From assembly GCA_946479515.1 (NCBI GenBank), contig CAMLGF010000003.1:90338-154337 (forward strand): a DNA stretch of 64,000 bases, given 5' to 3'. The notes beneath the pieces are model-generated. The model was not told where the DNA came from, did not search any database, and saw nothing but the letters and a program-made list of their open reading frames with translations. Below, piece after piece: positions 1-64,000 of the stretch. The stretch is from an uncultured Pseudomonadota bacterium (GTDB lineage Bacteria > Pseudomonadota > Gammaproteobacteria > Steroidobacterales > Steroidobacteraceae). The first letter of the stretch is position 1. Every line of letters starts with the position of its first letter. Position numbers and translations under genes: made by a program.

Positions 1-305
1 CGAAACGTGCGGCCGAACGTGCCCAGGCTGCTCCACCCCGTGTGGAACGCGATCTCGCTGATCGACATCCGCGTGTCCCGCAGCAGGGCCTTGGCCTTCT
101 CGATGCGTCGCGTGAGCAGATAGCGATGCGGCGGCAGGCCGAAGGCTTCCTTGAACTGCCGCGCGAAGTGCGCGGGCGAAATATGGCTGACCTTGGCGAG
201 CCGCGACATCGGCCAGTCCTCGTGCGAGGCGGCGTCCATGCGGTCGCGCGCGCGGAGCAGGCGGCGCAGCAGGTTGGGGTCCTGGTTGTCGGGCGTGCGG
301 GTCAC
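1..305 (-). CDS. AraC-family transcriptional regulator, C-terminal part cut by window edge
   Basis: Reading the minus strand from a GTG at 305 gives a protein with an AraC-type double helix-turn-helix: the segments MSRLAKVSHISPAHFARQFK and IEKAKALLRDTRMSISEIAF are typical of the two DNA-binding helices and their linker. An in-frame TAA lies just upstream of the GTG, so this is close to the true N-terminus. The protein has almost no N-terminal domain before the HTH, so it is a short AraC-type regulator. The end of the gene runs off the left edge. Its ligand and targets cannot be told. It is divergent from the radical SAM gene at 368, which it might control; that is inference. Confidence 0.8.
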   Translation of the reverse strand, partial: MTRTPDNQDPNLLRRLLRARDRMDAASHEDWPMSRLAKVSHISPAHFARQFKEAFGLPPHRYLLTRRIEKAKALLRDTRMSISEIAFHTGWSSLGTFGRTF

Positions 306-367
306 TGGCCCGCGAAATTAGCACTCCGCTAGGTCCCGCCGCGAGGCTGCGCTACGCTTCGCGGCCC

Positions 368-2311
368 ATGCGAGTGCTGCTCGTCACACCCCCGATGATC
401 CAGTTGAATACGCCGTACCCCGCGACGGCGTATCTCACGGGGTTCCTGCGCGAACACGCGGCGGATCTCGGGCTCGAGGTGACGCAGGCCGACGCGTCCA
501 TCCTGCTGTTCCTGCGCCTGTATTCACGGCCGCTGGTCACGCGCCTGGCCGGGGAGCTGCGCGCACGGGCGCACGACGCGAAGCTCGCCGCTGGCATGCC
601 GACGTCCATCGCGCATTTCCTCGAGCACGCCGAGCGTTACGCGGACGTGGTCGAGCCGGCGATCCGCTTCCTGCAGCGACGCGACCCGAGCCTGGCATTG
701 CGCATCGTGGGCCGCGCCTGGCTTCCGGAAGGACCGCGCTTCGCGCAGGTGGAACACGAGGCGCTGCAGGCGGCCTTCGGCGCGCTCGGCACCACCGAGC
801 AGGCGCGCTATCTCGCCAGCCTGTTCGTCGACGATCTCGCCGACGTCTGGCGCCTCGGCATCGATCCGCGCTTCGAGCTCGCGCGCTATGCCGAGCGGCT
901 GGCGTCGAGCGCGCCGTCGTTCGATCCGCTGCACGAGGCGTTGCACGCGCAGCCGACGCTGGTCGATGCGGCGCTCGACGAGCTGACTCGCGAGCTCGCC
1001 CAGAGCCGCAAGCCCGACGTGATTGCGATTTCCGCGCCATTTCCCGGCAACGTGTACGGCGCGTTCCGCATGGCGCGCAACTTCCGCGCGGTCTCACCCG
1101 GCGTCAGGCTGGTGCTTGGCGGCGGCTGGGTCAACACGGAATTGCGCTCGCTGCGCGAGCCGCGGGTGTTCGACTATTTCGATTACGTCACGCTCGATGA
1201 CGGTGAGCGGCCGCTGCTCAATCTGCTCACGCGGCTCGGCGGGCGCGACGTGCCGCTGGTGCGCACCTACGTGCGCGACCAGGGCCAGGTGGTGCTGAGG
1301 ACCGACCCGGCCCAACACGACTTTCCGGCGGCCGCCACCGGCATCCCGACCTACGATGGCCTGCCGCTGGATCAGTACGTTTCCATCCTGGAAATGCTCA
1401 ACCCCATGCACCGCTTCTGGTCGGACGGACGGTGGAACAAGATCACCGTGGCGCACGGGTGTTACTGGAAGAAGTGTTCCTTCTGCGACGTGTCGCTGGA
1501 CTACATCGGCCGCTACGACGAACCCGCCACGAATGTCACCCTCGAGCGCATCCGCGCACTCATCGCCGAGACGGGCGAGACGGGCTTTCATCTCGTCGAC
1601 GAGGCCGCGCCTCCATCCGGCCTCAAGGCGCTGGCGAAACGGCTGATCGCCGAGAAACTCAGCATCACCTGGTGGGGCAACATCCGCTTCGAGAAGACCT
1701 TCACGGCGCAGCTGTGCCAGCTGCTGGCGGACTCGGGTTGCGTGGCGGTGAGCGGCGGACTGGAGGTGGCCTCGGATCGCCTGCTCGATCTCATGAAGAA
1801 AGGCGTCACGGTCGGTCAGGTGGCGCGCGTCACGCGCGCATTCACCGACGCCGGCATCATGGTCCACGCCTATCTGATGTATGGCTTCCCTACGGAAACC
1901 GAGCAGGACACCGTCGACGCGCTCGAGCGCGTGCGCCAGCTGTTCGCGGCTGGGTGCATCCAGTCGGCGTACTGGCATCGTTTCTCCGCCACCGCGCATT
2001 CACCCATCGGGCTGCACCCGCAGCGCTACGGCATCACGCTCAGCCCGCCGCCGGATATCCGCTTCGCGCACAACGACGTGGCCTTTCACGACCCCACGGG
2101 CACGGATCACGACTACCTGGGCGCGGGCCTGCGCAAGGCACTGTACAACTACATGCACGGCGTGGGCCTGGAAGAAGACGTGCGCGTCTGGTTCGCGCCG
2201 CGCGGCGCCAACGGCGGCAACGGCACACGCCGTAAGCAGGGCCGGCACGCGGTACGGTCCGTGCCGCCCACCACCGTCCCCGGCGATCTCATCGAGCGTT
2301 GCCTGAGCTGA
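368..2311 (+). CDS. B12-binding-type radical SAM protein
   Basis: A 647-residue protein of the cobalamin-binding radical SAM group. The N-terminus (MRVLLVTPPMIQLNTPYPAT) and the segment around residues 215-300 resemble the Rossmann-like B12-binding module, with LVLGGGW about residue 247. The radical SAM cluster motif is HGCYWKKCSFCD with cysteines at 365, 370 and 373, so the spacing is CX4CX2C rather than the usual CX3CX2C; this variant is known in some B12-radical SAM families. A long N-terminal region of about 200 residues precedes the B12-like segment. Such enzymes often methylate unreactive carbons or rearrange substrates, but the substrate cannot be read. The 3' end is 3 bases from the RluE-like gene. 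No peptide precursor gene is visible nearby. Confidence 0.8.
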   Translation: MRVLLVTPPMIQLNTPYPATAYLTGFLREHAADLGLEVTQADASILLFLRLYSRPLVTRLAGELRARAHDAKLAAGMPTSIAHFLEHAERYADVVEPAIRFLQRRDPSLALRIVGRAWLPEGPRFAQVEHEALQAAFGALGTTEQARYLASLFVDDLADVWRLGIDPRFELARYAERLASSAPSFDPLHEALHAQPTLVDAALDELTRELAQSRKPDVIAISAPFPGNVYGAFRMARNFRAVSPGVRLVLGGGWVNTELRSLREPRVFDYFDYVTLDDGERPLLNLLTRLGGRDVPLVRTYVRDQGQVVLRTDPAQHDFPAAATGIPTYDGLPLDQYVSILEMLNPMHRFWSDGRWNKITVAHGCYWKKCSFCDVSLDYIGRYDEPATNVTLERIRALIAETGETGFHLVDEAAPPSGLKALAKRLIAEKLSITWWGNIRFEKTFTAQLCQLLADSGCVAVSGGLEVASDRLLDLMKKGVTVGQVARVTRAFTDAGIMVHAYLMYGFPTETEQDTVDALERVRQLFAAGCIQSAYWHRFSATAHSPIGLHPQRYGITLSPPPDIRFAHNDVAFHDPTGTDHDYLGAGLRKALYNYMHGVGLEEDVRVWFAPRGANGGNGTRRKQGRHAVRSVPPTTVPGDLIERCLS

Positions 2312-2314
2312 CGC

Positions 2315-2872
2315 TTGCTGATCGCGTTCAACAAGCCCTTCGGCGTCATCTGCAAGTTCAGTCCCGAGCCCGGGCGGCCGACGCTCGCGGATTACATCGA
2401 CAGGCCACGCGTCTACCCGGCGGGCCGGCTCGACACCGACAGCGAAGGCCTGCTGTTGCTCACCGACGATGGCGCCTTGCAGGCGCGCATTTCCAGCCCG
2501 CGCTTCAAGCTGGCCAAGGTCTACTGGGCGCAGGTCGAAGGCATTCCCGGCGAGGACGCGCTGGCGTCATTGCGCCGGGGCGTGGATCTCGGCGACTTCG
2601 TCACGCAGCCCGCCGGCGCGCGGCCCATCGATGAGCCAGTCGATCTCTGGGCGCGCGATCCGCCCATACGCCATCGCGCGAAAATCCCGACCTCGTGGCT
2701 CGAGCTCACGCTGCGCGAGGGCAAGAACCGGCAGGCACGCCGCATGACGGCGAAGGTGGGCTACCCGACGCTGCGCCTGGTGCGCGCAGGGATGGGCGCG
2801 CTGAGCGTGCGCGGCCTCGCGCCGGGCGCCTGGCGCGAAGTGGACCCGCGCGAGCTGTGGGGGGCGGTCTGA
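2315..2872 (+). CDS. rluE: 23S rRNA pseudouridine synthase, RluE/RsuA family
   Basis: A 185-residue enzyme that would isomerise uridine to pseudouridine in ribosomal RNA. The start is a TTG at 2315, giving MLIAFNKPFGVICKF, the standard first strand of the RsuA/RluB/E/F catalytic domain. The catalytic aspartate is D40 in AGRLDTDSEGLLLL. The C-terminal motif EGKNRQARRMTAKVGYPTLR is also family-typical. No N-terminal S4 domain is present, which fits RluE (U2457 of 23S rRNA in E. coli) better than RsuA or RluB. It follows the radical SAM gene by 3 bases and may be translated with it. Confidence 0.85.
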   Translation: MLIAFNKPFGVICKFSPEPGRPTLADYIDRPRVYPAGRLDTDSEGLLLLTDDGALQARISSPRFKLAKVYWAQVEGIPGEDALASLRRGVDLGDFVTQPAGARPIDEPVDLWARDPPIRHRAKIPTSWLELTLREGKNRQARRMTAKVGYPTLRLVRAGMGALSVRGLAPGAWREVDPRELWGAV

Positions 2873-2927
2873 CTACTTGCGGCCGGTGAGTTCGTAGCGG
2901 TATTTCTTCTGCTCTCGCAACGCGCCG

Positions 2928-3596
2928 CTAACGCCGTGTCGTTCGCGCCTGCGGGAAACGCGCGGTCGCCACCGTGCCGTGCGGCATTTCGCCGTCCGTG
3001 GTGCTGAAGGTATTCCAGAACATCAGCTTGAACACCGCTCCCGCGGCGAACCCGGAAAAATGCGCGGCGTAGTTGACGCTCAACACTTCGGAGGTCTGGA
3101 AACTGACGATGTCGAAGACCAGAAAGCCGAGAATGAAGAGCGCCGCCGGCACGTTCACCTTGCCCAGGAATGGCACCCAACATTCGATGTATTCGCGCGG
3201 ATGCCGGAACAGGAAGATTCCCATGAAGCCCCAGACCACGCCGGAAAGCCCCAGCGTCGGGATGGGCAGCGGCGCGGTGGCGGCATAGGCGAGGTTGGTG
3301 ACCAGCACCAGCACCAGGAAAGCGAGCACGAAGCCCATGCAGGAGAGCTGAGCCTCGATGGTGCGCGCGAAACAATAAAAGAAGAACAGGTTGCCCAGCA
3401 GATGCCAGAGGTCGCCGTGCGTGAGCACTGACGTGAACATCTTCAGCGGATCGAGCTGATCGGGGTGGAAGGCCAGTGCGATGCGGTCGTCCATGCTGCT
3501 GGCGAACAACTGCACGAGCAGGCAGGCGACGCAGATGAAAATGGTCGCGAGCGGTATTCCGCTGCTGCCCGGCCTGCCGAGGGGGATGATCAGCAT
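2928..3596 (-). CDS. Rhomboid-family intramembrane serine protease
   Basis: A 222-residue polytopic membrane protein with the rhomboid signatures: WHLLGN (residues 64-69) in the L1 loop region, the catalytic serine S118 in TLGLSGVVWG (GxSG), and the catalytic histidine H179 in NYAAHFSG. About six membrane segments are seen. It should cleave membrane proteins within or near the bilayer. The annotated C-terminus is RFPQARTTRR. A different frame just after it (2873-2926) would encode a charged tail ending in YELTGRK before a TAG, which hints at a frameshift at the 3' end. The gene is convergent with rluE and lies 13 bases downstream of the GNAT gene start side. Confidence 0.85.
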   Translation of the reverse strand: MLIIPLGRPGSSGIPLATIFICVACLLVQLFASSMDDRIALAFHPDQLDPLKMFTSVLTHGDLWHLLGNLFFFYCFARTIEAQLSCMGFVLAFLVLVLVTNLAYAATAPLPIPTLGLSGVVWGFMGIFLFRHPREYIECWVPFLGKVNVPAALFILGFLVFDIVSFQTSEVLSVNYAAHFSGFAAGAVFKLMFWNTFSTTDGEMPHGTVATARFPQARTTRR

Positions 3597-3609
3597 GCGG
3601 CTCTATATA

Positions 3610-4359
3610 TCAGAGTCGGACGATCACGCGCACCGTGGTCTCCCGGTAGTTGCAGTAGCCCATCTTTTCGTAGAGCCGCCGTGCGCCGGTGTTGTGGCTC
3701 ATCACGTGCAGGAAGGACGTCTTGCCGCGGGCCATCTGCCGGCGGACCAGCTTCAACGTGAGCCTGCGCGCGAGCCCGCGGCCCTGGAAATCCGGATGCG
3801 TGCAGATGCCGCTGACCTCGTGCAGTTCTCCAGCGCACAGGCGCTCGCCCGCCATGGCGACCAGGCGGCCGCTCTCGAAGCAGCCGAAGTACTCACCCAG
3901 TTCCGGCGTGCGGACGCCGAACGGGCCAGGGTTGGTGAGCCGCGCGAGCGCGAACGCCTGTGGCGCGTGTTCGGCGCGCAGCGGGAGGGCGTCGGGCGCG
4001 GCGTCTTGCGCGGGCATGGGTGCATCCCAGACCATCTTCCACATGCGGGCATCTTTCTCGATGCGCCAGCCCGACGGCGCCGGCCCGTCCCAGATGTCGG
4101 TGTACAGGCTGTCGCCGGGCGCGCTGTAGTTCGCCAGCGTGACGAAGTCGGGGTGGTGAGGATCTTCGCAGCCGACGATGGGTGAGAAGCCCGGCGCGTA
4201 ACGCCGGACCGCGCCTTCCCCCGACGCGTACTTCGCGTGCGGGCCGGACAGGCAATGCCACATGATGTTGTCGAGCAGGTGCATCGGAAGCCACCGTTGC
4301 GGGCGTGCAGGCCGCAGGCGCGACGAGAAAGCGAACGCCGCCGCGACCAACTGCTTCAA
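3610..4359 (-). CDS. GNAT-family N-acetyltransferase with FR47-like domain
   Basis: A protein of up to 249 residues whose C-terminal third is a GNAT fold: ELHEVSGICTHPDFQGRGLA is the beta4/P-loop acetyl-CoA site (QGRGLA), followed by HVMSHNTGARRLYEKMGY. These are hallmarks of the FR47-like subgroup. The first candidate start is a TTG at 4359 that overlaps the stop of the upstream epimerase gene (TTGA); an ATG at 4284 (MHLLDNIMWHCL) is an equally good start and I cannot decide. The acceptor substrate is unknown. It is the last gene of a minus-strand operon that also holds an epimerase, a second GNAT and a TolB-like protein. Confidence 0.8.
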   Translation of the reverse strand: MKQLVAAAFAFSSRLRPARPQRWLPMHLLDNIMWHCLSGPHAKYASGEGAVRRYAPGFSPIVGCEDPHHPDFVTLANYSAPGDSLYTDIWDGPAPSGWRIEKDARMWKMVWDAPMPAQDAAPDALPLRAEHAPQAFALARLTNPGPFGVRTPELGEYFGCFESGRLVAMAGERLCAGELHEVSGICTHPDFQGRGLARRLTLKLVRRQMARGKTSFLHVMSHNTGARRLYEKMGYCNYRETTVRVIVRL

Positions 4360-5303
4360 TGATATCCCTTGGAACCGACGAGCAGCGTCATCGCGCTCCG
4401 ATAGTCGCGGCCAGCCGCCACGCAGCGCAATGCATGGCCGAAGTCGAAGCGCGGCTGCCAGCCCAGCAGTTCGCGCGCGCGGGCATTGACGTACACGCGG
4501 TCCAGCGTGGGCAGCATCCTCCAGCCGAGCCGGCGGTAGATAGCCGGGAATTCCGGGAAGTAGCGGGCCAGCACGCCCGGGGCGTCATTGCCGAGTTGCG
4601 GCAGGTCCTCGCGCCAAAAGGGTGTGGTGGCCGTGATGATGAACTTGCCGAAGCCGAGGGCGGGCGCCCGCTCCAGGGCCAGCAGATGGGAGCTGACCAC
4701 GTCTGCGACGTCCACGCGGCGATAGAGCAGCTCATTGACCTTGAGGTTCTGGTCCGCGAAGGCGGCCGCGCGCTCGGGCACGTCGTCTTCTTCGGGAAAA
4801 AAGCGCGACGTGCGCAGGATGAGGCAGGGCAGGCCCTGGTTGCGGTGGAACAGCCGGCACAGATCCTCGGCGGCGGTCTTGGTAACGCCGTAGATGTTCT
4901 TGGGGATGGGCACCACCTCCTCGGTGATCCACGCCGCGGGCGAGCCGGGCGGCGGCGTCAGCGCGTCCCCGAACGTGCTCGTGGTGCTGGTGAAGATGAA
5001 TGCGCGGACCTTGCCGGCCACGGCCGCTTCGAGCAGGTGCAGCGTGCCGGTGACGTTGGTGTCCACGAATGCCTGGCGCGGGTGCGTGGCCACGTGCGGC
5101 TTGTGCAGCGTGGCCGCGTGCAGAACATGCGTGACGCCGCGCAGGCAGTGGTCGACGACGGCGCGGTCGGCGATCGAACCCACGACGTCGGTGAACGCCG
5201 AGGCCAACAGGTCGACGCCGACGACGTCCCTGTCTTGCCCGCGCAGCGTGCGCATCAGCGCCTCTCCGAGGTGGCCCGCGCTGCCGGTGACCAGGATTTT
5301 CAC
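4356..5303 (-). CDS. NAD-dependent epimerase/dehydratase family protein (extended SDR)
   Basis: A 315-residue extended short-chain dehydrogenase. The nucleotide-binding motif GSAGHLG is at residues 7-13 and an acidic residue in VVGVDLLAS follows, favouring NAD. The catalytic pair YxxxK is Y138 and K142 in IYGVTKTA, with the preceding FTSTTSTFG strand supplying the Ser/Thr. The family acts on nucleotide-sugars or related carbonyl compounds; the substrate is not evident. It overlaps the downstream GNAT gene and is 3 bases from the second GNAT gene upstream, so it is clearly co-transcribed with both. Confidence 0.85.
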   Translation of the reverse strand: MKILVTGSAGHLGEALMRTLRGQDRDVVGVDLLASAFTDVVGSIADRAVVDHCLRGVTHVLHAATLHKPHVATHPRQAFVDTNVTGTLHLLEAAVAGKVRAFIFTSTTSTFGDALTPPPGSPAAWITEEVVPIPKNIYGVTKTAAEDLCRLFHRNQGLPCLILRTSRFFPEEDDVPERAAAFADQNLKVNELLYRRVDVADVVSSHLLALERAPALGFGKFIITATTPFWREDLPQLGNDAPGVLARYFPEFPAIYRRLGWRMLPTLDRVYVNARARELLGWQPRFDFGHALRCVAAGRDYRSAMTLLVGSKGYH

Positions 5304-5306
5304 GAC

Positions 5307-5741
5307 TCAGGTTCTGGAGACATTGATGGAGAAGTAGTGCGCTTCATGCGTCATGCCCTTGCGCAGGTAGAACCGGTGCGCATCCACGCGACGCACGTTG
5401 GATACCAGCCGCACCTGCCGGCAACCCTGACGCGCGGCTTCGGCCATCAGCCAGTCGAACAGCTCGCCGCCATGACCGCGCGAACGTGCCTCGGCGGCGG
5501 TGACCAGGTCCTCGATCTCCAGGTACCGGCCGCCCGCCAGCCACTCGGCAACGCGAAAGCCCGCCACGGCCTTGATGCCGTCGTCCTCGAGGAATGCGAG
5601 CCGGAAACTGTTGTTGGCCGCCAGACGCCGCACAAATGGCAGAAAATCGCCGCGCGAGATCTGCGGCCGCAGCTGCGCCATCACCGGCCAGCAGGCATCG
5701 ATGAGTGCGTCGGTATCGGCAATCGCGATTCGTCGCGTCAT
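5307..5741 (-). CDS. GNAT-family N-acetyltransferase
   Basis: A compact 144-residue acetyltransferase. The motif LEIEDLVTAAEARSRGHGGE contains the acetyl-CoA-binding loop (RSRGHGGE), and RRVDAHRFYLRKGM is the typical C-terminal helix and strand. It resembles stand-alone small GNAT enzymes that act on small molecules or on the N-terminus of proteins; the target is not known. Its ATG overlaps the TGA of the upstream TolB-like gene by four bases (ATGA), which indicates translational coupling. Confidence 0.85.
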   Translation of the reverse strand: MTRRIAIADTDALIDACWPVMAQLRPQISRGDFLPFVRRLAANNSFRLAFLEDDGIKAVAGFRVAEWLAGGRYLEIEDLVTAAEARSRGHGGELFDWLMAEAARQGCRQVRLVSNVRRVDAHRFYLRKGMTHEAHYFSINVSRT

Positions 5742-6970
5742 TGCGTCAGCTCCGGTTCACGGCTCACGAAAACCACGCGCTGGCCGTCGGCTGACCAGGG
5801 CGAGATGCCCAGCGAGCCCGGACCGCCGTAGAACTGCGCCAGCACCCGCTGCTCGCCGCCCGCGAGCGGCCGATGGATGAGTAGATAGTCCCCGGCGGCC
5901 TGCCGGCCTTCGGCCGCGCGCGCGTTGCCCGACAGATAGACGAACGAGGCGGCATCGGGCGCCATGCGGGGTTGCCAGGCGTTGCGATCGCCGCTGGTGA
6001 GCGGGCGTGCCTGGCCGCCGGCCGGCTCCAGCCAGATCTGCGCCCGGCGGCCCTTGACCCGATGCACGACGCGCTGGCCCGTGGAGAGCGGTGGCACTGC
6101 GGTGGCGCACTCGGCGATATTGTCCGGGCCGATCAGCACGGGCTCGGAGCGGCCGGTGAGCGCGAGTTTCTTGAGCTGCCCGTCTTCCCTGAAACAGATG
6201 GCATTGCCGTCCGCGGTGAAGCTCGGCACTTCGAGGCCGGCAGACGAATACCAGAGAACACGCCGCTCCAGCGAATCCAACGGCACCATCTCGATGGCCG
6301 ACACACGCACCGGGCGGCGCTCCGGCGGCAGGCCCACGGTCACGCTGCTGAAGCGCGCGGTCTCGAACGCGTGCGCGCCGTGCGCGCAAACTGCCAGGCC
6401 CGCCAGGAACCGGCCGCGCAGCGCCAGCTTGATCTGGCAGCCCGTTGCGCTGAAAACGCCGTCTTCGTTCGCAGCGAACAGCTGCAGGTAGTCGCCGCGC
6501 TTCTCGAGACGCAGCGCCGTCGGCGCCTGCTGCGCGCACTGGATCTCGCGCGTGGGGCCGCCGGTCTGCGCGCGGTACTGCAGCGAGGTGAGCCCGTTGC
6601 CGTGAACCACGGCGTCCACGTAGGGGGAATCGGGCGCCAGCGATTGGCGCAGCATCACTCCCGCCTTGCGATGAGGCTGCGGGCTGCTGCCCATGAGGCG
6701 CACGCGCGCGCCGATGCTGGCATCGCCCTTCATTTCTTTCCAGACGAAGCCGAAGGCATCGCTGCCGCCCCAGATGTTCTCGCCGGCCGCGCTGACGAAG
6801 TAGATGCCGCTGGAGCGATCGTAGGTGACCACCGTCTGGCGACCGGGCTCGCCCACGTCGGAGACCGCGCTGAACGGCCCGATGTCCTGTGGTTGCTGGG
6901 CGTTGCTGGATGCGCTGAGCAACGCGGCGAACACCCCGCAGAGGGCGCGCGTGAAAACCATCCGTGACAT
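5738..6970 (-). CDS. Secreted protein with TolB-like propeller and concanavalin-like N-terminal domain
   Basis: A 410-residue exported protein. Residues 1-24 form a signal peptide ending SASSNA. Residues about 30-210 look like a lectin-like (DUF1349/concanavalin-type) domain, with FVWKEMKGDASIGARVRL and KAGVMLRQSL. The remainder contains TolB/WD40-like beta-propeller strands, for example VPSFTADGNAICF, NAWQPRMAPDAASFVYLSG and GISPWSADGQRVVFVSRE. This domain pair occurs in periplasmic or surface proteins of unknown role. It is the first gene of the four-gene minus-strand operon, so the operon joins a periplasmic sensor-like protein to cytoplasmic acetyltransferases and an epimerase. Confidence 0.75.
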   Translation of the reverse strand: MSRMVFTRALCGVFAALLSASSNAQQPQDIGPFSAVSDVGEPGRQTVVTYDRSSGIYFVSAAGENIWGGSDAFGFVWKEMKGDASIGARVRLMGSSPQPHRKAGVMLRQSLAPDSPYVDAVVHGNGLTSLQYRAQTGGPTREIQCAQQAPTALRLEKRGDYLQLFAANEDGVFSATGCQIKLALRGRFLAGLAVCAHGAHAFETARFSSVTVGLPPERRPVRVSAIEMVPLDSLERRVLWYSSAGLEVPSFTADGNAICFREDGQLKKLALTGRSEPVLIGPDNIAECATAVPPLSTGQRVVHRVKGRRAQIWLEPAGGQARPLTSGDRNAWQPRMAPDAASFVYLSGNARAAEGRQAAGDYLLIHRPLAGGEQRVLAQFYGGPGSLGISPWSADGQRVVFVSREPELTQ

Positions 6971-7093
6971 GGTGGAAGTCTATAGTGGAATTGTTTGTGC
7001 CCGCGACCGCGATCGGCTGAATTAATCCGACAGGCGGGCAGTGCGCATGAGACCATCCTTCTCCGCCGGACTCCCGCGCGGAAGGAGTCTCGC

Positions 7094-7288
7094 ATGAGCG
7101 AATTCGAGTACAAGACCGTGCTGCTGCCGTACAAGCCCAGCGTCTTTCAGGACGACGCCACCGAGGTGGCGGCGCTGCTCAACAAGGAAGCGGCCGACCG
7201 CTGGCGGCTTTCGCAGGTCGTGATGCCGTCCTCCCTGTGGGGGCGCGCGAATGGAATGATCGCGATCCTGGAGCGCACGAAGAGCTGA
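7094..7288 (+). CDS. Small DUF4177-like protein
   Basis: A 64-residue protein starting MSEFEYKTVLLPYK. The ATG at 7094 is preceded by GGAAGGAGT, a strong ribosome-binding site, and the longer upstream frame lacks one. The pattern of an N-terminal EYKTV strand, a helix with LLNKEAADRW, and a final AILERTK strand is like DUF4177 proteins, whose function is unknown. Family assignment is moderate because the usual GWEL motif is replaced by DRWRLSQ. Confidence 0.6.
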   Translation: MSEFEYKTVLLPYKPSVFQDDATEVAALLNKEAADRWRLSQVVMPSSLWGRANGMIAILERTKS

Positions 7289-7292
7289 GCGC

Positions 7293-7320
7293 GCCGCGTG
7301 ACGCGCGGCTTACGCTTTCT
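7293..7320 (+). terminator. Weak hairpin after the DUF4177-like gene
   Basis: GCCGCG (7293-7298) pairs with CGCGGC (7304-7309) around a five-base loop just after the stop codon and is followed by a T-containing stretch (ttacgctttctt). It could act as a weak terminator; the U-tract is poor. Confidence 0.35.
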
Positions 7321-7401
7321 TAAGCCGGCAGCCCGATTCTTAACGCAACTCCCGCGAATGCCGCGCGGTCTAGCCAGCACCTATCCCAGGAGGAGTTGGC
7401 C

Positions 7402-8169
7402 ATGAAGACCTTATCCGCCGGCGTGTTCGCCGCGGCCTGCGTGGCAGCGGCTTCCGCCGCGCAGGCCCTGCCCGCCACCGATGGCAAGTTCAGCTTCGAA
7501 TTGTTTGCCGGCGGCAACGTGGCGATGCCCGGTTCGTTCCGCGGGCAGACCGTGCCGTTCGAAGCGGGCGCGTCCACACCGGGCGCGGCGGTGTACCGCG
7601 ACCTGAAGTTCGACGACGCCTACGCGCATCGCGTGAGCGGCGGCGCCGAGCTCGGCTATGCATTCGACGATCATGTGTCGACCTTCGTCAGGGCGGCGAT
7701 CGACGAGTTCTCCGGCGACCATGTGAACATCGGGAAGTTCGATCCACCGGGTGGCACTGCGCGCACTCTCGGGGCACAGTTCGGCGACACCGCGAGCCGG
7801 GAATTCGATCTCGGCGCGCGGTATTCGTTCTCGCCCTGGCGGCGACTGTCGGCCTTCGCCGGCGCTGCGCTGGGCGCGACGCATCTTTCCGCCACGAAGG
7901 CGGCGGTCGACAATTTCGACGGCTTCGGCACCACGCGCGTGGTGCTCGGCAAAGCTCAGACGGTGTTCTCGCAGCGCGCGGAGCTGGGCTTGCAGTTCGC
8001 GCCGGTGCGCAACTTCGATCTGCGGCTCACGGCCGCCGCGGATCACGTGAGCGCGGAGGCGCGCTCGGACGATCCGAACCTCGCATCGATGGGGCTCGAC
8101 AATGCGCGCGGCGACGTGCGCGGGCATTGGAGCTATCCGCTGGAGCTGGGTGGCGTGTGGAGATTCTGA
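7402..8169 (+). CDS. Outer-membrane beta-barrel protein
   Basis: A 255-residue exported protein. AGGAGG at 7388-7393 sits eight bases before the ATG at 7402. The signal peptide is [22 protein letters not shown], followed by alternating polar/apolar strands such as FELFAGGNV, AHRVSGGAELGYAF, REFDLGARYSFSPW, AELGLQFAPVRNFDLRLTAA and LELGGVWRF. The last residue is phenylalanine, the usual C-terminal signal for insertion by the BAM complex. The size suits an eight-stranded OmpA/OmpW-like barrel. No ligand can be inferred. Confidence 0.7.
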   Translation: MKTLSAGVFAAACVAAASAAQALPATDGKFSFELFAGGNVAMPGSFRGQTVPFEAGASTPGAAVYRDLKFDDAYAHRVSGGAELGYAFDDHVSTFVRAAIDEFSGDHVNIGKFDPPGGTARTLGAQFGDTASREFDLGARYSFSPWRRLSAFAGAALGATHLSATKAAVDNFDGFGTTRVVLGKAQTVFSQRAELGLQFAPVRNFDLRLTAAADHVSAEARSDDPNLASMGLDNARGDVRGHWSYPLELGGVWRF

Positions 8170-8294
8170 TCGGCGAGAGCCCGATCGTCGCTGCTCGCCA
8201 GCCCCTGATGGCATGATTGCGAGGGCTGTCGTGCGGAGCGCGCCAACGCTTCGCTCGGCAGCCCGTGCAACCACGTTTGAGCGAGGGCATCGAC

Positions 8295-8684
8295 ATGGGC
8301 AGCAATACCGTCAGCGCCGTCCTCTTCGCCAGGTCGGCGCAGCGCGTCGCGGCGTTTTATCGTGACGTGCTCGGCGCGAACAGTCTCGATCGCGGCGACA
8401 CCCACGAGTCGCTCGAGTGCCAGGGGTTTCACCTGCTGATACAGCAGATCCCTCCGGCCCTGGCAGGCTCGATCGAGATTTCGACGCCGCCTGTGCGGCG
8501 TGAACGGACGGCCGTGCGTCTCGACTTTCCCGTGGCCGACATCGCACAGGCGCGCGCCAACGCGCGGCGTCTGGGGGGTCACGTGGATGACAGTCCGCCT
8601 GCCTGGGCCGGTGACAGTTCCTGCATTTTTCTCGGGTACGACCCGGAAGGGAATGTGATCGGACTCAGGCCTGTCGCGCGCTGA
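8295..8684 (+). CDS. VOC-family (glyoxalase/bleomycin-resistance fold) protein
   Basis: A 129-residue vicinal-oxygen-chelate protein. The segments VSAVLFARSAQRVAAFYRDV and LDFPVADIAQARANARRLG are the two babab repeats, and the end SSCIFLGYDPEGNVIGLRPV is the family-typical last strand with a metal-ligand-like glutamate replaced by Gly-Leu. I chose the ATG at 8295 because an upstream ATG at 8217 adds 26 residues without family similarity. It could bind or metabolise a small molecule; no specific role is visible. Confidence 0.75.
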   Translation: MGSNTVSAVLFARSAQRVAAFYRDVLGANSLDRGDTHESLECQGFHLLIQQIPPALAGSIEISTPPVRRERTAVRLDFPVADIAQARANARRLGGHVDDSPPAWAGDSSCIFLGYDPEGNVIGLRPVAR

Positions 8685-8731
8685 GCCGGAGCGGGCGCGG
8701 TGAGGTGCCGCGCAGCCGAGGTTTCGAGCCC

Positions 8732-8767
8732 TGTCCCCATTTGCTGCAAATGAGGAATGTCCCCATT
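8732..8767. repeat. TGTCCCC-type intergenic element, copy 1
   Basis: Two direct copies of TGTCCCCATT (8732-8741 and 8758-8767) flank a small hairpin (ATTTGC-T-GCAAAT). The same architecture with changed but still pairing stem bases is seen at 22286-22321. The element lies between the convergent VOC and nhaA genes, and its last bases overlap the stop codon of the nhaA fusion gene. Confidence 0.7.
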
Positions 8768-10568
8768 AGGGTGCGCGCCAGAGGATGGCGGTGCCGATGA
8801 TGGCCGAGAGGACGGACCCGGCGAACACGGCGATCTTCGCGGCGGCGAAATCCTCGCTCAGGGGAAAGGCCTGCCCGGCGATGAACAGCGACATGGTGAA
8901 GCCGATGCCGGCGAGCGCGCCTGCGCCGGCGAGCTGGCGCCACGAATAGGCATCCGGCTTTGCCGCGACACCGAACTTCACCGCGACCCAGGACGCGAGC
9001 ACGAAGCCCACGGGCTTACCGAGCGCCAGCCCGAGGATGATGGCCGCCATCAGCCGGCCGTGGCCGGTCAGCATTTCAGTGGCGATCACCACGCCCGCAT
9101 TGGCCAGCGCGAACAGCGGCAGCACCAGGTAGCTGGAGCGAGGTGCGACGTGCCGCAACAGTCGGTCCGCGGGCGACTCGAGCCGGTCATGGATGGCATC
9201 GAGCTCGCGCAGTGCCGGCGCCGACGGTCCGTGGCGGAACTGCTCGCCGCCATGGCTCGCCTCCGCGGTGAGGATGGCGTCGGCCTGCGCAATCAGCGCG
9301 CGGTAGTCGGGCGGTGGGCGCGTTGGAATGAACGCGGCGAGCAGCACGCCGGCGAGTGTGGCGTGCAGTCCGCCCGCATGCACGCACATCCAGAGCACCA
9401 CGCCGGCCAGCACATAGGGCGTGACGCGGTACACACCCCATCGGTTCAGCAGCCCGAGAAAGCCCACCGTCGCGAGCGCGCCCGACAGGGCCATCAGGTT
9501 GAGGGCATCGGAATAGAAAATGGCCACGACGACGATGGCACCGATGTCATCGACAATCGCCGCGGCGGTCAGAAAAATGCGCAGCTCCACGGGCACGCGC
9601 GAGCCCATGAGCGCGATGAGCGCGACCGCGAAGGCCGTGTCCGTCGCCGTGGGCACGCCCCAACCCATCTGCCACGGCCCGGCCGGCACCAGCCACACAT
9701 ATATAAGAGCGGGCAGCGTCATGCCGCCGATGGCGGCGGCGATGGGCAGCGCGGCGCTGCGCCGCGACGCCAGATGGCCCACGGTGAATTCGCGCTTGAT
9801 CTCCAGCCCCACGACCAGGAAGAACACCGTGAGCAAGGCGTCGTTCACCCAGTGCAGCAGCGGCATGTGGAAATCCGCGCTGCCGAAGCGGACGCCCAGG
9901 CTGGTGTCCCAGAACGCCGCGAAGGCGGGGCCGAGCCGCGTGTTGGTGAGCACGATGGCCAGCAAGGTCGCGAGCAGCAGCATCACACCGGTGGACGGCG
10001 CCCAGCTCGCGAAGCCGAGCGCAGCCGTACGCACGCGATGACCGAGCGAACCCAGCATGGCGTCGGTGAACGACGTCTCGTCCCAGGGCCCGTCGTACCG
10101 CAGACCGTTGATGAAGAACGTGGGCGTGAAGCGCACGCCGCTCGCCTGCGAGCTCGCGATGTCGGCGTCCACGCGCGCCCGCGCTTCCCGCCGCACGGTG
10201 TCGGCGATGTCGGCGGGCCGCTCGCCGAGCCGCAGGTCCTCGGCCACGGCGCGCAGATCGTCCTCGCTGAGCGTGCGCGAGCGGGTCATCAGCGACACGT
10301 GCGCGCTCCAGAATTCCTCGGCACTGGCCGCCTGCTCGACCAGATCCGCGGCGCGCCGTGCGATGTCGCTGCCCGTCAAGGGGCGATGCCGGAACACGTA
10401 GCGCACGCGTTCACCCAGCTGATCGCGCACCTCGGCGATGCGCGCGTTCGCGGCGCGGCAGTGCGGGCAGTCGTAACTGCCGTATTCCACCAGGGTGATT
10501 TCCGCCTGGCGCGTACCGACCACGTGGTCATGCGCCAAGTCGACGGGGCGGTCGAGGCGTGTGGACAT
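8766..10568 (-). CDS. nhaA: Na+/H+ antiporter NhaA fused to an N-terminal DsbA/thioredoxin-like domain
   Basis: A 600-residue fusion. Residues about 1-175 are a DsbA-like thioredoxin fold with the redox motif C34-P-H-C37 and a later cis-proline region (GVRFTPTFFING). No signal peptide precedes it, so the redox domain should lie on the cytoplasmic side. Residues about 180-600 are a full NhaA transporter with eleven or twelve membrane segments; the two aspartates of the ion site are D340-D341 in IVDDIGA, matching D163-D164 of E. coli NhaA with an offset of 177. NhaA exports Na+ in exchange for protons. Similar thioredoxin-NhaA fusions occur in other bacteria. No clear Shine-Dalgarno precedes the ATG; it follows the stop of the upstream gene by 7 bases, suggesting reinitiation. 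Confidence 0.9.
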   Translation of the reverse strand: MSTRLDRPVDLAHDHVVGTRQAEITLVEYGSYDCPHCRAANARIAEVRDQLGERVRYVFRHRPLTGSDIARRAADLVEQAASAEEFWSAHVSLMTRSRTLSEDDLRAVAEDLRLGERPADIADTVRREARARVDADIASSQASGVRFTPTFFINGLRYDGPWDETSFTDAMLGSLGHRVRTAALGFASWAPSTGVMLLLATLLAIVLTNTRLGPAFAAFWDTSLGVRFGSADFHMPLLHWVNDALLTVFFLVVGLEIKREFTVGHLASRRSAALPIAAAIGGMTLPALIYVWLVPAGPWQMGWGVPTATDTAFAVALIALMGSRVPVELRIFLTAAAIVDDIGAIVVVAIFYSDALNLMALSGALATVGFLGLLNRWGVYRVTPYVLAGVVLWMCVHAGGLHATLAGVLLAAFIPTRPPPDYRALIAQADAILTAEASHGGEQFRHGPSAPALRELDAIHDRLESPADRLLRHVAPRSSYLVLPLFALANAGVVIATEMLTGHGRLMAAIILGLALGKPVGFVLASWVAVKFGVAAKPDAYSWRQLAGAGALAGIGFTMSLFIAGQAFPLSEDFAAAKIAVFAGSVLSAIIGTAILWRAP

Positions 10569-10575
10569 TAATTAG

Positions 10576-11136
10576 TTAGTGCGCGGCGGTCTTGTGATAG
10601 GTGAACGACGTCCGCAGGTCGACGCTGGCGCCGCGGATCGTGTCGCGCAGCCGCACCTTGAGCACCCAGTTTCCCTCGGGGTCGGTCGACTCACCCGTGA
10701 AGCCGACGAGCTGGTCGACCAGCCGCACGTTGCGGGGGCTGCCCTGCAGAGGGCCGGCGGCGCAGGTGGCGTCCGTCAGTTCCTGCGAGACGGAGCCATC
10801 GGGCCGCAGCAACAGATAGTCGCACAGGATGCGGATGTTGCCTTTCTCGTCGCGGGCCGGGTTCGTGAAGAACACCAGGGCCATGATGCTCCCACCCAGC
10901 TGCACCTCGCCGGTGGTGGTGAAATGCGGTTGCTCCGGCCGTGCCCATTTTTCGCGCCAGTCCGCATCGGGCGTGAGGATGACGCTGCCGCCGAAACCCT
11001 GCGAGCTCTTCATGCTGTCGGACTCGGGGACGGGATTGCCCTGCGCGTCGCGCCAACCCACTTCCTCGATGGCATAGACGCTGCCAGGCGCGATTACCGT
11101 CAGGCACAGAATGGCCAGCCTTGAAGTGAGATGCAT
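10576..11136 (-). CDS. Exported protein of unknown function
   Basis: A 186-residue protein with a clear signal peptide (MHLTSRLAILCLTVIAPGSVYA). The mature part has a beta-rich look, two cysteines (in IRILCDYLLL and DATCAAGPL) that could form a disulfide, and a conserved-looking segment GNWVLKVRLRDTIRGASVDL. I do not recognise the family. It is seven bases upstream of the nhaA fusion gene on the same strand and probably shares its transcript, so it may be a periplasmic partner of ion or redox homeostasis; that is inference. Confidence 0.7.
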   Translation of the reverse strand: MHLTSRLAILCLTVIAPGSVYAIEEVGWRDAQGNPVPESDSMKSSQGFGGSVILTPDADWREKWARPEQPHFTTTGEVQLGGSIMALVFFTNPARDEKGNIRILCDYLLLRPDGSVSQELTDATCAAGPLQGSPRNVRLVDQLVGFTGESTDPEGNWVLKVRLRDTIRGASVDLRTSFTYHKTAAH

Positions 11137-11265
11137 GGTTCAGCCCGGTTGCGGCGCGGCCGCCCGCCGCGAGAACGAGTTTACCCCACGCGCGCCGTCG
11201 GGCCCTTGACGGTGCCGGGGCCTATACCGTGTACTCCGGCGTCCGGAAAACTTGAGGGGTGCCAG

Positions 11266-12162
11266 ATGTTGAGCCGTCGTTCGTTCCTGATTTCCGCGGG
11301 TGCCGGCGTCACTGCCGGATCGATGCTGTCCTCGCTGGCGTTCGCAAATCATCACGAATCGGTTCCGCTGGGCATCCAGCTGTGGACGGTGAAGTCGGAA
11401 GCCGAAAAGGACCTGGAAGGCACCCTGCGCAAGGTCCATGCCGCCGGCTTCCGGGAAATCGAATTCGCCGGCTATTACGGCAAGGACCCGGCCGAGCTGG
11501 CCAAGCTCATGAGGGGCATCGGTTTCTCGCTGGTGAGCACGCATGCCGGTGCGGCCGACATCGCGAAGAACGGCGACAAGATCCTCGCCGACGCCAAGAC
11601 CCTCGGCCTCAAATATGTCGTCTGCTCTTCACCCGGCGTCTCTCCCGAGAAGGAGAAACTGCCCTGGGAAGAGCGCATGAAGGCGGTGGACCTCACCGAC
11701 TGGAAATGGAACGTCGACCTGTTCAACAAGTTCGGCAAGCAGGTCAGCGATGCCGGCATGACCTTCGGATACCACAACCACAGCGCGGAATTCCGCAAGC
11801 TGTCCAATGGCCTGACGGGCTTCGACTACCTGTTCGGCAATACCGATCCCGCACACGTGAAGATCGAGCTCGACGTGGGCTGGGTGGTGGTGGCGCAGCA
11901 GGATCCGGTCGCCATCCTGAACCACCACAAGGACCGCGTGATCGCGCTGCACGTGAAGGACGTCGCCAAGCGCGGCGCCGATGGCAAGGATCCGGCGTCC
12001 GTCGCCTTGGGTGAAGGCGTCATCGACTGGAAGGCCGTGATCGGCACCGCGAAGAAGAACGGCACCCAGGCTTATTTCTACGAGCAGGAAGAGCCGTTCA
12101 CGCGGCCCATCCTCGACTCCGTGAAGATCTCGGGCGAGTACCTGCAGAAGCTCAAGGTCTGA
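11266..12162 (+). CDS. Tat-exported sugar phosphate isomerase/epimerase-like TIM barrel
   Basis: A 298-residue protein starting at the ATG at 11266. The N-terminus LSRRSFLISAGAGVTAGSML is a twin-arginine signal with the RRSFL motif, so the folded enzyme would be exported. The rest is a xylose-isomerase-like TIM barrel: VPLGIQLWTVKSEAEKD, EIEFAGYYG, FGYHNHSAEF and KIELDVGWVVVAQQDP carry likely metal ligands (His, Glu, Asp). Related proteins act in inositol and 3-keto-sugar pathways. The next gene starts seven bases downstream, forming an operon with a second isomerase, an oxidoreductase and a carrier. Confidence 0.85.
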   Translation: MLSRRSFLISAGAGVTAGSMLSSLAFANHHESVPLGIQLWTVKSEAEKDLEGTLRKVHAAGFREIEFAGYYGKDPAELAKLMRGIGFSLVSTHAGAADIAKNGDKILADAKTLGLKYVVCSSPGVSPEKEKLPWEERMKAVDLTDWKWNVDLFNKFGKQVSDAGMTFGYHNHSAEFRKLSNGLTGFDYLFGNTDPAHVKIELDVGWVVVAQQDPVAILNHHKDRVIALHVKDVAKRGADGKDPASVALGEGVIDWKAVIGTAKKNGTQAYFYEQEEPFTRPILDSVKISGEYLQKLKV

Positions 12163-12169
12163 GGTTGGC

Positions 12170-13225
12170 GTGAAGACCATCAGGGGGCCGGCGATTTTCC
12201 TCGCGCAGTTCGCGGGCGGCGGCCCGCACCTGCAGAACTTCGATGACATGTGCAAATGGGCGGCGGGCTACGGCTACGCCGGCGTGCAGCTGCCGAGCTG
12301 GGATGCGCGTGTCATGGATCTCGCCAAGGCCGCGCAGAGCAAGGCGTACTGCGACGACCTCAAGGGCGTGGCCGCGAAGCACAAGATCGAGATCACCGAA
12401 CTCGCCGCGCACCTGCAGGGGCAGCTGGTGGCCGTGCATCCCGCCTATGACCTGCAGTTCGACAATTTCGCGCCCAAGGAAGTACACGGCAATGCGGGCA
12501 AGCGCCAGGCCTGGGCGGTCGAGCAGATGAAGCTGGTCGCGAAGGCCAGCCGCAACCTCGGCTTGAAGAATTGCGCCGCCTTCCCCGGCGCGCTCGCCTG
12601 GCCCTATCTATATCCGTGGCCGCAGCGTCCGCCCGGCCTCATCGAGGCGGCGTTCGACGAGCTCGCGAAGCGCTGGCGCCCCATCCTCGACGTGTTCCAG
12701 GAGCAGGGGCAGAACTGCTGCTTCGAGGTGCATCCCGGCGAGGACATCTTCGACGGCACCACCTTCGAGATGTTCCTCGAGCGTGTGAACGGCCACGAGG
12801 CCTGCAATCTCCTGTTCGATCCTTCGCACTTCGTGCTGCAGCAGCTCGATTACCTCGCGTACATCGACTTCTATCACGAGCGCATCAAGATGTTTCACGT
12901 GAAGGACGCGGAGTTCCGTCCTACGGGCAAGCAGGGCGTGTACTCGGGCTATGCCTCGTGGAAGGATCGCGCCGGCCGCTTCCGCTCGCTGGGTGACGGT
13001 CAGGTGGACTTCAACGGCATCTTCTCGAAATTCGCCGCCTACGATTACGAAGGCTGGGCCGTGCTCGAGTGGGAGTGCGCGCTCAAGCATCCCGAGGACG
13101 GCGCGCGCGAAGGCGCGCCCTTCATCAGGAAACACATCATCCGTGTCACCGAGAAGGCCTTCGACGATTTCGCGGCCGGCGGTGACAATTCCGTTGCATT
13201 GAAGACGCTGGGGCTTGCCAAGTGA
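12170..13225 (+). CDS. Sugar phosphate isomerase/epimerase family protein
   Basis: A 351-residue cytoplasmic TIM-barrel protein with a GTG start. Likely metal-binding positions are in NCCFEVHPGEDIF, NLLFDPSHFV, MFHVKDAEF and AVLEWECALKH, which supply Glu, Asp, His and Glu residues as in xylose-isomerase-like epimerases. It lacks a signal peptide, unlike the first paralogue. Its 3' end overlaps the start of the Gfo/Idh/MocA gene by four bases (GTGA). Together they look like steps of a keto-sugar or inositol-like catabolic route; the exact substrate is not evident. Confidence 0.85.
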   Translation: MKTIRGPAIFLAQFAGGGPHLQNFDDMCKWAAGYGYAGVQLPSWDARVMDLAKAAQSKAYCDDLKGVAAKHKIEITELAAHLQGQLVAVHPAYDLQFDNFAPKEVHGNAGKRQAWAVEQMKLVAKASRNLGLKNCAAFPGALAWPYLYPWPQRPPGLIEAAFDELAKRWRPILDVFQEQGQNCCFEVHPGEDIFDGTTFEMFLERVNGHEACNLLFDPSHFVLQQLDYLAYIDFYHERIKMFHVKDAEFRPTGKQGVYSGYASWKDRAGRFRSLGDGQVDFNGIFSKFAAYDYEGWAVLEWECALKHPEDGAREGAPFIRKHIIRVTEKAFDDFAAGGDNSVALKTLGLAK

Positions 13226-14352
13226 GACAACTTCGTTGGGGAATGATCGGTGGCGGTGAGGGCGCGTTCATCGGCGCCGTGCATCGCATGGCGGCGCGGC
13301 TGGATGGCCGCTACCAACTCGTGGCCGGCGTGTTCTCGTCGGACGCCGAGAAGACCAAGCGCTCGGCCGCCGCGCTCGGCGTGGATCCGGCGCGCGCGTA
13401 TCCCAGCGTCGACGCCATGATCGCGGGCGAGAAGGCGCGGCCCGACGGCATCGAAGTGGTGTCCATCGTGACGCCCAACCATGTGCACTACGTGCAGTCC
13501 GCGGCCTGCCTCGAGGCCGGGCTCGACGTCATCTGCGACAAGCCGCTGACCACCAACCTGGCGGACGCCGAGAAGCTCGTGAAGCTCGCGGCCGACAAGA
13601 AGCGGCTGCTGGGTGTGACGTTCAACTACACCGGCTACCCGATGATCCGCCACGCCAAGCAGCTGATCGCCGACGGCTTCATCGGCAAGCTGCGCGTGGT
13701 GCAGGCCGAGTATCCGCAGGGCTGGCTCGCCACCGCGCTCGAGAAGACCGGGCAGAAGCAGGCCTCGTGGCGCACGGATCCCAAGCAGGCCGGCGCTGGT
13801 GCGCTCGGTGACATCGGTTCGCATTCGTTCCAGCTGGCCGAGTTCGTCACGGGCGAGAAGGTGTCGGAGGTGGCGGCGGATGTCAGCGCGCTCGTCCCGG
13901 GCCGCGTGATCGACGACAACGTCAACGTGCTGCTGCGCTTCGCCAGCGGCGCGCGCGGCAGCCTCTGGGCGAGCCAGGTCGCCATCGGCAAGCTCAACAG
14001 CCATCGCCTGCGCGTGTATGGCGAGAGCGGTTCCATCGAGTGGTTCCAGGAGCGGCCGGAAGAACTGCTGCTGGTCGAAGCCGGCGAGGCGCCGCGCTTC
14101 GTGCGCCGTGGCGATCCGGAAACGCCGACCAGCTCGGTGGGCCTGCCCGGAGGTCACCCCGAGGGCTTCATCGAGGCCTTCTCGCAGCTCTATACCGATT
14201 TCGCCGAGCGCGTGACCGCGCGCCTCGAGAACCGTTCGCCCAAGGCCGCCTCGCTGTTCGCACCCGACGTGGTGACGGGCACGCGCGTCATGGCCTTCAT
14301 CGAAGCCGTGTTGAAGTCGGGCCAGGCGAACAGCGCCTGGATCCGTATCTAA
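13222..14352 (+). CDS. Gfo/Idh/MocA-family oxidoreductase
   Basis: A 376-residue NAD(P)-dependent sugar or inositol dehydrogenase-like enzyme. The Rossmann motif is GMIGGGEGAFIG near the N-terminus and the family's EKP motif appears as CDKPL (D106, K107, P108). The C-terminal domain contains GALGDIGSHSFQLAEFVTG, where D and H are typical active-site residues. It starts at a GTG overlapping the previous stop by four bases, so translation is coupled. In this family the usual reaction is oxidation of a sugar hydroxyl to a ketone, which fits the neighbouring isomerases. Confidence 0.9.
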   Translation: MRQLRWGMIGGGEGAFIGAVHRMAARLDGRYQLVAGVFSSDAEKTKRSAAALGVDPARAYPSVDAMIAGEKARPDGIEVVSIVTPNHVHYVQSAACLEAGLDVICDKPLTTNLADAEKLVKLAADKKRLLGVTFNYTGYPMIRHAKQLIADGFIGKLRVVQAEYPQGWLATALEKTGQKQASWRTDPKQAGAGALGDIGSHSFQLAEFVTGEKVSEVAADVSALVPGRVIDDNVNVLLRFASGARGSLWASQVAIGKLNSHRLRVYGESGSIEWFQERPEELLLVEAGEAPRFVRRGDPETPTSSVGLPGGHPEGFIEAFSQLYTDFAERVTARLENRSPKAASLFAPDVVTGTRVMAFIEAVLKSGQANSAWIRI

Positions 14353-14405
14353 CTACAAATCGTCTGGGACATGAGATCTCAGGAACACTCAAGGGGGTAG
14401 ACAAG

Positions 14406-15752
14406 ATGAACGATGCGACCCAGCCGACAGACGGCTACAACCGAAGCGCAATCTTCTGGATCTGCGTGCTGGCGCTGGTGACGGCCGCGCTATCGTTCTC
14501 GTTGCGCTCCGGCGTCGCGGGCGCCATCCAGCAGGGCGTGTTCAACCCCATCGACGCGGTCCACTCCGGCGAGCTGGTCGCCACGGCGCTCGGCAACTCT
14601 TTCCTGGGTTTTGCGATTTCGCTGCTCGTCATCAGTCCCTTTCTCGACGTGTTCGGCGCCAAGCGCATCGTCTTGCTGGCCTCGCTCTGCTTCATCGCGG
14701 GACCTGCGCTGATCATCTACGCGCCGAACGCGGGTGACGGTTCTGCCATCACCTCGATGATGAACATCGGCATGGTAATCGCCGGTGTGGGTTGGGGCGC
14801 CACCGAAGCCTCCATCAATCCGGTGACGGCGGCGCTGTATCCCACCGACAAGACGCACAGGCTCAATGTACTGCACGCCTGGTGGCCTGCCGGCATCGTT
14901 GCCGGCGGCCTCACGATCGTCGGCGCGACCAAGTTCTTCGGTGGCTATGACTGGCGCTACATCGTCGCGGCCATCATGGTTCCAGGCGTGCTGTTCGGCC
15001 TCTGGGCGCTGACGCAGAAATTCCCGAAGACCGAAAGCACCAATCTCGGTGTGCCGTTCGGAGAAATGCTGACCGAACCCTTCAAGCGGCCGAGTTTCTG
15101 GATCTTCCCGGCCATCATGTTCCTCACTGCCTCGGCGGAACTGGCCCCGGGCTCGTGGGTGGATGTCTCGTTGACGCAAACCGTCGGCATGCCCGGCATT
15201 CTGGTGCTGGTCTATGTGTCGGCCATCATGTTCGTGATGCGGCACTTTGCCGGCGCGCTGGCGCATCGCATCTCGGACATGGGATTGCTCGCGGTTTGCA
15301 CGATTCCCGCGGCAATCGGGCTGTATCTGCTTGCGGTTGCAAACTCGCCCGTCACGGCGCTGGTCGCAGCGACCTTGTGGGCGATCGGCGTGGCCTTCAT
15401 GTGGCCCACCATGCTCGCGGCTGTTGCGCACCGGTATCCGCGCGGTGGTCCGTGGACCATCGGCCTCGTGGGCTTTGCCGGTGCGATGGCAATCTACTTC
15501 GTGTTGCCGAAGCTGGGGCAAATCTACGACACCGCGAAGGCCGAACGTGCCGGCGGTGAGGAGGCCTTCAAGGCGCTGCAGCCGGGAAGCTCAGAGCTTC
15601 TGCAGACGCTGGCCTATGCCGCAGAGAAGTCCTTCAAGGCGGTCGCCATCATTCCTGTCATCCTGCTCGTGATCTTCGGCGCAGTATGGCTGATCGAGCG
15701 CAAGAAGAAGCTTGGTGACCCCAGCGCGAAGGCGGTGCAGACAGCAAACTGA
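14406..15752 (+). CDS. MFS transporter, probable sugar carrier
   Basis: A 448-residue protein with about twelve membrane segments. The start at 14406 (MNDATQPTDGYNRSAIFW) is preceded by AAGGGGGTAG, a good ribosome-binding site; a much longer upstream frame is antisense-like overlap with the oxidoreductase gene. The loop with DVFGAKRIVLLASL after the second helix is the MFS signature region. It lies 53 bases behind the oxidoreductase gene and most likely imports the substrate of this locus. A strong hairpin follows. Confidence 0.85.
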   Translation: MNDATQPTDGYNRSAIFWICVLALVTAALSFSLRSGVAGAIQQGVFNPIDAVHSGELVATALGNSFLGFAISLLVISPFLDVFGAKRIVLLASLCFIAGPALIIYAPNAGDGSAITSMMNIGMVIAGVGWGATEASINPVTAALYPTDKTHRLNVLHAWWPAGIVAGGLTIVGATKFFGGYDWRYIVAAIMVPGVLFGLWALTQKFPKTESTNLGVPFGEMLTEPFKRPSFWIFPAIMFLTASAELAPGSWVDVSLTQTVGMPGILVLVYVSAIMFVMRHFAGALAHRISDMGLLAVCTIPAAIGLYLLAVANSPVTALVAATLWAIGVAFMWPTMLAAVAHRYPRGGPWTIGLVGFAGAMAIYFVLPKLGQIYDTAKAERAGGEEAFKALQPGSSELLQTLAYAAEKSFKAVAIIPVILLVIFGAVWLIERKKKLGDPSAKAVQTAN

Positions 15753-15757
15753 TCCAG

Positions 15758-15765
15758 TGGGGACA
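15758..15765. repeat. GGGGACA motif, single copy
   Basis: TGGGGACA lies six bases after the stop codon of the MFS gene. It matches the core of the elements at 8732, 22286 and 54340, again at a gene 3' end, but has no partner copy beside it. Confidence 0.4.
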
Positions 15766-15775
15766 GACCTGGAAA

Positions 15776-15805
15776 GAGAAGGGCGGGCGTGAGTCCGCCC
15801 TTCTC
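15776..15805 (+). terminator. Hairpin terminator between MFS and TonB-dependent receptor genes
   Basis: GAGAAGGGCGG (15776-15786) pairs perfectly with CCGCCCTTCTC (15795-15805) across an eight-base loop. It lies between the convergent MFS and receptor genes and could serve both strands. The T-tract after it is short. Confidence 0.75.
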
Positions 15806-15860
15806 ATTTGCGCGTGGTGCGCCTGCGCTACAGTTCCGCTCGATGCCCGCGACCGGCAGG

Positions 15861-17744
15861 CTAAAGACCGAATCGCACCCCGATGCGCGGCATCACCCCA
15901 CGCTCCTCGAACCCCACGAATTGCTGGTACTTCTCATCCGTGACATTGTCGACGGCGAGATAGGTCTGCAGCTTCGCCGACACCTGCCACACCGCACTCA
16001 GATCCACGCGCGTGTACGCATCCACATCCACGTCCCCGGTTGCGATGGACGAGTCGAACGACTGGCCCACGTAGGTCGCCGACGCCGAGAACCTGAGCGC
16101 GCTCACCGGCGCCCAATGCACGCCCACGCCGCCGCGCCAGTCCGGCCGGTTGCGCAGCTCGTTCCCCGACGACGCGATGCGGCTCTTCGCATGCGTGACG
16201 CTGCCGTCGACCGACCACGTCTCGTTCATGGCGTAACGCCCGGCGATCTCGAGCCCGCGCGTGTCCACGCGATTGCGGTTCACCAGCATGGGCGGCGGAC
16301 CCGAATCGAAGTCGATGGCATTACGGAACTCGCCGTCGAACCAGGTCGCGCTCCACGACACCTTGCCGTCATGCAGGCTCTGCGAGAGCTCGAGCTCCTG
16401 CGACTCGCCGCGCTCGGGCACGAGATCGGGGTTGCCGACGAGCGGGTGCCCCAGCGCGTACAGGCTGGGTAGTTTGAACGCCTTGCCCCAGCTGCCGGCG
16501 AGCCGCAGCCCGTTGCCGCCGAAGTCATAGGACACGCGCAGCCGCGGGCTGGTGACGGACCCCTGGTCCTCGGGCTTGTCCACACGCACGCCGGCCTGCG
16601 CGCTGAGGCCGAACTGTGTCGTCAGCCGGGCTTCCGCAAACGGCGCCCAGGAGTTGCGCGTCTCGTCGAACGACGTGGGCAGCATGAAGCCGCCGCCGAA
16701 ATCCAGCTCGCCGTCGCTGGTGCCCTGCTCGCGCTGCCACTCGGCGCCGTAGGCGACCGTGAACATGTCCGAGATGCGCTGCGTGCCGGTCAGCGTGGCG
16801 GTGAAACGCTCGATGCTGGAGTCGACCACCGACGGCGGCACGCCGAACGGATCGCGCACGCCCGGCGCGACACCCGGTGACTCGATGTGATCGTCGCGAT
16901 CGAAATATCCCAGCGTCAGCGCGAAGCCCGTGTTGCCGGCGTCGTGCTCGACGCTGGCGCCGAGCACCGTCTCCTGCGCCTCACGGGTCTCCGGATCGCG
17001 AATGGCCGCGAAGCGGTAACCGCCGCTGTCGTCGGGAAAGCCCGCGCGATCGCTGTCCGTGTACCGCGCCGACACGTTGAACCGCGTGGGCGCGTCGTAG
17101 TCGGAGCTGAATCCCGCGGAGAAGCGCTGCGCCGAGAAATCGTTGCCGCGAATCTGCGCGCCTTCGTTGGAATCGCTGGCACCCAACGACCAGGTGCCGT
17201 TGGCGAGCGGCCCGGCGGCATTCACCGCGAACTCGCGCGTGTCGTAGGCGCCGGCCATGGCGTCCACCGACGCCTGCATGCTCTGCAGCGGCGCATGGCG
17301 CGTGATGATGTTGATGACGCCGGCCAGCGCGTCGCCGCCGTAGACGGCCGAGTACGGCCCGCGCGCGATCTCCACGCGCTGCACGTCGGCCACGTCGAAG
17401 GTCGAGAAGTCGAAGGAACCGCCGCGCGAGTTCGTGGGGTCGTTGACGCGCACGCCGTCGACCAGCACCAGCGTGTAGTTAGGATCGGCGCCGCGCAGGT
17501 ACAGCGAGCCGGTGCCGCCGCGGCCGCCGACGGCGTCCACGTGGATGCCGGCGACGCGCTCGAGCACGTCGGCGAGTTTCGCGGGTTTCTCGACGTCGAA
17601 GTCCTCGCGCTTCAGCACGGTGACGTTGGCGCCGAGATCCTGGGGTGGCGCGGCCACGCGTGAACCGGTGACGACGATGGGCGTGGATTCGACAGCAATG
17701 AGCGGCTGGACGCTCTGGTCAGCCAGGAGCAATAAAAATGGCAT
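15861..17744 (-). CDS. TonB-dependent outer-membrane receptor, BtuB-like
   Basis: A 627-residue receptor with an N-terminal plug (PIVVTGSRVAAPPQDLGANV, then LYLRGADPNYTLVLVDGVRV and GPYSAVYGGDALAGVINIIT) followed by a 22-strand barrel ending NVTDEKYQQFVGFEERG and a terminal RFGL. The plug sequence is closest to BtuB-like receptors. The signal peptide is short and weak (MPFLLLLADQSVQPLIA). Substrate could be cobalamin, but there is no cobalamin riboswitch in the 61 bases upstream and no B12 genes nearby, and it faces a sugar-oxidation locus, so a glycoside or other organic ligand is equally possible. Confidence 0.85.
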   Translation of the reverse strand: MPFLLLLADQSVQPLIAVESTPIVVTGSRVAAPPQDLGANVTVLKREDFDVEKPAKLADVLERVAGIHVDAVGGRGGTGSLYLRGADPNYTLVLVDGVRVNDPTNSRGGSFDFSTFDVADVQRVEIARGPYSAVYGGDALAGVINIITRHAPLQSMQASVDAMAGAYDTREFAVNAAGPLANGTWSLGASDSNEGAQIRGNDFSAQRFSAGFSSDYDAPTRFNVSARYTDSDRAGFPDDSGGYRFAAIRDPETREAQETVLGASVEHDAGNTGFALTLGYFDRDDHIESPGVAPGVRDPFGVPPSVVDSSIERFTATLTGTQRISDMFTVAYGAEWQREQGTSDGELDFGGGFMLPTSFDETRNSWAPFAEARLTTQFGLSAQAGVRVDKPEDQGSVTSPRLRVSYDFGGNGLRLAGSWGKAFKLPSLYALGHPLVGNPDLVPERGESQELELSQSLHDGKVSWSATWFDGEFRNAIDFDSGPPPMLVNRNRVDTRGLEIAGRYAMNETWSVDGSVTHAKSRIASSGNELRNRPDWRGGVGVHWAPVSALRFSASATYVGQSFDSSIATGDVDVDAYTRVDLSAVWQVSAKLQTYLAVDNVTDEKYQQFVGFEERGVMPRIGVRFGL

Positions 17745-17805
17745 AGCTCGATAGTGTTTCGGAGGGGAGAATTTCGGTTAGTGTAGCGGTACAGAAGGGG
17801 GTTCC

Positions 17806-20800
17806 ATGTCGGGATTTATTCGCCGCCACGCCCTGGCGGTTGTGACCATGTTTGCGCTCGCGAGTTTCCATGCCCAAGGTGCTGAAGACGCGCCGGGCGC
17901 GGCTTTCCGTGACAACCCGGCCTGGACAGTGTCGGACGGCGCGCTCACCACGCAGGGCCCGGAGGAGGGCCGCGGGCTGGTGAGTCGCCTCACGCTGGCC
18001 GACAGTGTCTCCTCATTCGAGTATCGCGCCCCGGTCGGGGCGCTCGCCAAGTTCTACCTCATGGGCCGCTATGGCTTCGATCTCAAGGGCACGGGGGAAT
18101 GGCAGGCGTTCACGGTCAGGTTCCGGGCGCCGCGCTTCGATGAGGGATTCAACAAAATTCAGCCGGCTTTCATCCTGGAAGTGCGCAATGGCGCCGACGT
18201 CCGCCGCAATGTGATCGTCGAGGCGCCGAGCGAGGGCTCGGTGTGGCAGAACGAGGATCAGCGCGGGCCGGCGTTCATCATCGTGCGATCCGGGCCGTTC
18301 GCCATCCGCAAGTCCAGCCACGAAGCGGCGGATTTCGCGCAGATCACGCTGCCCGCGGCCTCCGGCGGCGAGACCAACGAGAAGGATCTGCAAGACCTGG
18401 TGGCCATGGGCAAGGACCTTTTCACGCAGGTGGGCTGCGAAGCCTGCCATCGCGTCGAGCCCGGCGATGCCGCTGTGAGTACCGGCCCCAATCTCCATGG
18501 ACTGTTCCGCAACGATCCCCGCAAGCGCGAAGTGGCGGATGCCGAAGGGCACCGCTTCCAGATCAAGGCCGGGCGCGAATACCTGCACCAGTCGGTGCGC
18601 TCGCCGGCGGAGCAACTGGCGGTGGCCGAGAGCGGCGAGACCCGCGGCCAACCCTATCTACCGCTGATGCCGGCCTTCACCGCCGACCTGCTCAGCGACG
18701 CGCAGATCGACGCCATCGGTGACTATCTCGCCACGCTCAATACCCTGCGCGATAGCGGTCCGGTGGTGCGCCTCGCCCGTCTGGCGCCCGCCGAGCCGTA
18801 CGATCCGATGCAGGACAGCCTGCAGTGGCTGGTCGGCGACACCGTGCGGCTGCAGCGCGGGCCCATGCAGGGCACGTCCGGCCGTGCCATCCACGTGGGC
18901 CTGCCCAACGGCGTGAACTACAGCTTCGATCCCCGCCTGCTCGCCGTGGTGAAGATCTGGCAGGGCGGCTTCCTCGACATGCAGGGCGAGCTCACCAATC
19001 GCGGCGGCCGCGGCCTCGCGCCCGGCTACCAGAGCCGCGAGATCGGCTTCGGTGACCGCGAGTACCTGCTGGCGCCGCTGAACGCCGCGGGCGCGCCCGT
19101 GGACTTCACTTTCAAGGAGACGAAGTTCGGTGACCAGGCGGCGCAGAAGGCCGCGCTGTACAGCAAGGAGGATCAACTCGCGCAGATCGCTGCCGCGGAC
19201 GCGCAATTCCTCGGCTACGCGCGCGACTCGAAGGACAGGGCTGCCGCGCCGGCCTTCAGGTATCGCGTCGGCAAGAACGTGGTCGAGGTCGTGTCGAACT
19301 TCGCCGCGAATGGCGAGGTGACCGTCACCGTCAGCGGCAGGCTGGCAACCGGGCAGTCGTTCGCGTTGAACACGGACCTGCTGAAGAGCGCCGCGGCCAG
19401 CGCCGGCACGCTCGCGGGCGATCGCTGGACCCTGCCTGCCGGCAAAGTGCACGCCACGCTTCGTGGCACCATCGGCCTCACCGCCGGCGCGTGGCGGCCG
19501 GCGGCATCAAACTACTCCTACCTGCGCCAGCCACTGGAGACGGGCGCTGCCAGCGCGCAGCTGCCGCCCGGCTACAGCATCGAGAATTACTACGCGCCCA
19601 AGGACAATTACGGCCGCAAGCAATTGTTCGAAGCGCTGGGACTGAGCGTCACGAAGGACGGCACTGTGGTGGTGGCGACCCGCAACGCCGGCATCTGGCG
19701 GCTGGTGAAAGGCGAGTGGCGGTTCTTCGCCGAAGGCCTGTTCGACAGCCTCGGCGTGGTTGCCGAGGATGCCAAGGGTCTGGTCGTCGTGGCCGGGCAG
19801 AAGGCCGAGCTCACGCGAATCTCCGATACCAATGGCGATGGTCTCGCCGACAAGTACGAGACGCTGTACGACGCGCACTCGTACCACGGCAACTACCACA
19901 GCTACATGCACGGCCCCGTGCGCGGCAAGGATGGCGCGTACTACTTCACTCTGAACCTGGTGCACGACGGCACGGGCACGGCGTACATGGGCGGCGGCAG
20001 CGTCATGGGTACTTTCGGCGGCTTCAACGGCTGGGCGTTCCGCGTCGATCGCAACGGCAAGGGAGGGCCGTTCGCCAATGGACTGCGCAGTCCCGCGAGC
20101 CTGGGCGTGGGGCCGGACGGCCGTGTCTGGTACGCGGACAACCAGGGCGACTTCGTCGCCACGTCGAAGCTGTTCGTGCTCGAGAAGGATCACTTCTACG
20201 GGCATCCCGCGGGCCTGGTCGACCTGCCCGGCATGACGCCGGATTCGCCCGAGATCCAGTACGACGCGGTCGCCGACCGGCGCGAAAAAGCCACGGTCCT
20301 GTTTCCGCACAACAAGGTGGCGAACTCGCCGGGTAATCCCGCGTGGGTGACGCAGCCGAAGTTCGGGCCGTTCGTCGGGCAGATGCTCATCGGCGATCAG
20401 ACGCAGTCGAACCTGCTGCGCGTGGTCACCGAGAAGGTGGGTGAGCAGGGGCAGGGCAGCGTCATGCCGTTCTTCGCAGGGCTGGAGTCCGGTGTCATGC
20501 GGCCGGTGTTCCTGCCCGATGGCAGCCTGTTGTTAGGCCAGACGGGTCGGGGCTGGCAGGCCAAGGGCGGCAAGGTGGCGAGCCTCCAGCACGTGCGCTG
20601 GGATGGCAAGACCGTGGCACCGGCGATCTCCTCGGTGAGCGCGACCTCGGACGGGTTCCGCATCCTGCTGACGCAGCCGCTGGGCGGCGGCGTGAGCCCG
20701 GACCTGCTCAACAGCGCGTTGACGCTCGAGTCCTGGACTTATCGCGACGCGCCGGACTACGGCTCGCCCGAGCTCGGTACCCGCGCCGAGGCGCTGGCGG

Positions 20801-20988
20801 GCATGTCGGTTAGCGCCGACCGCAGGAGCATCCACGTGAAGCTCGCCAACCAGGATCTGACCCCGGTGCATCCGCGCCAGACGGCGCGCGTGTATCACTT
20901 CAAGGTGGCGGCGGCGACGCTGTTCGACGCGAACGCGCCGCAGGAAATGCACGCGTACTACACGCTGTACGCCTTTCCGGCGAAGTAG
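17806..20988 (+). CDS. Large secreted DUF1080-like / cytochrome c / beta-propeller protein
   Basis: A 1060-residue exported protein. After a signal peptide (MSGFIRRHALAVVTMFALASFHAQG), residues about 30-190 resemble the DUF1080 (3-keto-disaccharide hydrolase, lectin-like) fold, with FRDNPAWTVSDGAL and KFYLMGRYGFDLKGTGEWQ. Residues about 195-315 are a class I cytochrome c with the haem site C211-E-A-C214-H215 and a probable methionine ligand in LPLMPAFTADLLSD. A beta-sandwich stretch follows, then residues about 570-930 form a propeller of the membrane-bound dehydrogenase (DUF6797-like) type, with ISDTNGDGLADKYETLYDA and GLRSPASLGVGPDGRVWYAD. Such proteins are common in Planctomycetes and Verrucomicrobia. 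It is divergent from the TonB receptor and ends at a strong terminator. A role in periplasmic sugar oxidation is inferred. Confidence 0.8.
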   Translation: MSGFIRRHALAVVTMFALASFHAQGAEDAPGAAFRDNPAWTVSDGALTTQGPEEGRGLVSRLTLADSVSSFEYRAPVGALAKFYLMGRYGFDLKGTGEWQAFTVRFRAPRFDEGFNKIQPAFILEVRNGADVRRNVIVEAPSEGSVWQNEDQRGPAFIIVRSGPFAIRKSSHEAADFAQITLPAASGGETNEKDLQDLVAMGKDLFTQVGCEACHRVEPGDAAVSTGPNLHGLFRNDPRKREVADAEGHRFQIKAGREYLHQSVRSPAEQLAVAESGETRGQPYLPLMPAFTADLLSDAQIDAIGDYLATLNTLRDSGPVVRLARLAPAEPYDPMQDSLQWLVGDTVRLQRGPMQGTSGRAIHVGLPNGVNYSFDPRLLAVVKIWQGGFLDMQGELTNRGGRGLAPGYQSREIGFGDREYLLAPLNAAGAPVDFTFKETKFGDQAAQKAALYSKEDQLAQIAAADAQFLGYARDSKDRAAAPAFRYRVGKNVVEVVSNFAANGEVTVTVSGRLATGQSFALNTDLLKSAAASAGTLAGDRWTLPAGKVHATLRGTIGLTAGAWRPAASNYSYLRQPLETGAASAQLPPGYSIENYYAPKDNYGRKQLFEALGLSVTKDGTVVVATRNAGIWRLVKGEWRFFAEGLFDSLGVVAEDAKGLVVVAGQKAELTRISDTNGDGLADKYETLYDAHSYHGNYHSYMHGPVRGKDGAYYFTLNLVHDGTGTAYMGGGSVMGTFGGFNGWAFRVDRNGKGGPFANGLRSPASLGVGPDGRVWYADNQGDFVATSKLFVLEKDHFYGHPAGLVDLPGMTPDSPEIQYDAVADRREKATVLFPHNKVANSPGNPAWVTQPKFGPFVGQMLIGDQTQSNLLRVVTEKVGEQGQGSVMPFFAGLESGVMRPVFLPDGSLLLGQTGRGWQAKGGKVASLQHVRWDGKTVAPAISSVSATSDGFRILLTQPLGGGVSPDLLNSALTLESWTYRDAPDYGSPELGTRAEALAGMSVSADRRSIHVKLANQDLTPVHPRQTARVYHFKVAAATLFDANAPQEMHAYYTLYAFPAK

Positions 20989-21003
20989 GGCGATAGACGG
21001 AAC

Positions 21004-21041
21004 AACGGCCGCGGACGGGTGTCCGCGGCCGTTTTCTTTTT
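21004..21041 (+). terminator. Rho-independent terminator
   Basis: AACGGCCGCGGAC (21004-21016) pairs perfectly with GTCCGCGGCCGTT (21021-21033) around a GGGT loop, followed by TTCTTTTT. It ends the transcript of the large cytochrome-propeller gene. Confidence 0.92.
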
Positions 21042-21051
21042 CGAGGTCCGC

Positions 21052-21669
21052 TCAGGCCGCCTTCTGATTGAGGCCTTCGGCCTCGAGCGCCTCGCGCACC
21101 TTGGGGCGCGCCGCGACGCGCGCGTGGAATTCCTTGAGCGCGGGCCACTTGTCCAGGCCGATGTCGAGGAACAGCGCCCAGTTGATCACCGCGTAGAGAT
21201 AGGCATCGGCGATGGTGAAACCGTCTCCGGTCAGGTACTTCTTGCCGGCGAGCTGCGCATTGGTCCAGTCGAGCTTCTTCTCGAGGTTGGCGAGCGCGTA
21301 TTCCTTCACCTTCGGGGCATTGGCCGGGTTCCACAACGGCGAGAAGCTCTTGTGGATCTCGCTGGTGATGTAGTTCAGCCATTCCTGCAGGCGATAGCGC
21401 TCGAGCGTGCCGGCCGCGGGCGCCAACTTGCTGTCGGGCTTCTGGTCGGCGAGGTACTGCATGATGGCCACGCCCTCGGTGAGCACCTGTCCATCGTCGA
21501 GCTTGAGCGCGGGCACGGCGCCCTTGGAATTCACCGCGTAGTAGTCGGATCCGTCGACCAGTTTCTTGGTCTTGGTATCGACGCGCTTGAGATCGAGGGG
21601 GATGCCGGCTTCGCGGGCGGTGATGTGCGAGGCGAGCGAGCAGGCGCCGGGGGAGAAGTACAGTTGCAT
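21052..21669 (-). CDS. gstA: Glutathione S-transferase, beta class (GstA-like)
   Basis: A 205-residue enzyme that conjugates glutathione to electrophiles. From the ATG at 21669 the N-terminus is MQLYFSPGACSLASHI, matching bacterial beta-class GST with the conserved Cys10 in GACSLASH. Other typical motifs are KGAVPALKLDDGQVLTEGVA (glutathione-binding site with cis-Pro and Glu) and DGFTIADAYLYAVINWA (N-capping box). A frame start at 21735 adds an unrelated tail and was rejected. It is divergent from an HxlR regulator, with two palindromic sites between them. Confidence 0.92.
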   Translation of the reverse strand: MQLYFSPGACSLASHITAREAGIPLDLKRVDTKTKKLVDGSDYYAVNSKGAVPALKLDDGQVLTEGVAIMQYLADQKPDSKLAPAAGTLERYRLQEWLNYITSEIHKSFSPLWNPANAPKVKEYALANLEKKLDWTNAQLAGKKYLTGDGFTIADAYLYAVINWALFLDIGLDKWPALKEFHARVAARPKVREALEAEGLNQKAA

Positions 21670-21739
21670 CGTGAGACTCCGTTCGCATGGGTAGTTCGAA
21701 TGGCCGGCATTCTGGGGACGCACCCACCGCGTCACAAGT

Positions 21740-21757
21740 ACTTACCTCCGCGTAAGT
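21740..21757. promoter_or_regulatory. Second, weaker HxlR-type operator half-palindrome
   Basis: ACTTACCTCCGCGTAAGT has the same ACTTAC/GTAAGT ends and the same 18-base length as the core of the perfect palindrome at 21777-21802. It lies nearer to gstA and probably lets the regulator control gstA. Confidence 0.6.
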
Positions 21758-21776
21758 GGCCCAGGCGCGCGCGGCA

Positions 21777-21802
21777 GGGTACTTACCTGTAGGTAAGTAC
21801 CC
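21777..21802. promoter_or_regulatory. Perfect palindromic operator between gstA and hxlR-type gene
   Basis: GGGTACTTACCT (21777-21788) and AGGTAAGTACCC (21791-21802) are exact reverse complements around a two-base centre. The site is 36 bases before the regulator start. Winged-helix HxlR proteins bind such palindromes as dimers, so autoregulation is the simplest reading. Confidence 0.75.
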
Positions 21803-21837
21803 TCCCGATGGATGGGTATCGTGGTAGATTGGCGGCC

Positions 21838-22257
21838 ATGCCCAAGTCACCGGTTCCCGACGTCTACAGTTCGGCGTGTCCCTCGCGCCGTGTCATGGCA
21901 GTGCTCGCCGAGAAGTGGAGCCTGCTGGTGGTCGCGGCGCTCGCGGACGGGCCGATGCGCACGGCGGCAATCCGCCGTCGCGTGCAGGGGGTCTCGGAGA
22001 AGATGCTCATACAGACGCTGCGCAAGCTCGAGAGCTACGCGCTGGTCAGCCGGCGGAGCTATCCGGAGGTGCCGCCGCGCGTGGAATATCGCCTCACGCC
22101 GCTCGGGCGGTCGCTGGCGAGGCTGGCGGGCCTGTTCGGGCGGTGGGTGGAGAAGAACGTGATCACGCTGCTGCGGGCCGAGCAGCATTGTGTACGGCCG
22201 GCGGCCTCGGAAGCGAAGCCCGACCTCACGCGCGCGCGGCGTTCCGCCAGCGCCTGA
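21838..22257 (+). CDS. HxlR-family winged-helix transcriptional regulator
   Basis: A 139-residue regulator. The ATG at 21838 gives MPKSPVPDVYSSACPSRRVM with the conserved N-terminal cysteine of HxlR proteins, which in several relatives senses electrophiles or oxidants. The winged helix runs through WSLLVVAALADGPMRTAAIR, VSEKMLIQTLRKLE and VEYRLTPLGRSL. It faces gstA, and two palindromic sites lie between them. A redox or electrophile-responsive switch for glutathione transferase is a reasonable inference. Confidence 0.9.
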   Translation: MPKSPVPDVYSSACPSRRVMAVLAEKWSLLVVAALADGPMRTAAIRRRVQGVSEKMLIQTLRKLESYALVSRRSYPEVPPRVEYRLTPLGRSLARLAGLFGRWVEKNVITLLRAEQHCVRPAASEAKPDLTRARRSASA

Positions 22258-22285
22258 CGGGTGGTCCGCAGCGCACTGGAGGTGC

Positions 22286-22321
22286 GTCCCCGTTTCCTGG
22301 AAAACGAGGAATGTCCCCATT
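22286..22321. repeat. TGTCCCC-type intergenic element, copy 2
   Basis: GTCCCCGTTT and TGTCCCCATT flank a hairpin TTTCC-T-GGAAA, followed by GAGGAA before the second core. Compared with the copy at 8732 the stem bases differ on both sides but still pair. It ends four bases before the stop of mltA, between convergent genes. Confidence 0.7.
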
Positions 22322-22324
22322 CCG

Positions 22325-23488
22325 TCAGTTGTTCGCGGCGGGCGGGGGAGCGCCGCGCGGCCACAGCAGCCACATTTCTCCCTCGTGCTTCATCATTCCG
22401 GCCTGGGTGCCGGCGGCCTGGCCGAAGCCGAAGAACAGATCCGCGCGGAGTGGCCCGCGGATCGCACCGCCCGTGTCCTGCGCCACTACCAGGCGCCGCA
22501 AGGGCAATTCGCCGTCGCCCGGCTGTGTCGTGGCAAGGAACAACGGTGCGCCCAGGGGCAGGAATCTCGGGTCGACGGCAATCGAACGTCCGGCGGTGAG
22601 CGGCAGGCCCTGGGCGCCGCGCGGTCCCAGCGTCGGATCGGCGAGTGGCGATTCTTCGAAGAACACGACGCTGGGATTGCTGTCGAGCACCTCGTTCACG
22701 CGGTTCGGGTTGGCGGCCAGCCAGTTGCGGATGGCGGGCATGTTCACCTGGTCGAGCGGCATGACACCCTGATCGGCCAGATAGCGGCCAATGGAACGGT
22801 AGGGATGGCCGTTCTGATCCGCGTATTGCAGGCGCAACGTCTCGCCGCTATCGAGCTGCACACGTCCCGATCCCTGCACTTCGAGCAGGAAGGCGTCGAG
22901 GGGATTGTCGATCCAGGCGATCTCATGCCCGGCGAGCCCGGGCGCTTCGCGCGCTTCGCCGCGCGAGTAGTAAGGCACGACGCGATTGCCGTCGAGACGC
23001 CCGCGCACGCGTTTGCCCTTGAGCTCGGGGATGACGTCGGCCAGATCGACGATGAGCAGGTCATCGGGGCGCCGATACAGGGGCGTGGCATAGCGGGCGC
23101 TGCGCGTGCGCGAACCGAAGATCAACGGCTCGAAGTAGCCGGTCACCAGACCCGTCTTCTCGCGCTTGCGGCCGACGATGCGCCGGACCCGGTACGGTTG
23201 CAGCTGACGTTCGAGGAAGCCGCGCACGAACTCCGCGTCCACCGGACTCGTCGCCACGACGGCGCCGCAGAAGGACTGCCATTCGGCGCGTGCCCCGAGT
23301 ACGCGGCAGGTGCTGACGATGGCGGGCCAGGCGGCGAGGGTGTCATCGCTGCGCCAGCCCGGCAGCCGGGAAAACTTCACCGCCTCGAAACGCACCGTGG
23401 GCGCCGCGCCGGGGCGGCCGCCCTTCTGCGACACGCAGGCGGCCAGCGCGAGCAGGGGAAGCAGCGCGAGTAGACGCCAGCGGTTCAT
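22325..23488 (-). CDS. mltA: Membrane-bound lytic murein transglycosylase A
   Basis: A 387-residue lipoprotein that cleaves peptidoglycan glycan strands to 1,6-anhydro products at the outer membrane. The signal ends with the lipobox LALAAC. The MltA domain is recognised by VTGYFEPLIFGSRTRS and VQGSGRVQLDSGETLRLQYA, and the C-terminal 3D domain by RRLVVAQDTGGAIRGPLRAD with its catalytic-site aspartates. I chose the ATG at 23488 (MNRWRLLALL); longer frames add a tail antisense to the peptidase gene. Confidence 0.93.
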   Translation of the reverse strand: MNRWRLLALLPLLALAACVSQKGGRPGAAPTVRFEAVKFSRLPGWRSDDTLAAWPAIVSTCRVLGARAEWQSFCGAVVATSPVDAEFVRGFLERQLQPYRVRRIVGRKREKTGLVTGYFEPLIFGSRTRSARYATPLYRRPDDLLIVDLADVIPELKGKRVRGRLDGNRVVPYYSRGEAREAPGLAGHEIAWIDNPLDAFLLEVQGSGRVQLDSGETLRLQYADQNGHPYRSIGRYLADQGVMPLDQVNMPAIRNWLAANPNRVNEVLDSNPSVVFFEESPLADPTLGPRGAQGLPLTAGRSIAVDPRFLPLGAPLFLATTQPGDGELPLRRLVVAQDTGGAIRGPLRADLFFGFGQAAGTQAGMMKHEGEMWLLWPRGAPPPAANN

Positions 23489-23561
23489 CGATTGCGGGAT
23501 CGATTGCGGATCACGCGAGTGCATCCGGAACTGACCGTTGGCCGGCCGCGAATGTTCCGTT

Positions 23562-25769
23562 CTACTGCGCCTGGTCGATGATGAAGGCGTACTGCTCGGC
23601 GTACTCGCGGTAGTGCTCGTAGCGGCCGGACTTGCCGCCATGGCCGGCTTCCATGTTCGTGCGCAGGAGCACGAGGCTGTTGCCGGTGCGGCGCGCGCGC
23701 AGCCGCGCCACGTACTTGGTGGGCTCGAAGTACTGCACCTGGCTGTCCCACAGGCCCGAGTGAATGAACATGGCGGGGTAGTCGTGCGCGCCGAGGTTGT
23801 CATAGGGGGAATACGACAGCATGTAGTCGTAGTACTCCTTCTGCTGCGGATTGCCCCACTCGTCGAACTCGTTCGTGGTGAGGGGAATGCTCTCGTCGAG
23901 CATGGTGGTGACCACGTCCACGAACGGCACGCCGGCGACGATGCCGCGGTAGTCCTGCGGCGCCAGGTTCGCGATCGCGCCCATGAGCAGCCCGCCGGCG
24001 GAGCGGCCGAGCGCGAAGGCGCGCCGGGGATCGGAGTATCGGTTGGCCGCGAGCCAGCGCGTCACGTCGATGAAATCGGTGAACGTATTCATCTTCTTGA
24101 GGAGCTTGCCGTTCTCGTACCAGGCGCGCCCCATCTCCTGTCCGCCGCGAATGTGCGCGATGGCCACCACGAAGCCGCGATCGAGCAGCGAGGGATTCAG
24201 AATGGAGAACTCGGGATCGTAGGTGCTGCCATACGAGCCATAGCCGATCTGCAGCAGCGGAGCGCTGCCATCGCGCGGCGTGTCCTCGTGATAGACGATG
24301 CTCACCGGCACCCGGGTGCCGTCGCGCGCCGTTGCCCAGACGAACTCGGTGCGGTAGTGGGCCGGGTCGTAGCCGAGCACGGGCTCGCGTTTCAGCAGTT
24401 CGCGCTTGCCGGTGCTGAACTCGTAGTCGTAGGTGGTGCGCGGCGTGACCAGCGAGGTGTAGGTGTAGCGCAGCTTCCCGCTGTCGAACTCGCGGTTCAC
24501 GTCCAGCGCCATGGTGTAGCTGGGCTCATCGGCGGTGACGAAGACGTCCTTGTCGCTGCGGCTGCCGGCGCCCCAGGGCCGAATGCGCAGCTTGCGCAGG
24601 CCGCCCGAGTGTTCCTCGAGGGTGAGGAAGCGCCGCGAGACGTCGTACGCATCGACGAAGGCATCCTCGCGGTGCGCGACGATGTCCTGCCATTTCGCGC
24701 GATCGGCTTCGTCGCCCTTGGCCACGCCGACGATGCGGAAATTCCTGGCCCGCCAGTTGGTGCGCACGATCCAGCGGCCGTTGGCATGTTCCACCTGGTA
24801 TTCGTGATCGCGCTCGCGGGGCAGGAACAGTCTGAATTCGGGCGATTTGGCATGCGCGTCGGCGTACCACACCTCGGTGGCCACCGTGCTCTGCGTGTGG
24901 ATGATGATGTAGTTTTCGTCCTTGGTGCGGTAGAGCTGCGTGTAGAAGCTCTCGTCTTGCTGCGTCCACACCTCCGGATCCTGGCTCACGTCGTCGTGGT
25001 TGGCGCTGTCGATGGCATGGCTGCGCACGCGGAAGCCGAGCAGCGTCTCCGGGTCCTTCTCGACGTAGAAGAACGTCTTGTTGTCACCGGCCCAGACGAC
25101 GTTGTTTTCCACGTTGGACAGGTGGATGGGATAGACCGAGTGATCTGTGAGATCCATGACCTTCACGACGTACTGGCGACGGCCGACCGTGTCTTCCGTC
25201 CAGGCCATGAGGCGGCTGTCGGGACTGATGGCGATGTCGCCGACGTCGAAGAAATCCTGGTTGCGCGCGAGCTGGTTCACGTCGAGCAGGATCTCCTCCG
25301 GCGGCGTGGCGGCATCCGCTCGCGCGTCCTTGCGGCGCGCATAGATCGGATATTCCTTGCCGGTTTCGAAACGGCGGTAGTACCAGTAGCCGTTCATCAG
25401 ATAGGGCACCGAAGAATCGTCCTGCTGCAAACGGCCGATGATTTCCTGGTAGAGCTTCTCCTCGAGCGCCTTGACGTGCGCCATCATGGCGTCCGCATAC
25501 GCATTCTCGGCCTTGAGGTAGGCGAGCATCTCCGCGTCCTGGCGCTGGTCGTCGCGCAGCCAGTAGTACTCGTCCTCGCGGCTGCCATTGGGCGAAGACA
25601 CCTGGTGGTGTTTTCGGGCCGCCACGGGCGGCTGCGGCACCGGCGCCGGCGCGGCGACATCGGCGACGGCAAGGGATGCGGAGGCGGAAGGTGTGTGCTT
25701 CATGGGTGTGTGGCAGGCAGTCAGGCAAAAAGGAACGAACGCAGCGGCGAAAGCCAGGCGAGCACGCAT
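23562..25769 (-). CDS. ptrB: Oligopeptidase B (S9A serine peptidase), predicted lipoprotein
   Basis: A 735-residue prolyl-oligopeptidase-type enzyme that cleaves small peptides after Arg or Lys. The catalytic triad is S590 in GRSAGGLLMG, D675 in GLWDSQV and H710 in EAGHGGKSG; all three are offset by 58 from S532, D617 and H652 of E. coli OpdB, so the core is intact. The extra N-terminal length is a signal peptide with lipobox LTAC and a Pro/Ala-rich linker, which predicts a membrane-anchored periplasmic form instead of the usual cytoplasmic one. It is divergent from hutH. Confidence 0.9.
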   Translation of the reverse strand: MRARLAFAAAFVPFCLTACHTPMKHTPSASASLAVADVAAPAPVPQPPVAARKHHQVSSPNGSREDEYYWLRDDQRQDAEMLAYLKAENAYADAMMAHVKALEEKLYQEIIGRLQQDDSSVPYLMNGYWYYRRFETGKEYPIYARRKDARADAATPPEEILLDVNQLARNQDFFDVGDIAISPDSRLMAWTEDTVGRRQYVVKVMDLTDHSVYPIHLSNVENNVVWAGDNKTFFYVEKDPETLLGFRVRSHAIDSANHDDVSQDPEVWTQQDESFYTQLYRTKDENYIIIHTQSTVATEVWYADAHAKSPEFRLFLPRERDHEYQVEHANGRWIVRTNWRARNFRIVGVAKGDEADRAKWQDIVAHREDAFVDAYDVSRRFLTLEEHSGGLRKLRIRPWGAGSRSDKDVFVTADEPSYTMALDVNREFDSGKLRYTYTSLVTPRTTYDYEFSTGKRELLKREPVLGYDPAHYRTEFVWATARDGTRVPVSIVYHEDTPRDGSAPLLQIGYGSYGSTYDPEFSILNPSLLDRGFVVAIAHIRGGQEMGRAWYENGKLLKKMNTFTDFIDVTRWLAANRYSDPRRAFALGRSAGGLLMGAIANLAPQDYRGIVAGVPFVDVVTTMLDESIPLTTNEFDEWGNPQQKEYYDYMLSYSPYDNLGAHDYPAMFIHSGLWDSQVQYFEPTKYVARLRARRTGNSLVLLRTNMEAGHGGKSGRYEHYREYAEQYAFIIDQAQ

Positions 25770-25850
25770 GACGTGTACCTTGTTCGGTGAGTGGCCGGCA
25801 TTGTAGAGGTTCCCTGGTCAAAACTCGCTGCTGTCCGGCATCATCGCGCG

Positions 25851-27374
25851 ATGCTGCAGATCGGCAATCCCCTGAATTTCCCCACCTTGCGCGAATTGGC
25901 GCGCGGCGGGGCCACGCTGTGCCTGCCGGACACTTCATACGCGGCCATCGACCGCGGCGCACGCGCCGTGTCCGGCATCGTCGGACGCGGCGCGCCGGCG
26001 TATGGCATCAATACCGGTTTCGGCCGGCTGGCGCAGACCCACATTCCCAACGATCAACTGGAGCTGCTGCAGAGCAATCTGGTGCTCTCGCATGCCGTGG
26101 GCGTCGGCGATCCGCTGCCCGCGCCGGTGGTGCGGCTCATGCTGGCGCTGAAGATCCAGGCGCTCGCGCGCGGGTTCTCCGGCGTGCGCCGCGAGCTGGT
26201 CGACGCGCTGATCAGCCTCTACAACGCGGACGTGCTGCCGCGCGTGCCGGCGAAAGGCTCGGTGGGTGCGAGCGGCGATCTTGCGCCGCTGGCGCACATG
26301 TCGGCCGTGTTGTTAGGCGTGGGCGAAGTGGTATGCGCTGGCCGGGTGCTGAGCGCGGATCAGGGGCTGCAGCGCGCCGGGCTCGCCCGGCTGAAGCTCG
26401 CCGCCAAGGAAGGCCTGGCGCTGCTCAACGGCACGCAGACTTCCACGGCCCTGGCGCTGTGGAATCTGTTCGCGATCGACAACCTGTACGCCACCGCCAT
26501 CGTCGCCGGCGCGCTCTCGGTGGATGCCGCCATGGGCTCGGCCAGTCCGTTCGACGCGCGCATCCACGAGCTGCGCGGTCATCCCGGGCAGATCGCGGCC
26601 GCGGCCGCCTACCGTGAGTTGCTGCGCGACAGCCCCATCAATTCCAGCCACCGCGATTGCGGCAAGGTGCAGGACCCGTATTCGCTGCGCTGCCAGCCGC
26701 AGGTCATGGGTGCATGCGCGGATCAGATCGAGCACGCGCGGTCGGTGTTGCTGCGCGAGGCGAACGGCGTTTCCGACAATCCGCTGGTGTTCATCGATGA
26801 CGGGGCCGACAGCGCAGATGTGCTCTCGGGCGGCAACTTCCACGCCGAGCCGGTGGCCTTCGCCGCCGACAATCTCGCGCTGGCGGTGGCGGAGATCGGT
26901 GCCTTGTCCGAGCGCCGCATCGCCCTGCTGATCGACGCGACGCTCTCCGGTCTGCCGCCCTTCCTGGTGAAGGACGGGGGCGTGAACTCGGGTTTCATGA
27001 TCGCGCACGTGACAGCTGCCGCGCTCGCTTCGGAGAACAAACTACTGGCGCATCCGGCCAGCGTGGATTCGCTGCCGACGTCCGCCAATCAGGAGGACCA
27101 CGTGTCCATGGCCACGTTCGCCGCGCGCAAGCTCGGCGACCTGTGCGCGAACACCGCCACGATTCTGGCCATCGAGTTGCTGGCGGCCGCGCAGGGAGTG
27201 GACCTGCGCGCCCCGCACGTCACCTCCGGCAGACTGCAGCTGGTCATGCGCGAAATCCGCTCGCGTGTGAAGCACTACGACATCGATCACTACCTGGCGC
27301 CGGACATCGCCGCCATGACCGAGGCGGTGCAGCAGGGAGTGATCGCGGCACACGCGCCAGTCCTGGCCGCCTAG
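25851..27374 (+). CDS. hutH: Histidine ammonia-lyase
   Basis: A 507-residue lyase that converts L-histidine to urocanate and ammonia. The MIO cofactor would form from A140-S141-G142 in [12 protein letters not shown]. The substrate-selecting region [10 protein letters not shown] carries the Ser-His pair of histidine rather than tyrosine lyases. YGINTGFG supplies the catalytic tyrosine. The ATG at 25851 matches the usual family start. The other hut genes (urocanase, imidazolonepropionase) are not in the window; instead a membrane carrier follows 3 bases downstream. Confidence 0.92.
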
Positions 27375-27377
27375 TTC

Positions 27378-28586
27378 GTGGCACTGCCCTTCGAGTCCCT
27401 GCTGCTGTTCGTGCTGTTCGGCGCCACGCTGCTCTGCGTGGCGCTGTTCCACCGGTACACGTTGCGGGTGGCGCTGATCGGCGTCGCCGTGATCACCGGC
27501 TGCAAACTCGGGCTGGGGGATTTCCACGGCATGCCCGGCTGGTACGGACTGCTGTGGCATCTCGAGGAGGAGTGGGTGGTTCTCGCCAACCTGTTCGGCC
27601 TGCTGGTCGGCTTCGCGCTGCTCGCGCGGCATTTCGCCGACAGCCATCTGCCGCACCTCATGCCCCGCGTCCTGCCGGACGGCTGGACGGGCGGACTGCT
27701 GCTGCTGGCGCTGGTGTTCGTGCTGTCCGCGTTCCTCGACAACATCGCCGCCGCCATGATCGGCGCCACCCTGGCGGGCACGGTGTTTCGCCATCGCGTG
27801 CATCTGGGCTTCCTCGCGGCCATCGTCGCGTCGGCGAATGCCGGCGGCGCCGGCAGCGTCGTGGGCGACACCACCACCACCATGATGTGGCTGGAGGGCG
27901 TGTCGCCGGGCGAAGTGCTGCGGGCCTACGTGGCGGCGGCGGCGGCATTCCTGGTATTTGCCATCCCCGCCGCCCGACTGCAGCAGCGCCTGTCGCCCAT
28001 CCAGAAGGACCCCGTACCCGGCATGCGTCTCGACTGGCCGCGGCTGATCATCGTGCTGACCCTGCTCGTGTGCGCGATCTGCGCGAACGTGTATGCGAAC
28101 CATCTGCCGGAGGGGCGAGCGGGCGAGTTCCCCTATGTCGGCGCCACGGTCATCGGCGTGATCCTGTTCCTCACTCCCTGGCGGCGACCGGACTGGAGCG
28201 TGCTGCCCGCGGCCGTGAAGGGCAGCGTGTTCCTGCTGTCGCTGGTGTTCGCGGCATCGCTGATGCCGGTCGAGCGGCTCGCGGCACCGACGCCTCTGAC
28301 GACTTTCGGGCTCGGCGTGGTCTCGTCGGTGTTCGACAACATCCCGCTCACGCGGCTGGCCCTCGAGCAGGGTGGCTACGACTGGGGCGTGCTCGCGTAT
28401 GCGGTGGGCTTCGGTGGCTCGATGCTGTGGTTCGGCTCGTCAGCGGGCGTCGCGGTTTCCAGCCTGTACCCGGAAGCCCGATCCGCGGCGCAGTGGTTGC
28501 GGCAGGGATGGCAGGTGGCCGCGGGGTACCTGGTGGGCTTCCTCGCGATCATGGCGACGCTGGGCTGGCGGCCCGCCGCGCACTAG
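27378..28586 (+). CDS. Ion/citrate transporter-superfamily (ArsB/NhaD-like) membrane protein
   Basis: A 402-residue protein with about eleven membrane helices and a GTG start. Two inverted halves carry similar motifs, VLSAFLDNIAAAMIGATLAG and VVSSVFDNIPLTRLALEQGG, where FDN/LDN in a broken helix is typical of the ion-transporter (IT) superfamily including NhaD, CitM and ArsB. GSVVGDTTTTMMW is also characteristic of the NhaD side. It may be a sodium:proton antiporter or a dicarboxylate carrier. It begins 3 bases after hutH and is probably co-transcribed, so a link to histidine or urocanate use is possible. Confidence 0.75.
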   Translation: MALPFESLLLFVLFGATLLCVALFHRYTLRVALIGVAVITGCKLGLGDFHGMPGWYGLLWHLEEEWVVLANLFGLLVGFALLARHFADSHLPHLMPRVLPDGWTGGLLLLALVFVLSAFLDNIAAAMIGATLAGTVFRHRVHLGFLAAIVASANAGGAGSVVGDTTTTMMWLEGVSPGEVLRAYVAAAAAFLVFAIPAARLQQRLSPIQKDPVPGMRLDWPRLIIVLTLLVCAICANVYANHLPEGRAGEFPYVGATVIGVILFLTPWRRPDWSVLPAAVKGSVFLLSLVFAASLMPVERLAAPTPLTTFGLGVVSSVFDNIPLTRLALEQGGYDWGVLAYAVGFGGSMLWFGSSAGVAVSSLYPEARSAAQWLRQGWQVAAGYLVGFLAIMATLGWRPAAH

Positions 28587-28591
28587 ACCGA

Positions 28592-28624
28592 TACCCGATG
28601 CCCGGGTATTGGTATGTGATACCC
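28592..28624. promoter_or_regulatory. ATACCC/GGTAT repeats upstream of XRE regulator
   Basis: ATACCC (28592-28597) and GGGTAT (28605-28610) form one inverted pair and GGTAT-GTG-ATACC (28612-28624) a second. They lie 55 to 90 bases before the XRE-family gene and may be its own operator sites. Confidence 0.45.
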
Positions 28625-28679
28625 TGCACCGCGACCAGAGGGGTCAGCGGGACGCGTCGGCGGAACTCGGAGAGGGGAC

Positions 28680-29420
28680 ATGCAGGGAGAAACCCATCGG
28701 ATCATCCAGGGCCTGAAGCGGGCTCTGCGTGCCCGCGGCATCACCTACGCCATGCTGGCCCGGCGCATCTCGCTGAGCGAGCCCTCGGTGAAGCGCATCC
28801 TTTCGCGCGGTTCGCTCAGCCTGCCGCGTCTGGCGAAGATCTGTGAGGTCTCGGGCATTTCGCTGGAGGAACTGGTGCGACCGGTGTCCGGTACGCCCGC
28901 GGAAAGTTCGAGCACGCTCAGCGCGGCGCAGGAATCGGCGCTGGCGGCCGATCCGCAGTTGCTGGGCTGCTTCTACCTGCTCACCAACGGGCATCCGCCA
29001 CGAGAAGTGGCCGCCGAGCTCGGTGCCGACGAGAAGTTGCTGCGCCGCTGGCTGGTGAAGCTGGACAACCTCGGGCTGGTCGAGTTGCGTGCGCGGCTGA
29101 ACGCGCGATTGCGCGTGCGCGCGCCCATCGCCTGGCGCGAGGACGGCCCGATCCGCGGCACCTACGAGCACCAAGTGCGTGACGAATTCATGCGTTCGCC
29201 ATTCACCGCCGCAGACGAATCGCTGCATTTCCGATCGGCGGAACTCTCTGAAGCTTCGCGCACCGTGCTGCAGCGCAAGCTCGCGCGCCTGACCGCCGAT
29301 TTCAACGAGCTCGCCGAGCTCGATCGTCACCTGCCGGGCCGCGAAAAACGCAGCGTGGCGCTCATGCTGGCGTGCCGACCGTGGGTGTTCTCGATGTTCG
29401 ACGGCTTGCGAAAGCGGTGA
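28680..29420 (+). CDS. XRE-family helix-turn-helix regulator
   Basis: A 246-residue DNA-binding protein. Residues about 8-65 are a Cro/CI-type HTH (ALRARGITYAMLARRISLSE then VKRILSRGSLSLPRLAKI). The middle (residues about 85-140) looks like a second winged or TrmB-like helix domain (VAAELGADEKLLRRWLVKLD). The C-terminal part is helical, without a recognised ligand fold. GAGAGGGGAC precedes the ATG as a ribosome-binding site. Its last 59 bases overlap the convergent membrane-protein gene. Targets are unknown. Confidence 0.8.
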   Translation: MQGETHRIIQGLKRALRARGITYAMLARRISLSEPSVKRILSRGSLSLPRLAKICEVSGISLEELVRPVSGTPAESSSTLSAAQESALAADPQLLGCFYLLTNGHPPREVAAELGADEKLLRRWLVKLDNLGLVELRARLNARLRVRAPIAWREDGPIRGTYEHQVRDEFMRSPFTAADESLHFRSAELSEASRTVLQRKLARLTADFNELAELDRHLPGREKRSVALMLACRPWVFSMFDGLRKR

Positions 29421-29823
29421 GCACGGCCGCCGCGAAGAGCAGTAGATAGGACAGGAGCCAGACGTGGTAACCGAGGCGCAGGTCGTCGACACCGCCCCGG
29501 TCGCGCCAGGCGAGCACCAACCAGTACAGGTTCAGCAGCACGCAGGCCAGCGTGATGCGGACGAACAACCCGGGCCGGAACATCTGCCGCGCGAGCCACA
29601 GGGAAAACAGGATGACGAACATCAGGTTCGTGAGCGCGCTCAATACCTGCGGCACGCTGTCTTCCCACAAGGACGCGCCGGTGTCGCGATAGGGCACGAG
29701 TGGCGCGAGCGCGTAGCGGAAGGCCATCCACCCCGGCATGCCGTCCAGCACCGGCAGGAACCAGGATGCGGCGAAGGCGGCGGCCGCCAGCCACATGAGC
29801 AGCTTGATCGCGCGTGAATGCAT
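29362..29823 (-). CDS. Small integral membrane protein of unknown function
   Basis: A 153-residue protein with four likely membrane helices (KLLMWLAAAAFAASWFLPVL, VLSALTNLMFVILFSLWLA, LFVRITLACVLLNLYWLVLA and VWLLSYLLLFAAAVLTAFA). I do not recognise the family. Its 3' end overlaps that of the XRE gene by 59 bases on the opposite strand, so one of the two C-termini may be mis-set, but both frames look real. Confidence 0.6.
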   Translation of the reverse strand: MHSRAIKLLMWLAAAAFAASWFLPVLDGMPGWMAFRYALAPLVPYRDTGASLWEDSVPQVLSALTNLMFVILFSLWLARQMFRPGLFVRITLACVLLNLYWLVLAWRDRGGVDDLRLGYHVWLLSYLLLFAAAVLTAFASRRTSRTPTVGTPA

Positions 29824-29947
29824 CGGCGCAGCCTAACTCAACGCGAGGCCTTCGCGCCCGGGTGCGCCGGTCAACGTCGGGTTGGTGTCGGACGGGCGAG
29901 CTGGTGGAACGGCAGTTCCCCCGGCCGGCCCGCCCGACGTTTCGAGC

Positions 29948-30439
29948 TCAGGACTGCCGCGGGAATTCCGCGTTGATCTCCTTGCCGCTGTCCGCAAGCT
30001 GGCAGCGACCCTCGCCGCCGCCGGCCATGCCGCGGGTCGGGCTGATCAGACGGAAGCGGCAACGCATGTGGTTGCCGGTGTCGGAGTGCAGATTGGCGAG
30101 CACGCGGCCGCTGTATTCCTTGATGAACTGGCGATCCATGTCGCGATCCCAGTAGCGCCAGCCGGTACGCGGATAAGGCCGGCCCCAGCCGTCCCACAGC
30201 GGGTCGAGCCGGTCCACGCGCGTATCGCGCGTGATCTGGAAGTACGTGCCCTTGAACACGTCGCCGTTGCCGAAGGTCGCGGTGATGTCGCCGGAGACGC
30301 CGTCCGTGCTCTGCCAGGTGAACGCCACCGGCTTGCGGGTGCCGCGCACGTTTCCGGACCCCGTTCCCGCGGATTGGCTGGCGCAGGCGCCGAGCAGAAC
30401 GGCGGCCAGCGCCGCCACAGCCTTGACTGACCGGTTCAT
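29948..30439 (-). CDS. Predicted lipoprotein of unknown function
   Basis: A 163-residue protein with a lipoprotein signal (AALAAVLLGAC lipobox). The mature part has segments GDITATFGNGDVFKGTYFQI and GRVLANLHSDTGNHMRCRFR, which suggest a small beta-barrel. RGMAGGGEGRCQLADSGKEI near the end is typical of a conserved family of uncharacterised proteobacterial lipoproteins. It stands alone between the small membrane protein and mgtC. Confidence 0.7.
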   Translation of the reverse strand: MNRSVKAVAALAAVLLGACASQSAGTGSGNVRGTRKPVAFTWQSTDGVSGDITATFGNGDVFKGTYFQITRDTRVDRLDPLWDGWGRPYPRTGWRYWDRDMDRQFIKEYSGRVLANLHSDTGNHMRCRFRLISPTRGMAGGGEGRCQLADSGKEINAEFPRQS

Positions 30440-30549
30440 GCGGCGAGTATGGTGGCGGCGCGTGCGCGAAGAAGCAGGACTGCGGGCAAACTACCTGTCG
30501 GAAGCGGCGGACACTCTTGTTAGCGGTGCCGGCCCGCCACGGCGGGTAT

Positions 30550-31251
30550 TCAATCGCCGGTGGGCGAGAGCTTGAACTCGTGCACGGTGGGGTTCTCTTC
30601 GAGGTAGCGCGCGAGGCGCGACGCCGCCGCGCGATCGGTGGTCTGCAGCGTCATGACGTGGCGCAGGATCCGTCCTTCGCCGACACCGTCGAGGCGATAA
30701 CTGAAATTGGCGACGCTGAAGCCCAGGTTGCGCAGCAGCTCGCGCATCGATTCCTCGGACAGATTGCCCTCGCGCGCGTACTTCACGTCGAAGAAGTAGT
30801 AAGCCTGCGTGGGCACGCGGTTCTCCACCCAGCGGAACACGCCGAGCACCAGCAGCGTCAGGATCACCGAGGCGGTCATCGCCATGTACAGCCCCACGCC
30901 GGCGAGCACGCCGATGCCGGCCGTGATCCAGATGGAGGCGGCCGTGGTGAGCCCGCGCACGTTGAGCCCTTCCTTGACGATGACGCCGGCGCCCAGGAAG
31001 CCGATGCCGGTCATGATGCCCTGGGCCATGCGCGTGGGGTCGAGGCGGGTTTCTCCCGCTGCTGTGCGCACCCAATGATCTTCGTACACGGTCACGAGCA
31101 TGAGTACCGCGGAGGCGAGGCAGACGAGCACGTGGGTGCGAAGCCCGGCCGGGCGGCCATGAAACGAGCGCTCATAGCCGATGAACGCGCCCGCGAGCAG
31201 GGCGGCCACGAGACGCAGCAGCATTTCGAGATGGGTCGGATTCAATTCCAT
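30550..31251 (-). CDS. mgtC: MgtC/SapB-family membrane protein
   Basis: A 233-residue protein. The N-terminal four or five helices carry the MgtC signature IGYERSFHGRPAGLRTHVLV and GIGFLGAGVIVKEGLNVRGL, and the C-terminal 80 residues form an ACT-like cytoplasmic domain (REGNLSEESMRELLRNLGFS). MgtC proteins help survival under low magnesium and in some bacteria modulate ATP synthase; here the role is not shown by context. No magnesium-sensing leader is visible. Confidence 0.85.
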   Translation of the reverse strand: MELNPTHLEMLLRLVAALLAGAFIGYERSFHGRPAGLRTHVLVCLASAVLMLVTVYEDHWVRTAAGETRLDPTRMAQGIMTGIGFLGAGVIVKEGLNVRGLTTAASIWITAGIGVLAGVGLYMAMTASVILTLLVLGVFRWVENRVPTQAYYFFDVKYAREGNLSEESMRELLRNLGFSVANFSYRLDGVGEGRILRHVMTLQTTDRAAASRLARYLEENPTVHEFKLSPTGD

Positions 31252-31314
31252 GGGTCGGCAAGGTTCGCCCGGCGTCGCATTGTCGTCAATCCGGGGCAGC
31301 GCCCGAGACGGTGC

Positions 31315-32043
31315 TCAATAGGCGCGTCGCGCGCGTGAGCGCTGCATCGCCCGGGCGGCGACGCTCAGCCAGTTCGCGAGGTCGAGTGGACACAGGCACA
31401 CGAGCATGTCGCCTTCGGCATGGCCGGGATTCATTCTGGCGAAGAATGCCAGCGCTGGGTCGGAGTCCCGGGCCATGACCAGCGGCGCCGCGGTCTCGCG
31501 CATGCGCTTGAGACCCGATCGCGCAACGACGCCGCGTTCCGGCTGCCAGGCCGGCCCATGGACCTGGCTGGCCAGGGCATCGATCAGCGCCGTCTGCGCG
31601 GCCGGCGTCGGCCGGTCGTGGCGTGGCCAGTAGGTGCGAAAATTGCGCGGCAACAGCAGGTAGCTCTTGTAGCTGAAGGTGTCGAAGAACCAGTAGATAG
31701 GCCGTAACGGATGACGCAATCGCTCGCGCAGGAAAACGCGGAACCCCAGCTTCTGCAGCAAGTTGCGACCACGCCAGTTCTCACGGAGCAGCACATGCGC
31801 GGTGGAGATGGCAGTGACGCGCCGCCCGCGGAACGACGCCGTGAATATATCCAGCGACACCATGCCGAGCAGGGCGCCGTTCATCCGGATCAAGGCGACG
31901 CGCTGCCGCCGGCGCAATTCGCTTTCGGCATGGGTGCGCTCGACGTGGAAGAATTCCTGGGTGAGTACCCATACCTCGTCCCAGTCCTGGGGGGTGAGGG
32001 CGTCGGTCGTCATGACGGTGGTCACGATGCGGTCGGCGGACAT
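31315..32043 (-). CDS. Putative GNAT-like protein of unknown function
   Basis: A 242-residue protein. The N-terminal half has the layout of a GNAT fold: RVALIRMNGALLGMVSLDIF, then AISTAHVLLRENWRGRNLLQ, where NWRGRNLLQ resembles an acetyl-CoA pyrophosphate loop. The segment PIYWFFDTFSYKSYLLLPRN is distinctive and conserved-looking. The C-terminal 70 residues do not match a known domain. The acceptor is unknown. Confidence 0.6.
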   Translation of the reverse strand: MSADRIVTTVMTTDALTPQDWDEVWVLTQEFFHVERTHAESELRRRQRVALIRMNGALLGMVSLDIFTASFRGRRVTAISTAHVLLRENWRGRNLLQKLGFRVFLRERLRHPLRPIYWFFDTFSYKSYLLLPRNFRTYWPRHDRPTPAAQTALIDALASQVHGPAWQPERGVVARSGLKRMRETAAPLVMARDSDPALAFFARMNPGHAEGDMLVCLCPLDLANWLSVAARAMQRSRARRAY

Positions 32044-32193
32044 GCGGCCAGTGTGCCATGAGCTTCGTCAACCGGCCGATGCCGCCTGGACGGGGCTCCG
32101 GCGGGGCGCCGCCAGGTCGGCGGGCGGGCGTACAGCAATTTCTGGCCGCCGGACTGGATGGATACGGGGGCCGACCGGATATATGGTTCACGC

Positions 32194-35100
32194 ATGCCGC
32201 TTCCCCAGTTCCATCCTGCCGTTCAGGCGTGGTTCTCCCGTGCGTTTCCCCATGGCGCGACGCAGGCGCAGCTCGATGCCTGGCCGGCGATCGCGGGTGG
32301 GGGACATGCGCTCATCGCCGCTCCCACGGGATCGGGCAAGACGCTGGCCGCGTTTCTGGCCGCCATCGATTCGCTTGCGCGGGAGGGCGCCGCGGGGCAG
32401 CTGCAGGACGCGACCCGGGTGGTGTACGTCTCGCCGCTGAAGGCGCTGTCGAACGACATCCAGCGCAATCTCGAGCAGCCGCTGGCGGGCATCACCGCCG
32501 AGATGCTGAATCACGGTGCGCAGGCGCCGCAGATCCGTGCCGCGGTGCGCACCGGCGACACCTCCCAGGCCGAGCGCGCCATGATGCGTCGGCTACCGCC
32601 GCACATCCTGGTCACCACGCCCGAGTCCCTCTATCTACTTCTGACCAGCGCCTCGGGCCGGCAGATGCTGCAGACCGTGCGCACGGTCATCGTCGACGAG
32701 ATCCACGCCGTCGCGCAGACCAAGCGCGGCGCGCATCTGACGCTCACCCTCGAGCGGCTGTGCGCCAACGCCAGTGGCCCCGTGCAGCGCATCGGGCTGT
32801 CGGCGACGCAGAAGCCTATCGAAGAGATCGCGCGGTTCCTGGTGTCGGTGCCGGGTGAAGGTTCTCGTGGTAATTCCGGGTTTCAACCCGGCGACCCGCA
32901 AGTGCCCTTGACCTTCGATCGAAACCCGGAATTACCACGAGAACCTTCACCCGGCACCGTCTTCATCGCCAACACCGGCCACGTTCGGGAGCGAGACATC
33001 AATCTCGTGATGCCCGGCGCGCCGCTGGAAGCGGTGATGTCGGGCGAGGTGTGGGCGACGGTCTACGATCAGCTGGCGCAGCTCATCAACGCGCATCACA
33101 CCACGCTGATTTTCGCCAACACGCGCCGCATGGTGGAACGGGTGTCGCGTCATCTGGCCGAGCGGCTCGGCGAAGAACATGTCGCCGCTCACCATGGCAG
33201 CCTGTCCAAGGAAACCCGTTTCGACGCCGAGCAGCGCCTGAAGGCCGGCAGGCTCAAGGTGATGGTCGCGACCGCATCCCTGGAACTCGGCATCGACATC
33301 GGCGACGTGGAGCTGGTCTGCCAGCTCGGTACGCCGCGCAGCATCTCGGTGTTCCTGCAGCGCGTGGGACGCGCCAATCACTCGGTGGGCGGCGTGCCCA
33401 AGGGACGCATCTTCCCGTCCAGCCGCGATGAGCTGGTCGACTGCGTCGCGCTGCTCGATTCCGTGCGCCGCGGCGAGCTCGATCGCCTGCACATCCCCGA
33501 GCATCCGCTCGACGTGCTCTCGCAGCAGATCGTGGCCGAAGTGTCCGCGCGCGAATATGGCGAGGACGAGCTCTACGACCTCGTGTGCCGCGCCTATCCG
33601 TACCGCAATCTGGCGCGCAAGGATTTCGACGCCGTGGTGCGCATGCTGGCCGAGGGAATCGACACCCGCCGCGGTCGCCGCGGCACCTACCTGCACCGCG
33701 ATGCCGTCAACCGCCGCCTGCGCGCCCGCAAGGGAGCGCGGCTGACCGCGATCACCTGCGGCGGCGCCATCCCCGACAACGCCGACTACCAGGTGATCCT
33801 CGAACCCGCCGGAACCTTCGTCGGCACGCTCAACGAGGACTTCGCGATCGAAAGCCTCGCGGGCGACGTCTTCCAGCTCGGCAACACCTCGTATCGCGTG
33901 TTGCGCGTCGAGGCGGGGCGCGTGCGCGTGGAGGACGCCAAGGGTCAGCCGCCGTCCCTGCCGTTCTGGCTGGGCGAGGCGCCGGCGCGCACCGACGAGC
34001 TCAGCGCGGCGGTCTCGCGCCTGCGCGCCGACGTCGAGGCGCTGCTTCCCGAGGTGAACGGCGCGACGCTGGCGCGCGCCATCGACAGCATCGAGGAGCA
34101 CTACCGTCTGCCGCGGCCCGCCGCGCACCAGCTGGTGGAATACCTCGCGGGCGCCAAGGCGGTGCTCGGCAAACTACCCACGCTCGACACTCTGGTGTTC
34201 GAGCGGTTCTTCGACGAATCCGGCGGCATGCAGCTGATCATCCATGCGCCATACGGCGCCCGGATCAACCGCGCCTTCGGTCTGAGCCTGCGCAAGAAGT
34301 TCTGCCGCACGTTCAACTTCGAACTGCAGGCCGCGGCCACCGAGGACGCCATCGTGCTGTCGCTCGGCGAAACGCACAGCTTCGAGCTAGCGAGCGTGGC
34401 GCGTTTCCTGAACAGCAGGACCGTCGAGGACACGCTCATCCAGGCCATGCTGGATTCGCCCATGTTCACCGCGCGCTGGCGCTGGAATGCCAGCATCTCG
34501 CTGGCCATCCGGCGCGCGTCGGGTGGCAAGCGCACGCCGCCCAACATCCAGCGCATGGCGGCCGAAGACCTGATCGCCGTGCTGTTCCCCGACCAGATCG
34601 CCTGTGCGGAGAATCTCAGCGGTCCGCGCGAGATCCCCGACCATCCGCTGGTCCAGCAGACGCTGCACGACTGCCTGCACGAGGCCATGGACATCGACGG
34701 CCTGCGCAGGCTGCTGGAGGGCCTGGAATCCGGCGCCATCCGCGTGGTGGCGAAAGACCTGCCGCAACCGTCGCCGCTGGCCGCGGAGATCCTGGGCGCG
34801 CGTCCCTACGCGTTCCTCGACGATGCGCCGCTCGAGGAGCGCCGGACCAACGCGGTCGCGCAGCGCCGCTGGCTCGATCCGGAAACCGCCGCGGACATGG
34901 GCAAGCTCGACCCTGCGGCCATCGCGCTGGTGCGCGAACAGGCCTGGCCGGAGGTTACCAACGCCGACGAATTGCACGATGCGCTGCATGCCATGGGCGT
35001 GATCACGGCCGGGGAAGGCGCGCGTGCGCACTGGGCGCGCTGGCTCGACGAACTCATCGCGGCCAGGCGCGCCACCCGCCTGACAGCCGCCGGCAAAGAC

Positions 35101-36639
35101 GGCGCCGAACACACTTTCTGGGTGTGCGCCGAGTGCCTGCCGTTGATCTGCGCCGTGTATCCGGCGGCGACGCGGGATCCGCCGATCACCGCACCCGCGG
35201 ACAAGGCGGCCAGGCAATGGCAGCGCGAGCAGGCCATCACCGATCTCGTGCGTGGGCGGCTGCAGAGCCTGGGTCCGGTGACCGCGCGCGAACTCGCCGA
35301 TTCGCTCGCGCTCGCGACCGCCGAAATCGGCGTGGCGCTCGTGGAGCTCGAGAGCGAGGGTTTCGTGTTACGGGGGCGTTTCAGCGAAGACGCCAGCACG
35401 CCCGAAGCTCTGCGGGAAGGCGATTCCAGCCTGGAGTGGTGCGAGCGGCGATTGCTCGCGCGCATCCATCGATACACCATCAAGACGCTGCGCGCCGAGA
35501 TCGAACCCGTGTCCGGCGCCGACTTCATGCGTTTCCTGTTCGAGTGGCAGGGCCTCACGCGCCAGCCCAGGCCCGAAGGCGTCGAAGCGCTCGACGCGGT
35601 CATCAAGCAGCTCGAGGGCTACGAGGTGCCTGCCGCCGCCTGGGAAAGCGACGTGCTGGGCGCCCGGCTGCACGACTACGACCCGCACTGGCTCGACAGC
35701 CTGTGCCTCTCGGGGCGTGCGCTCTGGGCGCGGCTGCAGCCTGCCAGGTCCGCCACCGCCGCGCCCGTGCGCACCACGCCCATCGCGCTGCTCACCCGGC
35801 GCAACTGGTCGCTGTGGAACCAGCTCGCTGCCGAGCCGCGCGCCGAGCCGCAGTTGTCGCACGGGGCGCGCGCGCTGCTCGACTATCTACGCGAGCAGGG
35901 CGCGTCGTTCTTCGACGATCTGGTGAGCGGCACGCGCCTGCTGCGGGCCCAGGCCGAGACCGCGCTGGGTGAGCTGGTGTCCGCGGGGCTGGTCAACGCC
36001 GACAGCTACTCGGGCCTGCGCGCGCTGCTCATCCCGTCGGACAAGAAGCGCCAGCTCGCCGCCCGGCGCCGGCGCGTGGCGTTGTTCGGTCTCGAGGATG
36101 CGGGCCGGTGGAGCCTGGCCCGCAAGCCCGTCGCCAGGGGCGGCACGCAGTCCGAAGCCGACGCGCTGGAACAGGTGGCCGAAATCCTGCTGCGCCGCTA
36201 CGGCGTCGTGTTTCGCCGCGTGCTGGAGCGTGAGGCGGATTGGCTGCCGCCCTGGCATGCGCTGCTGCGCGTGTTCCGGCGGCTGGAAGCGCAGGGAAAG
36301 ATCCGCGGCGGGCGATTCGTGGCCGGGATGAGCGGCGAGCAGTACGCATTGCCCGACGCCGTTGCTGCCATGCGAGCCGTGCGCAAGCAGGAAGCGCGCG
36401 GCGATCTCGTCTCCCTGAGCGCCGCCGACCCGCTGAACCTCACCGGCATCGTTACGCCCGGTGCGCGGGTGCCCGGGCTGACAAACAATCGCGTGCTGTA
36501 CCGCGACGGCGTTCCCGTCGCCGTCCGCGCCGGCGGGCAGTCGGATTTCCTGGTGGCCATGGAGCCGGGCCGGGAATGGGAAGCACGGCAGGCTCTGTTG
36601 CGCAAGAACCTGGTGCCCGGCTCGGCGCGAGTCACCTGA
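32194..36639 (+). CDS. lhr: Lhr-type ATP-dependent helicase with in-frame palindromic insert
   Basis: A 1481-residue large superfamily 2 helicase (start ATG 32194; a further ATG at 32158 is possible). Walker A is APTGSGKT at 43-50, and motif II is D168-E-I-H171. GLSATQKP is motif III and [11 protein letters not shown] is motif VI. The Lhr core winged-helix and the C-terminal uracil-glycosylase-linked extension region give the full E. coli Lhr-like length (about 1500). Lhr translocates 3' to 5' on ssDNA and acts in DNA repair. Between motif III and the second RecA domain (residues about 218-256) a 114-base perfect inverted repeat is inserted in frame; relatives have a short variable loop here. 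Confidence 0.92.
32846..32959. repeat. 39-bp perfect inverted repeat inside lhr
   Basis: The arms 32846-32884 and 32921-32959 are exact reverse complements over 39 bases, separated by 36 bases. The total of 114 bases is 38 codons, so the element keeps the frame. It contains AATTCC/GGAATT and other AT-richer stretches unlike the surrounding coding sequence. No second copy is visible in the window. Confidence 0.95.
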
Positions 36640-36654
36640 GCTCGCGCGGGTCGG

Positions 36655-36685
36655 GCGCCGGCACTGGCCAGCGCGGTGCTGGCGC
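36655..36685. terminator. Hairpin between convergent lhr and lipoprotein genes
   Basis: GCGCCGGCAC (36655-36664) pairs with GTGCTGGCGC (36676-36685) with one G-T pair. It lies in the 57-base gap between two convergent genes. There is no T-tract, so the terminator reading is tentative. Confidence 0.4.
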
Positions 36686-36696
36686 CGGGCGTTGGG

Positions 36697-37287
36697 TCAG
36701 GCGCCGAGCTTCTGCATCAGTTCCTCGCCCTTTGCCTTGGCGGCGCGCCCGCGACGCACGGCATCCGCCACCAGTCCCGAGCTGAACTCCGCGCCGGCCT
36801 CGGCCCAGGAGGATTTCATGTTCTCGAAGTCGGCCTTGGCCGCTTCCCAAGAAGCCTTGTCCACTCCCGACGGCAGTCTTCGCGAGCGGGTCAGCGAATC
36901 GACCTTCGCCTGCAGTTTGCTCACCATCTCCGGCACGCTGGCGTTGAGCTCGGTCCATTCCTGCTGAGCGGCCGCGAGCATTTCCTCGGCCTCGGCTTTC
37001 TTCCGCGCGACGGATTCCCTGAGCGTCGAGATCGTGGCGGCGACATTGGGCGTCTGCATGACCACGGCCTTGTAGTTCTTGCTCGCCAGTTCGCCCTTCA
37101 GCCGGGCAATGGAGTCTTCGACACTCCTGAGTTCATCCGCCGCATATTTCTCGGCATCCGACTTGAACTGGGACAGCGAGGCTTCGACTTGCGCAACGGC
37201 CTTCTCGGCCGGCTCCTTCTGGTTGGCACAGGCCGTGATCAACACGGCCGCGGCGACAATCGCCGCCAGCATTCTGGTCGCCTGCAT
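36697..37287 (-). CDS. Predicted coiled-coil lipoprotein
   Basis: A 196-residue protein with a lipobox (VLITAC) and an almost wholly helical mature part rich in Ala, Glu and Lys, including EKAVAQVEASLSQFKSDAEK and VARKKAEAEEMLAAAQQEW. Long amphipathic helices suggest a periplasmic coiled coil. I do not recognise a named family. It is convergent with lhr and stands as a single gene. Confidence 0.7.
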   Translation of the reverse strand: MQATRMLAAIVAAAVLITACANQKEPAEKAVAQVEASLSQFKSDAEKYAADELRSVEDSIARLKGELASKNYKAVVMQTPNVAATISTLRESVARKKAEAEEMLAAAQQEWTELNASVPEMVSKLQAKVDSLTRSRRLPSGVDKASWEAAKADFENMKSSWAEAGAEFSSGLVADAVRRGRAAKAKGEELMQKLGA

Positions 37288-37402
37288 GGAATTCTCCTTT
37301 GTCCGCGGTCCCCCCGCACGAGCGCCCGCGAGTATGGAGCGCGCGCGGCCCAGGGGCTATCGGCAAGGACCGACTGCCGCGACGTCCGGATGTTGCGATG
37401 CG

Positions 37403-37744
37403 CTAGAAGGGGAAACTGTCGCTCTGATTGTCCGGATCCGCATGCGACTGCAGGATGCGGAAATATACGCGGCGGCCCGGTTGGTCCTTGTGCCTGATGT
37501 AGACGATCGCGTAGCGCTCGTCGCCGAAATTCTGGAACTCGTGCGGATCGGCGTCCCAACCTGGGTAGTGAGTGCGCAGCCAGCGCCCGATCTGGCGCTC
37601 GAGCATGAGGTCGCTGGTCGAGACGAGCCGCACCGCGGACTCGAATGAACCGCCCGGCGCCGCTGGGTTCGGAATGCTGAGTTGGGCCTGGGCGGCGCCG
37701 ATGCCTAACAGGGTGACGGCGGCAAGCTGACAGAAAAATTTCAT
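37403..37744 (-). CDS. Small exported protein of unknown function
   Basis: A 113-residue protein with signal peptide MKFFCQLAAVTLLGIGAAQA (ATG at 37744 preferred to 37765 because it begins the signal directly). The mature part has RQIGRWLRTHYPGWDADPHE and AIVYIRHKDQPGRRVYFRIL, which looks like a small mixed alpha-beta domain. No family is recognised. Confidence 0.65.
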   Translation of the reverse strand: MKFFCQLAAVTLLGIGAAQAQLSIPNPAAPGGSFESAVRLVSTSDLMLERQIGRWLRTHYPGWDADPHEFQNFGDERYAIVYIRHKDQPGRRVYFRILQSHADPDNQSDSFPF

Positions 37745-37816
37745 GTGACCCCCTTCCTGCGGCAATAAATCACAGCCCCGGAAGGGCCGTCAATCGTGGC
37801 TTGGGCCGCGTCCCAC

Positions 37817-37835
37817 CGGCGGGATTCTCCCGCCG
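37817..37835 (-). terminator. Stem-loop after the SARP/TPR regulator gene
   Basis: CGGCGGGA (37817-37824) and TCCCGCCG (37828-37835) form an eight-pair stem with a three-base loop two bases after the stop codon on the minus strand. There is no clear U-tract. Confidence 0.4.
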
Positions 37836-37837
37836 CT

Positions 37838-39853
37838 TCAGCTCACGCCGACGCGCCTTGCGCCCTGGGAGAACACCGCTGCGGCCTCGGGGGAACAGCG
37901 GAAGGCGGCCAGGAAATCCGCGAACTTGTAGTCGGGAACACGCGCCCGGATCCGGGCCGTGTACGCATTGCCTTCCTCGACCCGCCCGGCGAGGCCCAGG
38001 GCGAAGGCCGCGATGGCCATGATGTGTTGATGGGCATTGGGACGGGCCGCGGCCTTGATGCCCCAATTGGCCGCCTCCTCGTAGTCGCCGAGACGCGCCA
38101 GCGCCATGCAACGCGCGCCGAGAAAGGCGAACAGCAAGGGATCGAACGGCGACAGCAGCCGGGCGTGATCCGTGAAAGAAATCGCCGCCCTCGGGTCGCC
38201 GGACTGGGAGTGCACGAAGGCCAGCGTGTAGTGACCGCCGGCATAGTTTGGGCTCAGGTCGACGGCGCGTTCCAGCTCCTGCACGGCCTGGTCCTGACTG
38301 CCGCGCAGCCACAGCGCGCGGCCCATGGCCCAGTGGGCGGTCGGGTCGCGGTCGTCGGCCATGAGGCTTCTGCCGGCTGCGTCGAAGGCGCGGTCGATTT
38401 CCGGTCCAGCCTTCTTCCAGCCCAGGAAGGCGTTCTGGAAATGCGCGAACGACAGGCCGGCATAGGCGCGCGCGAAAGTGGGATCGAGTTCCACCGCCTG
38501 GGCGAAGTACCGGCGGGCATGCTCGTTGTCCGCCTTGCTGAAGCGATACATGTGCCAGAGACCGCGGTGATGCGCCTCCCAGGCATCGAGCGAGCTCGGT
38601 GGCTTGAGGATGGCGCGATTGCGCTCCACCATCTCGATCTCGTGCGCCACCGACGCGACGATGCGGTTGCCGATCTCCTCGAGCACGTCCAGCGCACCGT
38701 CGGCCTTTTCGTCGAACACGTCGTTCCAGACGATGCGCGCGGTGCGTGTTTCCACCAGTTCGGCGCTCACCTGCATCTTGCGGTGGTTGCGACGGACCGT
38801 GCCGCTGACCACATAGTCGACGTTGAGCATGCGGCCGGCTTCTTCGGGGCCGACGGCGCGGTCGCGCAGCGCGAACGTGCTGCCTTGCGAGATCACGAAC
38901 AGGCTGCGCAGTTTCGCGAGGCGCGTGGTGACGTCGTAAGCCAGTGCGTCGGCCGCGCCGCCGCGCCGATCGGACTCGGTAGATAGATCGACGAACGGCA
39001 TGACGGCGATGGAGGCGCGCCGCGACGAGGCCGGCGTGGTGTCACGGCGGATCTCGGTGAGACTGGCGCTGACGATCGCGAGCGGCGGTCCGGCGGCCTC
39101 CGGGCGGGCGGTCGCCCGGGCGCGCGCCGTGCGCCACAGCTCGCGCAGCGGCGTGCTGTCCAGTCCATCGGCCTCGAACAGCTTGCTGGCACTGGCTAGG
39201 TGCGCCTCGCCCTCGGCCACGCGCCCCTGCCGCGCGAGCGAGGTGAGCAGGATGTCGTGTGCCTGGCGATCGAAGGGCGAGAGGCGCAGCCACCTTTCCA
39301 GGTAGCCCGCGGCCTCGGCGTGCGGCAGATCGCGCGCGAGGTTTTCCAGCAACACGGTCTGGATGCCGCGGAAGCGGCGGCGCTCGGCCGTAATCCAGGC
39401 GTCGAACTCCGGGCTGCGCGCGATCTCCAGTCCTTCGAGCAGCTCGCCGCCGAACAGCGCGGCCAGCGCCTGCTGTTGCTCCGTGCCCAACTTGCTGATG
39501 CCGTGTTCGGGCGCGTGCGTGACTTCCAGCGCGTCCACGAAACAGTCGGAAAGATCGAGTCGTAGCGTGCTGCCGTCGGCGATCACGCGCTTGCGGTCAT
39601 GCTCGTCGATCAGGCCGCGGATCTTGGACAGGCACCAGCGCAGCTCACCCCGCGGATCGTTGGGTACTTCCCACAGCAGCTCGCAGATCTGCGAGCGGGC
39701 GATCGGCCGGCTGGCGAGCACCAGGTAGCCGAGCAAGGCGCGCACCTTGCGCGACGCCGGCAGCGCGAGTGTCTCGCCGCCGCGGGAAAGTTCCAGCGGC
39801 CCGAGCAGACGAAATCGTAACGATTCCACGGACTTTCCCACGCCCTTTACCAC
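37838..39853 (-). CDS. SARP/BTAD-type regulator with FlgO-like and TPR domains
   Basis: A protein of about 671 residues. The N-terminus, LRFRLLGPLELSRGGETLAL then RKVRALLGYLVLASRPIARS, is the winged-helix of SARP-type activators; ELRWCLSKIRGLIDE is its recognition part. Residues about 110-250 resemble the BTAD helical domain. SIAVMPFVDLSTESDRR then LAYDVTTRLAKLRSLFVISQ (about 290-400) is the FlgO/TolB-N-like module seen with adenylate cyclases and CadC-like regulators. The rest is tetratricopeptide repeats (ARRYFAQAVELDPTFARAYA, ELERAVDLSPNYAGGHYTLA). GTG codons at 39853, 39841 and 39829 are possible starts. It is divergent from the decayed methyltransferase gene. Confidence 0.75.
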   Translation of the reverse strand: MVKGVGKSVESLRFRLLGPLELSRGGETLALPASRKVRALLGYLVLASRPIARSQICELLWEVPNDPRGELRWCLSKIRGLIDEHDRKRVIADGSTLRLDLSDCFVDALEVTHAPEHGISKLGTEQQQALAALFGGELLEGLEIARSPEFDAWITAERRRFRGIQTVLLENLARDLPHAEAAGYLERWLRLSPFDRQAHDILLTSLARQGRVAEGEAHLASASKLFEADGLDSTPLRELWRTARARATARPEAAGPPLAIVSASLTEIRRDTTPASSRRASIAVMPFVDLSTESDRRGGAADALAYDVTTRLAKLRSLFVISQGSTFALRDRAVGPEEAGRMLNVDYVVSGTVRRNHRKMQVSAELVETRTARIVWNDVFDEKADGALDVLEEIGNRIVASVAHEIEMVERNRAILKPPSSLDAWEAHHRGLWHMYRFSKADNEHARRYFAQAVELDPTFARAYAGLSFAHFQNAFLGWKKAGPEIDRAFDAAGRSLMADDRDPTAHWAMGRALWLRGSQDQAVQELERAVDLSPNYAGGHYTLAFVHSQSGDPRAAISFTDHARLLSPFDPLLFAFLGARCMALARLGDYEEAANWGIKAAARPNAHQHIMAIAAFALGLAGRVEEGNAYTARIRARVPDYKFADFLAAFRCSPEAAAVFSQGARRVGVS

Positions 39854-39898
39854 GCTGGTCCGGTAGTTTGCCGATGGTTCAATTCGAGGAGGGAAAAC

Positions 39899-40376
39899 AT
39901 GGATCCGAGTCTGTCGCGGAATGTCCGTCTGGAATTGCGGGCCAGCCAGGCGCTCCAGCAATCCGTCTGGGCGAGCGGGGATTATGCCGTCACCGGCAAT
40001 GCCTTGCAGATCGTCAGCGAAGAGCTCTGCGATTCCGTGAATTTGTGCCAGGACCAGCGCGTGCTCGACGTGGCGGCAGGCAGCTTCCAGGCCTCCATGG
40101 CCGCCGCGCGGCGCTGGTGCGACGTGACCGCCACCGACGTGCCATCCGATCTGACACGTCGCAGCCGGCAGCGCATCGCGAACTCCCATGGACTGGGTGG
40201 ACCGACTGCGCGCGAGCTACGCGCCCGCGATCCGTGCCTTCGCCGTCCTCGACGCCGCCGGCAAGCGCGAGCTGCGTGGCGCCCTGCTGGAATTGGTGCA
40301 GCGGTTCAATCGTTCCGGCGACGCGAGCATGCGGGTGGATACGCAATACCTCGAGGTCGTCGTCCTGCGGCGCTGA
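39899..40376 (+). pseudogene. Class I SAM methyltransferase with large internal deletion and frameshift
   Basis: From a good start (AGGAGG then ATG at 39899) the frame encodes the N-terminus of a SAM methyltransferase: WASGDYAVTGNALQIVSEEL, motif I VLDVAAGSFQASMAAARRW and motif II VTATDVP. After about residue 95 the family sequence stops. The family's C-terminus resumes in another frame from about 40188: VDRLRASYAPAIRAFAVLDA and QRFNRSGDASMRVDTQYLEV. Intact relatives are about 270 residues, so roughly 110-120 residues of the middle are missing. The retained open frame would run on to 40411 as an unrelated tail. It is most likely a relic, possibly of a target of the divergent regulator. Confidence 0.8.
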
Positions 40377-40655
40377 GGTGCGCAAATAGCGCCATCGCGG
40401 CACGCGAATAGGAGTACTGTGCCGCCAGGCTTGTGAACTTGTCCTGACCTCCCTGGGCCCCGCGTCCCGCGACGCCACTTCGGCCAGAGTCGCCACCGCA
40501 AAGCACTCGCGAACCGTGTTCGTCAGATGAGGATCGCCCATGATCTGCGCCCAATCCGGGAATACCACCGCGTCCGCCTGGGGCGGCCCTCGCGCCGGAG
40601 AGTCCGCGTGCTGAGGTTGAATTTCCTGACGCTGCGAGGCGATTCACCCACGCTC
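40377..40655. other. Gene-free stretch of 279 bases
   Basis: I see no convincing gene here. Several overlapping frames cross it on the minus strand but run antisense into the methyltransferase relic and show no domain features. A promoter for the unknown operon at 40656 probably lies in it. Confidence 0.5.
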
Positions 40656-40991
40656 ATGATCGCCACCTGCGTGCGTTTCGCCGCCGACGGCACCCTGCGC
40701 GGCCCGGACAACTACGTGATCGCGCGCTGTCTCGACGGCGCCTGGCAGGTGGGCGGCCGCATGCATCGCGAGCTCGAATGCGACGGACCGGTGCGAGTGC
40801 GCCTGTTGCTGGGTACGAGCGATCCGCCGCGGGTGCTGGGCACCTTCCGCCAGGTGCGCACCCGAGGCGGGATGCTCTATGGGGACGATGCGTGCCTGCA
40901 TGTTTCCATGCCGGGCAGGTGCTCGCACCCGGCCGGCCCGGCCGCGAATTTCAGCGTGACTTTCGAACGAGGACCGAATGCAGAAGCGTAA
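40656..40991 (+). CDS. Small protein of unknown function
   Basis: From the ATG at 40656 a 111-residue protein, MIATCVRFAADGTLRGPDNY then GGRMHRELECDGPVRVRLLL; the frame also extends upstream to 40527, so the start is uncertain. It is beta-rich, with three cysteines before the C-terminal tail. I do not recognise a family. Its end overlaps the start of the next small gene by 14 bases, so the three genes 40656-41522 form one operon. Confidence 0.5.
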   Translation: MIATCVRFAADGTLRGPDNYVIARCLDGAWQVGGRMHRELECDGPVRVRLLLGTSDPPRVLGTFRQVRTRGGMLYGDDACLHVSMPGRCSHPAGPAANFSVTFERGPNAEA

Positions 40992-41130
40992 CTTTGGCCA
41001 GGCGAAAAAGCAGAAGGAAGCCGCACGCAAGGCGCGGCAGCAGGAAAAGCTCGCCCGCAAACACTCGCGGGCCCAGGCGCCCGCCGGAATCGAGGCGCCT
41101 GGATCGGCTGCTCCCAAGGCCATGCCATGA
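40978..41130 (+). CDS. Small basic protein, 50 residues
   Basis: A 50-residue, highly basic protein beginning MQKRNFGQAKKQKEAARKAR, with a Lys/Arg-rich helical N-terminal half and an Ala/Pro-rich tail. Similar short basic proteins are conserved but uncharacterised in proteobacteria. It overlaps the preceding gene by 14 bases and the following one by four (ATGA), which supports that it is translated. Confidence 0.6.
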   Translation: MQKRNFGQAKKQKEAARKARQQEKLARKHSRAQAPAGIEAPGSAAPKAMP

Positions 41131-41522
41131 AGTTCGCATACGCAACCTCGGGTAACGGACGCGTGCAGATGCGTGAGCGCCAGCGCCGCGACCGTGCGTC
41201 CACACCCGATCTGCGCAACCAGTTTCCGCAGTTCAGCACCCTGCGGCTCAAGTTCGATTTCAGTGACCACGGGCCGTTCACGCCCGCGCCGCAGCTGGCC
41301 GTGCTGCATCCGCCAGCCCCCGCGTACTTCGTCTTTCCCTGTCCCTACTCGGACTGCAGCGGTGAGTTCGATCTGTCGACCGCCGTCAACACCATGGTGC
41401 GTGCCCAGCAGGACCACTGCGCAGGGCAATTGCGTTGCCCGGGGCATCGCAGCGTCGAGCGCAACGTGCGCGCCGACTGCAGCCTGATGCTCGAGTACCG
41501 AGTCGAGGCGCTCCGCGGCTGA
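41127..41522 (+). CDS. Cysteine-containing protein of unknown function
   Basis: A 131-residue protein. The C-terminal half has FVFPCPYSDCSGEFDLSTAV and QDHCAGQLRCPGHRSVERNV plus a later cysteine, a Cys/His pattern that may bind zinc. I do not recognise a named family. It is coupled to the 50-residue protein by an ATGA overlap. Confidence 0.6.
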   Translation: MKFAYATSGNGRVQMRERQRRDRASTPDLRNQFPQFSTLRLKFDFSDHGPFTPAPQLAVLHPPAPAYFVFPCPYSDCSGEFDLSTAVNTMVRAQQDHCAGQLRCPGHRSVERNVRADCSLMLEYRVEALRG

Positions 41523-41632
41523 ATTTCCGGCTCGCGCCGGCCAGTTCGCCCGCGATTTTCCACGCCGATTTCCACGATCGCTCCCACGGGCCGCGCCTAA
41601 CGTGCGCGCATCACCTTTTTCGGGAGCCCTCC

Positions 41633-42403
41633 GTGTTGAAACGTATCAGCATCTTCTCGTACGGCGTGCTGAGTTACGCCGTGTTCTTCGCGACCTTCCT
41701 GTACGCCGTGGGTTTCATCGGCAACTTCGCCACGCCCACCTCGCTGGATGGCGCGCCGCGACAGCCTTTCATCGCCAGCCTGCTCGTCGATCTCGGCTTG
41801 TTAGGCCTGTTCGCCGTCCAGCACAGCGTGATGGCGCGGCCCGCGTTCAAGCGCTGGTTCACGCGCGTTATTCCCGAGTCCGCGGAGCGCAGCACCTACG
41901 TGCTCGCCTCCTGCCTCGCGTTGATCGCAATGTTCGCGCTCTGGCAGCCGCTGGGCGGCGCGGTGTGGACGGTGGCCGATGCGGCGGCGCGCGGCGCTCT
42001 GTGGGGCGCGTTCGCGTTCGGCTGGGTGCTGGTGCTGGTGGCCACGTTCCTGATCAACCACTTCGACCTGTTCGGCCTGCGCCAGTTGTGGCTGCAGCTC
42101 ATCGGCCGCCCTTACACGCAGCTGCCATTCGGCACGCCGGCGTTCTATCGCGTGGTGCGCCATCCGCTGTACGTTGGCTGGCTGTTCGTGTTCTGGGCGA
42201 CGCCGGTGATGACGCTGTCGCACCTGCTGTTCGCGATCATGACCACGGGGTACATCCTGGTCGCGATCCAGTTCGAGGAACGCGACCTGATCGCGCATTT
42301 CGGCCTGACGTATCGCGAGTACAGGGAGCGCGTGCCGATGTTGATTCCCGGCCGGAAACGCCTGCCGGATCGCCGTCGCGCGACCCTGCGCGCGCGGTCT
42401 TGA
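41633..42403 (+). CDS. mddA: Methanethiol S-methyltransferase-like membrane protein (MddA/NnrU type)
   Basis: A 256-residue membrane protein with five or six helices. The start is a GTG at 41633 with CGGGAG upstream. FVATFLY-type helix 1 (AVFFATFLYAVGFIGNFATP), LFAVQHSVMARPAFKRWFTR and FYRVVRHPLYVGWLFVFWAT are the isoprenylcysteine-methyltransferase/NnrU-like motifs typical of MddA. MddA methylates methanethiol to dimethyl sulfide with SAM. Specificity versus other members of this fold cannot be proven here. Confidence 0.75.
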   Translation: MLKRISIFSYGVLSYAVFFATFLYAVGFIGNFATPTSLDGAPRQPFIASLLVDLGLLGLFAVQHSVMARPAFKRWFTRVIPESAERSTYVLASCLALIAMFALWQPLGGAVWTVADAAARGALWGAFAFGWVLVLVATFLINHFDLFGLRQLWLQLIGRPYTQLPFGTPAFYRVVRHPLYVGWLFVFWATPVMTLSHLLFAIMTTGYILVAIQFEERDLIAHFGLTYREYRERVPMLIPGRKRLPDRRRATLRARS

Positions 42404-42454
42404 TCGATCGGCGACGGGCGTGGCATGCCGGCCGCCGGCCGGCGTGTCATCCCA

Positions 42455-42484
42455 AATGAAAAGGCCGCTCGTGGGAGCGGCCTT
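42455..42484 (-). terminator. Terminator at the end of rpoD
   Basis: AAGGCCGCTC (42461-42470) pairs perfectly with GAGCGGCCTT (42475-42484) around a GTGG loop. On the minus strand it is followed by TTTTCATTT, so it terminates the rpsU-dnaG-rpoD transcript. It may also serve the convergent mddA-like gene. Confidence 0.85.
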
Positions 42485-42492
42485 CTCGTTCA

Positions 42493-44688
<2,196 letters not shown>

Positions 44689-44775
44689 GAGATTCCGTAC
44701 GCCTGAGCGTAAAGGGTTGACCACCGTGGGGGTGTCCACGTAGCGATCAAGGGTGGCTTGCGCGAAAGGGGGCGC

Positions 44776-44804
44776 ATTCTACGCAAGAGAGGCTGGCTTG
44801 ACAA
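44776..44804 (-). promoter_or_regulatory. Sigma-70 promoter for rpoD
   Basis: On the minus strand, -35 TTGTCA (44799-44804) and -10 TAGAAT (44776-44781) are separated by 17 bases. Both match the consensus at five of six positions. The site is 88 bases upstream of the rpoD start, in the dnaG-rpoD gap, so rpoD can be expressed apart from dnaG. Confidence 0.8.
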
Positions 44805-44939
44805 AGCGAAAACCACCAGCCGCTCAACGACTTCCGAACAACTCTGACTCACCGGACAACGCAAAATTCGGGCCAAAAGGGTCGATCGGCGACTTTTTTC
44901 TCGACGGGCGGTGGTGCCGTGGGGCTGCACCTGAGGGTT

Positions 44940-46757
44940 CTAGCTGCCTCTGCTCTTGGCACGGTGAATCGTGACATTCAGCTCCTTGAGCTCGGCGCGT
45001 TCGTCGTCGCTCAGGTCGCCCTTGCTCACGAGCTCATCGAGCCGGCGCAAGGCAGGTTCCAGCGAGAGCTTTTCCAGCGCGGCGGTCAGTTCCAGGGCCG
45101 CGGAGGCGTCGTCGTGGCCGGGTAACTCTTCGGCGGCCAGGGCCTGCATGCGCGCCACTTCCGGGCGCTCGCGCCAGCGCTCCAGGAGCTGGGCAGTGTG
45201 CGCGGCCGGTTCGGTCTGGAGCTGATCGATGAGCTCGAACAGGAAACGCGATCCGGCGTCGTCGTTCATCTCGAGGCGGGTGAGCTCGGCTCCGCTCACC
45301 CGCGCCGCAATGGCGGGGAAGTGCACCAGCAGTTTCACGGCCTTGGTGATCAAACCCTTGCCGCCGCCGCCGTCCCTCGCACGGCGCGCGGGGCGCCGCG
45401 GCGATGTATCCGACAGCGCAGCTGCCAGGTGATTGCCTCGACTGTCAGTGACTTCGTTGAACCATATTTGGTTCAATCTCGCGGATGAAAGCTTGATCGA
45501 CTCCGCCAAGCGGTCAATCAGCAGGTCTCGGTACACACCCGGTGCTACCTTGGCGACCAGCGGCCGTGCCAGTTCGGCCAACTGCGCGCGGCCATCCGCA
45601 TGAGAGAGGTCCGCCTGCTCGGCCAGCGCGTGGATCAGGTATTCGGACAGCGGCAGTGCGCCATCCAGCCGTTTCTCGAAGTTCTCGCGTCCTTCCTGGC
45701 CCACGAGCGAATCCGGGTCGTGGCCTTCGGGTAGGAACAGGAAACGGATCTGCCGTCCTTCGCGCGCCTCGGGCAGGGCGTTGTTCAAGGCCCGCCAGGC
45801 GGCGGCGCGGCCTGCCTTGTCGCCGTCGAAGCAGAAGATCACTTCACTGACCAGCTTGAAGATGCGGCGCAAATGTTCGGGGGTGGTGGCCGTGCCCAGC
45901 GTGGCCACCGCGTAGCTGACGCCTGCCTGGTGCAGTCGCGCCACGTCCATGTAGCCCTCGACCACCATCAGGCGTCGCAGGGTCGCGCGCGACTGGCGCA
46001 CCTCGTACAGGCCATAGAGTTCGCGTCCCTTGTGGAACAGCAGCGTCTCGGGGGAATTGAGGTACTTGGGTTCGCCCTGCTCGATGATGCGACCGCCGAA
46101 TGCCAGCACCCGGCCGCGAGAATCGCGGATCGGGAACATGAGCCGGTCGCGGAACCGGTCGTAATACCGATCGAGCGTGCGCGAATCGGTGCGCTCCCGT
46201 TCGATGACCAGCCCGCAGTCGAGCAGCACCTTCCGGTCCGCCTCCGTCGCACCGAATCGCTTCAGCAACTCGTTCCAGGAGTTGGGCGCGAAACCGATCA
46301 TGAACTTCTCGAGCGTCTCGCGCGTGAGGCCGCGTTTGCGCGCGTATTCTCGGGCGCGTGCGTCGGCCGGCAGTGCGCCGGCGAAGAATTTCGCCGCCTT
46401 CAGATTCATGTCGTAGAGCGGCTGGGTGCTGCCGGAATTGTCGGGCTGGGTCGAGGCTTCGCGCGGCACGTCGAGGCCCAGGCGGCCGGCGAGCTCTTCG
46501 ATCGCCTCCGGAAACGACAGCTTGTCGTACTCCATGAGGAAGCCCAGCGCCGTACCGTGCGCGCCGCAGCCGAAGCAGTGATAGAACTGCTTCTGCGGGC
46601 TGACCCAGAACGACGGCGTCTTCTCGTTGTGGAACGGGCAGCAGGCGCGGTACTCGCGGCCGGCCTTCTTCAGCTCGACGCGCGAGCCGATGAGCTCGAC
46701 GATGTCCGCGCGAGCGGTCAGTTCGTCGATGAAGCCCTGGGGAATGCGGCCGGCCAT
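44940..46757 (-). CDS. dnaG: DNA primase
   Basis: A 605-residue primase that lays RNA primers at replication forks. The CHC2 zinc ribbon ligands are C40, H43, C61 and C64 in ACCPFHNEKTPSFWVSPQK and FYHCFGCGAHG. The Toprim core includes LMVVEGYMDV and EVIFCFDGDKAGR, the metal-binding acidic residues. The C-terminal helicase-binding domain is present (ERPEVARMQALAAEELPGHD). It lies in the gammaproteobacterial order rpsU-yqeY-dnaG-rpoD. Confidence 0.96.
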   Translation of the reverse strand: MAGRIPQGFIDELTARADIVELIGSRVELKKAGREYRACCPFHNEKTPSFWVSPQKQFYHCFGCGAHGTALGFLMEYDKLSFPEAIEELAGRLGLDVPREASTQPDNSGSTQPLYDMNLKAAKFFAGALPADARAREYARKRGLTRETLEKFMIGFAPNSWNELLKRFGATEADRKVLLDCGLVIERERTDSRTLDRYYDRFRDRLMFPIRDSRGRVLAFGGRIIEQGEPKYLNSPETLLFHKGRELYGLYEVRQSRATLRRLMVVEGYMDVARLHQAGVSYAVATLGTATTPEHLRRIFKLVSEVIFCFDGDKAGRAAAWRALNNALPEAREGRQIRFLFLPEGHDPDSLVGQEGRENFEKRLDGALPLSEYLIHALAEQADLSHADGRAQLAELARPLVAKVAPGVYRDLLIDRLAESIKLSSARLNQIWFNEVTDSRGNHLAAALSDTSPRRPARRARDGGGGKGLITKAVKLLVHFPAIAARVSGAELTRLEMNDDAGSRFLFELIDQLQTEPAAHTAQLLERWRERPEVARMQALAAEELPGHDDASAALELTAALEKLSLEPALRRLDELVSKGDLSDDERAELKELNVTIHRAKSRGS

Positions 46758-46889
46758 CGATGAAGTCTAGCGGCTGAAGGCGGCGGTGGGTTTCACGGCG
46801 GTCATCGGCTCGGGCGAACCCGCACTGCGGATTGCGCGCGGAAGTTCAGGGCGAGCGCGGCGTCCGCACGGCCACCTGCCAGACGGCGA

Positions 46890-47084
46890 TCACCGCAGGA
46901 TCGCCAGCGCCACCAGGAGGCACAAGGCCAGCGCCCCGAGCGCTCCGCCGATGACCAGCGGCAGGCGATGGCGCGGAAAGTGGCCGAGCTCGCGACGCTC
47001 CACCTCGATCTTGCGGGAGATGGAAATGCAGACCAGTGCGATCAGGATGAGCGCGCCGGCGGTGGCAATGCCCCTGCCACCCAT
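46890..47084 (-). CDS. Small two-helix membrane protein
   Basis: A 64-residue protein with two hydrophobic helices (GIATAGALILIALVCISI and LVIGGALGALALCLLVALAI) joined by a basic loop (SRKIEVERRELGHFPRHRLP). It sits between yqeY and dnaG on the same strand. I do not recognise a family. The regular helix-loop-helix layout and position in the operon favour a real gene. Confidence 0.55.
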   Translation of the reverse strand: MGGRGIATAGALILIALVCISISRKIEVERRELGHFPRHRLPLVIGGALGALALCLLVALAILR

Positions 47085-47093
47085 ACTGGCGGA

Positions 47094-47540
47094 TCAGCCG
47101 CCTAACTTGGCTTTGATGCGGGCGCCCACGGCGCCCATGTCGGCCTTGCCGGCGGCCTTGCTCTTGACGATGCCCATGACCTTGCCCATGTCCTTGATGG
47201 ACGACGCGCCGGTGGCGGCAATGGCTTCGGCGATCAGCGCGTCGATCTCGCCTTCGGAGAGCTGCGCCGGCAGATAGGCCTGCAGCACGGCGATCTCGGC
47301 GCTTTCCTTGGCGACCAGCTCCGGGCGGGCGCCCTTCTCGTACGCGACGATGGATTCCTTGCGCTGCTTGATCATCTTCTCGAGCACGGAAGTGACCTGG
47401 GCGTCATCGAGCTGGATGCGCTCGTCGACTTCACGCTGCTTGATCGCGGCCTGCAGCATGCGAATGACCGCGAGGCGATCCTTCTCACCGGATCGCATCG
47501 CGGTCTTCATGTCTTCGGTGATGCGCTCTTTGAGCGTCAT
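47094..47540 (-). CDS. yqeY: GatB/YqeY domain protein
   Basis: A 148-residue helical protein. MTLKERITEDMKTAMRSGEK and AYLPAQLSEGEIDALIAEAI are characteristic of YqeY, which resembles the tRNA-interacting tail domain of the GatB amidotransferase subunit. It may bind tRNA or assist amidation; its role is not established. It lies 13 bases after rpsU in the operon. Confidence 0.92.
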   Translation of the reverse strand: MTLKERITEDMKTAMRSGEKDRLAVIRMLQAAIKQREVDERIQLDDAQVTSVLEKMIKQRKESIVAYEKGARPELVAKESAEIAVLQAYLPAQLSEGEIDALIAEAIAATGASSIKDMGKVMGIVKSKAAGKADMGAVGARIKAKLGG

Positions 47541-47553
47541 CGGCGCGGCCGTC

Positions 47554-47772
47554 TCAGCTCGCGCGCGGGCGGGCCGAGTAATCGCGCGGGCTGTTGCGCT
47601 TGAGGTGCCGCTTCACGGCGGCGGCCTTCTTGCGCTTACGCTCCTGGGTGGGCTTCTCATAGAATTCGCGGCGCCGGAGCTCCGTCAACACGCCCGCTTT
47701 TTCACACGCGCGCTTGAAACGGCGCAGAGCGGCATCGAAATACTCGTTTTCACGTACGCGAACGCTCGGCAT
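47554..47772 (-). CDS. rpsU: 30S ribosomal protein S21
   Basis: A 72-residue basic ribosomal protein. The ATG at 47772 gives [20 protein letters not shown], the conserved start of bS21; the body [20 protein letters not shown] is also diagnostic. It helps the 30S subunit select translation start sites. It is first in the macromolecular-synthesis operon and is divergent from tsaD. Confidence 0.96.
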
Positions 47773-47835
47773 CGAAACCTCAACCCTTTGATCTGTCTGG
47801 AGTTTTGCCACGACCTGCTGGGAGCAGGGGTGGCG

Positions 47836-47864
47836 ATTCTATAGACGACGAAACCATAAATCAA
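47836..47864 (-). promoter_or_regulatory. Promoter for rpsU operon
   Basis: On the minus strand, -35 TTGATT (47859-47864) and -10 TAGAAT (47836-47841) are 17 bases apart. The site lies 64 bases upstream of the rpsU start in the gap shared with tsaD. Confidence 0.7.
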
Positions 47865-47898
47865 AGCCAAATGGCCACGCTTCGCACGCTCTGAGTAC

Positions 47899-48939
47899 AT
47901 GCGCATCCTCGCCATCGAATCCTCCTGTGATGAGTCCGCGGTCGCCGTGCTGGATGAGGCCGGCGGCCTGTTGGCCCATGAGATCCACAGCCAGGTCGAC
48001 CTGCACCGCGTCTACGGCGGCGTGGTGCCCGAACTGGCTTCGCGCGATCACGTGCGCCGGCTGTTGCCCCTGGTGAAGTCGGCGCTGGCGGTGGCACGGT
48101 GCGGCCCGGCGGAACTCGACGCGGTGGCCTACACGGCCGGCCCCGGGCTCATCGGCGCCTTGCTGACCGGCGCCGCCCTGGGCCGATCATTGGCCTTTGC
48201 CTGGAAGATCCCGGCGGTGGCCGTGCACCATCTCGAAGGACATCTGTTGGCGCCGGTGCTCGAAGACGAGCCGCCGCCGTTTCCGCATCTGGCGCTGCTG
48301 GTGTCGGGTGGGCACACCATGCTGATCGACGTGCAGGGACCGGGGCGCTATGCATTGCTCGGCGAGACCCGCGATGACGCGGCTGGCGAAGCCTTCGACA
48401 AGTCCGCCAAGTTGTTAGGCCTGCCGTACCCGGGCGGGCCGGAGCTCGCGAAACTCGCCGGCGCCGGCCGGGCGGGACGGTTTTCCTTCCCGCGCCCCAT
48501 GCTCGATCGCGCCGGACTCGAGTTCAGCTTCTCGGGTCTCAAGACCGCGGCGGCGCTGGCGGTGAAGCAGCAGTCGGCCGGGGGCGGCCTGGACCCGGCG
48601 ACGCGCGCCGACATCGCCGCAGGGGTTCAGGAAGCCATCGTCGAAACGCTGGTGGCGAAGACCTTGCGGGCGCTCGACGCGACCGGCCACGACTCGCTGG
48701 TGGTGGCCGGCGGCGTGGGCGCGAACCGGCTGCTGCGCGATCGACTCACACACGCGTGCGGTCGACACGGCGCGCGCGTCTACTACCCGCGGATCGAGTT
48801 TTGCACCGACAATGCCGCCATGATCGCGGTGGCGGGCATGGCGAGGCTCAAGGCGGGGCAGATCGAAACCACGGCCATTCGCGCGCGCGCCACCTGGAGC
48901 CTGTCCGAGCTGGGACCGCTCTCTCCCTCCACACACTAG
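47899..48939 (+). CDS. tsaD: tRNA N6-threonylcarbamoyladenosine transferase, TsaD
   Basis: A 346-residue enzyme of the Kae1/Qri7 family that attaches threonylcarbamoyl to A37 of ANN-decoding tRNAs. [20 protein letters not shown] is the ASKHA phosphate-binding start, and the metal-binding histidines are in [22 protein letters not shown] is the second nucleotide motif. It is divergent from rpsU, the standard gammaproteobacterial arrangement, and is followed by folB after 10 bases. Confidence 0.96.
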
Positions 48940-48949
48940 ATTTCGCCAC

Positions 48950-49381
48950 ATGAGCAAAGTGACCAGCGGACCCAAGACCCACACCCTGCCGAGCTCCGCA
49001 TCGACTCCCGACAAAGGCGACCGCATCTTCCTGCACGGCCTCGCCGTCGAATGCATCATTGGCTTCATCGAGTGGGAACGGCGCGTCAAGCAGACCGTGG
49101 TGCTGGACGTGGAGATGCCGGTCGACTGCGCGCGCGCCGCGCAGAGCGATGAAGTCGCCGACACGCTCGACTACAAGAAAGTCGCCAAGCGCATCATCGC
49201 CTTCGTCGAGGCGTCGGAGTTCAAGCTGGTGGAGACGCTGGCACATCGCACCGCCCTGTTGATCCTCGAGGAGTTCGGCATCGAATGGGTGCGGCTGTCG
49301 ATCAACAAGCCGGGCGCGATCCGTCACAGCAAGGACGTCGGCGTGGCGGTGATGCGCACGCGCGCGCATCTGTCCGCGTGA
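48950..49381 (+). CDS. folB: Dihydroneopterin aldolase
   Basis: A 143-residue enzyme of folate synthesis converting dihydroneopterin to hydroxymethyl-dihydropterin and glycolaldehyde. DRIFLHGLAVECIIGFIEWE is the FolB first strand and helix, and KVAKRIIAFVEASEFKLVET includes the catalytic Glu region. There is an extra N-terminal tail of about 23 residues (SKVTSGPKTHTLPSSASTPD). It lies between tsaD and folK in one operon. Confidence 0.93.
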   Translation: MSKVTSGPKTHTLPSSASTPDKGDRIFLHGLAVECIIGFIEWERRVKQTVVLDVEMPVDCARAAQSDEVADTLDYKKVAKRIIAFVEASEFKLVETLAHRTALLILEEFGIEWVRLSINKPGAIRHSKDVGVAVMRTRAHLSA

Positions 49382-49397
49382 ACGCCGCGGCCGCGCA

Positions 49398-49910
49398 ATG
49401 ACCCTCCTCAAGCCCGGACATGTGCGCGTGTACGTCGCCGCCGGCAGCAACCTCGAGCCGCAGAAGCATCTGTCGCGCGCCTGCGCCGACATCCGCCATT
49501 CGTGGCCGGATGCCGTCTTTTCGCGCGCATATCGTAATGTCGCCGTGGGCTTCGACGGCCCGGACTTCATCAATCTGGTGGTGGGCTTCACCACCGCGCA
49601 GCCGCCGGATGCGGTCATCGCGAAACTGCGCGCCATCGAGACGCAATGCGGCCGGCCGCGCTACGCGCCGAAGTGGGCGTCACGCACGATGGATCTGGAC
49701 GTGCTGCTGTACGGCGATCGCGTGGAGAAGACCACCGAGTACACGCTGCCGCGCCCCGATCTGCTGAAACGGCCCTACATGCTCGGGCCGATGGCAGAGA
49801 TCGCGCCCGAGGTCGTGCATCCCACGGCCGGCAAGACCATCGCCCAGCTCTGGAAGGAATTCGATCGCGACGGGCACGAAATGAACGAAGTGCCGCTGAC
49901 CTGCCCTTGA
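49398..49910 (+). CDS. folK: 2-amino-4-hydroxy-6-hydroxymethyldihydropteridine pyrophosphokinase
   Basis: A 170-residue HPPK that transfers pyrophosphate from ATP to hydroxymethyl-dihydropterin. VYVAAGSNLEPQKHLSRACA is the FolK start, and KWASRTMDLDVLLYGDRVEK contains the metal-binding D-x-D and the R-TMDLD motif. It follows folB by 16 bases and carries the product of FolB one step on. Confidence 0.94.
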   Translation: MTLLKPGHVRVYVAAGSNLEPQKHLSRACADIRHSWPDAVFSRAYRNVAVGFDGPDFINLVVGFTTAQPPDAVIAKLRAIETQCGRPRYAPKWASRTMDLDVLLYGDRVEKTTEYTLPRPDLLKRPYMLGPMAEIAPEVVHPTAGKTIAQLWKEFDRDGHEMNEVPLTCP

Positions 49911-49959
49911 GCTGCCAACGATGCGCGCCCGAGGCGCGATGACCGATGCGCGCCCGGGG

Positions 49960-50715
49960 CTACCAGGCGACGCTGCGGCCGCCATCCACCGCGAGCACCT
50001 GCCCGGTGATGAACGGCGCGGAGGCGGCGAAGAACAATGCCGTGCGCGCGATGTCCTCCGGCTCGCCCATGCGCTTGAGCACGGTGCGCTCGACGATCTT
50101 GGCGCGCTTGGCCGCGTCGCCGCCGTGTTCGGGCCAGAGCACCGGTCCGGGTGAAATGCCGTTGACGCGAATCTGCGGCCCCAGCTCCCGCGCCAGCGAG
50201 CGCGTGACCATGTGCAGGCCGGCCTTGGCCGCGCAATACACCGTGTAGTTGCGCAGCGGCCGCAGTGCGTGAATGTCCACGATATTGAGGATGAGCCCCT
50301 GCGACTCGCGCAGCGCCGGCGCGGCCGCCTGCGACAGGAACAGCGGTGCCTTGAAGTTGGTGCCGACCAGGTCATCGAAGGCCGCGGGCGTGATCTGGCC
50401 GACCGGCGTCTCGTAGAACGTGGATGCGTTGTTCACCAGCACGTCGAGCCCGCCGAAGGTGCGCAGGGTGAATTCGATCAGGGCGGATGGCTGCGCATCT
50501 TCGAGCAAATTGCCCTGGAACAGGGCCGCGGAGTTCGGCCGCGCGTCGTTCAGCGCGGCGGCGAGCGCCTCGGCGTCGGTGCGGGAGCTGCGAAAATGGA
50601 TCACGAGCTTGGCGCCCGCGTGATGCAGCTTGCGCGCGATGGCCGCGCCGACGCGGCGCGCACCGCCCGTGATGAGCACGGTCTTGCCCGTTAGACTCCG
50701 GTCCTCGTCCCGCAT
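49960..50715 (-). CDS. folM: Pteridine reductase-type SDR (FolM-like)
   Basis: A 251-residue short-chain dehydrogenase from ATG 50715. TVLITGGARRVGAAIARKLH has the TGxxRRxG cofactor motif of pteridine reductases; FRSSR after beta2 marks NADPH preference. VNNASTFYETPVG and YTVYCAAKAGLHMVTRSLAR complete the NNAS and YxxxK (tyrosine and lysine) active site. FolM reduces dihydropterins or dihydrofolate, consistent with the adjacent folB-folK genes, with which it is convergent. The start is only 12 bases from the divergent midA start. Confidence 0.88.
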   Translation of the reverse strand: MRDEDRSLTGKTVLITGGARRVGAAIARKLHHAGAKLVIHFRSSRTDAEALAAALNDARPNSAALFQGNLLEDAQPSALIEFTLRTFGGLDVLVNNASTFYETPVGQITPAAFDDLVGTNFKAPLFLSQAAAPALRESQGLILNIVDIHALRPLRNYTVYCAAKAGLHMVTRSLARELGPQIRVNGISPGPVLWPEHGGDAAKRAKIVERTVLKRMGEPEDIARTALFFAASAPFITGQVLAVDGGRSVAW

Positions 50716-50727
50716 GCACTGCACTCT

Positions 50728-51930
50728 ATGACTTCTCCCGCGTCCGTCACAACCCTGCCGCCGCTCGCTGTCGACGAACGCGCGCACTCGCAGCGGGTCG
50801 CAGAGCACCTGCGCGCGTTCATCAATTCCCACGGGGGCGTCATCGGTTTCGACGCATGGATGCGCCTGGCCTTGTACGCGCCCGGCCTGGGCTATTACAG
50901 CGCGGGCGCCACCAAATTCGGCGCCGCCGGCGATTTCGTGACCGCGCCGGAGATTTCGAGCCTGTTTTCCCGCTGCGTGGCGCGCCAGGCCGCCGACGTG
51001 CTGCGCGCGACGGGCGGCGACGTTCTCGAACTGGGCGCGGGTTCGGGCCGGCTGGCCGCCGACCTGCTGCTCGAGCTGCGCGAGCTGGACACGCTGCCGG
51101 ACCATTACTACATACTCGAAGTCAGCGCCGACCTCGCGGCGCGCCAGCGCGCCCGATTGGCGGAGCTGCCGCCGGAGCTCGCGCGCCGGGTGCAGTGGTT
51201 AGACCGCTGGCCGGAGCGGCCGATGACCGGCGTCGCGCTGGCCAACGAAGTGCTGGACGCCATGCCGGTGGAGCGCTTCGTGCTGCGCGGCGAACCCGGT
51301 GCGCAGCAAATGCGGGCGCTGGGCGTGGCCGTGGCGGGCGGAGGCTTCGCGTGGCGCGAAACCGAGCCGAGCCCGGAGCTCCGCCATGCGGTGGCGGAAA
51401 TCCTGGAGACCGTGCCCGAGCCCTTGCCGGACGGCTATGTCTCCGAAGTATGCCTGTCATTCCAGCCGTGGATGGCGGGCCTTGCCACGCAGCTGGCGAG
51501 CGGCGTGGCCCTGCTCATCGACTATGGACTGCCGCGCGCGCAGCTCTATCATCCGCAGCGAGTCGACGGGACGCTGCGCTGCCATTTCCGGCATCGCGCG
51601 CATGACGACCCGTTCGTCCACGTCGGCTTGCAGGACATCACCGCCTGGGTGGATTTCACGCGTGTGGCGGGGGCCGCCGATCGCGCGGGCCTGGACGTGC
51701 TGGGCTTCGCCACGCAGGCGGCGTTCCTGATCGGCTGCGGCATGGAGTCACTGCTCGCGACCGAGCTGCAGCTGGCCGCTTCAGATCCGCGACGGCAGGC
51801 GCAGATCGCCGGCGAGGCCCGCCAGCTCCTGCTGCCCGGGGAGATGGGCGAGATCTTCAAGGTGCTCGCGGTGGGCAAGAGATACGACGAGCCGCTGGCG
51901 GGGTTCAGTACCCAGGCCCTCTCGTTGTAA
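50728..51930 (+). CDS. MidA/NDUFAF7-family SAM-dependent methyltransferase
   Basis: A 400-residue protein. APGLGYYSAGATKFGAAGDF and TAPEISSLFSRCVARQ are signatures of the NDUFAF7/MidA family, and VLELGAGSGRLAADLLLEL is the SAM-binding motif I. The eukaryotic relative dimethylates an arginine of complex I subunit NDUFS2; in bacteria the substrate is generally not known. It is divergent from folM with start codons 12 bases apart. Confidence 0.9.
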   Translation: MTSPASVTTLPPLAVDERAHSQRVAEHLRAFINSHGGVIGFDAWMRLALYAPGLGYYSAGATKFGAAGDFVTAPEISSLFSRCVARQAADVLRATGGDVLELGAGSGRLAADLLLELRELDTLPDHYYILEVSADLAARQRARLAELPPELARRVQWLDRWPERPMTGVALANEVLDAMPVERFVLRGEPGAQQMRALGVAVAGGGFAWRETEPSPELRHAVAEILETVPEPLPDGYVSEVCLSFQPWMAGLATQLASGVALLIDYGLPRAQLYHPQRVDGTLRCHFRHRAHDDPFVHVGLQDITAWVDFTRVAGAADRAGLDVLGFATQAAFLIGCGMESLLATELQLAASDPRRQAQIAGEARQLLLPGEMGEIFKVLAVGKRYDEPLAGFSTQALSL

Positions 51931-52103
51931 CGGCATGCACGGCGCGCGGTTAGGGAGGTCCGCCACTTCGTCAACGGATTCGGCCACCTGGTCAAACAAC
52001 CTTATCGCCCGGCGCCGTTCATGCGCTATCACGGCGCCATGAGCCCGGGCGGCACGCGAGCACGCATGCGGCGACCCGCGCCGTCGAGGGTTAAGCTGCC
52101 GAC

Positions 52104-53216
52104 ATGAACCGGCAGCGCAAATTCCCGCCGTGGGCGTTCTACCTGCTGGCGTGGACGCTGGTGGGCCTCGTCTACTTCGCGCAGAACGTCACGCGCCGTT
52201 TCTACTGGGACGATCCCAACCCCTGGCAGGACCTGCGCTACTGGCTGGCCAACATCTATCTATCGGCATTGTTCACGCCGTTGGTGGTGTGGGCCGGACG
52301 CCGCTGGCCGCTGGAAGCGCCCTGGCCGCGCGTGCTGGCGCTGCACCTGGTGCTCAGCGTCGCCTGGTCGGCGGTCAAATTGACCATGGAGGCGGTGTTC
52401 CACCTCGTCTGGTACGCATTCTGGCCGGTGGAGCCGCGCATCCCGGTGGGCAGCGAGTTCCAGCTGGTGTTCCTGTTCGGGTTGCACACGACGCTGGTGG
52501 CCTACTGGGTGGTGCTCAGCATCCAGGCGGCCATCCGCAACCACCATCGGTTTCGGGAGCAATCCGAAGCGGCGCTGCGGTCGGAGCTACGTGCCGCCCA
52601 GCTCGAAACCCAGGTGGCGCAGGCGCGCCTCGGCGCCCTGAAGGCGCAGCTGCAGCCGCATTTCCTGTTCAACACGCTCAATGCCATCGTAGTGCTGGTG
52701 CGCCAGCAGAAGGGGCAGCAGGCGGAGGAAACACTGGAGCGATTCAGCGACCTGCTGCGCGCGGTGCTCGCCGACATGGAGGCGCAGGAGGTGCCTCTGT
52801 CCCGCGAGCTCGAGTACCTGCGGCTGTATCTGGCCATCGAGCAGCTGCGCTTCTCCGACCGGCTGCGGGTGGAGTTCGACGTCGATCCGGAAACGCTCGA
52901 TGCCGCCGTGCCGCACATGGCCCTGCAGCCGCTGGTCGAGAACGCGATCCGGCACGGCATCGGCCGGCGCGCGACCGCGGGAGTCATCCACATCCGCGCT
53001 CGTCGTGAAGCCGGTTCGCTGCACGTGGAAGTGCACGATGACGGCCCGGGGTTTCTCGACAAGGGCCCGGGCGGCATGGGACTGGGGCTCGCCAACACCC
53101 GCGCCCGCTTGCGGCAACTGTATGGTGACGCCGCCGAGCTGCGTGCCGGCAGCGGCGCCGCGGGCGGCGCCCTGGTGAGTCTGGTGATTCCCTTTCATCT
53201 GCTGGAACCGACATGA
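52104..53216 (+). CDS. LytS/AlgZ-type sensor histidine kinase
   Basis: A 370-residue membrane kinase. Four helices fill residues about 10-150 (FYLLAWTLVGLVYFAQNV, then others up to LHTTLVAYWVVLSIQAA). A short coiled coil leads into the His_kinase domain, with the phosphorylated H186 in QLQPHFLFNTLNAIV and the ATP-binding N box LQPLVENAIRHGI and G box DDGPGFLDKG. No periplasmic sensing loop of size is seen, so the signal may be membrane-borne. It overlaps its response regulator by four bases (ATGA). Confidence 0.93.
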   Translation: MNRQRKFPPWAFYLLAWTLVGLVYFAQNVTRRFYWDDPNPWQDLRYWLANIYLSALFTPLVVWAGRRWPLEAPWPRVLALHLVLSVAWSAVKLTMEAVFHLVWYAFWPVEPRIPVGSEFQLVFLFGLHTTLVAYWVVLSIQAAIRNHHRFREQSEAALRSELRAAQLETQVAQARLGALKAQLQPHFLFNTLNAIVVLVRQQKGQQAEETLERFSDLLRAVLADMEAQEVPLSRELEYLRLYLAIEQLRFSDRLRVEFDVDPETLDAAVPHMALQPLVENAIRHGIGRRATAGVIHIRARREAGSLHVEVHDDGPGFLDKGPGGMGLGLANTRARLRQLYGDAAELRAGSGAAGGALVSLVIPFHLLEPT

Positions 53217-53968
53217 AGGTCCTGCTGGTCGACGACGAGCCGCTGGCGCGCGCGGGCCTGCGCCTGTTGCTGGCTGACACACCCGGCATCGAATGCATCG
53301 CGGAAGCGCGCAATGGCACCGAAGCCGTGGCCGCGATCCGCGCCGATCGGCCGGGCCTCGTGCTGCTCGACGTGCAGATGCCGGAGATGGACGGCTTCGC
53401 CGTGCTGCGCGAGATCGGTGCGGAGCACATGCCGCCGGTGATCTTCGTCACGGCGCATGATGAGTATGCGATCCGGGCGTTCGAAGTGAACGCGGTGGAC
53501 TATCTACTGAAACCCGTGACGCGCGAGAGGTTCCAGCAGGCGCTGGCGCGCGTGCGTGAGCGCCAGTCCACCCCGGAGTCCGATGAGGGTCACCTGCGCG
53601 CGCTGCTCCAGCAGCTCACCGCGCCGCCCCGATACCTGGCGCGGGTCGCGCTGCGTTCGGCGGGCCGGATTTCCTTCGTGGAAGTCGCGGACATCCTGTA
53701 CGCCCAGGCCGCGGAGAACTATGTGCAGCTGCACCTGAGCGACGCGCGCCACCTGCTGCACGTGCCCATCGCGACGCTCGAGGCTTCGCTCGATCCGCAG
53801 ATGTTCCTGCGCATCCACCGCTCGCTGATCGTCAACGCGACCCAGGTGCAGGAGCTGCAGACCGGCGCCCACGGCGAGTACATCGTGGTGCTGAAGGGCG
53901 GCCAGCGTCTGCAATCGAGCCGCAGTTACAGCGAGAGGATCAGGCGTTGGGCGGCGAATCCATTCTGA
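53213..53968 (+). CDS. LytTR-family response regulator
   Basis: A 251-residue regulator. The receiver domain has the acidic pair D7-D8, the phosphoacceptor D53 in LVLLDVQMPEMDG and the conserved lysine in YLLKPV. The C-terminal LytTR DNA-binding domain includes GRISFVEVADILYAQAAENY and FLRIHRSLIVNATQVQELQT. It is the partner of the preceding kinase. Its targets cannot be seen, though such pairs often act on nearby or cell-surface genes. Confidence 0.94.
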   Translation: MKVLLVDDEPLARAGLRLLLADTPGIECIAEARNGTEAVAAIRADRPGLVLLDVQMPEMDGFAVLREIGAEHMPPVIFVTAHDEYAIRAFEVNAVDYLLKPVTRERFQQALARVRERQSTPESDEGHLRALLQQLTAPPRYLARVALRSAGRISFVEVADILYAQAAENYVQLHLSDARHLLHVPIATLEASLDPQMFLRIHRSLIVNATQVQELQTGAHGEYIVVLKGGQRLQSSRSYSERIRRWAANPF

Positions 53969-53991
53969 GCGGGTGAATCGGCTGCCCGCGT

Positions 53992-54261
53992 TCAGGCGCT
54001 CGCGCTGTCGCCCGTCATCGCGACGAACGGCCCCGGCGCTGCGGCGGGCTCGGGATCGGGGTGCACGAAATCGGCGGGGTTGATCTGCGCCCAGAAGGAC
54101 AGTGCCGCCAGACCGTCCGCATCCGGCCGCTTGTTCTGCGACATGCGTGCGAGCGTGGACTTGCCGATGCCGATCTCGCGCGCCACTTGGCGCCACGAGG
54201 CGGCGCGCTGCTCGCGCTTGGCATTGACCGCCTGGTAGAACTTCTCGAAGTCGAATCTCAT
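53992..54261 (-). CDS. Small HTH (XRE-like) DNA-binding protein
   Basis: An 89-residue protein. SWRQVAREIGIGKSTLARMS and KRPDADGLAALSFWAQINPA form an XRE-like helix-turn-helix. The ATG at 54261 is preferred; longer frames upstream run into the repeat. The Pro/Ala-rich tail is likely disordered. It lies next to the long hairpin element and convergent with the response regulator gene. Confidence 0.75.
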   Translation of the reverse strand: MRFDFEKFYQAVNAKREQRAASWRQVAREIGIGKSTLARMSQNKRPDADGLAALSFWAQINPADFVHPDPEPAAAPGPFVAMTGDSASA

Positions 54262-54339
54262 GGCCCGCAGTGTCCGCAAGCCGTGTGACCCGGAGAAGGA
54301 ATTTTTGACGAGGTGGAGAAATCCGGGGACGAGTGGCGA

Positions 54340-54479
54340 AAAAAAAGGGGACAAAAAAAATGGGGACATGCTTCGTTTTCTTTGTAACAAACGCAGGCGG
54401 TGCTTTCGGCTCCAGGAGCGCACAGGTTTGTTACAAAGAAAACGAAGCATGTCCCCATTTTCTTTGTCCCCCCTTTTTT
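54340..54479. repeat. Long inverted-repeat element with GGGGACA cores
   Basis: Left arm 54360-54392 and right arm 54426-54458 are perfect reverse complements over 33 bases, extended outward to 54347 and 54471 with a single mismatch; the A-rich and T-rich ends (54340-54346, 54474-54479) continue the symmetry with a two-base slip. The loop is 33 bases. Each arm has two GGGGACA or TGTCCCC cores, as in the elements at 8732 and 22286. It overlaps the 3' end of the MerR-family gene. Confidence 0.92.
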
Positions 54480-54898
54480 CCGCCCCCTCTTTCTCTTCCC
54501 CCCAATCTCCCCGACCCGGCGACGCGCAGGATGCGTCGGAACGTTGGGCATTCCATGTGGCTGGGCGCGCGGCACACGGACGCATGCAGCAGACCTTCTC
54601 GGATGGCGGTGAGTCTGCGGATGGTCCGATCGAGCTCTTCCGCCTTGGATGCCAGCACGCGTTTGTCGATCCGGGGCCTGCCTTCGGAGGCGAACATCGC
54701 GGCCAGCTCCTCGAGCGAAAAGCCCGCGGCGCGGCCGAGCGCGATCAAGGCCAGCCTGTCGAGTACCCGCGCATCGAACACCCGGCGCAGCCCCATGCGG
54801 CCGATGGACCGGATGAGTCCCTTCTCCTCGTAGTAGCGCAGCGTCGACGCCGGCAGGCCGGATTGCTTCGCGACGGCATTGATGTCGAGATTCTTCAC
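54431..54898 (-). CDS. MerR-family transcriptional regulator with repeat-derived C-terminus
   Basis: A 155-residue regulator from GTG 54898. NLDINAVAKQSGLPASTLRY and YYEEKGLIRSIGRMGLRRVF are the MerR winged-helix, and SLEELAAMFASEGRPRIDKR starts the dimer helix. A cysteine in LLHASVCRAPSHMECPTFRR (two Cys) could bind metal or sense redox. The last part, from about GRLGGRERGGGKKGG onward to the stop, is encoded by the long hairpin element at 54340-54479. A 16-base palindrome lies right before its start. It faces a methyltransferase gene. Confidence 0.85.
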   Translation of the reverse strand: MKNLDINAVAKQSGLPASTLRYYEEKGLIRSIGRMGLRRVFDARVLDRLALIALGRAAGFSLEELAAMFASEGRPRIDKRVLASKAEELDRTIRRLTAIREGLLHASVCRAPSHMECPTFRRILRVAGSGRLGGRERGGGKKGGQRKWGHASFSL

Positions 54899-54905
54899 GC
54901 TTGAC

Positions 54906-54921
54906 CTCAAGTCGACTTGAG
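54906..54921. promoter_or_regulatory. MerR-type palindromic operator
   Basis: CTCAAGTCGACTTGAG is a perfect 16-base palindrome between the MerR gene (start 54898) and the methyltransferase gene (start 54965). It closely resembles SoxR/MerR-type sites (CTCAAGT-n-ACTTGAG). A TTGACC at 54901-54906 abuts its left side as a possible -35 for the methyltransferase. Confidence 0.8.
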
Positions 54922-54964
54922 CTGGCAACCTTGTGCCATCGTACACGCGACCCGGGAGCGAATC

Positions 54965-55789
54965 GTGGCCAATCAGGAGCAGGACAAGATCTGGAACGGG
55001 CCCGCCGGCGCCTCGTGGGTGGAGGCACAGGAATCGCTGGACCGCATGTTCCAGCCATTCGCGAACCGCATCGCTGCCGCGATCCACGACACGGACGCGC
55101 GCCGCGTACTCGATGTGGGCTGCGGCACCGGTGCCACCACGCTGGCCGCAGCGCGTGCCGTCGGGGCTCGGGGCGGCGCCACGGGCGTCGATCTGTCCCG
55201 GCCCATGATCGCCCTGGCGCGCGAGCGTGCCGCGCGCGAGGCCAGCAGCGCGAATTTCATCGTCTCCGATGCGCAGACACACGATTTCGGCGCCGCCAGA
55301 TTCGATCTGATCGTCTCGCGCTTCGGCGTCATGTTCTTCGACGACCCGCAGGCCGCATTCGCCAACCTGCGCCGCGCCGCATTGCCGCAGGCTGCCTTGC
55401 GTGTCTTCGTGTTCCGCGGTCCCGCGGAGAACCCGTTCATGATCGCGGCGGAGCGCGCGGCGGCGCCGTTGCTGCCCGACCTGCCGCCGCGGCGGCCCGG
55501 TGCTGCCGGGCAGTTCGCGCTCGCGGATCCCGGGCACGTGCAAGGCATCCTGGAAGCCGCCGGATGGCGCCGGGTGCAGATCCACCCCGTCGATGAGCAG
55601 TGCGCGCTGCCCGCGGACCAGCTCGATCTCTATCTACTGCGCATGGGGCCGGTGGGATTGGCGCTGCGCGATGCCGACGCCTCGACCCGGGCAGCGGTGC
55701 TCGCGGCCGTGCGCGGCGCGTTCGCGCCGTTCGTGCACGGCAGCGAAGTGCGCTTCATCGCGGCATGCTGGGAGATTTCCGCGGTGTGA
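54965..55789 (+). CDS. Class I SAM-dependent methyltransferase
   Basis: A 274-residue methyltransferase (GTG 54965, MANQEQDKIWNGPAGASWVE). Motif I is VLDVGCGTGATTLAAARAVG, motif II GATGVDLSRPM, and the post-II segment DLIVSRFGVMFFDDPQAAF. It resembles UbiE/arsenite-type small-molecule methyltransferases, but has no cysteine set typical of ArsM. The neighbouring MerR regulator and its operator suggest it is induced by a small inducer. Confidence 0.87.
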   Translation: MANQEQDKIWNGPAGASWVEAQESLDRMFQPFANRIAAAIHDTDARRVLDVGCGTGATTLAAARAVGARGGATGVDLSRPMIALARERAAREASSANFIVSDAQTHDFGAARFDLIVSRFGVMFFDDPQAAFANLRRAALPQAALRVFVFRGPAENPFMIAAERAAAPLLPDLPPRRPGAAGQFALADPGHVQGILEAAGWRRVQIHPVDEQCALPADQLDLYLLRMGPVGLALRDADASTRAAVLAAVRGAFAPFVHGSEVRFIAACWEISAV

Positions 55790-55807
55790 GACGCGGACGG
55801 CGTCCGG

Positions 55808-56614
55808 TCACCAGCTCACGATGCCGCTCCACGCGGTGATCAGGATCACCGCGCCGAACACGATGCGATACCAGGCGAACGCGCCAAAGGAGTGCCTGCT
55901 GACGTAGCGCAGCAGGAACTTGGTGGCGAGCAGTGCGCTCACGAAAGACACGACGCAACTCACGATGAGCGGGGTCAGGTCGGTGTGCGCGAATTCCTCG
56001 CGCGCCTTCCAGATCTCGTAGAGCGTCGCCGCGATCAGCGCCGGCAGCGCGGCGAAAAAAGAGAACTCGGCGGCCGTGCGCCGCGACAGGCCGCACAGCA
56101 ATCCGCCGATGATGGTGGCGCCGGAGCGGCTGGTGCCGGGAATCAGGGCCAGCGCCTGGAACAAGCCCAGCTTCAGGGCATCGAGCCAGGTGAGTTGATC
56201 CACGTCGACCACCCGCTCCTCGTGCTGCCGGCGCTCCGCCCAGAGAATGATGACGCCGCCGACCACCAGCGCGATCGCCACCGACACCGGGTTGAACAGC
56301 AAGGCCTTGATCTGGTCTTCGAAGGTGAGGCCGAGCACGCCCAGCGGCACGGAGACGATGAACAGATTGAGCAGGAACCGTCGCGAAACCGCACTGCTGT
56401 GTAGCGTGAACGCGGTGGCAAAGAGTTTGCGCCGGAATTCCCAGACCACCGCGAGAATGGCCGCGCCCTGGATGATGATGAGTTGGCGATCGATCACATC
56501 GCCCTGCAGACCCAGCAGGTCGCGGGTCAGGATCAGATGGCCGGTGCTCGAAATGGGGAGGAATTCGGTCAGACCTTCGACGAGGCCGAGAATGATCGCT
56601 TCGAGCAGGCTCAT
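55808..56614 (-). CDS. uppP: Undecaprenyl-diphosphatase UppP/BacA
   Basis: A 268-residue membrane phosphatase that recycles undecaprenyl pyrophosphate for cell-wall synthesis. GLVEGLTEFLPISSTGHLIL is the first catalytic (Glu-rich, SSTGH) motif and LIPGTSRSGATIIGGLLCGL the second (PGxSRSG). It confers bacitracin tolerance in relatives. Convergent with the methyltransferase gene. Confidence 0.95.
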   Translation of the reverse strand: MSLLEAIILGLVEGLTEFLPISSTGHLILTRDLLGLQGDVIDRQLIIIQGAAILAVVWEFRRKLFATAFTLHSSAVSRRFLLNLFIVSVPLGVLGLTFEDQIKALLFNPVSVAIALVVGGVIILWAERRQHEERVVDVDQLTWLDALKLGLFQALALIPGTSRSGATIIGGLLCGLSRRTAAEFSFFAALPALIAATLYEIWKAREEFAHTDLTPLIVSCVVSFVSALLATKFLLRYVSRHSFGAFAWYRIVFGAVILITAWSGIVSW

Positions 56615-56700
56615 GCGCTGTTCCGGTTGGGGAGCAGCAGTTTAGCCAAGGTTCACGGCGATCCGCTCGTCAGTCTGCAATGCGCACCAGGGCGCGGCGC

Positions 56701-57963
56701 TCAGGAGGGCGGCGGTGAATCCGCTGCCGCCTCGGGCAGCGCGAAGTGGGTCTTCAATTCCGCGAGCGCGGCCAGGCGCCGGCGGCGCAGCGTCTGGCCG
56801 ATCTGCTCGCCCGACAGCCCCGCGCGTTCCTGCGGAGCCATCACCACGGCCGCGGCCGCGTCGCGCGCGCGCTGGAAGAACTCGCGCTGCGGATAGTCGC
56901 GCTCTTCGAAGCCCTGCCGGCCACGCGCATCCGCCTCGCAGGCCAGCAGGAAATCCGCGAAGCGCTCGGGACGGCGCAGCGCGTCGCAGCTTTCCAGCGT
57001 GCGCAGCACCGTGTCCGGGCGCAGCTCCAGCGCGCGATGCACGTGGGTGTGAAAGCGCGCGGCGAGCACCGCGAGTTCGCGCAGTTGATGGGGTACGCGC
57101 ACGCGCGCGCACAGTTGCTCGACCAGCGCCGTGCCCGCGCCCTCGTGTCCGGGGTGCGAGGGCAGCACGTCGGCGGGGGTGATGCCTTTGCCCAGGTCGT
57201 GCAGGAGCACGGCGAAGCGCACCGGCACACCGCCGCCCAGCTTCACCGCCGCGCGCAGCGCCAGCAGCTGGTGCACGCCGGTGTCGATTTCGGGGTGCCA
57301 TTTCTCCGGCTGCGGCACGCCGAACAGCGCGTCGAGTTCCGGATAAATGACCGCGAGCGCGCCACAGGCGCGGAGCACCTCGATGAACACGTCGGGACGC
57401 GGTTCGCCCAGCGCCTTCTCGGTCTCTGTCCAGACGCGCTCGGCCACCAGCGCGTTGGCTTCGCCATCGGCCACCATGCGGCTCATGAGCGCCAGGGTTT
57501 CATCCGCCACACGGAAACCCAGCGGCGCATAACGCGCCGCAAAGCGCGCCACACGCAGTATGCGCACCGGATCTTCCACGAACGCCGGCGACACATGGCG
57601 CAGCAGGCGCGCGCCGAGATCCGCCTGGCCCCCGTGCGGATCGATGATCGCGCCGCCGGCATCCTCGGCCATGGCATTGATGGTCAGATCGCGGCGGCGC
57701 AGGTCTTCCTCGAGGGTCACGTCCGGCGAGAACTGCGTGACGAAACCGCGATAGCCGGGCCCGACCTTGCGCTCGGTGCGCGCCAGCGCGTGCTCTTCCT
57801 TGGTTCTCGGGTGCAGGAACACGGGGAAATCTCGGCCCACTGGCAGGTAACCGGCGCGCTCGAGCTCGGCCGGCGTGGCGCCGACCACCACCCAGTCGCG
57901 CTCGGTCACCTCGCGACCGAGCAGGCGGTCCCGGACCGCGCCGCCCACCAAGTACACTTGCAT
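56701..57963 (-). CDS. cca: Multifunctional CCA tRNA nucleotidyltransferase
   Basis: A 420-residue enzyme adding CCA to tRNA 3' ends. [20 protein letters not shown] is the class II nucleotidyltransferase start with the GGxVRD motif, followed by the metal-binding DW (RDW) motif and [14 protein letters not shown]. The HD domain with H and D ([13 protein letters not shown]) gives the phosphatase and 2',3'-cyclic phosphodiesterase activities known in gammaproteobacterial Cca. Its start is 6 bases from the divergent aminopeptidase start. Confidence 0.95.
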
Positions 57964-57969
57964 GACCCC

Positions 57970-59022
57970 ATGTTACCCACTTTCCGGAGCTGTCTCGTCG
58001 TTGCCGCGGCCTGTGCGCTTTCGGGCTGCGGCACGCTGTACGTCGCCCAGGCCGCGCGTGGCCAGATGCAGATACTGAATGCGCGCAAGCCCATCGCTCG
58101 GGTGATCGCCGATCCCCGCACGGACGCCGCGTTACGCCAGCGCCTGGAGGAAGTGCGGCTGGCGCGCGCCTTCGCCTCGCGTGAGCTCGGGCTGCCCGAC
58201 AACAAGAGCTACACCTCCTACGCGGACCTGAAGCGGGAATTCGTCACCTGGACGGTGGTGGCCACTCCTGAGTTCTCGGTGCGGCCACATGAATGGTGTT
58301 TCCCCATCGTCGGCTGCGTGAGCTATCGCGGCTATTTCCGGCGCCGCTCGGCGGAGAAATACGCCGCGAAGCTCGAGGCTGCCGGCATGGACGTCATGGT
58401 GGGCGGCGTGCCGGCGTACTCGACGCTGGGCAAGTTCGATGATCCCATCCTCAACACGATGATGAGCTATGGCGACGACGAACTGGCGTCCATCATCTTC
58501 CACGAGCTCTCGCACCAGGTGGTCTACGTGGCCGGCGACGCGCCCTTCAACGAGGCCTTCGCGGTTGCCGTGGAGCAGGAGGGGCTGGCGCGCTGGCTCG
58601 CGTTTCGCGGCCGCGAAGACGACCTCGGGCGTTACCAGCAGCGGCGCGCGCGCCAGGCGCAGAGCCTGGCGGTGGTGGCGCGCTATCGCCATGAGCTCGA
58701 CCAGCTGTATCACGCGCCGATCCCGCCGGGGGAGATGCGCGAACGCAAGCGTGCGGTGTTCGCGCGGCTGGTCGCCGAGCTGCGCACCCTTGCCGCGAAG
58801 TACGGCGGCGAATCGACGCTCGCGACCGAACTCGACGGCCGCCCCAACAACGCGCGACTGGCGTCGCTGTCCACCTACTCGGAGTGCGTGCCGGGCTTCG
58901 AGCGATTGCTCGCGGAGCAGGGCCGCGATCTGCCGCGTTTCTACCAACGCGTGCGCGCACTGGCCAAACTACCGCGCGCGGAGCGGCACGCGCGACTGTG
59001 CGGCCATCGGGCGGCGGACTAG
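57970..59022 (+). CDS. Predicted aminopeptidase, lipoprotein (DUF2265-type)
   Basis: A 350-residue lipoprotein (ATG 57970, lipobox LSGC). The zinc motif H178-E-L-S-H182 in [18 protein letters not shown] is followed by [13 protein letters not shown] with a likely third ligand. [14 protein letters not shown] is a conserved stretch of the DUF2265 (Aminopep) family. It would act on periplasmic peptides. The start is only 6 bases from the divergent cca start. Confidence 0.88.
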
Positions 59023-59119
59023 GGCACGGCGCGAAGTCCGGCTGCCGCGGCGAACCTTATGTCGCGTTCGCGCGAGCGCCGCGCCGCGCGCGTGTCATGA
59101 TCGCTCGCGAGGCTGAGCG

Positions 59120-59842
59120 ATGCGGCACCTGTTCCGGGCGAAACCAAAATCCTTTCTCGACGCGGCGCGCCGCCAATGGCAGCTCGATGCCTTCGCCTGG
59201 CTGCTGCGTGGCTGCGGCGGCTACCCGCGCTTCCTCGACACCGCCCTCGTGCTCCACGACGAGCAGCACTTCCCGGATACCGGCCTGCGGGGCGGCGCGG
59301 CGGCGGCGGCCCTGTTCCGGCGCGTGCGCGATCACGCCGGCATGGCCGACTGGCCCTGCGCCGTGGCGCCAGCGACGGAGTCGCCGGTCGACAAGGGTGG
59401 CATCGGCCTGCGGGTCATTCACTACTCGCCGGCCGACGACGATGTCGAGAAGCTCATCGCGCAGTTCGCGCACGGGCTGGCCCGCTATCTCGTGGAATCG
59501 TTCGACGAGCCGCCACCCCGCGGTGCGATGTTGTACGAGCCCGCGATCGAACTGGCCGCGGTATTCCTCGGCTTCGGGGTGTTCATGGCGAACTCGGCGG
59601 CGCGCCAGGCCCGTTGGAATCTCAACGAAGGCGAGCTGGTTCACGCGTTGGCGCTGTTCTGTCATTTGCGCAAGCTGCCCGAAGAATTCGCGACGCCCCA
59701 TCTCAATGCGCACCTGCGCAAATACCTGCGGCTGGCGCGCGGCGATCTTGCGCAGTACGAAGACGATTTCCGGCGGCTGCGCGCCATCTTTCCCGTGGTG
59801 CCGCTCGACGTCGGGGAGTGCACGCTGCCCACACGCGGCTAG
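59120..59842 (+). CDS. Conserved protein of unknown function
   Basis: A 240-residue soluble, mainly helical protein (ATG 59120). MRHLFRAKPKSFLDAARRQW, LARYLVESFDEPPPRGAMLY and ELVHALALFCHLRKLPEEFA are notable stretches. I do not recognise the family; no catalytic motif is clear. It is 97 bases after the aminopeptidase and 23 bases before the GH5 gene on the same strand. Confidence 0.65.
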   Translation: MRHLFRAKPKSFLDAARRQWQLDAFAWLLRGCGGYPRFLDTALVLHDEQHFPDTGLRGGAAAAALFRRVRDHAGMADWPCAVAPATESPVDKGGIGLRVIHYSPADDDVEKLIAQFAHGLARYLVESFDEPPPRGAMLYEPAIELAAVFLGFGVFMANSAARQARWNLNEGELVHALALFCHLRKLPEEFATPHLNAHLRKYLRLARGDLAQYEDDFRRLRAIFPVVPLDVGECTLPTRG

Positions 59843-59865
59843 AATGACGGGGCTAGACTGGCGGC

Positions 59866-61059
59866 ATGCGCCGCCTTTCCGCCTTCATCACAGCGACCAT
59901 CGCCCTGGCCGCGCTCTCCTCAGCCGCACGCGCCGCCGATCTCATCGGCTTCTGGGATACGCCCCGGCACGGCGCCAACTGCTTCAACGAGACGCCGCCC
60001 GATGCGGCCTACTTCCGGGCCTTGCGTGGCTACGGCGCCAGCTGGGTGCGCATCGCGTTCAGCAAGTGGCAGTCGGCAACCGGCCAGCGCGATTTTCTGT
60101 TCGGCAGTCTCGACGACTATCGGGCGCTGGTGCCGCAGGACCTGGCCATCCTGCGGCGCGTGCTCGATCACGCACACTCGGCGGGACTCAAGGTGGTGCT
60201 CACTCCGCTGGAACTTCCAGGCGCGCGCTGGGTGCAGCTGAACCACGGGCGATTCGACGATCGCCTGTGGAGCGACGCGCGCTTCGCGCCCCAGGCCGCC
60301 GCCTTCTGGCGGGACCTCGCCGCGGCACTGGCCGATCACCCGGCGATCGCCGCCTACAACCTGGTGAACGAGCCCGTGCCCGAGCGCCGGGGCGGGCTCG
60401 CGGAACATTCGTCGACCGCCGCCATGAGGGCCTGGTATTCGCGGGTGCGTGGAACCCCGCGCGATCTGCCGGCGCTGTATGCGCGGCTCATCGCCGCGGT
60501 GCGGGCGGCGGATGCGCGCACGCCGCTCATGCTCGACGCGGGCTTCTATGCCGCCGCCGATGGCTTCGACTACTGGCCGCGGGCTCTCGATGATCCACGG
60601 CTGCTCTACGCGTATCACATGTACGAACCCTGGGCGGCGACCAGCGCGCCCAACATGAAGCGAGCACATCCGCTGCGATATCCCGGCCCGGCGCCCTTCG
60701 GTGAAGGCGAGCGCCCGTGGGACGCGGCGCGCGTCGCCGCCTATCTACAGCGGCCGGTGGCCTGGGCGGACGCGCACGGTGTGCCGCTGAAGCGGCTGGT
60801 GGCCGCCGAATTCGGCTGCATGCGCCGCTGGCCGGACTGCCCACGCTACCTGGAGGACGTGCTCAGTGCGCTCGACACCAACCAGGTGCATTGGGCGTTC
60901 TATTCTTTCCGCGAGGCCTGGGATGGCATGGACTATGAGCTCGGTGACCAACCGCTGCCCTGGCAGTACTGGCAGGCGCGCGAGCAGGGCAAGCCCTTCG
61001 AGCTGGCGCGCGGACCGAATCCCGTTTTCCAGCCTATCTACCGCCGCCTGCGGCAGTGA
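59866..61059 (+). CDS. Secreted GH5-family glycoside hydrolase
   Basis: A 397-residue secreted enzyme with signal peptide MRRLSAFITATIALAALSSAARA. The (beta/alpha)8 barrel has the acid/base E169 in AYNLVNEPVPE and the nucleophile E315 in VAAEFGCMRRW, with a conserved LLYAYHMYEPW before them. The pattern is the cellulase (GH5) family that cleaves beta-1,4- or related glucans; exact substrate is unknown. It lies before a Deg-type protease and downstream of an unknown gene. Confidence 0.87.
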   Translation: MRRLSAFITATIALAALSSAARAADLIGFWDTPRHGANCFNETPPDAAYFRALRGYGASWVRIAFSKWQSATGQRDFLFGSLDDYRALVPQDLAILRRVLDHAHSAGLKVVLTPLELPGARWVQLNHGRFDDRLWSDARFAPQAAAFWRDLAAALADHPAIAAYNLVNEPVPERRGGLAEHSSTAAMRAWYSRVRGTPRDLPALYARLIAAVRAADARTPLMLDAGFYAAADGFDYWPRALDDPRLLYAYHMYEPWAATSAPNMKRAHPLRYPGPAPFGEGERPWDAARVAAYLQRPVAWADAHGVPLKRLVAAEFGCMRRWPDCPRYLEDVLSALDTNQVHWAFYSFREAWDGMDYELGDQPLPWQYWQAREQGKPFELARGPNPVFQPIYRRLRQ

Positions 61060-61076
61060 GGCGCCGCGCAAACCGG

Positions 61077-62495
61077 CTAGGGCGCGCGCAAGGGCGCGAG
61101 CACCAGTGCGTTGCCGCGGCGCAGGCGCAGCACCAGGGTGCCGCCGCGCCTGGCTGCGTCGCGCAGTTCCTTGAGATTGGCGATGGTCTGGCGATTCACG
61201 CCCTCGATGCGGTCGCCCTTGCGCAGCGAGCTGGCGGCGGCGCTGCGCGGCTCGACGGCGCGCACTTCCACGCCCCCGCCCGAGGCATCTGCCAGGGTCG
61301 CGCCCTCGAGGCCCGGATGAATGACGCCGGTTTCACCGGCCGCGGCGAGACTGCCGCGCGTATCGGCCGCGGTTCTGGCGGCGGGCGGTTCGTCGATCAC
61401 GGCGGTCAGCGTCAGCGATTTGCGCTCGCGGATGAGCACCACGGTGAGCTTGTCGCCCACGCGCGAGAGACCGATGGCATTGCGCAGCTCGCTGTTGGAC
61501 TTGATGCTCTGGCCATTGATGTGGGTGATGACGTCACCGGGCTTGATGCCGGCTTTCTCCGCGGCTGAGCCTTCGCTCACCTGCGAGACCAGCACGCCCT
61601 GGGTGCTGGGGATGTTGAGCGACTTGGCCATGTCCGGCGTCAGCGAGTAGATGCTCACGCCCAGCAGGCCGCGCTTCACCGAGCCGTACTTGATGAGCTG
61701 GTCCATGATGCTGCGCGCCATGTTCACCGGAATGGCGAAGCCAATGCCGATGTTGCCGCCCGAGCGCGACAGGATGGCGCTGTTGATGCCCACGAGCTCA
61801 CCCTTGAGATTGACCAGCGCGCCGCCCGAGTTGCCGGGGTTGATGGACGCGTCGGTCTGGATGAAATCCTCGTAACCATCCGGATTCAGCCCCGAGCGCC
61901 CCAGCCCGCTGACGATGCCCGAGGTCACCGTGTGCTGCAGGCCGAAAGGATTGCCTATGGCGATGACGAAGTCGCCCTGCTCGAGCTTCGACGAGTCGCC
62001 CAGCGCGACCTGGGTGAGACTGTCGGCCGGCACCTTGACCACGGCGACGTCGGACGGCACGTCGCTGCCCACCACGGTGGCGGTCAGGTCGCGGCCATCC
62101 TGCAAGGTGACGGTGATTTCAGTGGCGTTATCAATGACATGGGCATTTGTAACGATGTAGCCGTTTTTTGCATCAAAGATGACGCCGGAGCCCGCGCTCT
62201 GGAACTGTCGCTCGCGAGGACCCATGTCGGGAATGTCGAAGAAACGCTTGAAGAAGGGATCGTCGAGCAGCGGATTCTGCGGCGTCCGTTCGCGAATGGT
62301 GCCGCGCGTGGCGATGTTCACCACGGCGGGCGCGACCCGCTTGACCATCGGTGCGAGTGACGGCACCGGGGTTTCACCCACGGCGGCGGGCAGCGCGGCA
62401 TCGGCCGCCGTCGACGCCAATGTGGCGATGGCGGCGATCGTGAACAACCAGGCCGCAACCCGCCGGCGGGCGAAGGCGTTTCCAGTGAATGACAT
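61077..62495 (-). CDS. degQ: Periplasmic serine protease of the DegP/DegQ (Do) family
   Basis: A 472-residue protein (ATG 62495) with an N-terminal signal (AWLFTIAAIATLASTAADA). The trypsin-like triad is H119 (NAHVID), D149 (SDVAVVK) and S223 (GNSGG). Two PDZ domains follow (GVLVSQVSEGSAAEKAGIKP and VEVRAVEPRSAAASSLRKGD). It degrades or refolds misfolded periplasmic proteins. I rejected the longer frame that starts at 62912 because it runs antisense through the transaldolase start region. Confidence 0.93.
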   Translation of the reverse strand: MSFTGNAFARRRVAAWLFTIAAIATLASTAADAALPAAVGETPVPSLAPMVKRVAPAVVNIATRGTIRERTPQNPLLDDPFFKRFFDIPDMGPRERQFQSAGSGVIFDAKNGYIVTNAHVIDNATEITVTLQDGRDLTATVVGSDVPSDVAVVKVPADSLTQVALGDSSKLEQGDFVIAIGNPFGLQHTVTSGIVSGLGRSGLNPDGYEDFIQTDASINPGNSGGALVNLKGELVGINSAILSRSGGNIGIGFAIPVNMARSIMDQLIKYGSVKRGLLGVSIYSLTPDMAKSLNIPSTQGVLVSQVSEGSAAEKAGIKPGDVITHINGQSIKSNSELRNAIGLSRVGDKLTVVLIRERKSLTLTAVIDEPPAARTAADTRGSLAAAGETGVIHPGLEGATLADASGGGVEVRAVEPRSAAASSLRKGDRIEGVNRQTIANLKELRDAARRGGTLVLRLRRGNALVLAPLRAP

Positions 62496-62516
62496 GGCAA
62501 TGAGGATACTCAAACG

Positions 62517-62717
62517 ATGATCAAGTTTCTCTTGTGGCTCCTGTTGCTGGTGGTCTGTTGGCCATTGGCCATCCTGGCTCTGCTGCTCTGGCCTTTCATC
62601 TGGCTGCTGTCGTTGCCGTTCCGGCTCCTGGGCATCGCCGTGGAGGGGATTTTCGAGTTCCTGCGTGCCCTGGTGTTGCTGCCCGCGCGAATTCTGGGAT
62701 TCCGCCCCGCACGCTGA
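62517..62717 (+). CDS. Small hydrophobic membrane protein
   Basis: A 66-residue protein, almost entirely hydrophobic (LLWLLLLVVCWPLAILALLL then IWLLSLPFRLLGIAVEGIFE), with a basic C-terminal end. Likely two membrane helices. It is divergent from degQ with starts 21 bases apart. No family is recognised. Confidence 0.6.
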   Translation: MIKFLLWLLLLVVCWPLAILALLLWPFIWLLSLPFRLLGIAVEGIFEFLRALVLLPARILGFRPAR

Positions 62718-62817
62718 GGGGGTCGGACATCGCCGCGATTTGGCGGGGGTCGCCGCCGGGCGTGGAATGATTTCCCTGGCCGCGGGTCGCACAGTGGCCA
62801 GCTTCGAGGAGATCCGC

Positions 62818-63921
62818 ATGAGTGTGCCCCTGAATGCGCTGCGACGGTTGCGCGAGCTCGGCCAGAGCCTGTGGCTCGACCAGATCACGCGCGAGCTGCT
62901 CGATGACGGCACGCTCGAGCGCTACGTCCGGGAATACGGCATCACCGGCCTCACGTCGAATCCGACCATATTCGACCAGGCCATCGGCGGCGGCGCTTAC
63001 GACGCCGACATCGCGCGCCTCGCGCGCGCGGGCAAGACCGGCGAGGCCATCTTCCTCGATCTCGAGCTTGCCGATCTGCGGCGCGCGGCCGATCTCTTTC
63101 GCCCGGTGCACGAGGCCACGCACGGCATCGACGGTTGGGTATCGCTCGAGCTGTCGCCGCTGCTGGCGGCGGACACGCAGGGGTCCATCCTCGCCGCGGA
63201 GCGCATCTATCGCGAAGCGGGTCGCCACAACCTCTTCATCAAGATCCCGGGCACGCCGCAGGGCATTCCGGCCATCGAAGAATCCATCTACCGCGGCGTG
63301 CCGGTGAACGTGACACTGCTGTTCTCGCGCGAGCAGTATCTCGCGGCGGCCGGAGCCTGTCTGCGCGGCATCGAGCGCCGCATCGCCGCCGGCCGCGACC
63401 CCCGTGTCGCGTCGGTGGCGTCGCTGTTCATCAGCCGTTGGGACAGGGCCATCGCGACCACCGCGCCGGCACACCTGCGCAACAGGCTGGGAATCGCGAT
63501 CGCGCATCGCGCCTATCGCGCGTATCGCGAACTGCTGGCATCGCCCCGGTGGCTGGCGCTGCGCGCGGCAGGCGCGATTCCTCAGCGCTTGCTGTGGGCC
63601 AGCACGGGCACCAAGGACCCGTCGGCATCGGAAACGCTCTACCCCGAGGCGCTGGCCGCGCCCGAGACCATCGACACGCTGCCGGAGAAAACGCTGCTGG
63701 CGCTGGCCGAGCGGGGCAGGGTGGTGGCAGCCATGGACAGCGCCGACGCAGGGCCGGAACAAACCCTGCGGGAATTTGCGGACGCGGGCTTCGACATGGA
63801 GATGTTGGCGGGGCAGTTGCAGGCGGAAGGCGCGGCAGCGTTCCTGAAATCCTGGAATGGACTCCTGCAGCGCATCGCGGACAAGGGTGGTGCGCTGGAT
63901 GTTGCGGTGAGGCGGGCATGA
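62818..63921 (+). CDS. tal: Transaldolase
   Basis: A 367-residue enzyme of the pentose phosphate pathway. The ATG at 62818 is preceded by GAGGAG. SLWLDQITRELLDDG and TGLTSNPTIF mark the family, and the Schiff-base lysine is K142 in NLFIKIPGT. VNVTLLFSREQY and TLLFSREQYLAA, then PEKTLLALAERG, are also typical of the TalA/type-2 group. It transfers a dihydroxyacetone unit between sugar phosphates. Confidence 0.93.
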   Translation: MSVPLNALRRLRELGQSLWLDQITRELLDDGTLERYVREYGITGLTSNPTIFDQAIGGGAYDADIARLARAGKTGEAIFLDLELADLRRAADLFRPVHEATHGIDGWVSLELSPLLAADTQGSILAAERIYREAGRHNLFIKIPGTPQGIPAIEESIYRGVPVNVTLLFSREQYLAAAGACLRGIERRIAAGRDPRVASVASLFISRWDRAIATTAPAHLRNRLGIAIAHRAYRAYRELLASPRWLALRAAGAIPQRLLWASTGTKDPSASETLYPEALAAPETIDTLPEKTLLALAERGRVVAAMDSADAGPEQTLREFADAGFDMEMLAGQLQAEGAAAFLKSWNGLLQRIADKGGALDVAVRRA

Positions 63922-63967
63922 AGGAGAGGGGGCCGCGGCGAAGTGGCCCGGCCCTCGGGTAGGAGTG

Positions 63968-63992
63968 GGGGCAGGCCGCGGAGGCCTGTCCC
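63968..63992. terminator. Possible hairpin after transaldolase gene
   Basis: GGGGCAGGCC (63968-63977) can pair with GGCCTGTCCC (63983-63992) with one G-T pair around a five-base loop. The window ends before any T-tract could be judged. Confidence 0.4.
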
Positions 63993-64000
63993 GCACAGAT

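Follow-up and report, generated by a model that had tools for sequence, protein, structure and literature searches.

A putative REPIN-type palindrome in frame in the inter-domain linker of an Lhr-type helicase, with a candidate clamp-docking motif in its spacer

The 64-kb stretch of DNA analyzed here, referred to as the window, contains an lhr gene whose product comprises the Pfam domains DEAD, Helicase_C, WH_Lhr, DEAD_assoc, WH3_Lhr and WH4_Lhr (Table 1). The protein does not reach the NCBIfam equivalog cut-offs, its nearest named records come from Steroidobacteraceae, and no viral contigs encoding a relative of it were found. A long palindrome lies inside the gene, and the open reading frame bears out its placement between helicase motif III (GLSATQKP) and the second RecA domain, as proposed in a first-pass annotation of this DNA. 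That annotation had also described the loop of E. coli Lhr at this place as short, which holds for E. coli K-12, where the linker reads FLGGDRPVTVVNPPAMRHPQIRIVV. No comparable insert is seen when the solved homologues 7lhl and 5v9x are aligned to the window Lhr. An AlphaFold2 model covering residues 13-481, computed from 33 sequences with a mean pLDDT of 78.5, falls below a pLDDT of 50 at model residues 220-240, i.e., Lhr residues 232-252, which form a coil that follows the helix after motif III and leads up to the second RecA domain. From this prediction, the insert is very likely a disordered and tolerated loop. Looping out of the protein in this way would explain its tolerance and would expose a docking peptide.

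Table 1. Coordinates of the lhr gene and of the features of its inter-domain linker in the window
Feature	Position	Strand	Remarks
lhr, Lhr-type DNA repair helicase, 1493 aa	32158..36639	+	ORF intact through the palindrome; Pfam
Inter-domain linker, helicase motif III to start of second RecA domain	32812..33000	+	Recurrent insertion site in relatives; low pLDDT
Left arm of inverted repeat	32846..32884	+	After one base, REP head GGTGCCGGGTG at 32847-32857
Spacer, 36 nt, hairpin loop, coding	32885..32920	+	Inverted-repeat analysis
QVPLTF, codons 248-253	32899..32916	+	Fits Q-aliphatic-x-[LM]-x-[FL]
Right arm of inverted repeat	32921..32959	-	REP head on minus strand, 32958-32948

Recomputing the palindrome returned arms complementary at 39 of 39 positions and a total length of 114 nt, exactly as first annotated. 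With equal base frequencies, the expected number of perfect pairs this good within 200 nt is about 4e-17 for the window, and the palindrome is not a chance occurrence. The element had been described as 38 codons; it does have that length and is in frame, yet it begins on the second base of codon 230 and so is not aligned to codons. Two of its six frames are open throughout, the lhr frame among them. The arms begin with CGGTGCCGGGTG, and neither GTAG nor CGTC stands unpaired at one end, the mark of the GTAG and CGTC REP superfamilies. The REP head of the left arm is identical to the head of REPs dispersed in the genome of a relative, G001. The window holds one copy of the lhr element; a 24-mer of its arm, searched with up to two mismatches, had no match in 217 genomes of the family, and another 24-base stretch of the arm had no exact match in genome contig records. 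Elsewhere in the window, a second REP-like palindrome occurs at 54338-54480 (arms of 55 nt at 95%, spacer of 33 nt, core GGGGACATGCTTCGTTTTC), with one additional copy, diverged in sequence, at 22300-22318 on the minus strand.

Aligning Lhr of close relatives, a check suggested in the first-pass annotation, uncovered other in-frame palindromes at the same site. We examined 80 genome loci that carry an lhr relative. Besides the window, 78 were parsed (L006 and L072 were dropped), and four of them have at the lhr site an inverted repeat far above 30 shuffles: L001 of genome G002 (arms 53/53, loop 32 nt), L003 (arms 41/41, loop 83 nt), L010 of G001 (arms 31/31, loop 32 nt) and L079 (arms of 45 nt with mismatches, loop 25 nt). 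Marginal inverted repeats at L038 (score 11 versus 10) and L048 (11 versus 9) were counted as noise, and the remaining 72 loci have no inverted repeat exceeding their own shuffles. A search of the 217 genomes of the G001 family gave a match in 82, and 30 loci, overlapping partly with the earlier genes, were read; in this second locus set, L150 was dropped and L153 was read in part. Genome G087, a single contig of 4,649,652 bp, has arms of 37 nt with one mismatch at the lhr site, and G181 (L146) has putative arms of 15 nt with a loop of 58 nt. The lhr elements of the window, G001 and G087 have an outer GGTGCCGGGT in common and differ in the inner arm, and the lhr arms of G002 belong to another family. 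Peptides that resemble REP-encoded ones, such as SPSGRG and PPPFDGGGLGWG, are also found at this site in the more distant Lhr proteins P0109, P0113, L038, L059, L063 and L079 (of which L079 was searched in its own genome), and the site may thus be permissive beyond this clade.

In all five relatives' genomes tested, arms of the lhr palindrome are found elsewhere in the same genome. With the lhr copy included, the lhr element has 118 matches in G001 (40 of 61 candidates scored), 115 in G002 (40 of 58) and 58 in G087 (40 of 132), with weaker recurrence in G003 (13 matches) and G004 (15). With the G001 query, no hit in G002-G004 was stronger than E 0.03; with the G002 query, G001, G003 and G004 had no hits at E 1. 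By sequence similarity, the REP families are not common to the different genomes where these were cross-searched, apart from hits at chance level. Among the copies in G001, 27 distinct inverted pairs were parsed, one of them in lhr, and their spacers differ, ranging from 3 to 42 nt. G001 also has two Y1_Tnp genes, one of which (C93:3346-3681) is flanked by REP heads in inverted orientation, at 2774 and 3795; judged from its layout, this is a REPIN/RAYT arrangement with a RAYT-like gene. In the 64-kb window no RAYT was detected: proteins of four relatives used as RAYT queries gave only short weak hits, the best of 14 aa at E 0.012 and overlapping a REP-like repeat.

Where these copies lie with respect to genes was assessed by codon log-odds of the flanks at 86 distinct places (40 in G001, after removal of two double-counted ones, 24 in G087 and 22 in G002), a heuristic that covers part of the copies. 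Only five of the 84 places outside lhr lie in an ORF that is open through the element, namely a YgiQ-family protein and a carboxyltransferase in G001, a PbpC-like protein in G002, a lipA-lipB read-through and a moaE-moeB read-through, the last with half an element. Of the genes at the classed places, none but lhr carries a copy in each of the three genomes; the G002 lhr copy lies outside the classed set yet is in frame. At L110 and L111 of G001, lipA-lipB and moaE-moeB are single open frames through REPs, which are possible REP-made gene fusions. At L195 of G002 (C154:1600-6213), the PbpC-like gene with its in-frame REP insert lies about 3 kb from a Y1_Tnp gene, with other REPs near. At L242 of G087 (C1:324812-325138 and flanks), a Y-family protein (Pfam IMS), presumably ImuB-like, contains in frame a perfect palindrome with 55-nt arms and a loop of 31 nt, directly preceding RPLWLL; the counterpart genes in G001 and G002 have no palindrome.

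At the protein level, a homologue search from the window Lhr listed 120 proteins, which with the window make 121, and 115 of these were parsed (the exceptions being P0035, P0062, P0070, P0071, P0076 and P0117); four extra homologues from a search with P0060 were kept out of the counts. Inserts of at least 20 aa are present in 81 proteins (the window and 80 homologues), and inserts shorter than 20 aa in 34 of the 115. Each peptide was back-translated into an inverted repeat and scored against 100 of its own shuffles. By this measure 53 of the 81 long inserts back-translate to palindromes, compared with 1 of 81 for control pieces of the same length elsewhere in the same proteins, and the other 28 do not reach a palindromic score. 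The encoded arms are of many kinds, including VPGxxS...PGT, KGDRxIF...LSPFP and NGDIPDL. In a FastTree tree of 105 Lhr backbones with the insert removed (proteins below 1300 aa were excluded here and in the backbone/insert comparison), insert-free homologues sit nested among insert-bearing ones. With classes assigned by simple text rules, the fewest changes on this tree are 46 for arm class, 31 for palindromic, long or short state and 34 for motif class. The vertical signal is weak (Mantel r -0.26, p at most 0.001). P0022 and P0088 share 95% backbone identity and have unrelated inserts, and P0010 and P0036, with backbones 85% identical, have similar ones. We also considered a spacer passed on vertically while only its arms are replaced; some vertical signal remains, but the explanation is weakened, as in only 17 of 75 cases is the most similar insert that of the closest relative by backbone. 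Swapping of inserts among relatives suggests that the lhr site behaves like a socket for exchangeable cassettes, and the exchange may take place by new insertion, by conversion from dispersed REPs or by recombination between species. Separately, P0072 and P0073 carry identical 43-aa inserts in backbones that are 84% identical, pointing to a recent insert transfer or to a chimaeric assembly.

The spacer of the window element encodes QVPLTF, the sole match within the window Lhr to the strict beta-clamp-binding consensus given in the available text of PMC13254535, Q-aliphatic-x-[LM](x)[FL]; a clamp-binding motif of the form QL[SD]LF is described in PMC9690074, as far as its accessible part goes. 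A loose motif, QxxLx[LF] or xxDLF, picked after viewing the inserts, occurs in 60 of the 81 (shuffle mean 1.9, maximum 9 in 1000 rounds), that is, in 37 of the 53 palindromic inserts, always in the spacer, and in 23 of the 28 non-palindromic ones. Because this motif was our own choice after the fact, the published consensus was then used. It matches 18 of the 81 inserts (shuffle mean 0.39, maximum 5 in 1000 rounds), leaving 63 outside it, and its density is 5.17 per 1000 aa in the inserts versus 0.02 in the rest of Lhr (4 matches in 163,882 aa); since the homologues are related, three of the 18 matches having QAPLPL, these counts are not independent, and the consensus itself is short. In the elements of at least 50 nt outside lhr in G001, G087 and G002, the strict consensus occurs in none of 78, in any of six frames. 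The corresponding control for the loose form failed in G002, where all 21 non-lhr elements match it in some frame and the DLF half is encoded in some frame by the REP arms themselves, so that only the strict consensus was used there; in G001 it was uninformative because the lhr insert itself (GQSLVLPLTP) lacks the loose motif. This insert and that of G087 (GETLSLLPH) have neither form. G001, G002 and G087 each have QMDLFA[AS]P in the C-terminal part of a Y-family polymerase (Pfam IMS), which we assume to be Pol IV. From these counts, we tentatively regard the insert spacer as a candidate beta-clamp docking motif, an assignment with slightly less than even odds. Archaeal Lhr is reported to prefer fork DNA in the accessible text of PMC7437997, which makes docking to the replisome plausible, though unproven. 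The clamp-docking loop is the most interesting and the least certain part of our reading.

On sequence grounds, the window element is in all probability an intragenic element of REPIN-type origin. Our overall reading, to which we assign a probability of roughly 0.65, is that a REPIN sits in a tolerated Lhr linker, that this site has been re-occupied, and that the spacer has been selected as a docking motif. A RAYT (Y1) transposase would copy an element made of two inverted REPs and a short spacer, and one such copy would land in frame in Lhr, where a flexible linker joins the two RecA domains. Tolerance of the insert would follow from the open frame in which it is read, whose product is a Gly/Pro/Ser-rich coil looping out of the helicase. 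The site would then be re-occupied repeatedly or its insert exchanged, and selection would favor spacers whose peptide serves as a short docking motif. The likeliest partner would be the beta sliding clamp, and such docking would hold the fork-acting Lhr at the replisome. That the arms of the window element are themselves multi-copy and RAYT-placed is suggested by analogy with the relatives. The earlier description of a protein-coding mobile palindrome finds support in the in-frame, multi-copy palindromes at the same site in relatives, with the mobility of the window arms a matter of this analogy. A broader proposal, in which coding REPINs are exchangeable cassettes that bring a clamp docking motif to a repair helicase, their arms bringing in the cassette and being swapped between lineages and the loop peptide kept by selection, seems to us rather unlikely.

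The most serious competing explanation is neutral selfish insertion, whereby REPINs hit a tolerant linker and the spacer motif is a functionless by-product of ancestry or of cassette exchange; we consider it a real contender, though somewhat improbable. It gains from the other in-frame copies (in the YgiQ-family protein and carboxyltransferase genes of G001 and the PbpC-like gene of G002), from the insert-free homologues nested in the tree and from the strict consensus being present in just 18 of 81 inserts, and, where in-frame REPs lie in linkers or loops, the accessible text of PMC3733652 allows for neutrality while speculating otherwise for repair genes. Against it are the loose motif in 23 of 28 non-palindromic long inserts and alongside unrelated arms, and the strict form in 0 of 78 other elements of three relatives. 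The RNA-level switch put forward in the first-pass annotation, with the hairpin slowing lhr transcription or translation, fares much worse and is improbable; in this reading the mRNA hairpin itself would be the trait under selection. The hairpin is predicted to be very stable (-85.5 kcal/mol, z -13.8, with 0 of 200 shuffles equal or better) and palindromes recur at the lhr site, but beyond this stability nothing positive speaks for a switch: Rfam gave no match at gathering thresholds across 32000-34000, among relatives with perfect arms the arm sequence differs and arms of 31 to 53 nt enclose loops of 32 to 83 nt, 28 of 81 long inserts are non-palindromic, and 34 of 115 parsed proteins have inserts below 20 aa. 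A palindrome formed in place without a mobile element, through arm-to-arm conversion or a template switch, would be comparable to those of nematomorph mitochondrial genes. Such an origin would fit the perfect arms, and perfect coding palindromes of a different kind are reported in the available part of PMC6649704; it does not account for the lhr arms of relatives being dispersed genomic families, and we judge it highly improbable. The assembly or cloning artefact also raised initially is the least credible of all, for although chimeric reads can yield perfect inverted repeats and P0073, listed without a contig, could be a chimaera, the reading frame is preserved and like inserts occupy the same site in several independent assemblies, including the single 4.65-Mb contig.

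Among known systems, the closest to our preferred reading of an intragenic REPIN is that of REPINs, or REP doublets, mobilized by RAYT (TnpA-REP), as described in the accessible texts of PMC3116915 and PMC8266576. The window element resembles these in having two inverted REPs and a spacer and in forming a hairpin, and its relatives in being multi-copy, mostly outside genes and, in G001, accompanied by a Y1_Tnp gene between REPs; it differs in lying in frame within lhr, whereas REPINs are as a rule extragenic, only 14 of about 1,067 REP 16-mers overlapping genes in the available text of PMC3116915. Since intragenic REPs are documented (PMC3733652, available text), we class the element only as intragenic REPIN-type. 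In-frame REP dimers (GTAG, CGTC) in DNA synthesis and repair genes were reported in 2013, encoding 20-30 aa in UvrA, UvrB, RecBCD and DnaE2, and recB of two Xanthomonas species has REPs at about one site (PMC3733652, same text). The present case shares with them an in-frame position within a repair protein, and differs in its head GGTGCCGGG, in the use of one site across many relatives and in a motif recurring in the spacer; the main text of that paper, as available, mentions neither 'lhr' nor 'clamp'. Rickettsia palindromic elements, compared here by description, are likewise in-frame palindromes in conserved genes (105-146 bp; PMC2229807, accessible part) and differ in taxon. Nematomorph mitochondria have equally perfect intragenic inverted repeats; there the arms encode conserved protein, while the window arms encode a variable linker (PMC6649704, available part). 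The RecB motif QVEMEF follows the same Q-aliphatic-x-[LM]-x-[FL] pattern in a repair helicase as the window Lhr, with clamp binding shown for RecB (PMC13254535, available text) and only presumed for Lhr. In-frame REPs inside tnpA-REP genes were described in 2018, in a paper that also names the beta clamp as a presumed contact of related transposases (PMC6006769, available text). In the accessible texts of the REP literature, no link between REP spacers and clamp motifs was found, and a search combining Lhr with clamp terms returned no 'lhr' among the matches listed. What appears to be new is the one recurrently occupied site, the swapping of its inserts and the candidate clamp-docking loop.

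REPs are mostly extragenic, and their genic copies are suspected to be neutral. The linker of one repair helicase, refilled in many relatives with different palindromes that often enclose a short recurring peptide, would offer a natural test case for the conversion of mobile DNA into protein sequence. The lhr site bears on why REPs are reported in so many DNA repair genes and on whether Lhr docks to the clamp, and, if coding REPINs do act as exchangeable docking cassettes, the many in-frame REPs published for replication and repair genes might owe their presence to recruitment of docking peptides rather than to chance.
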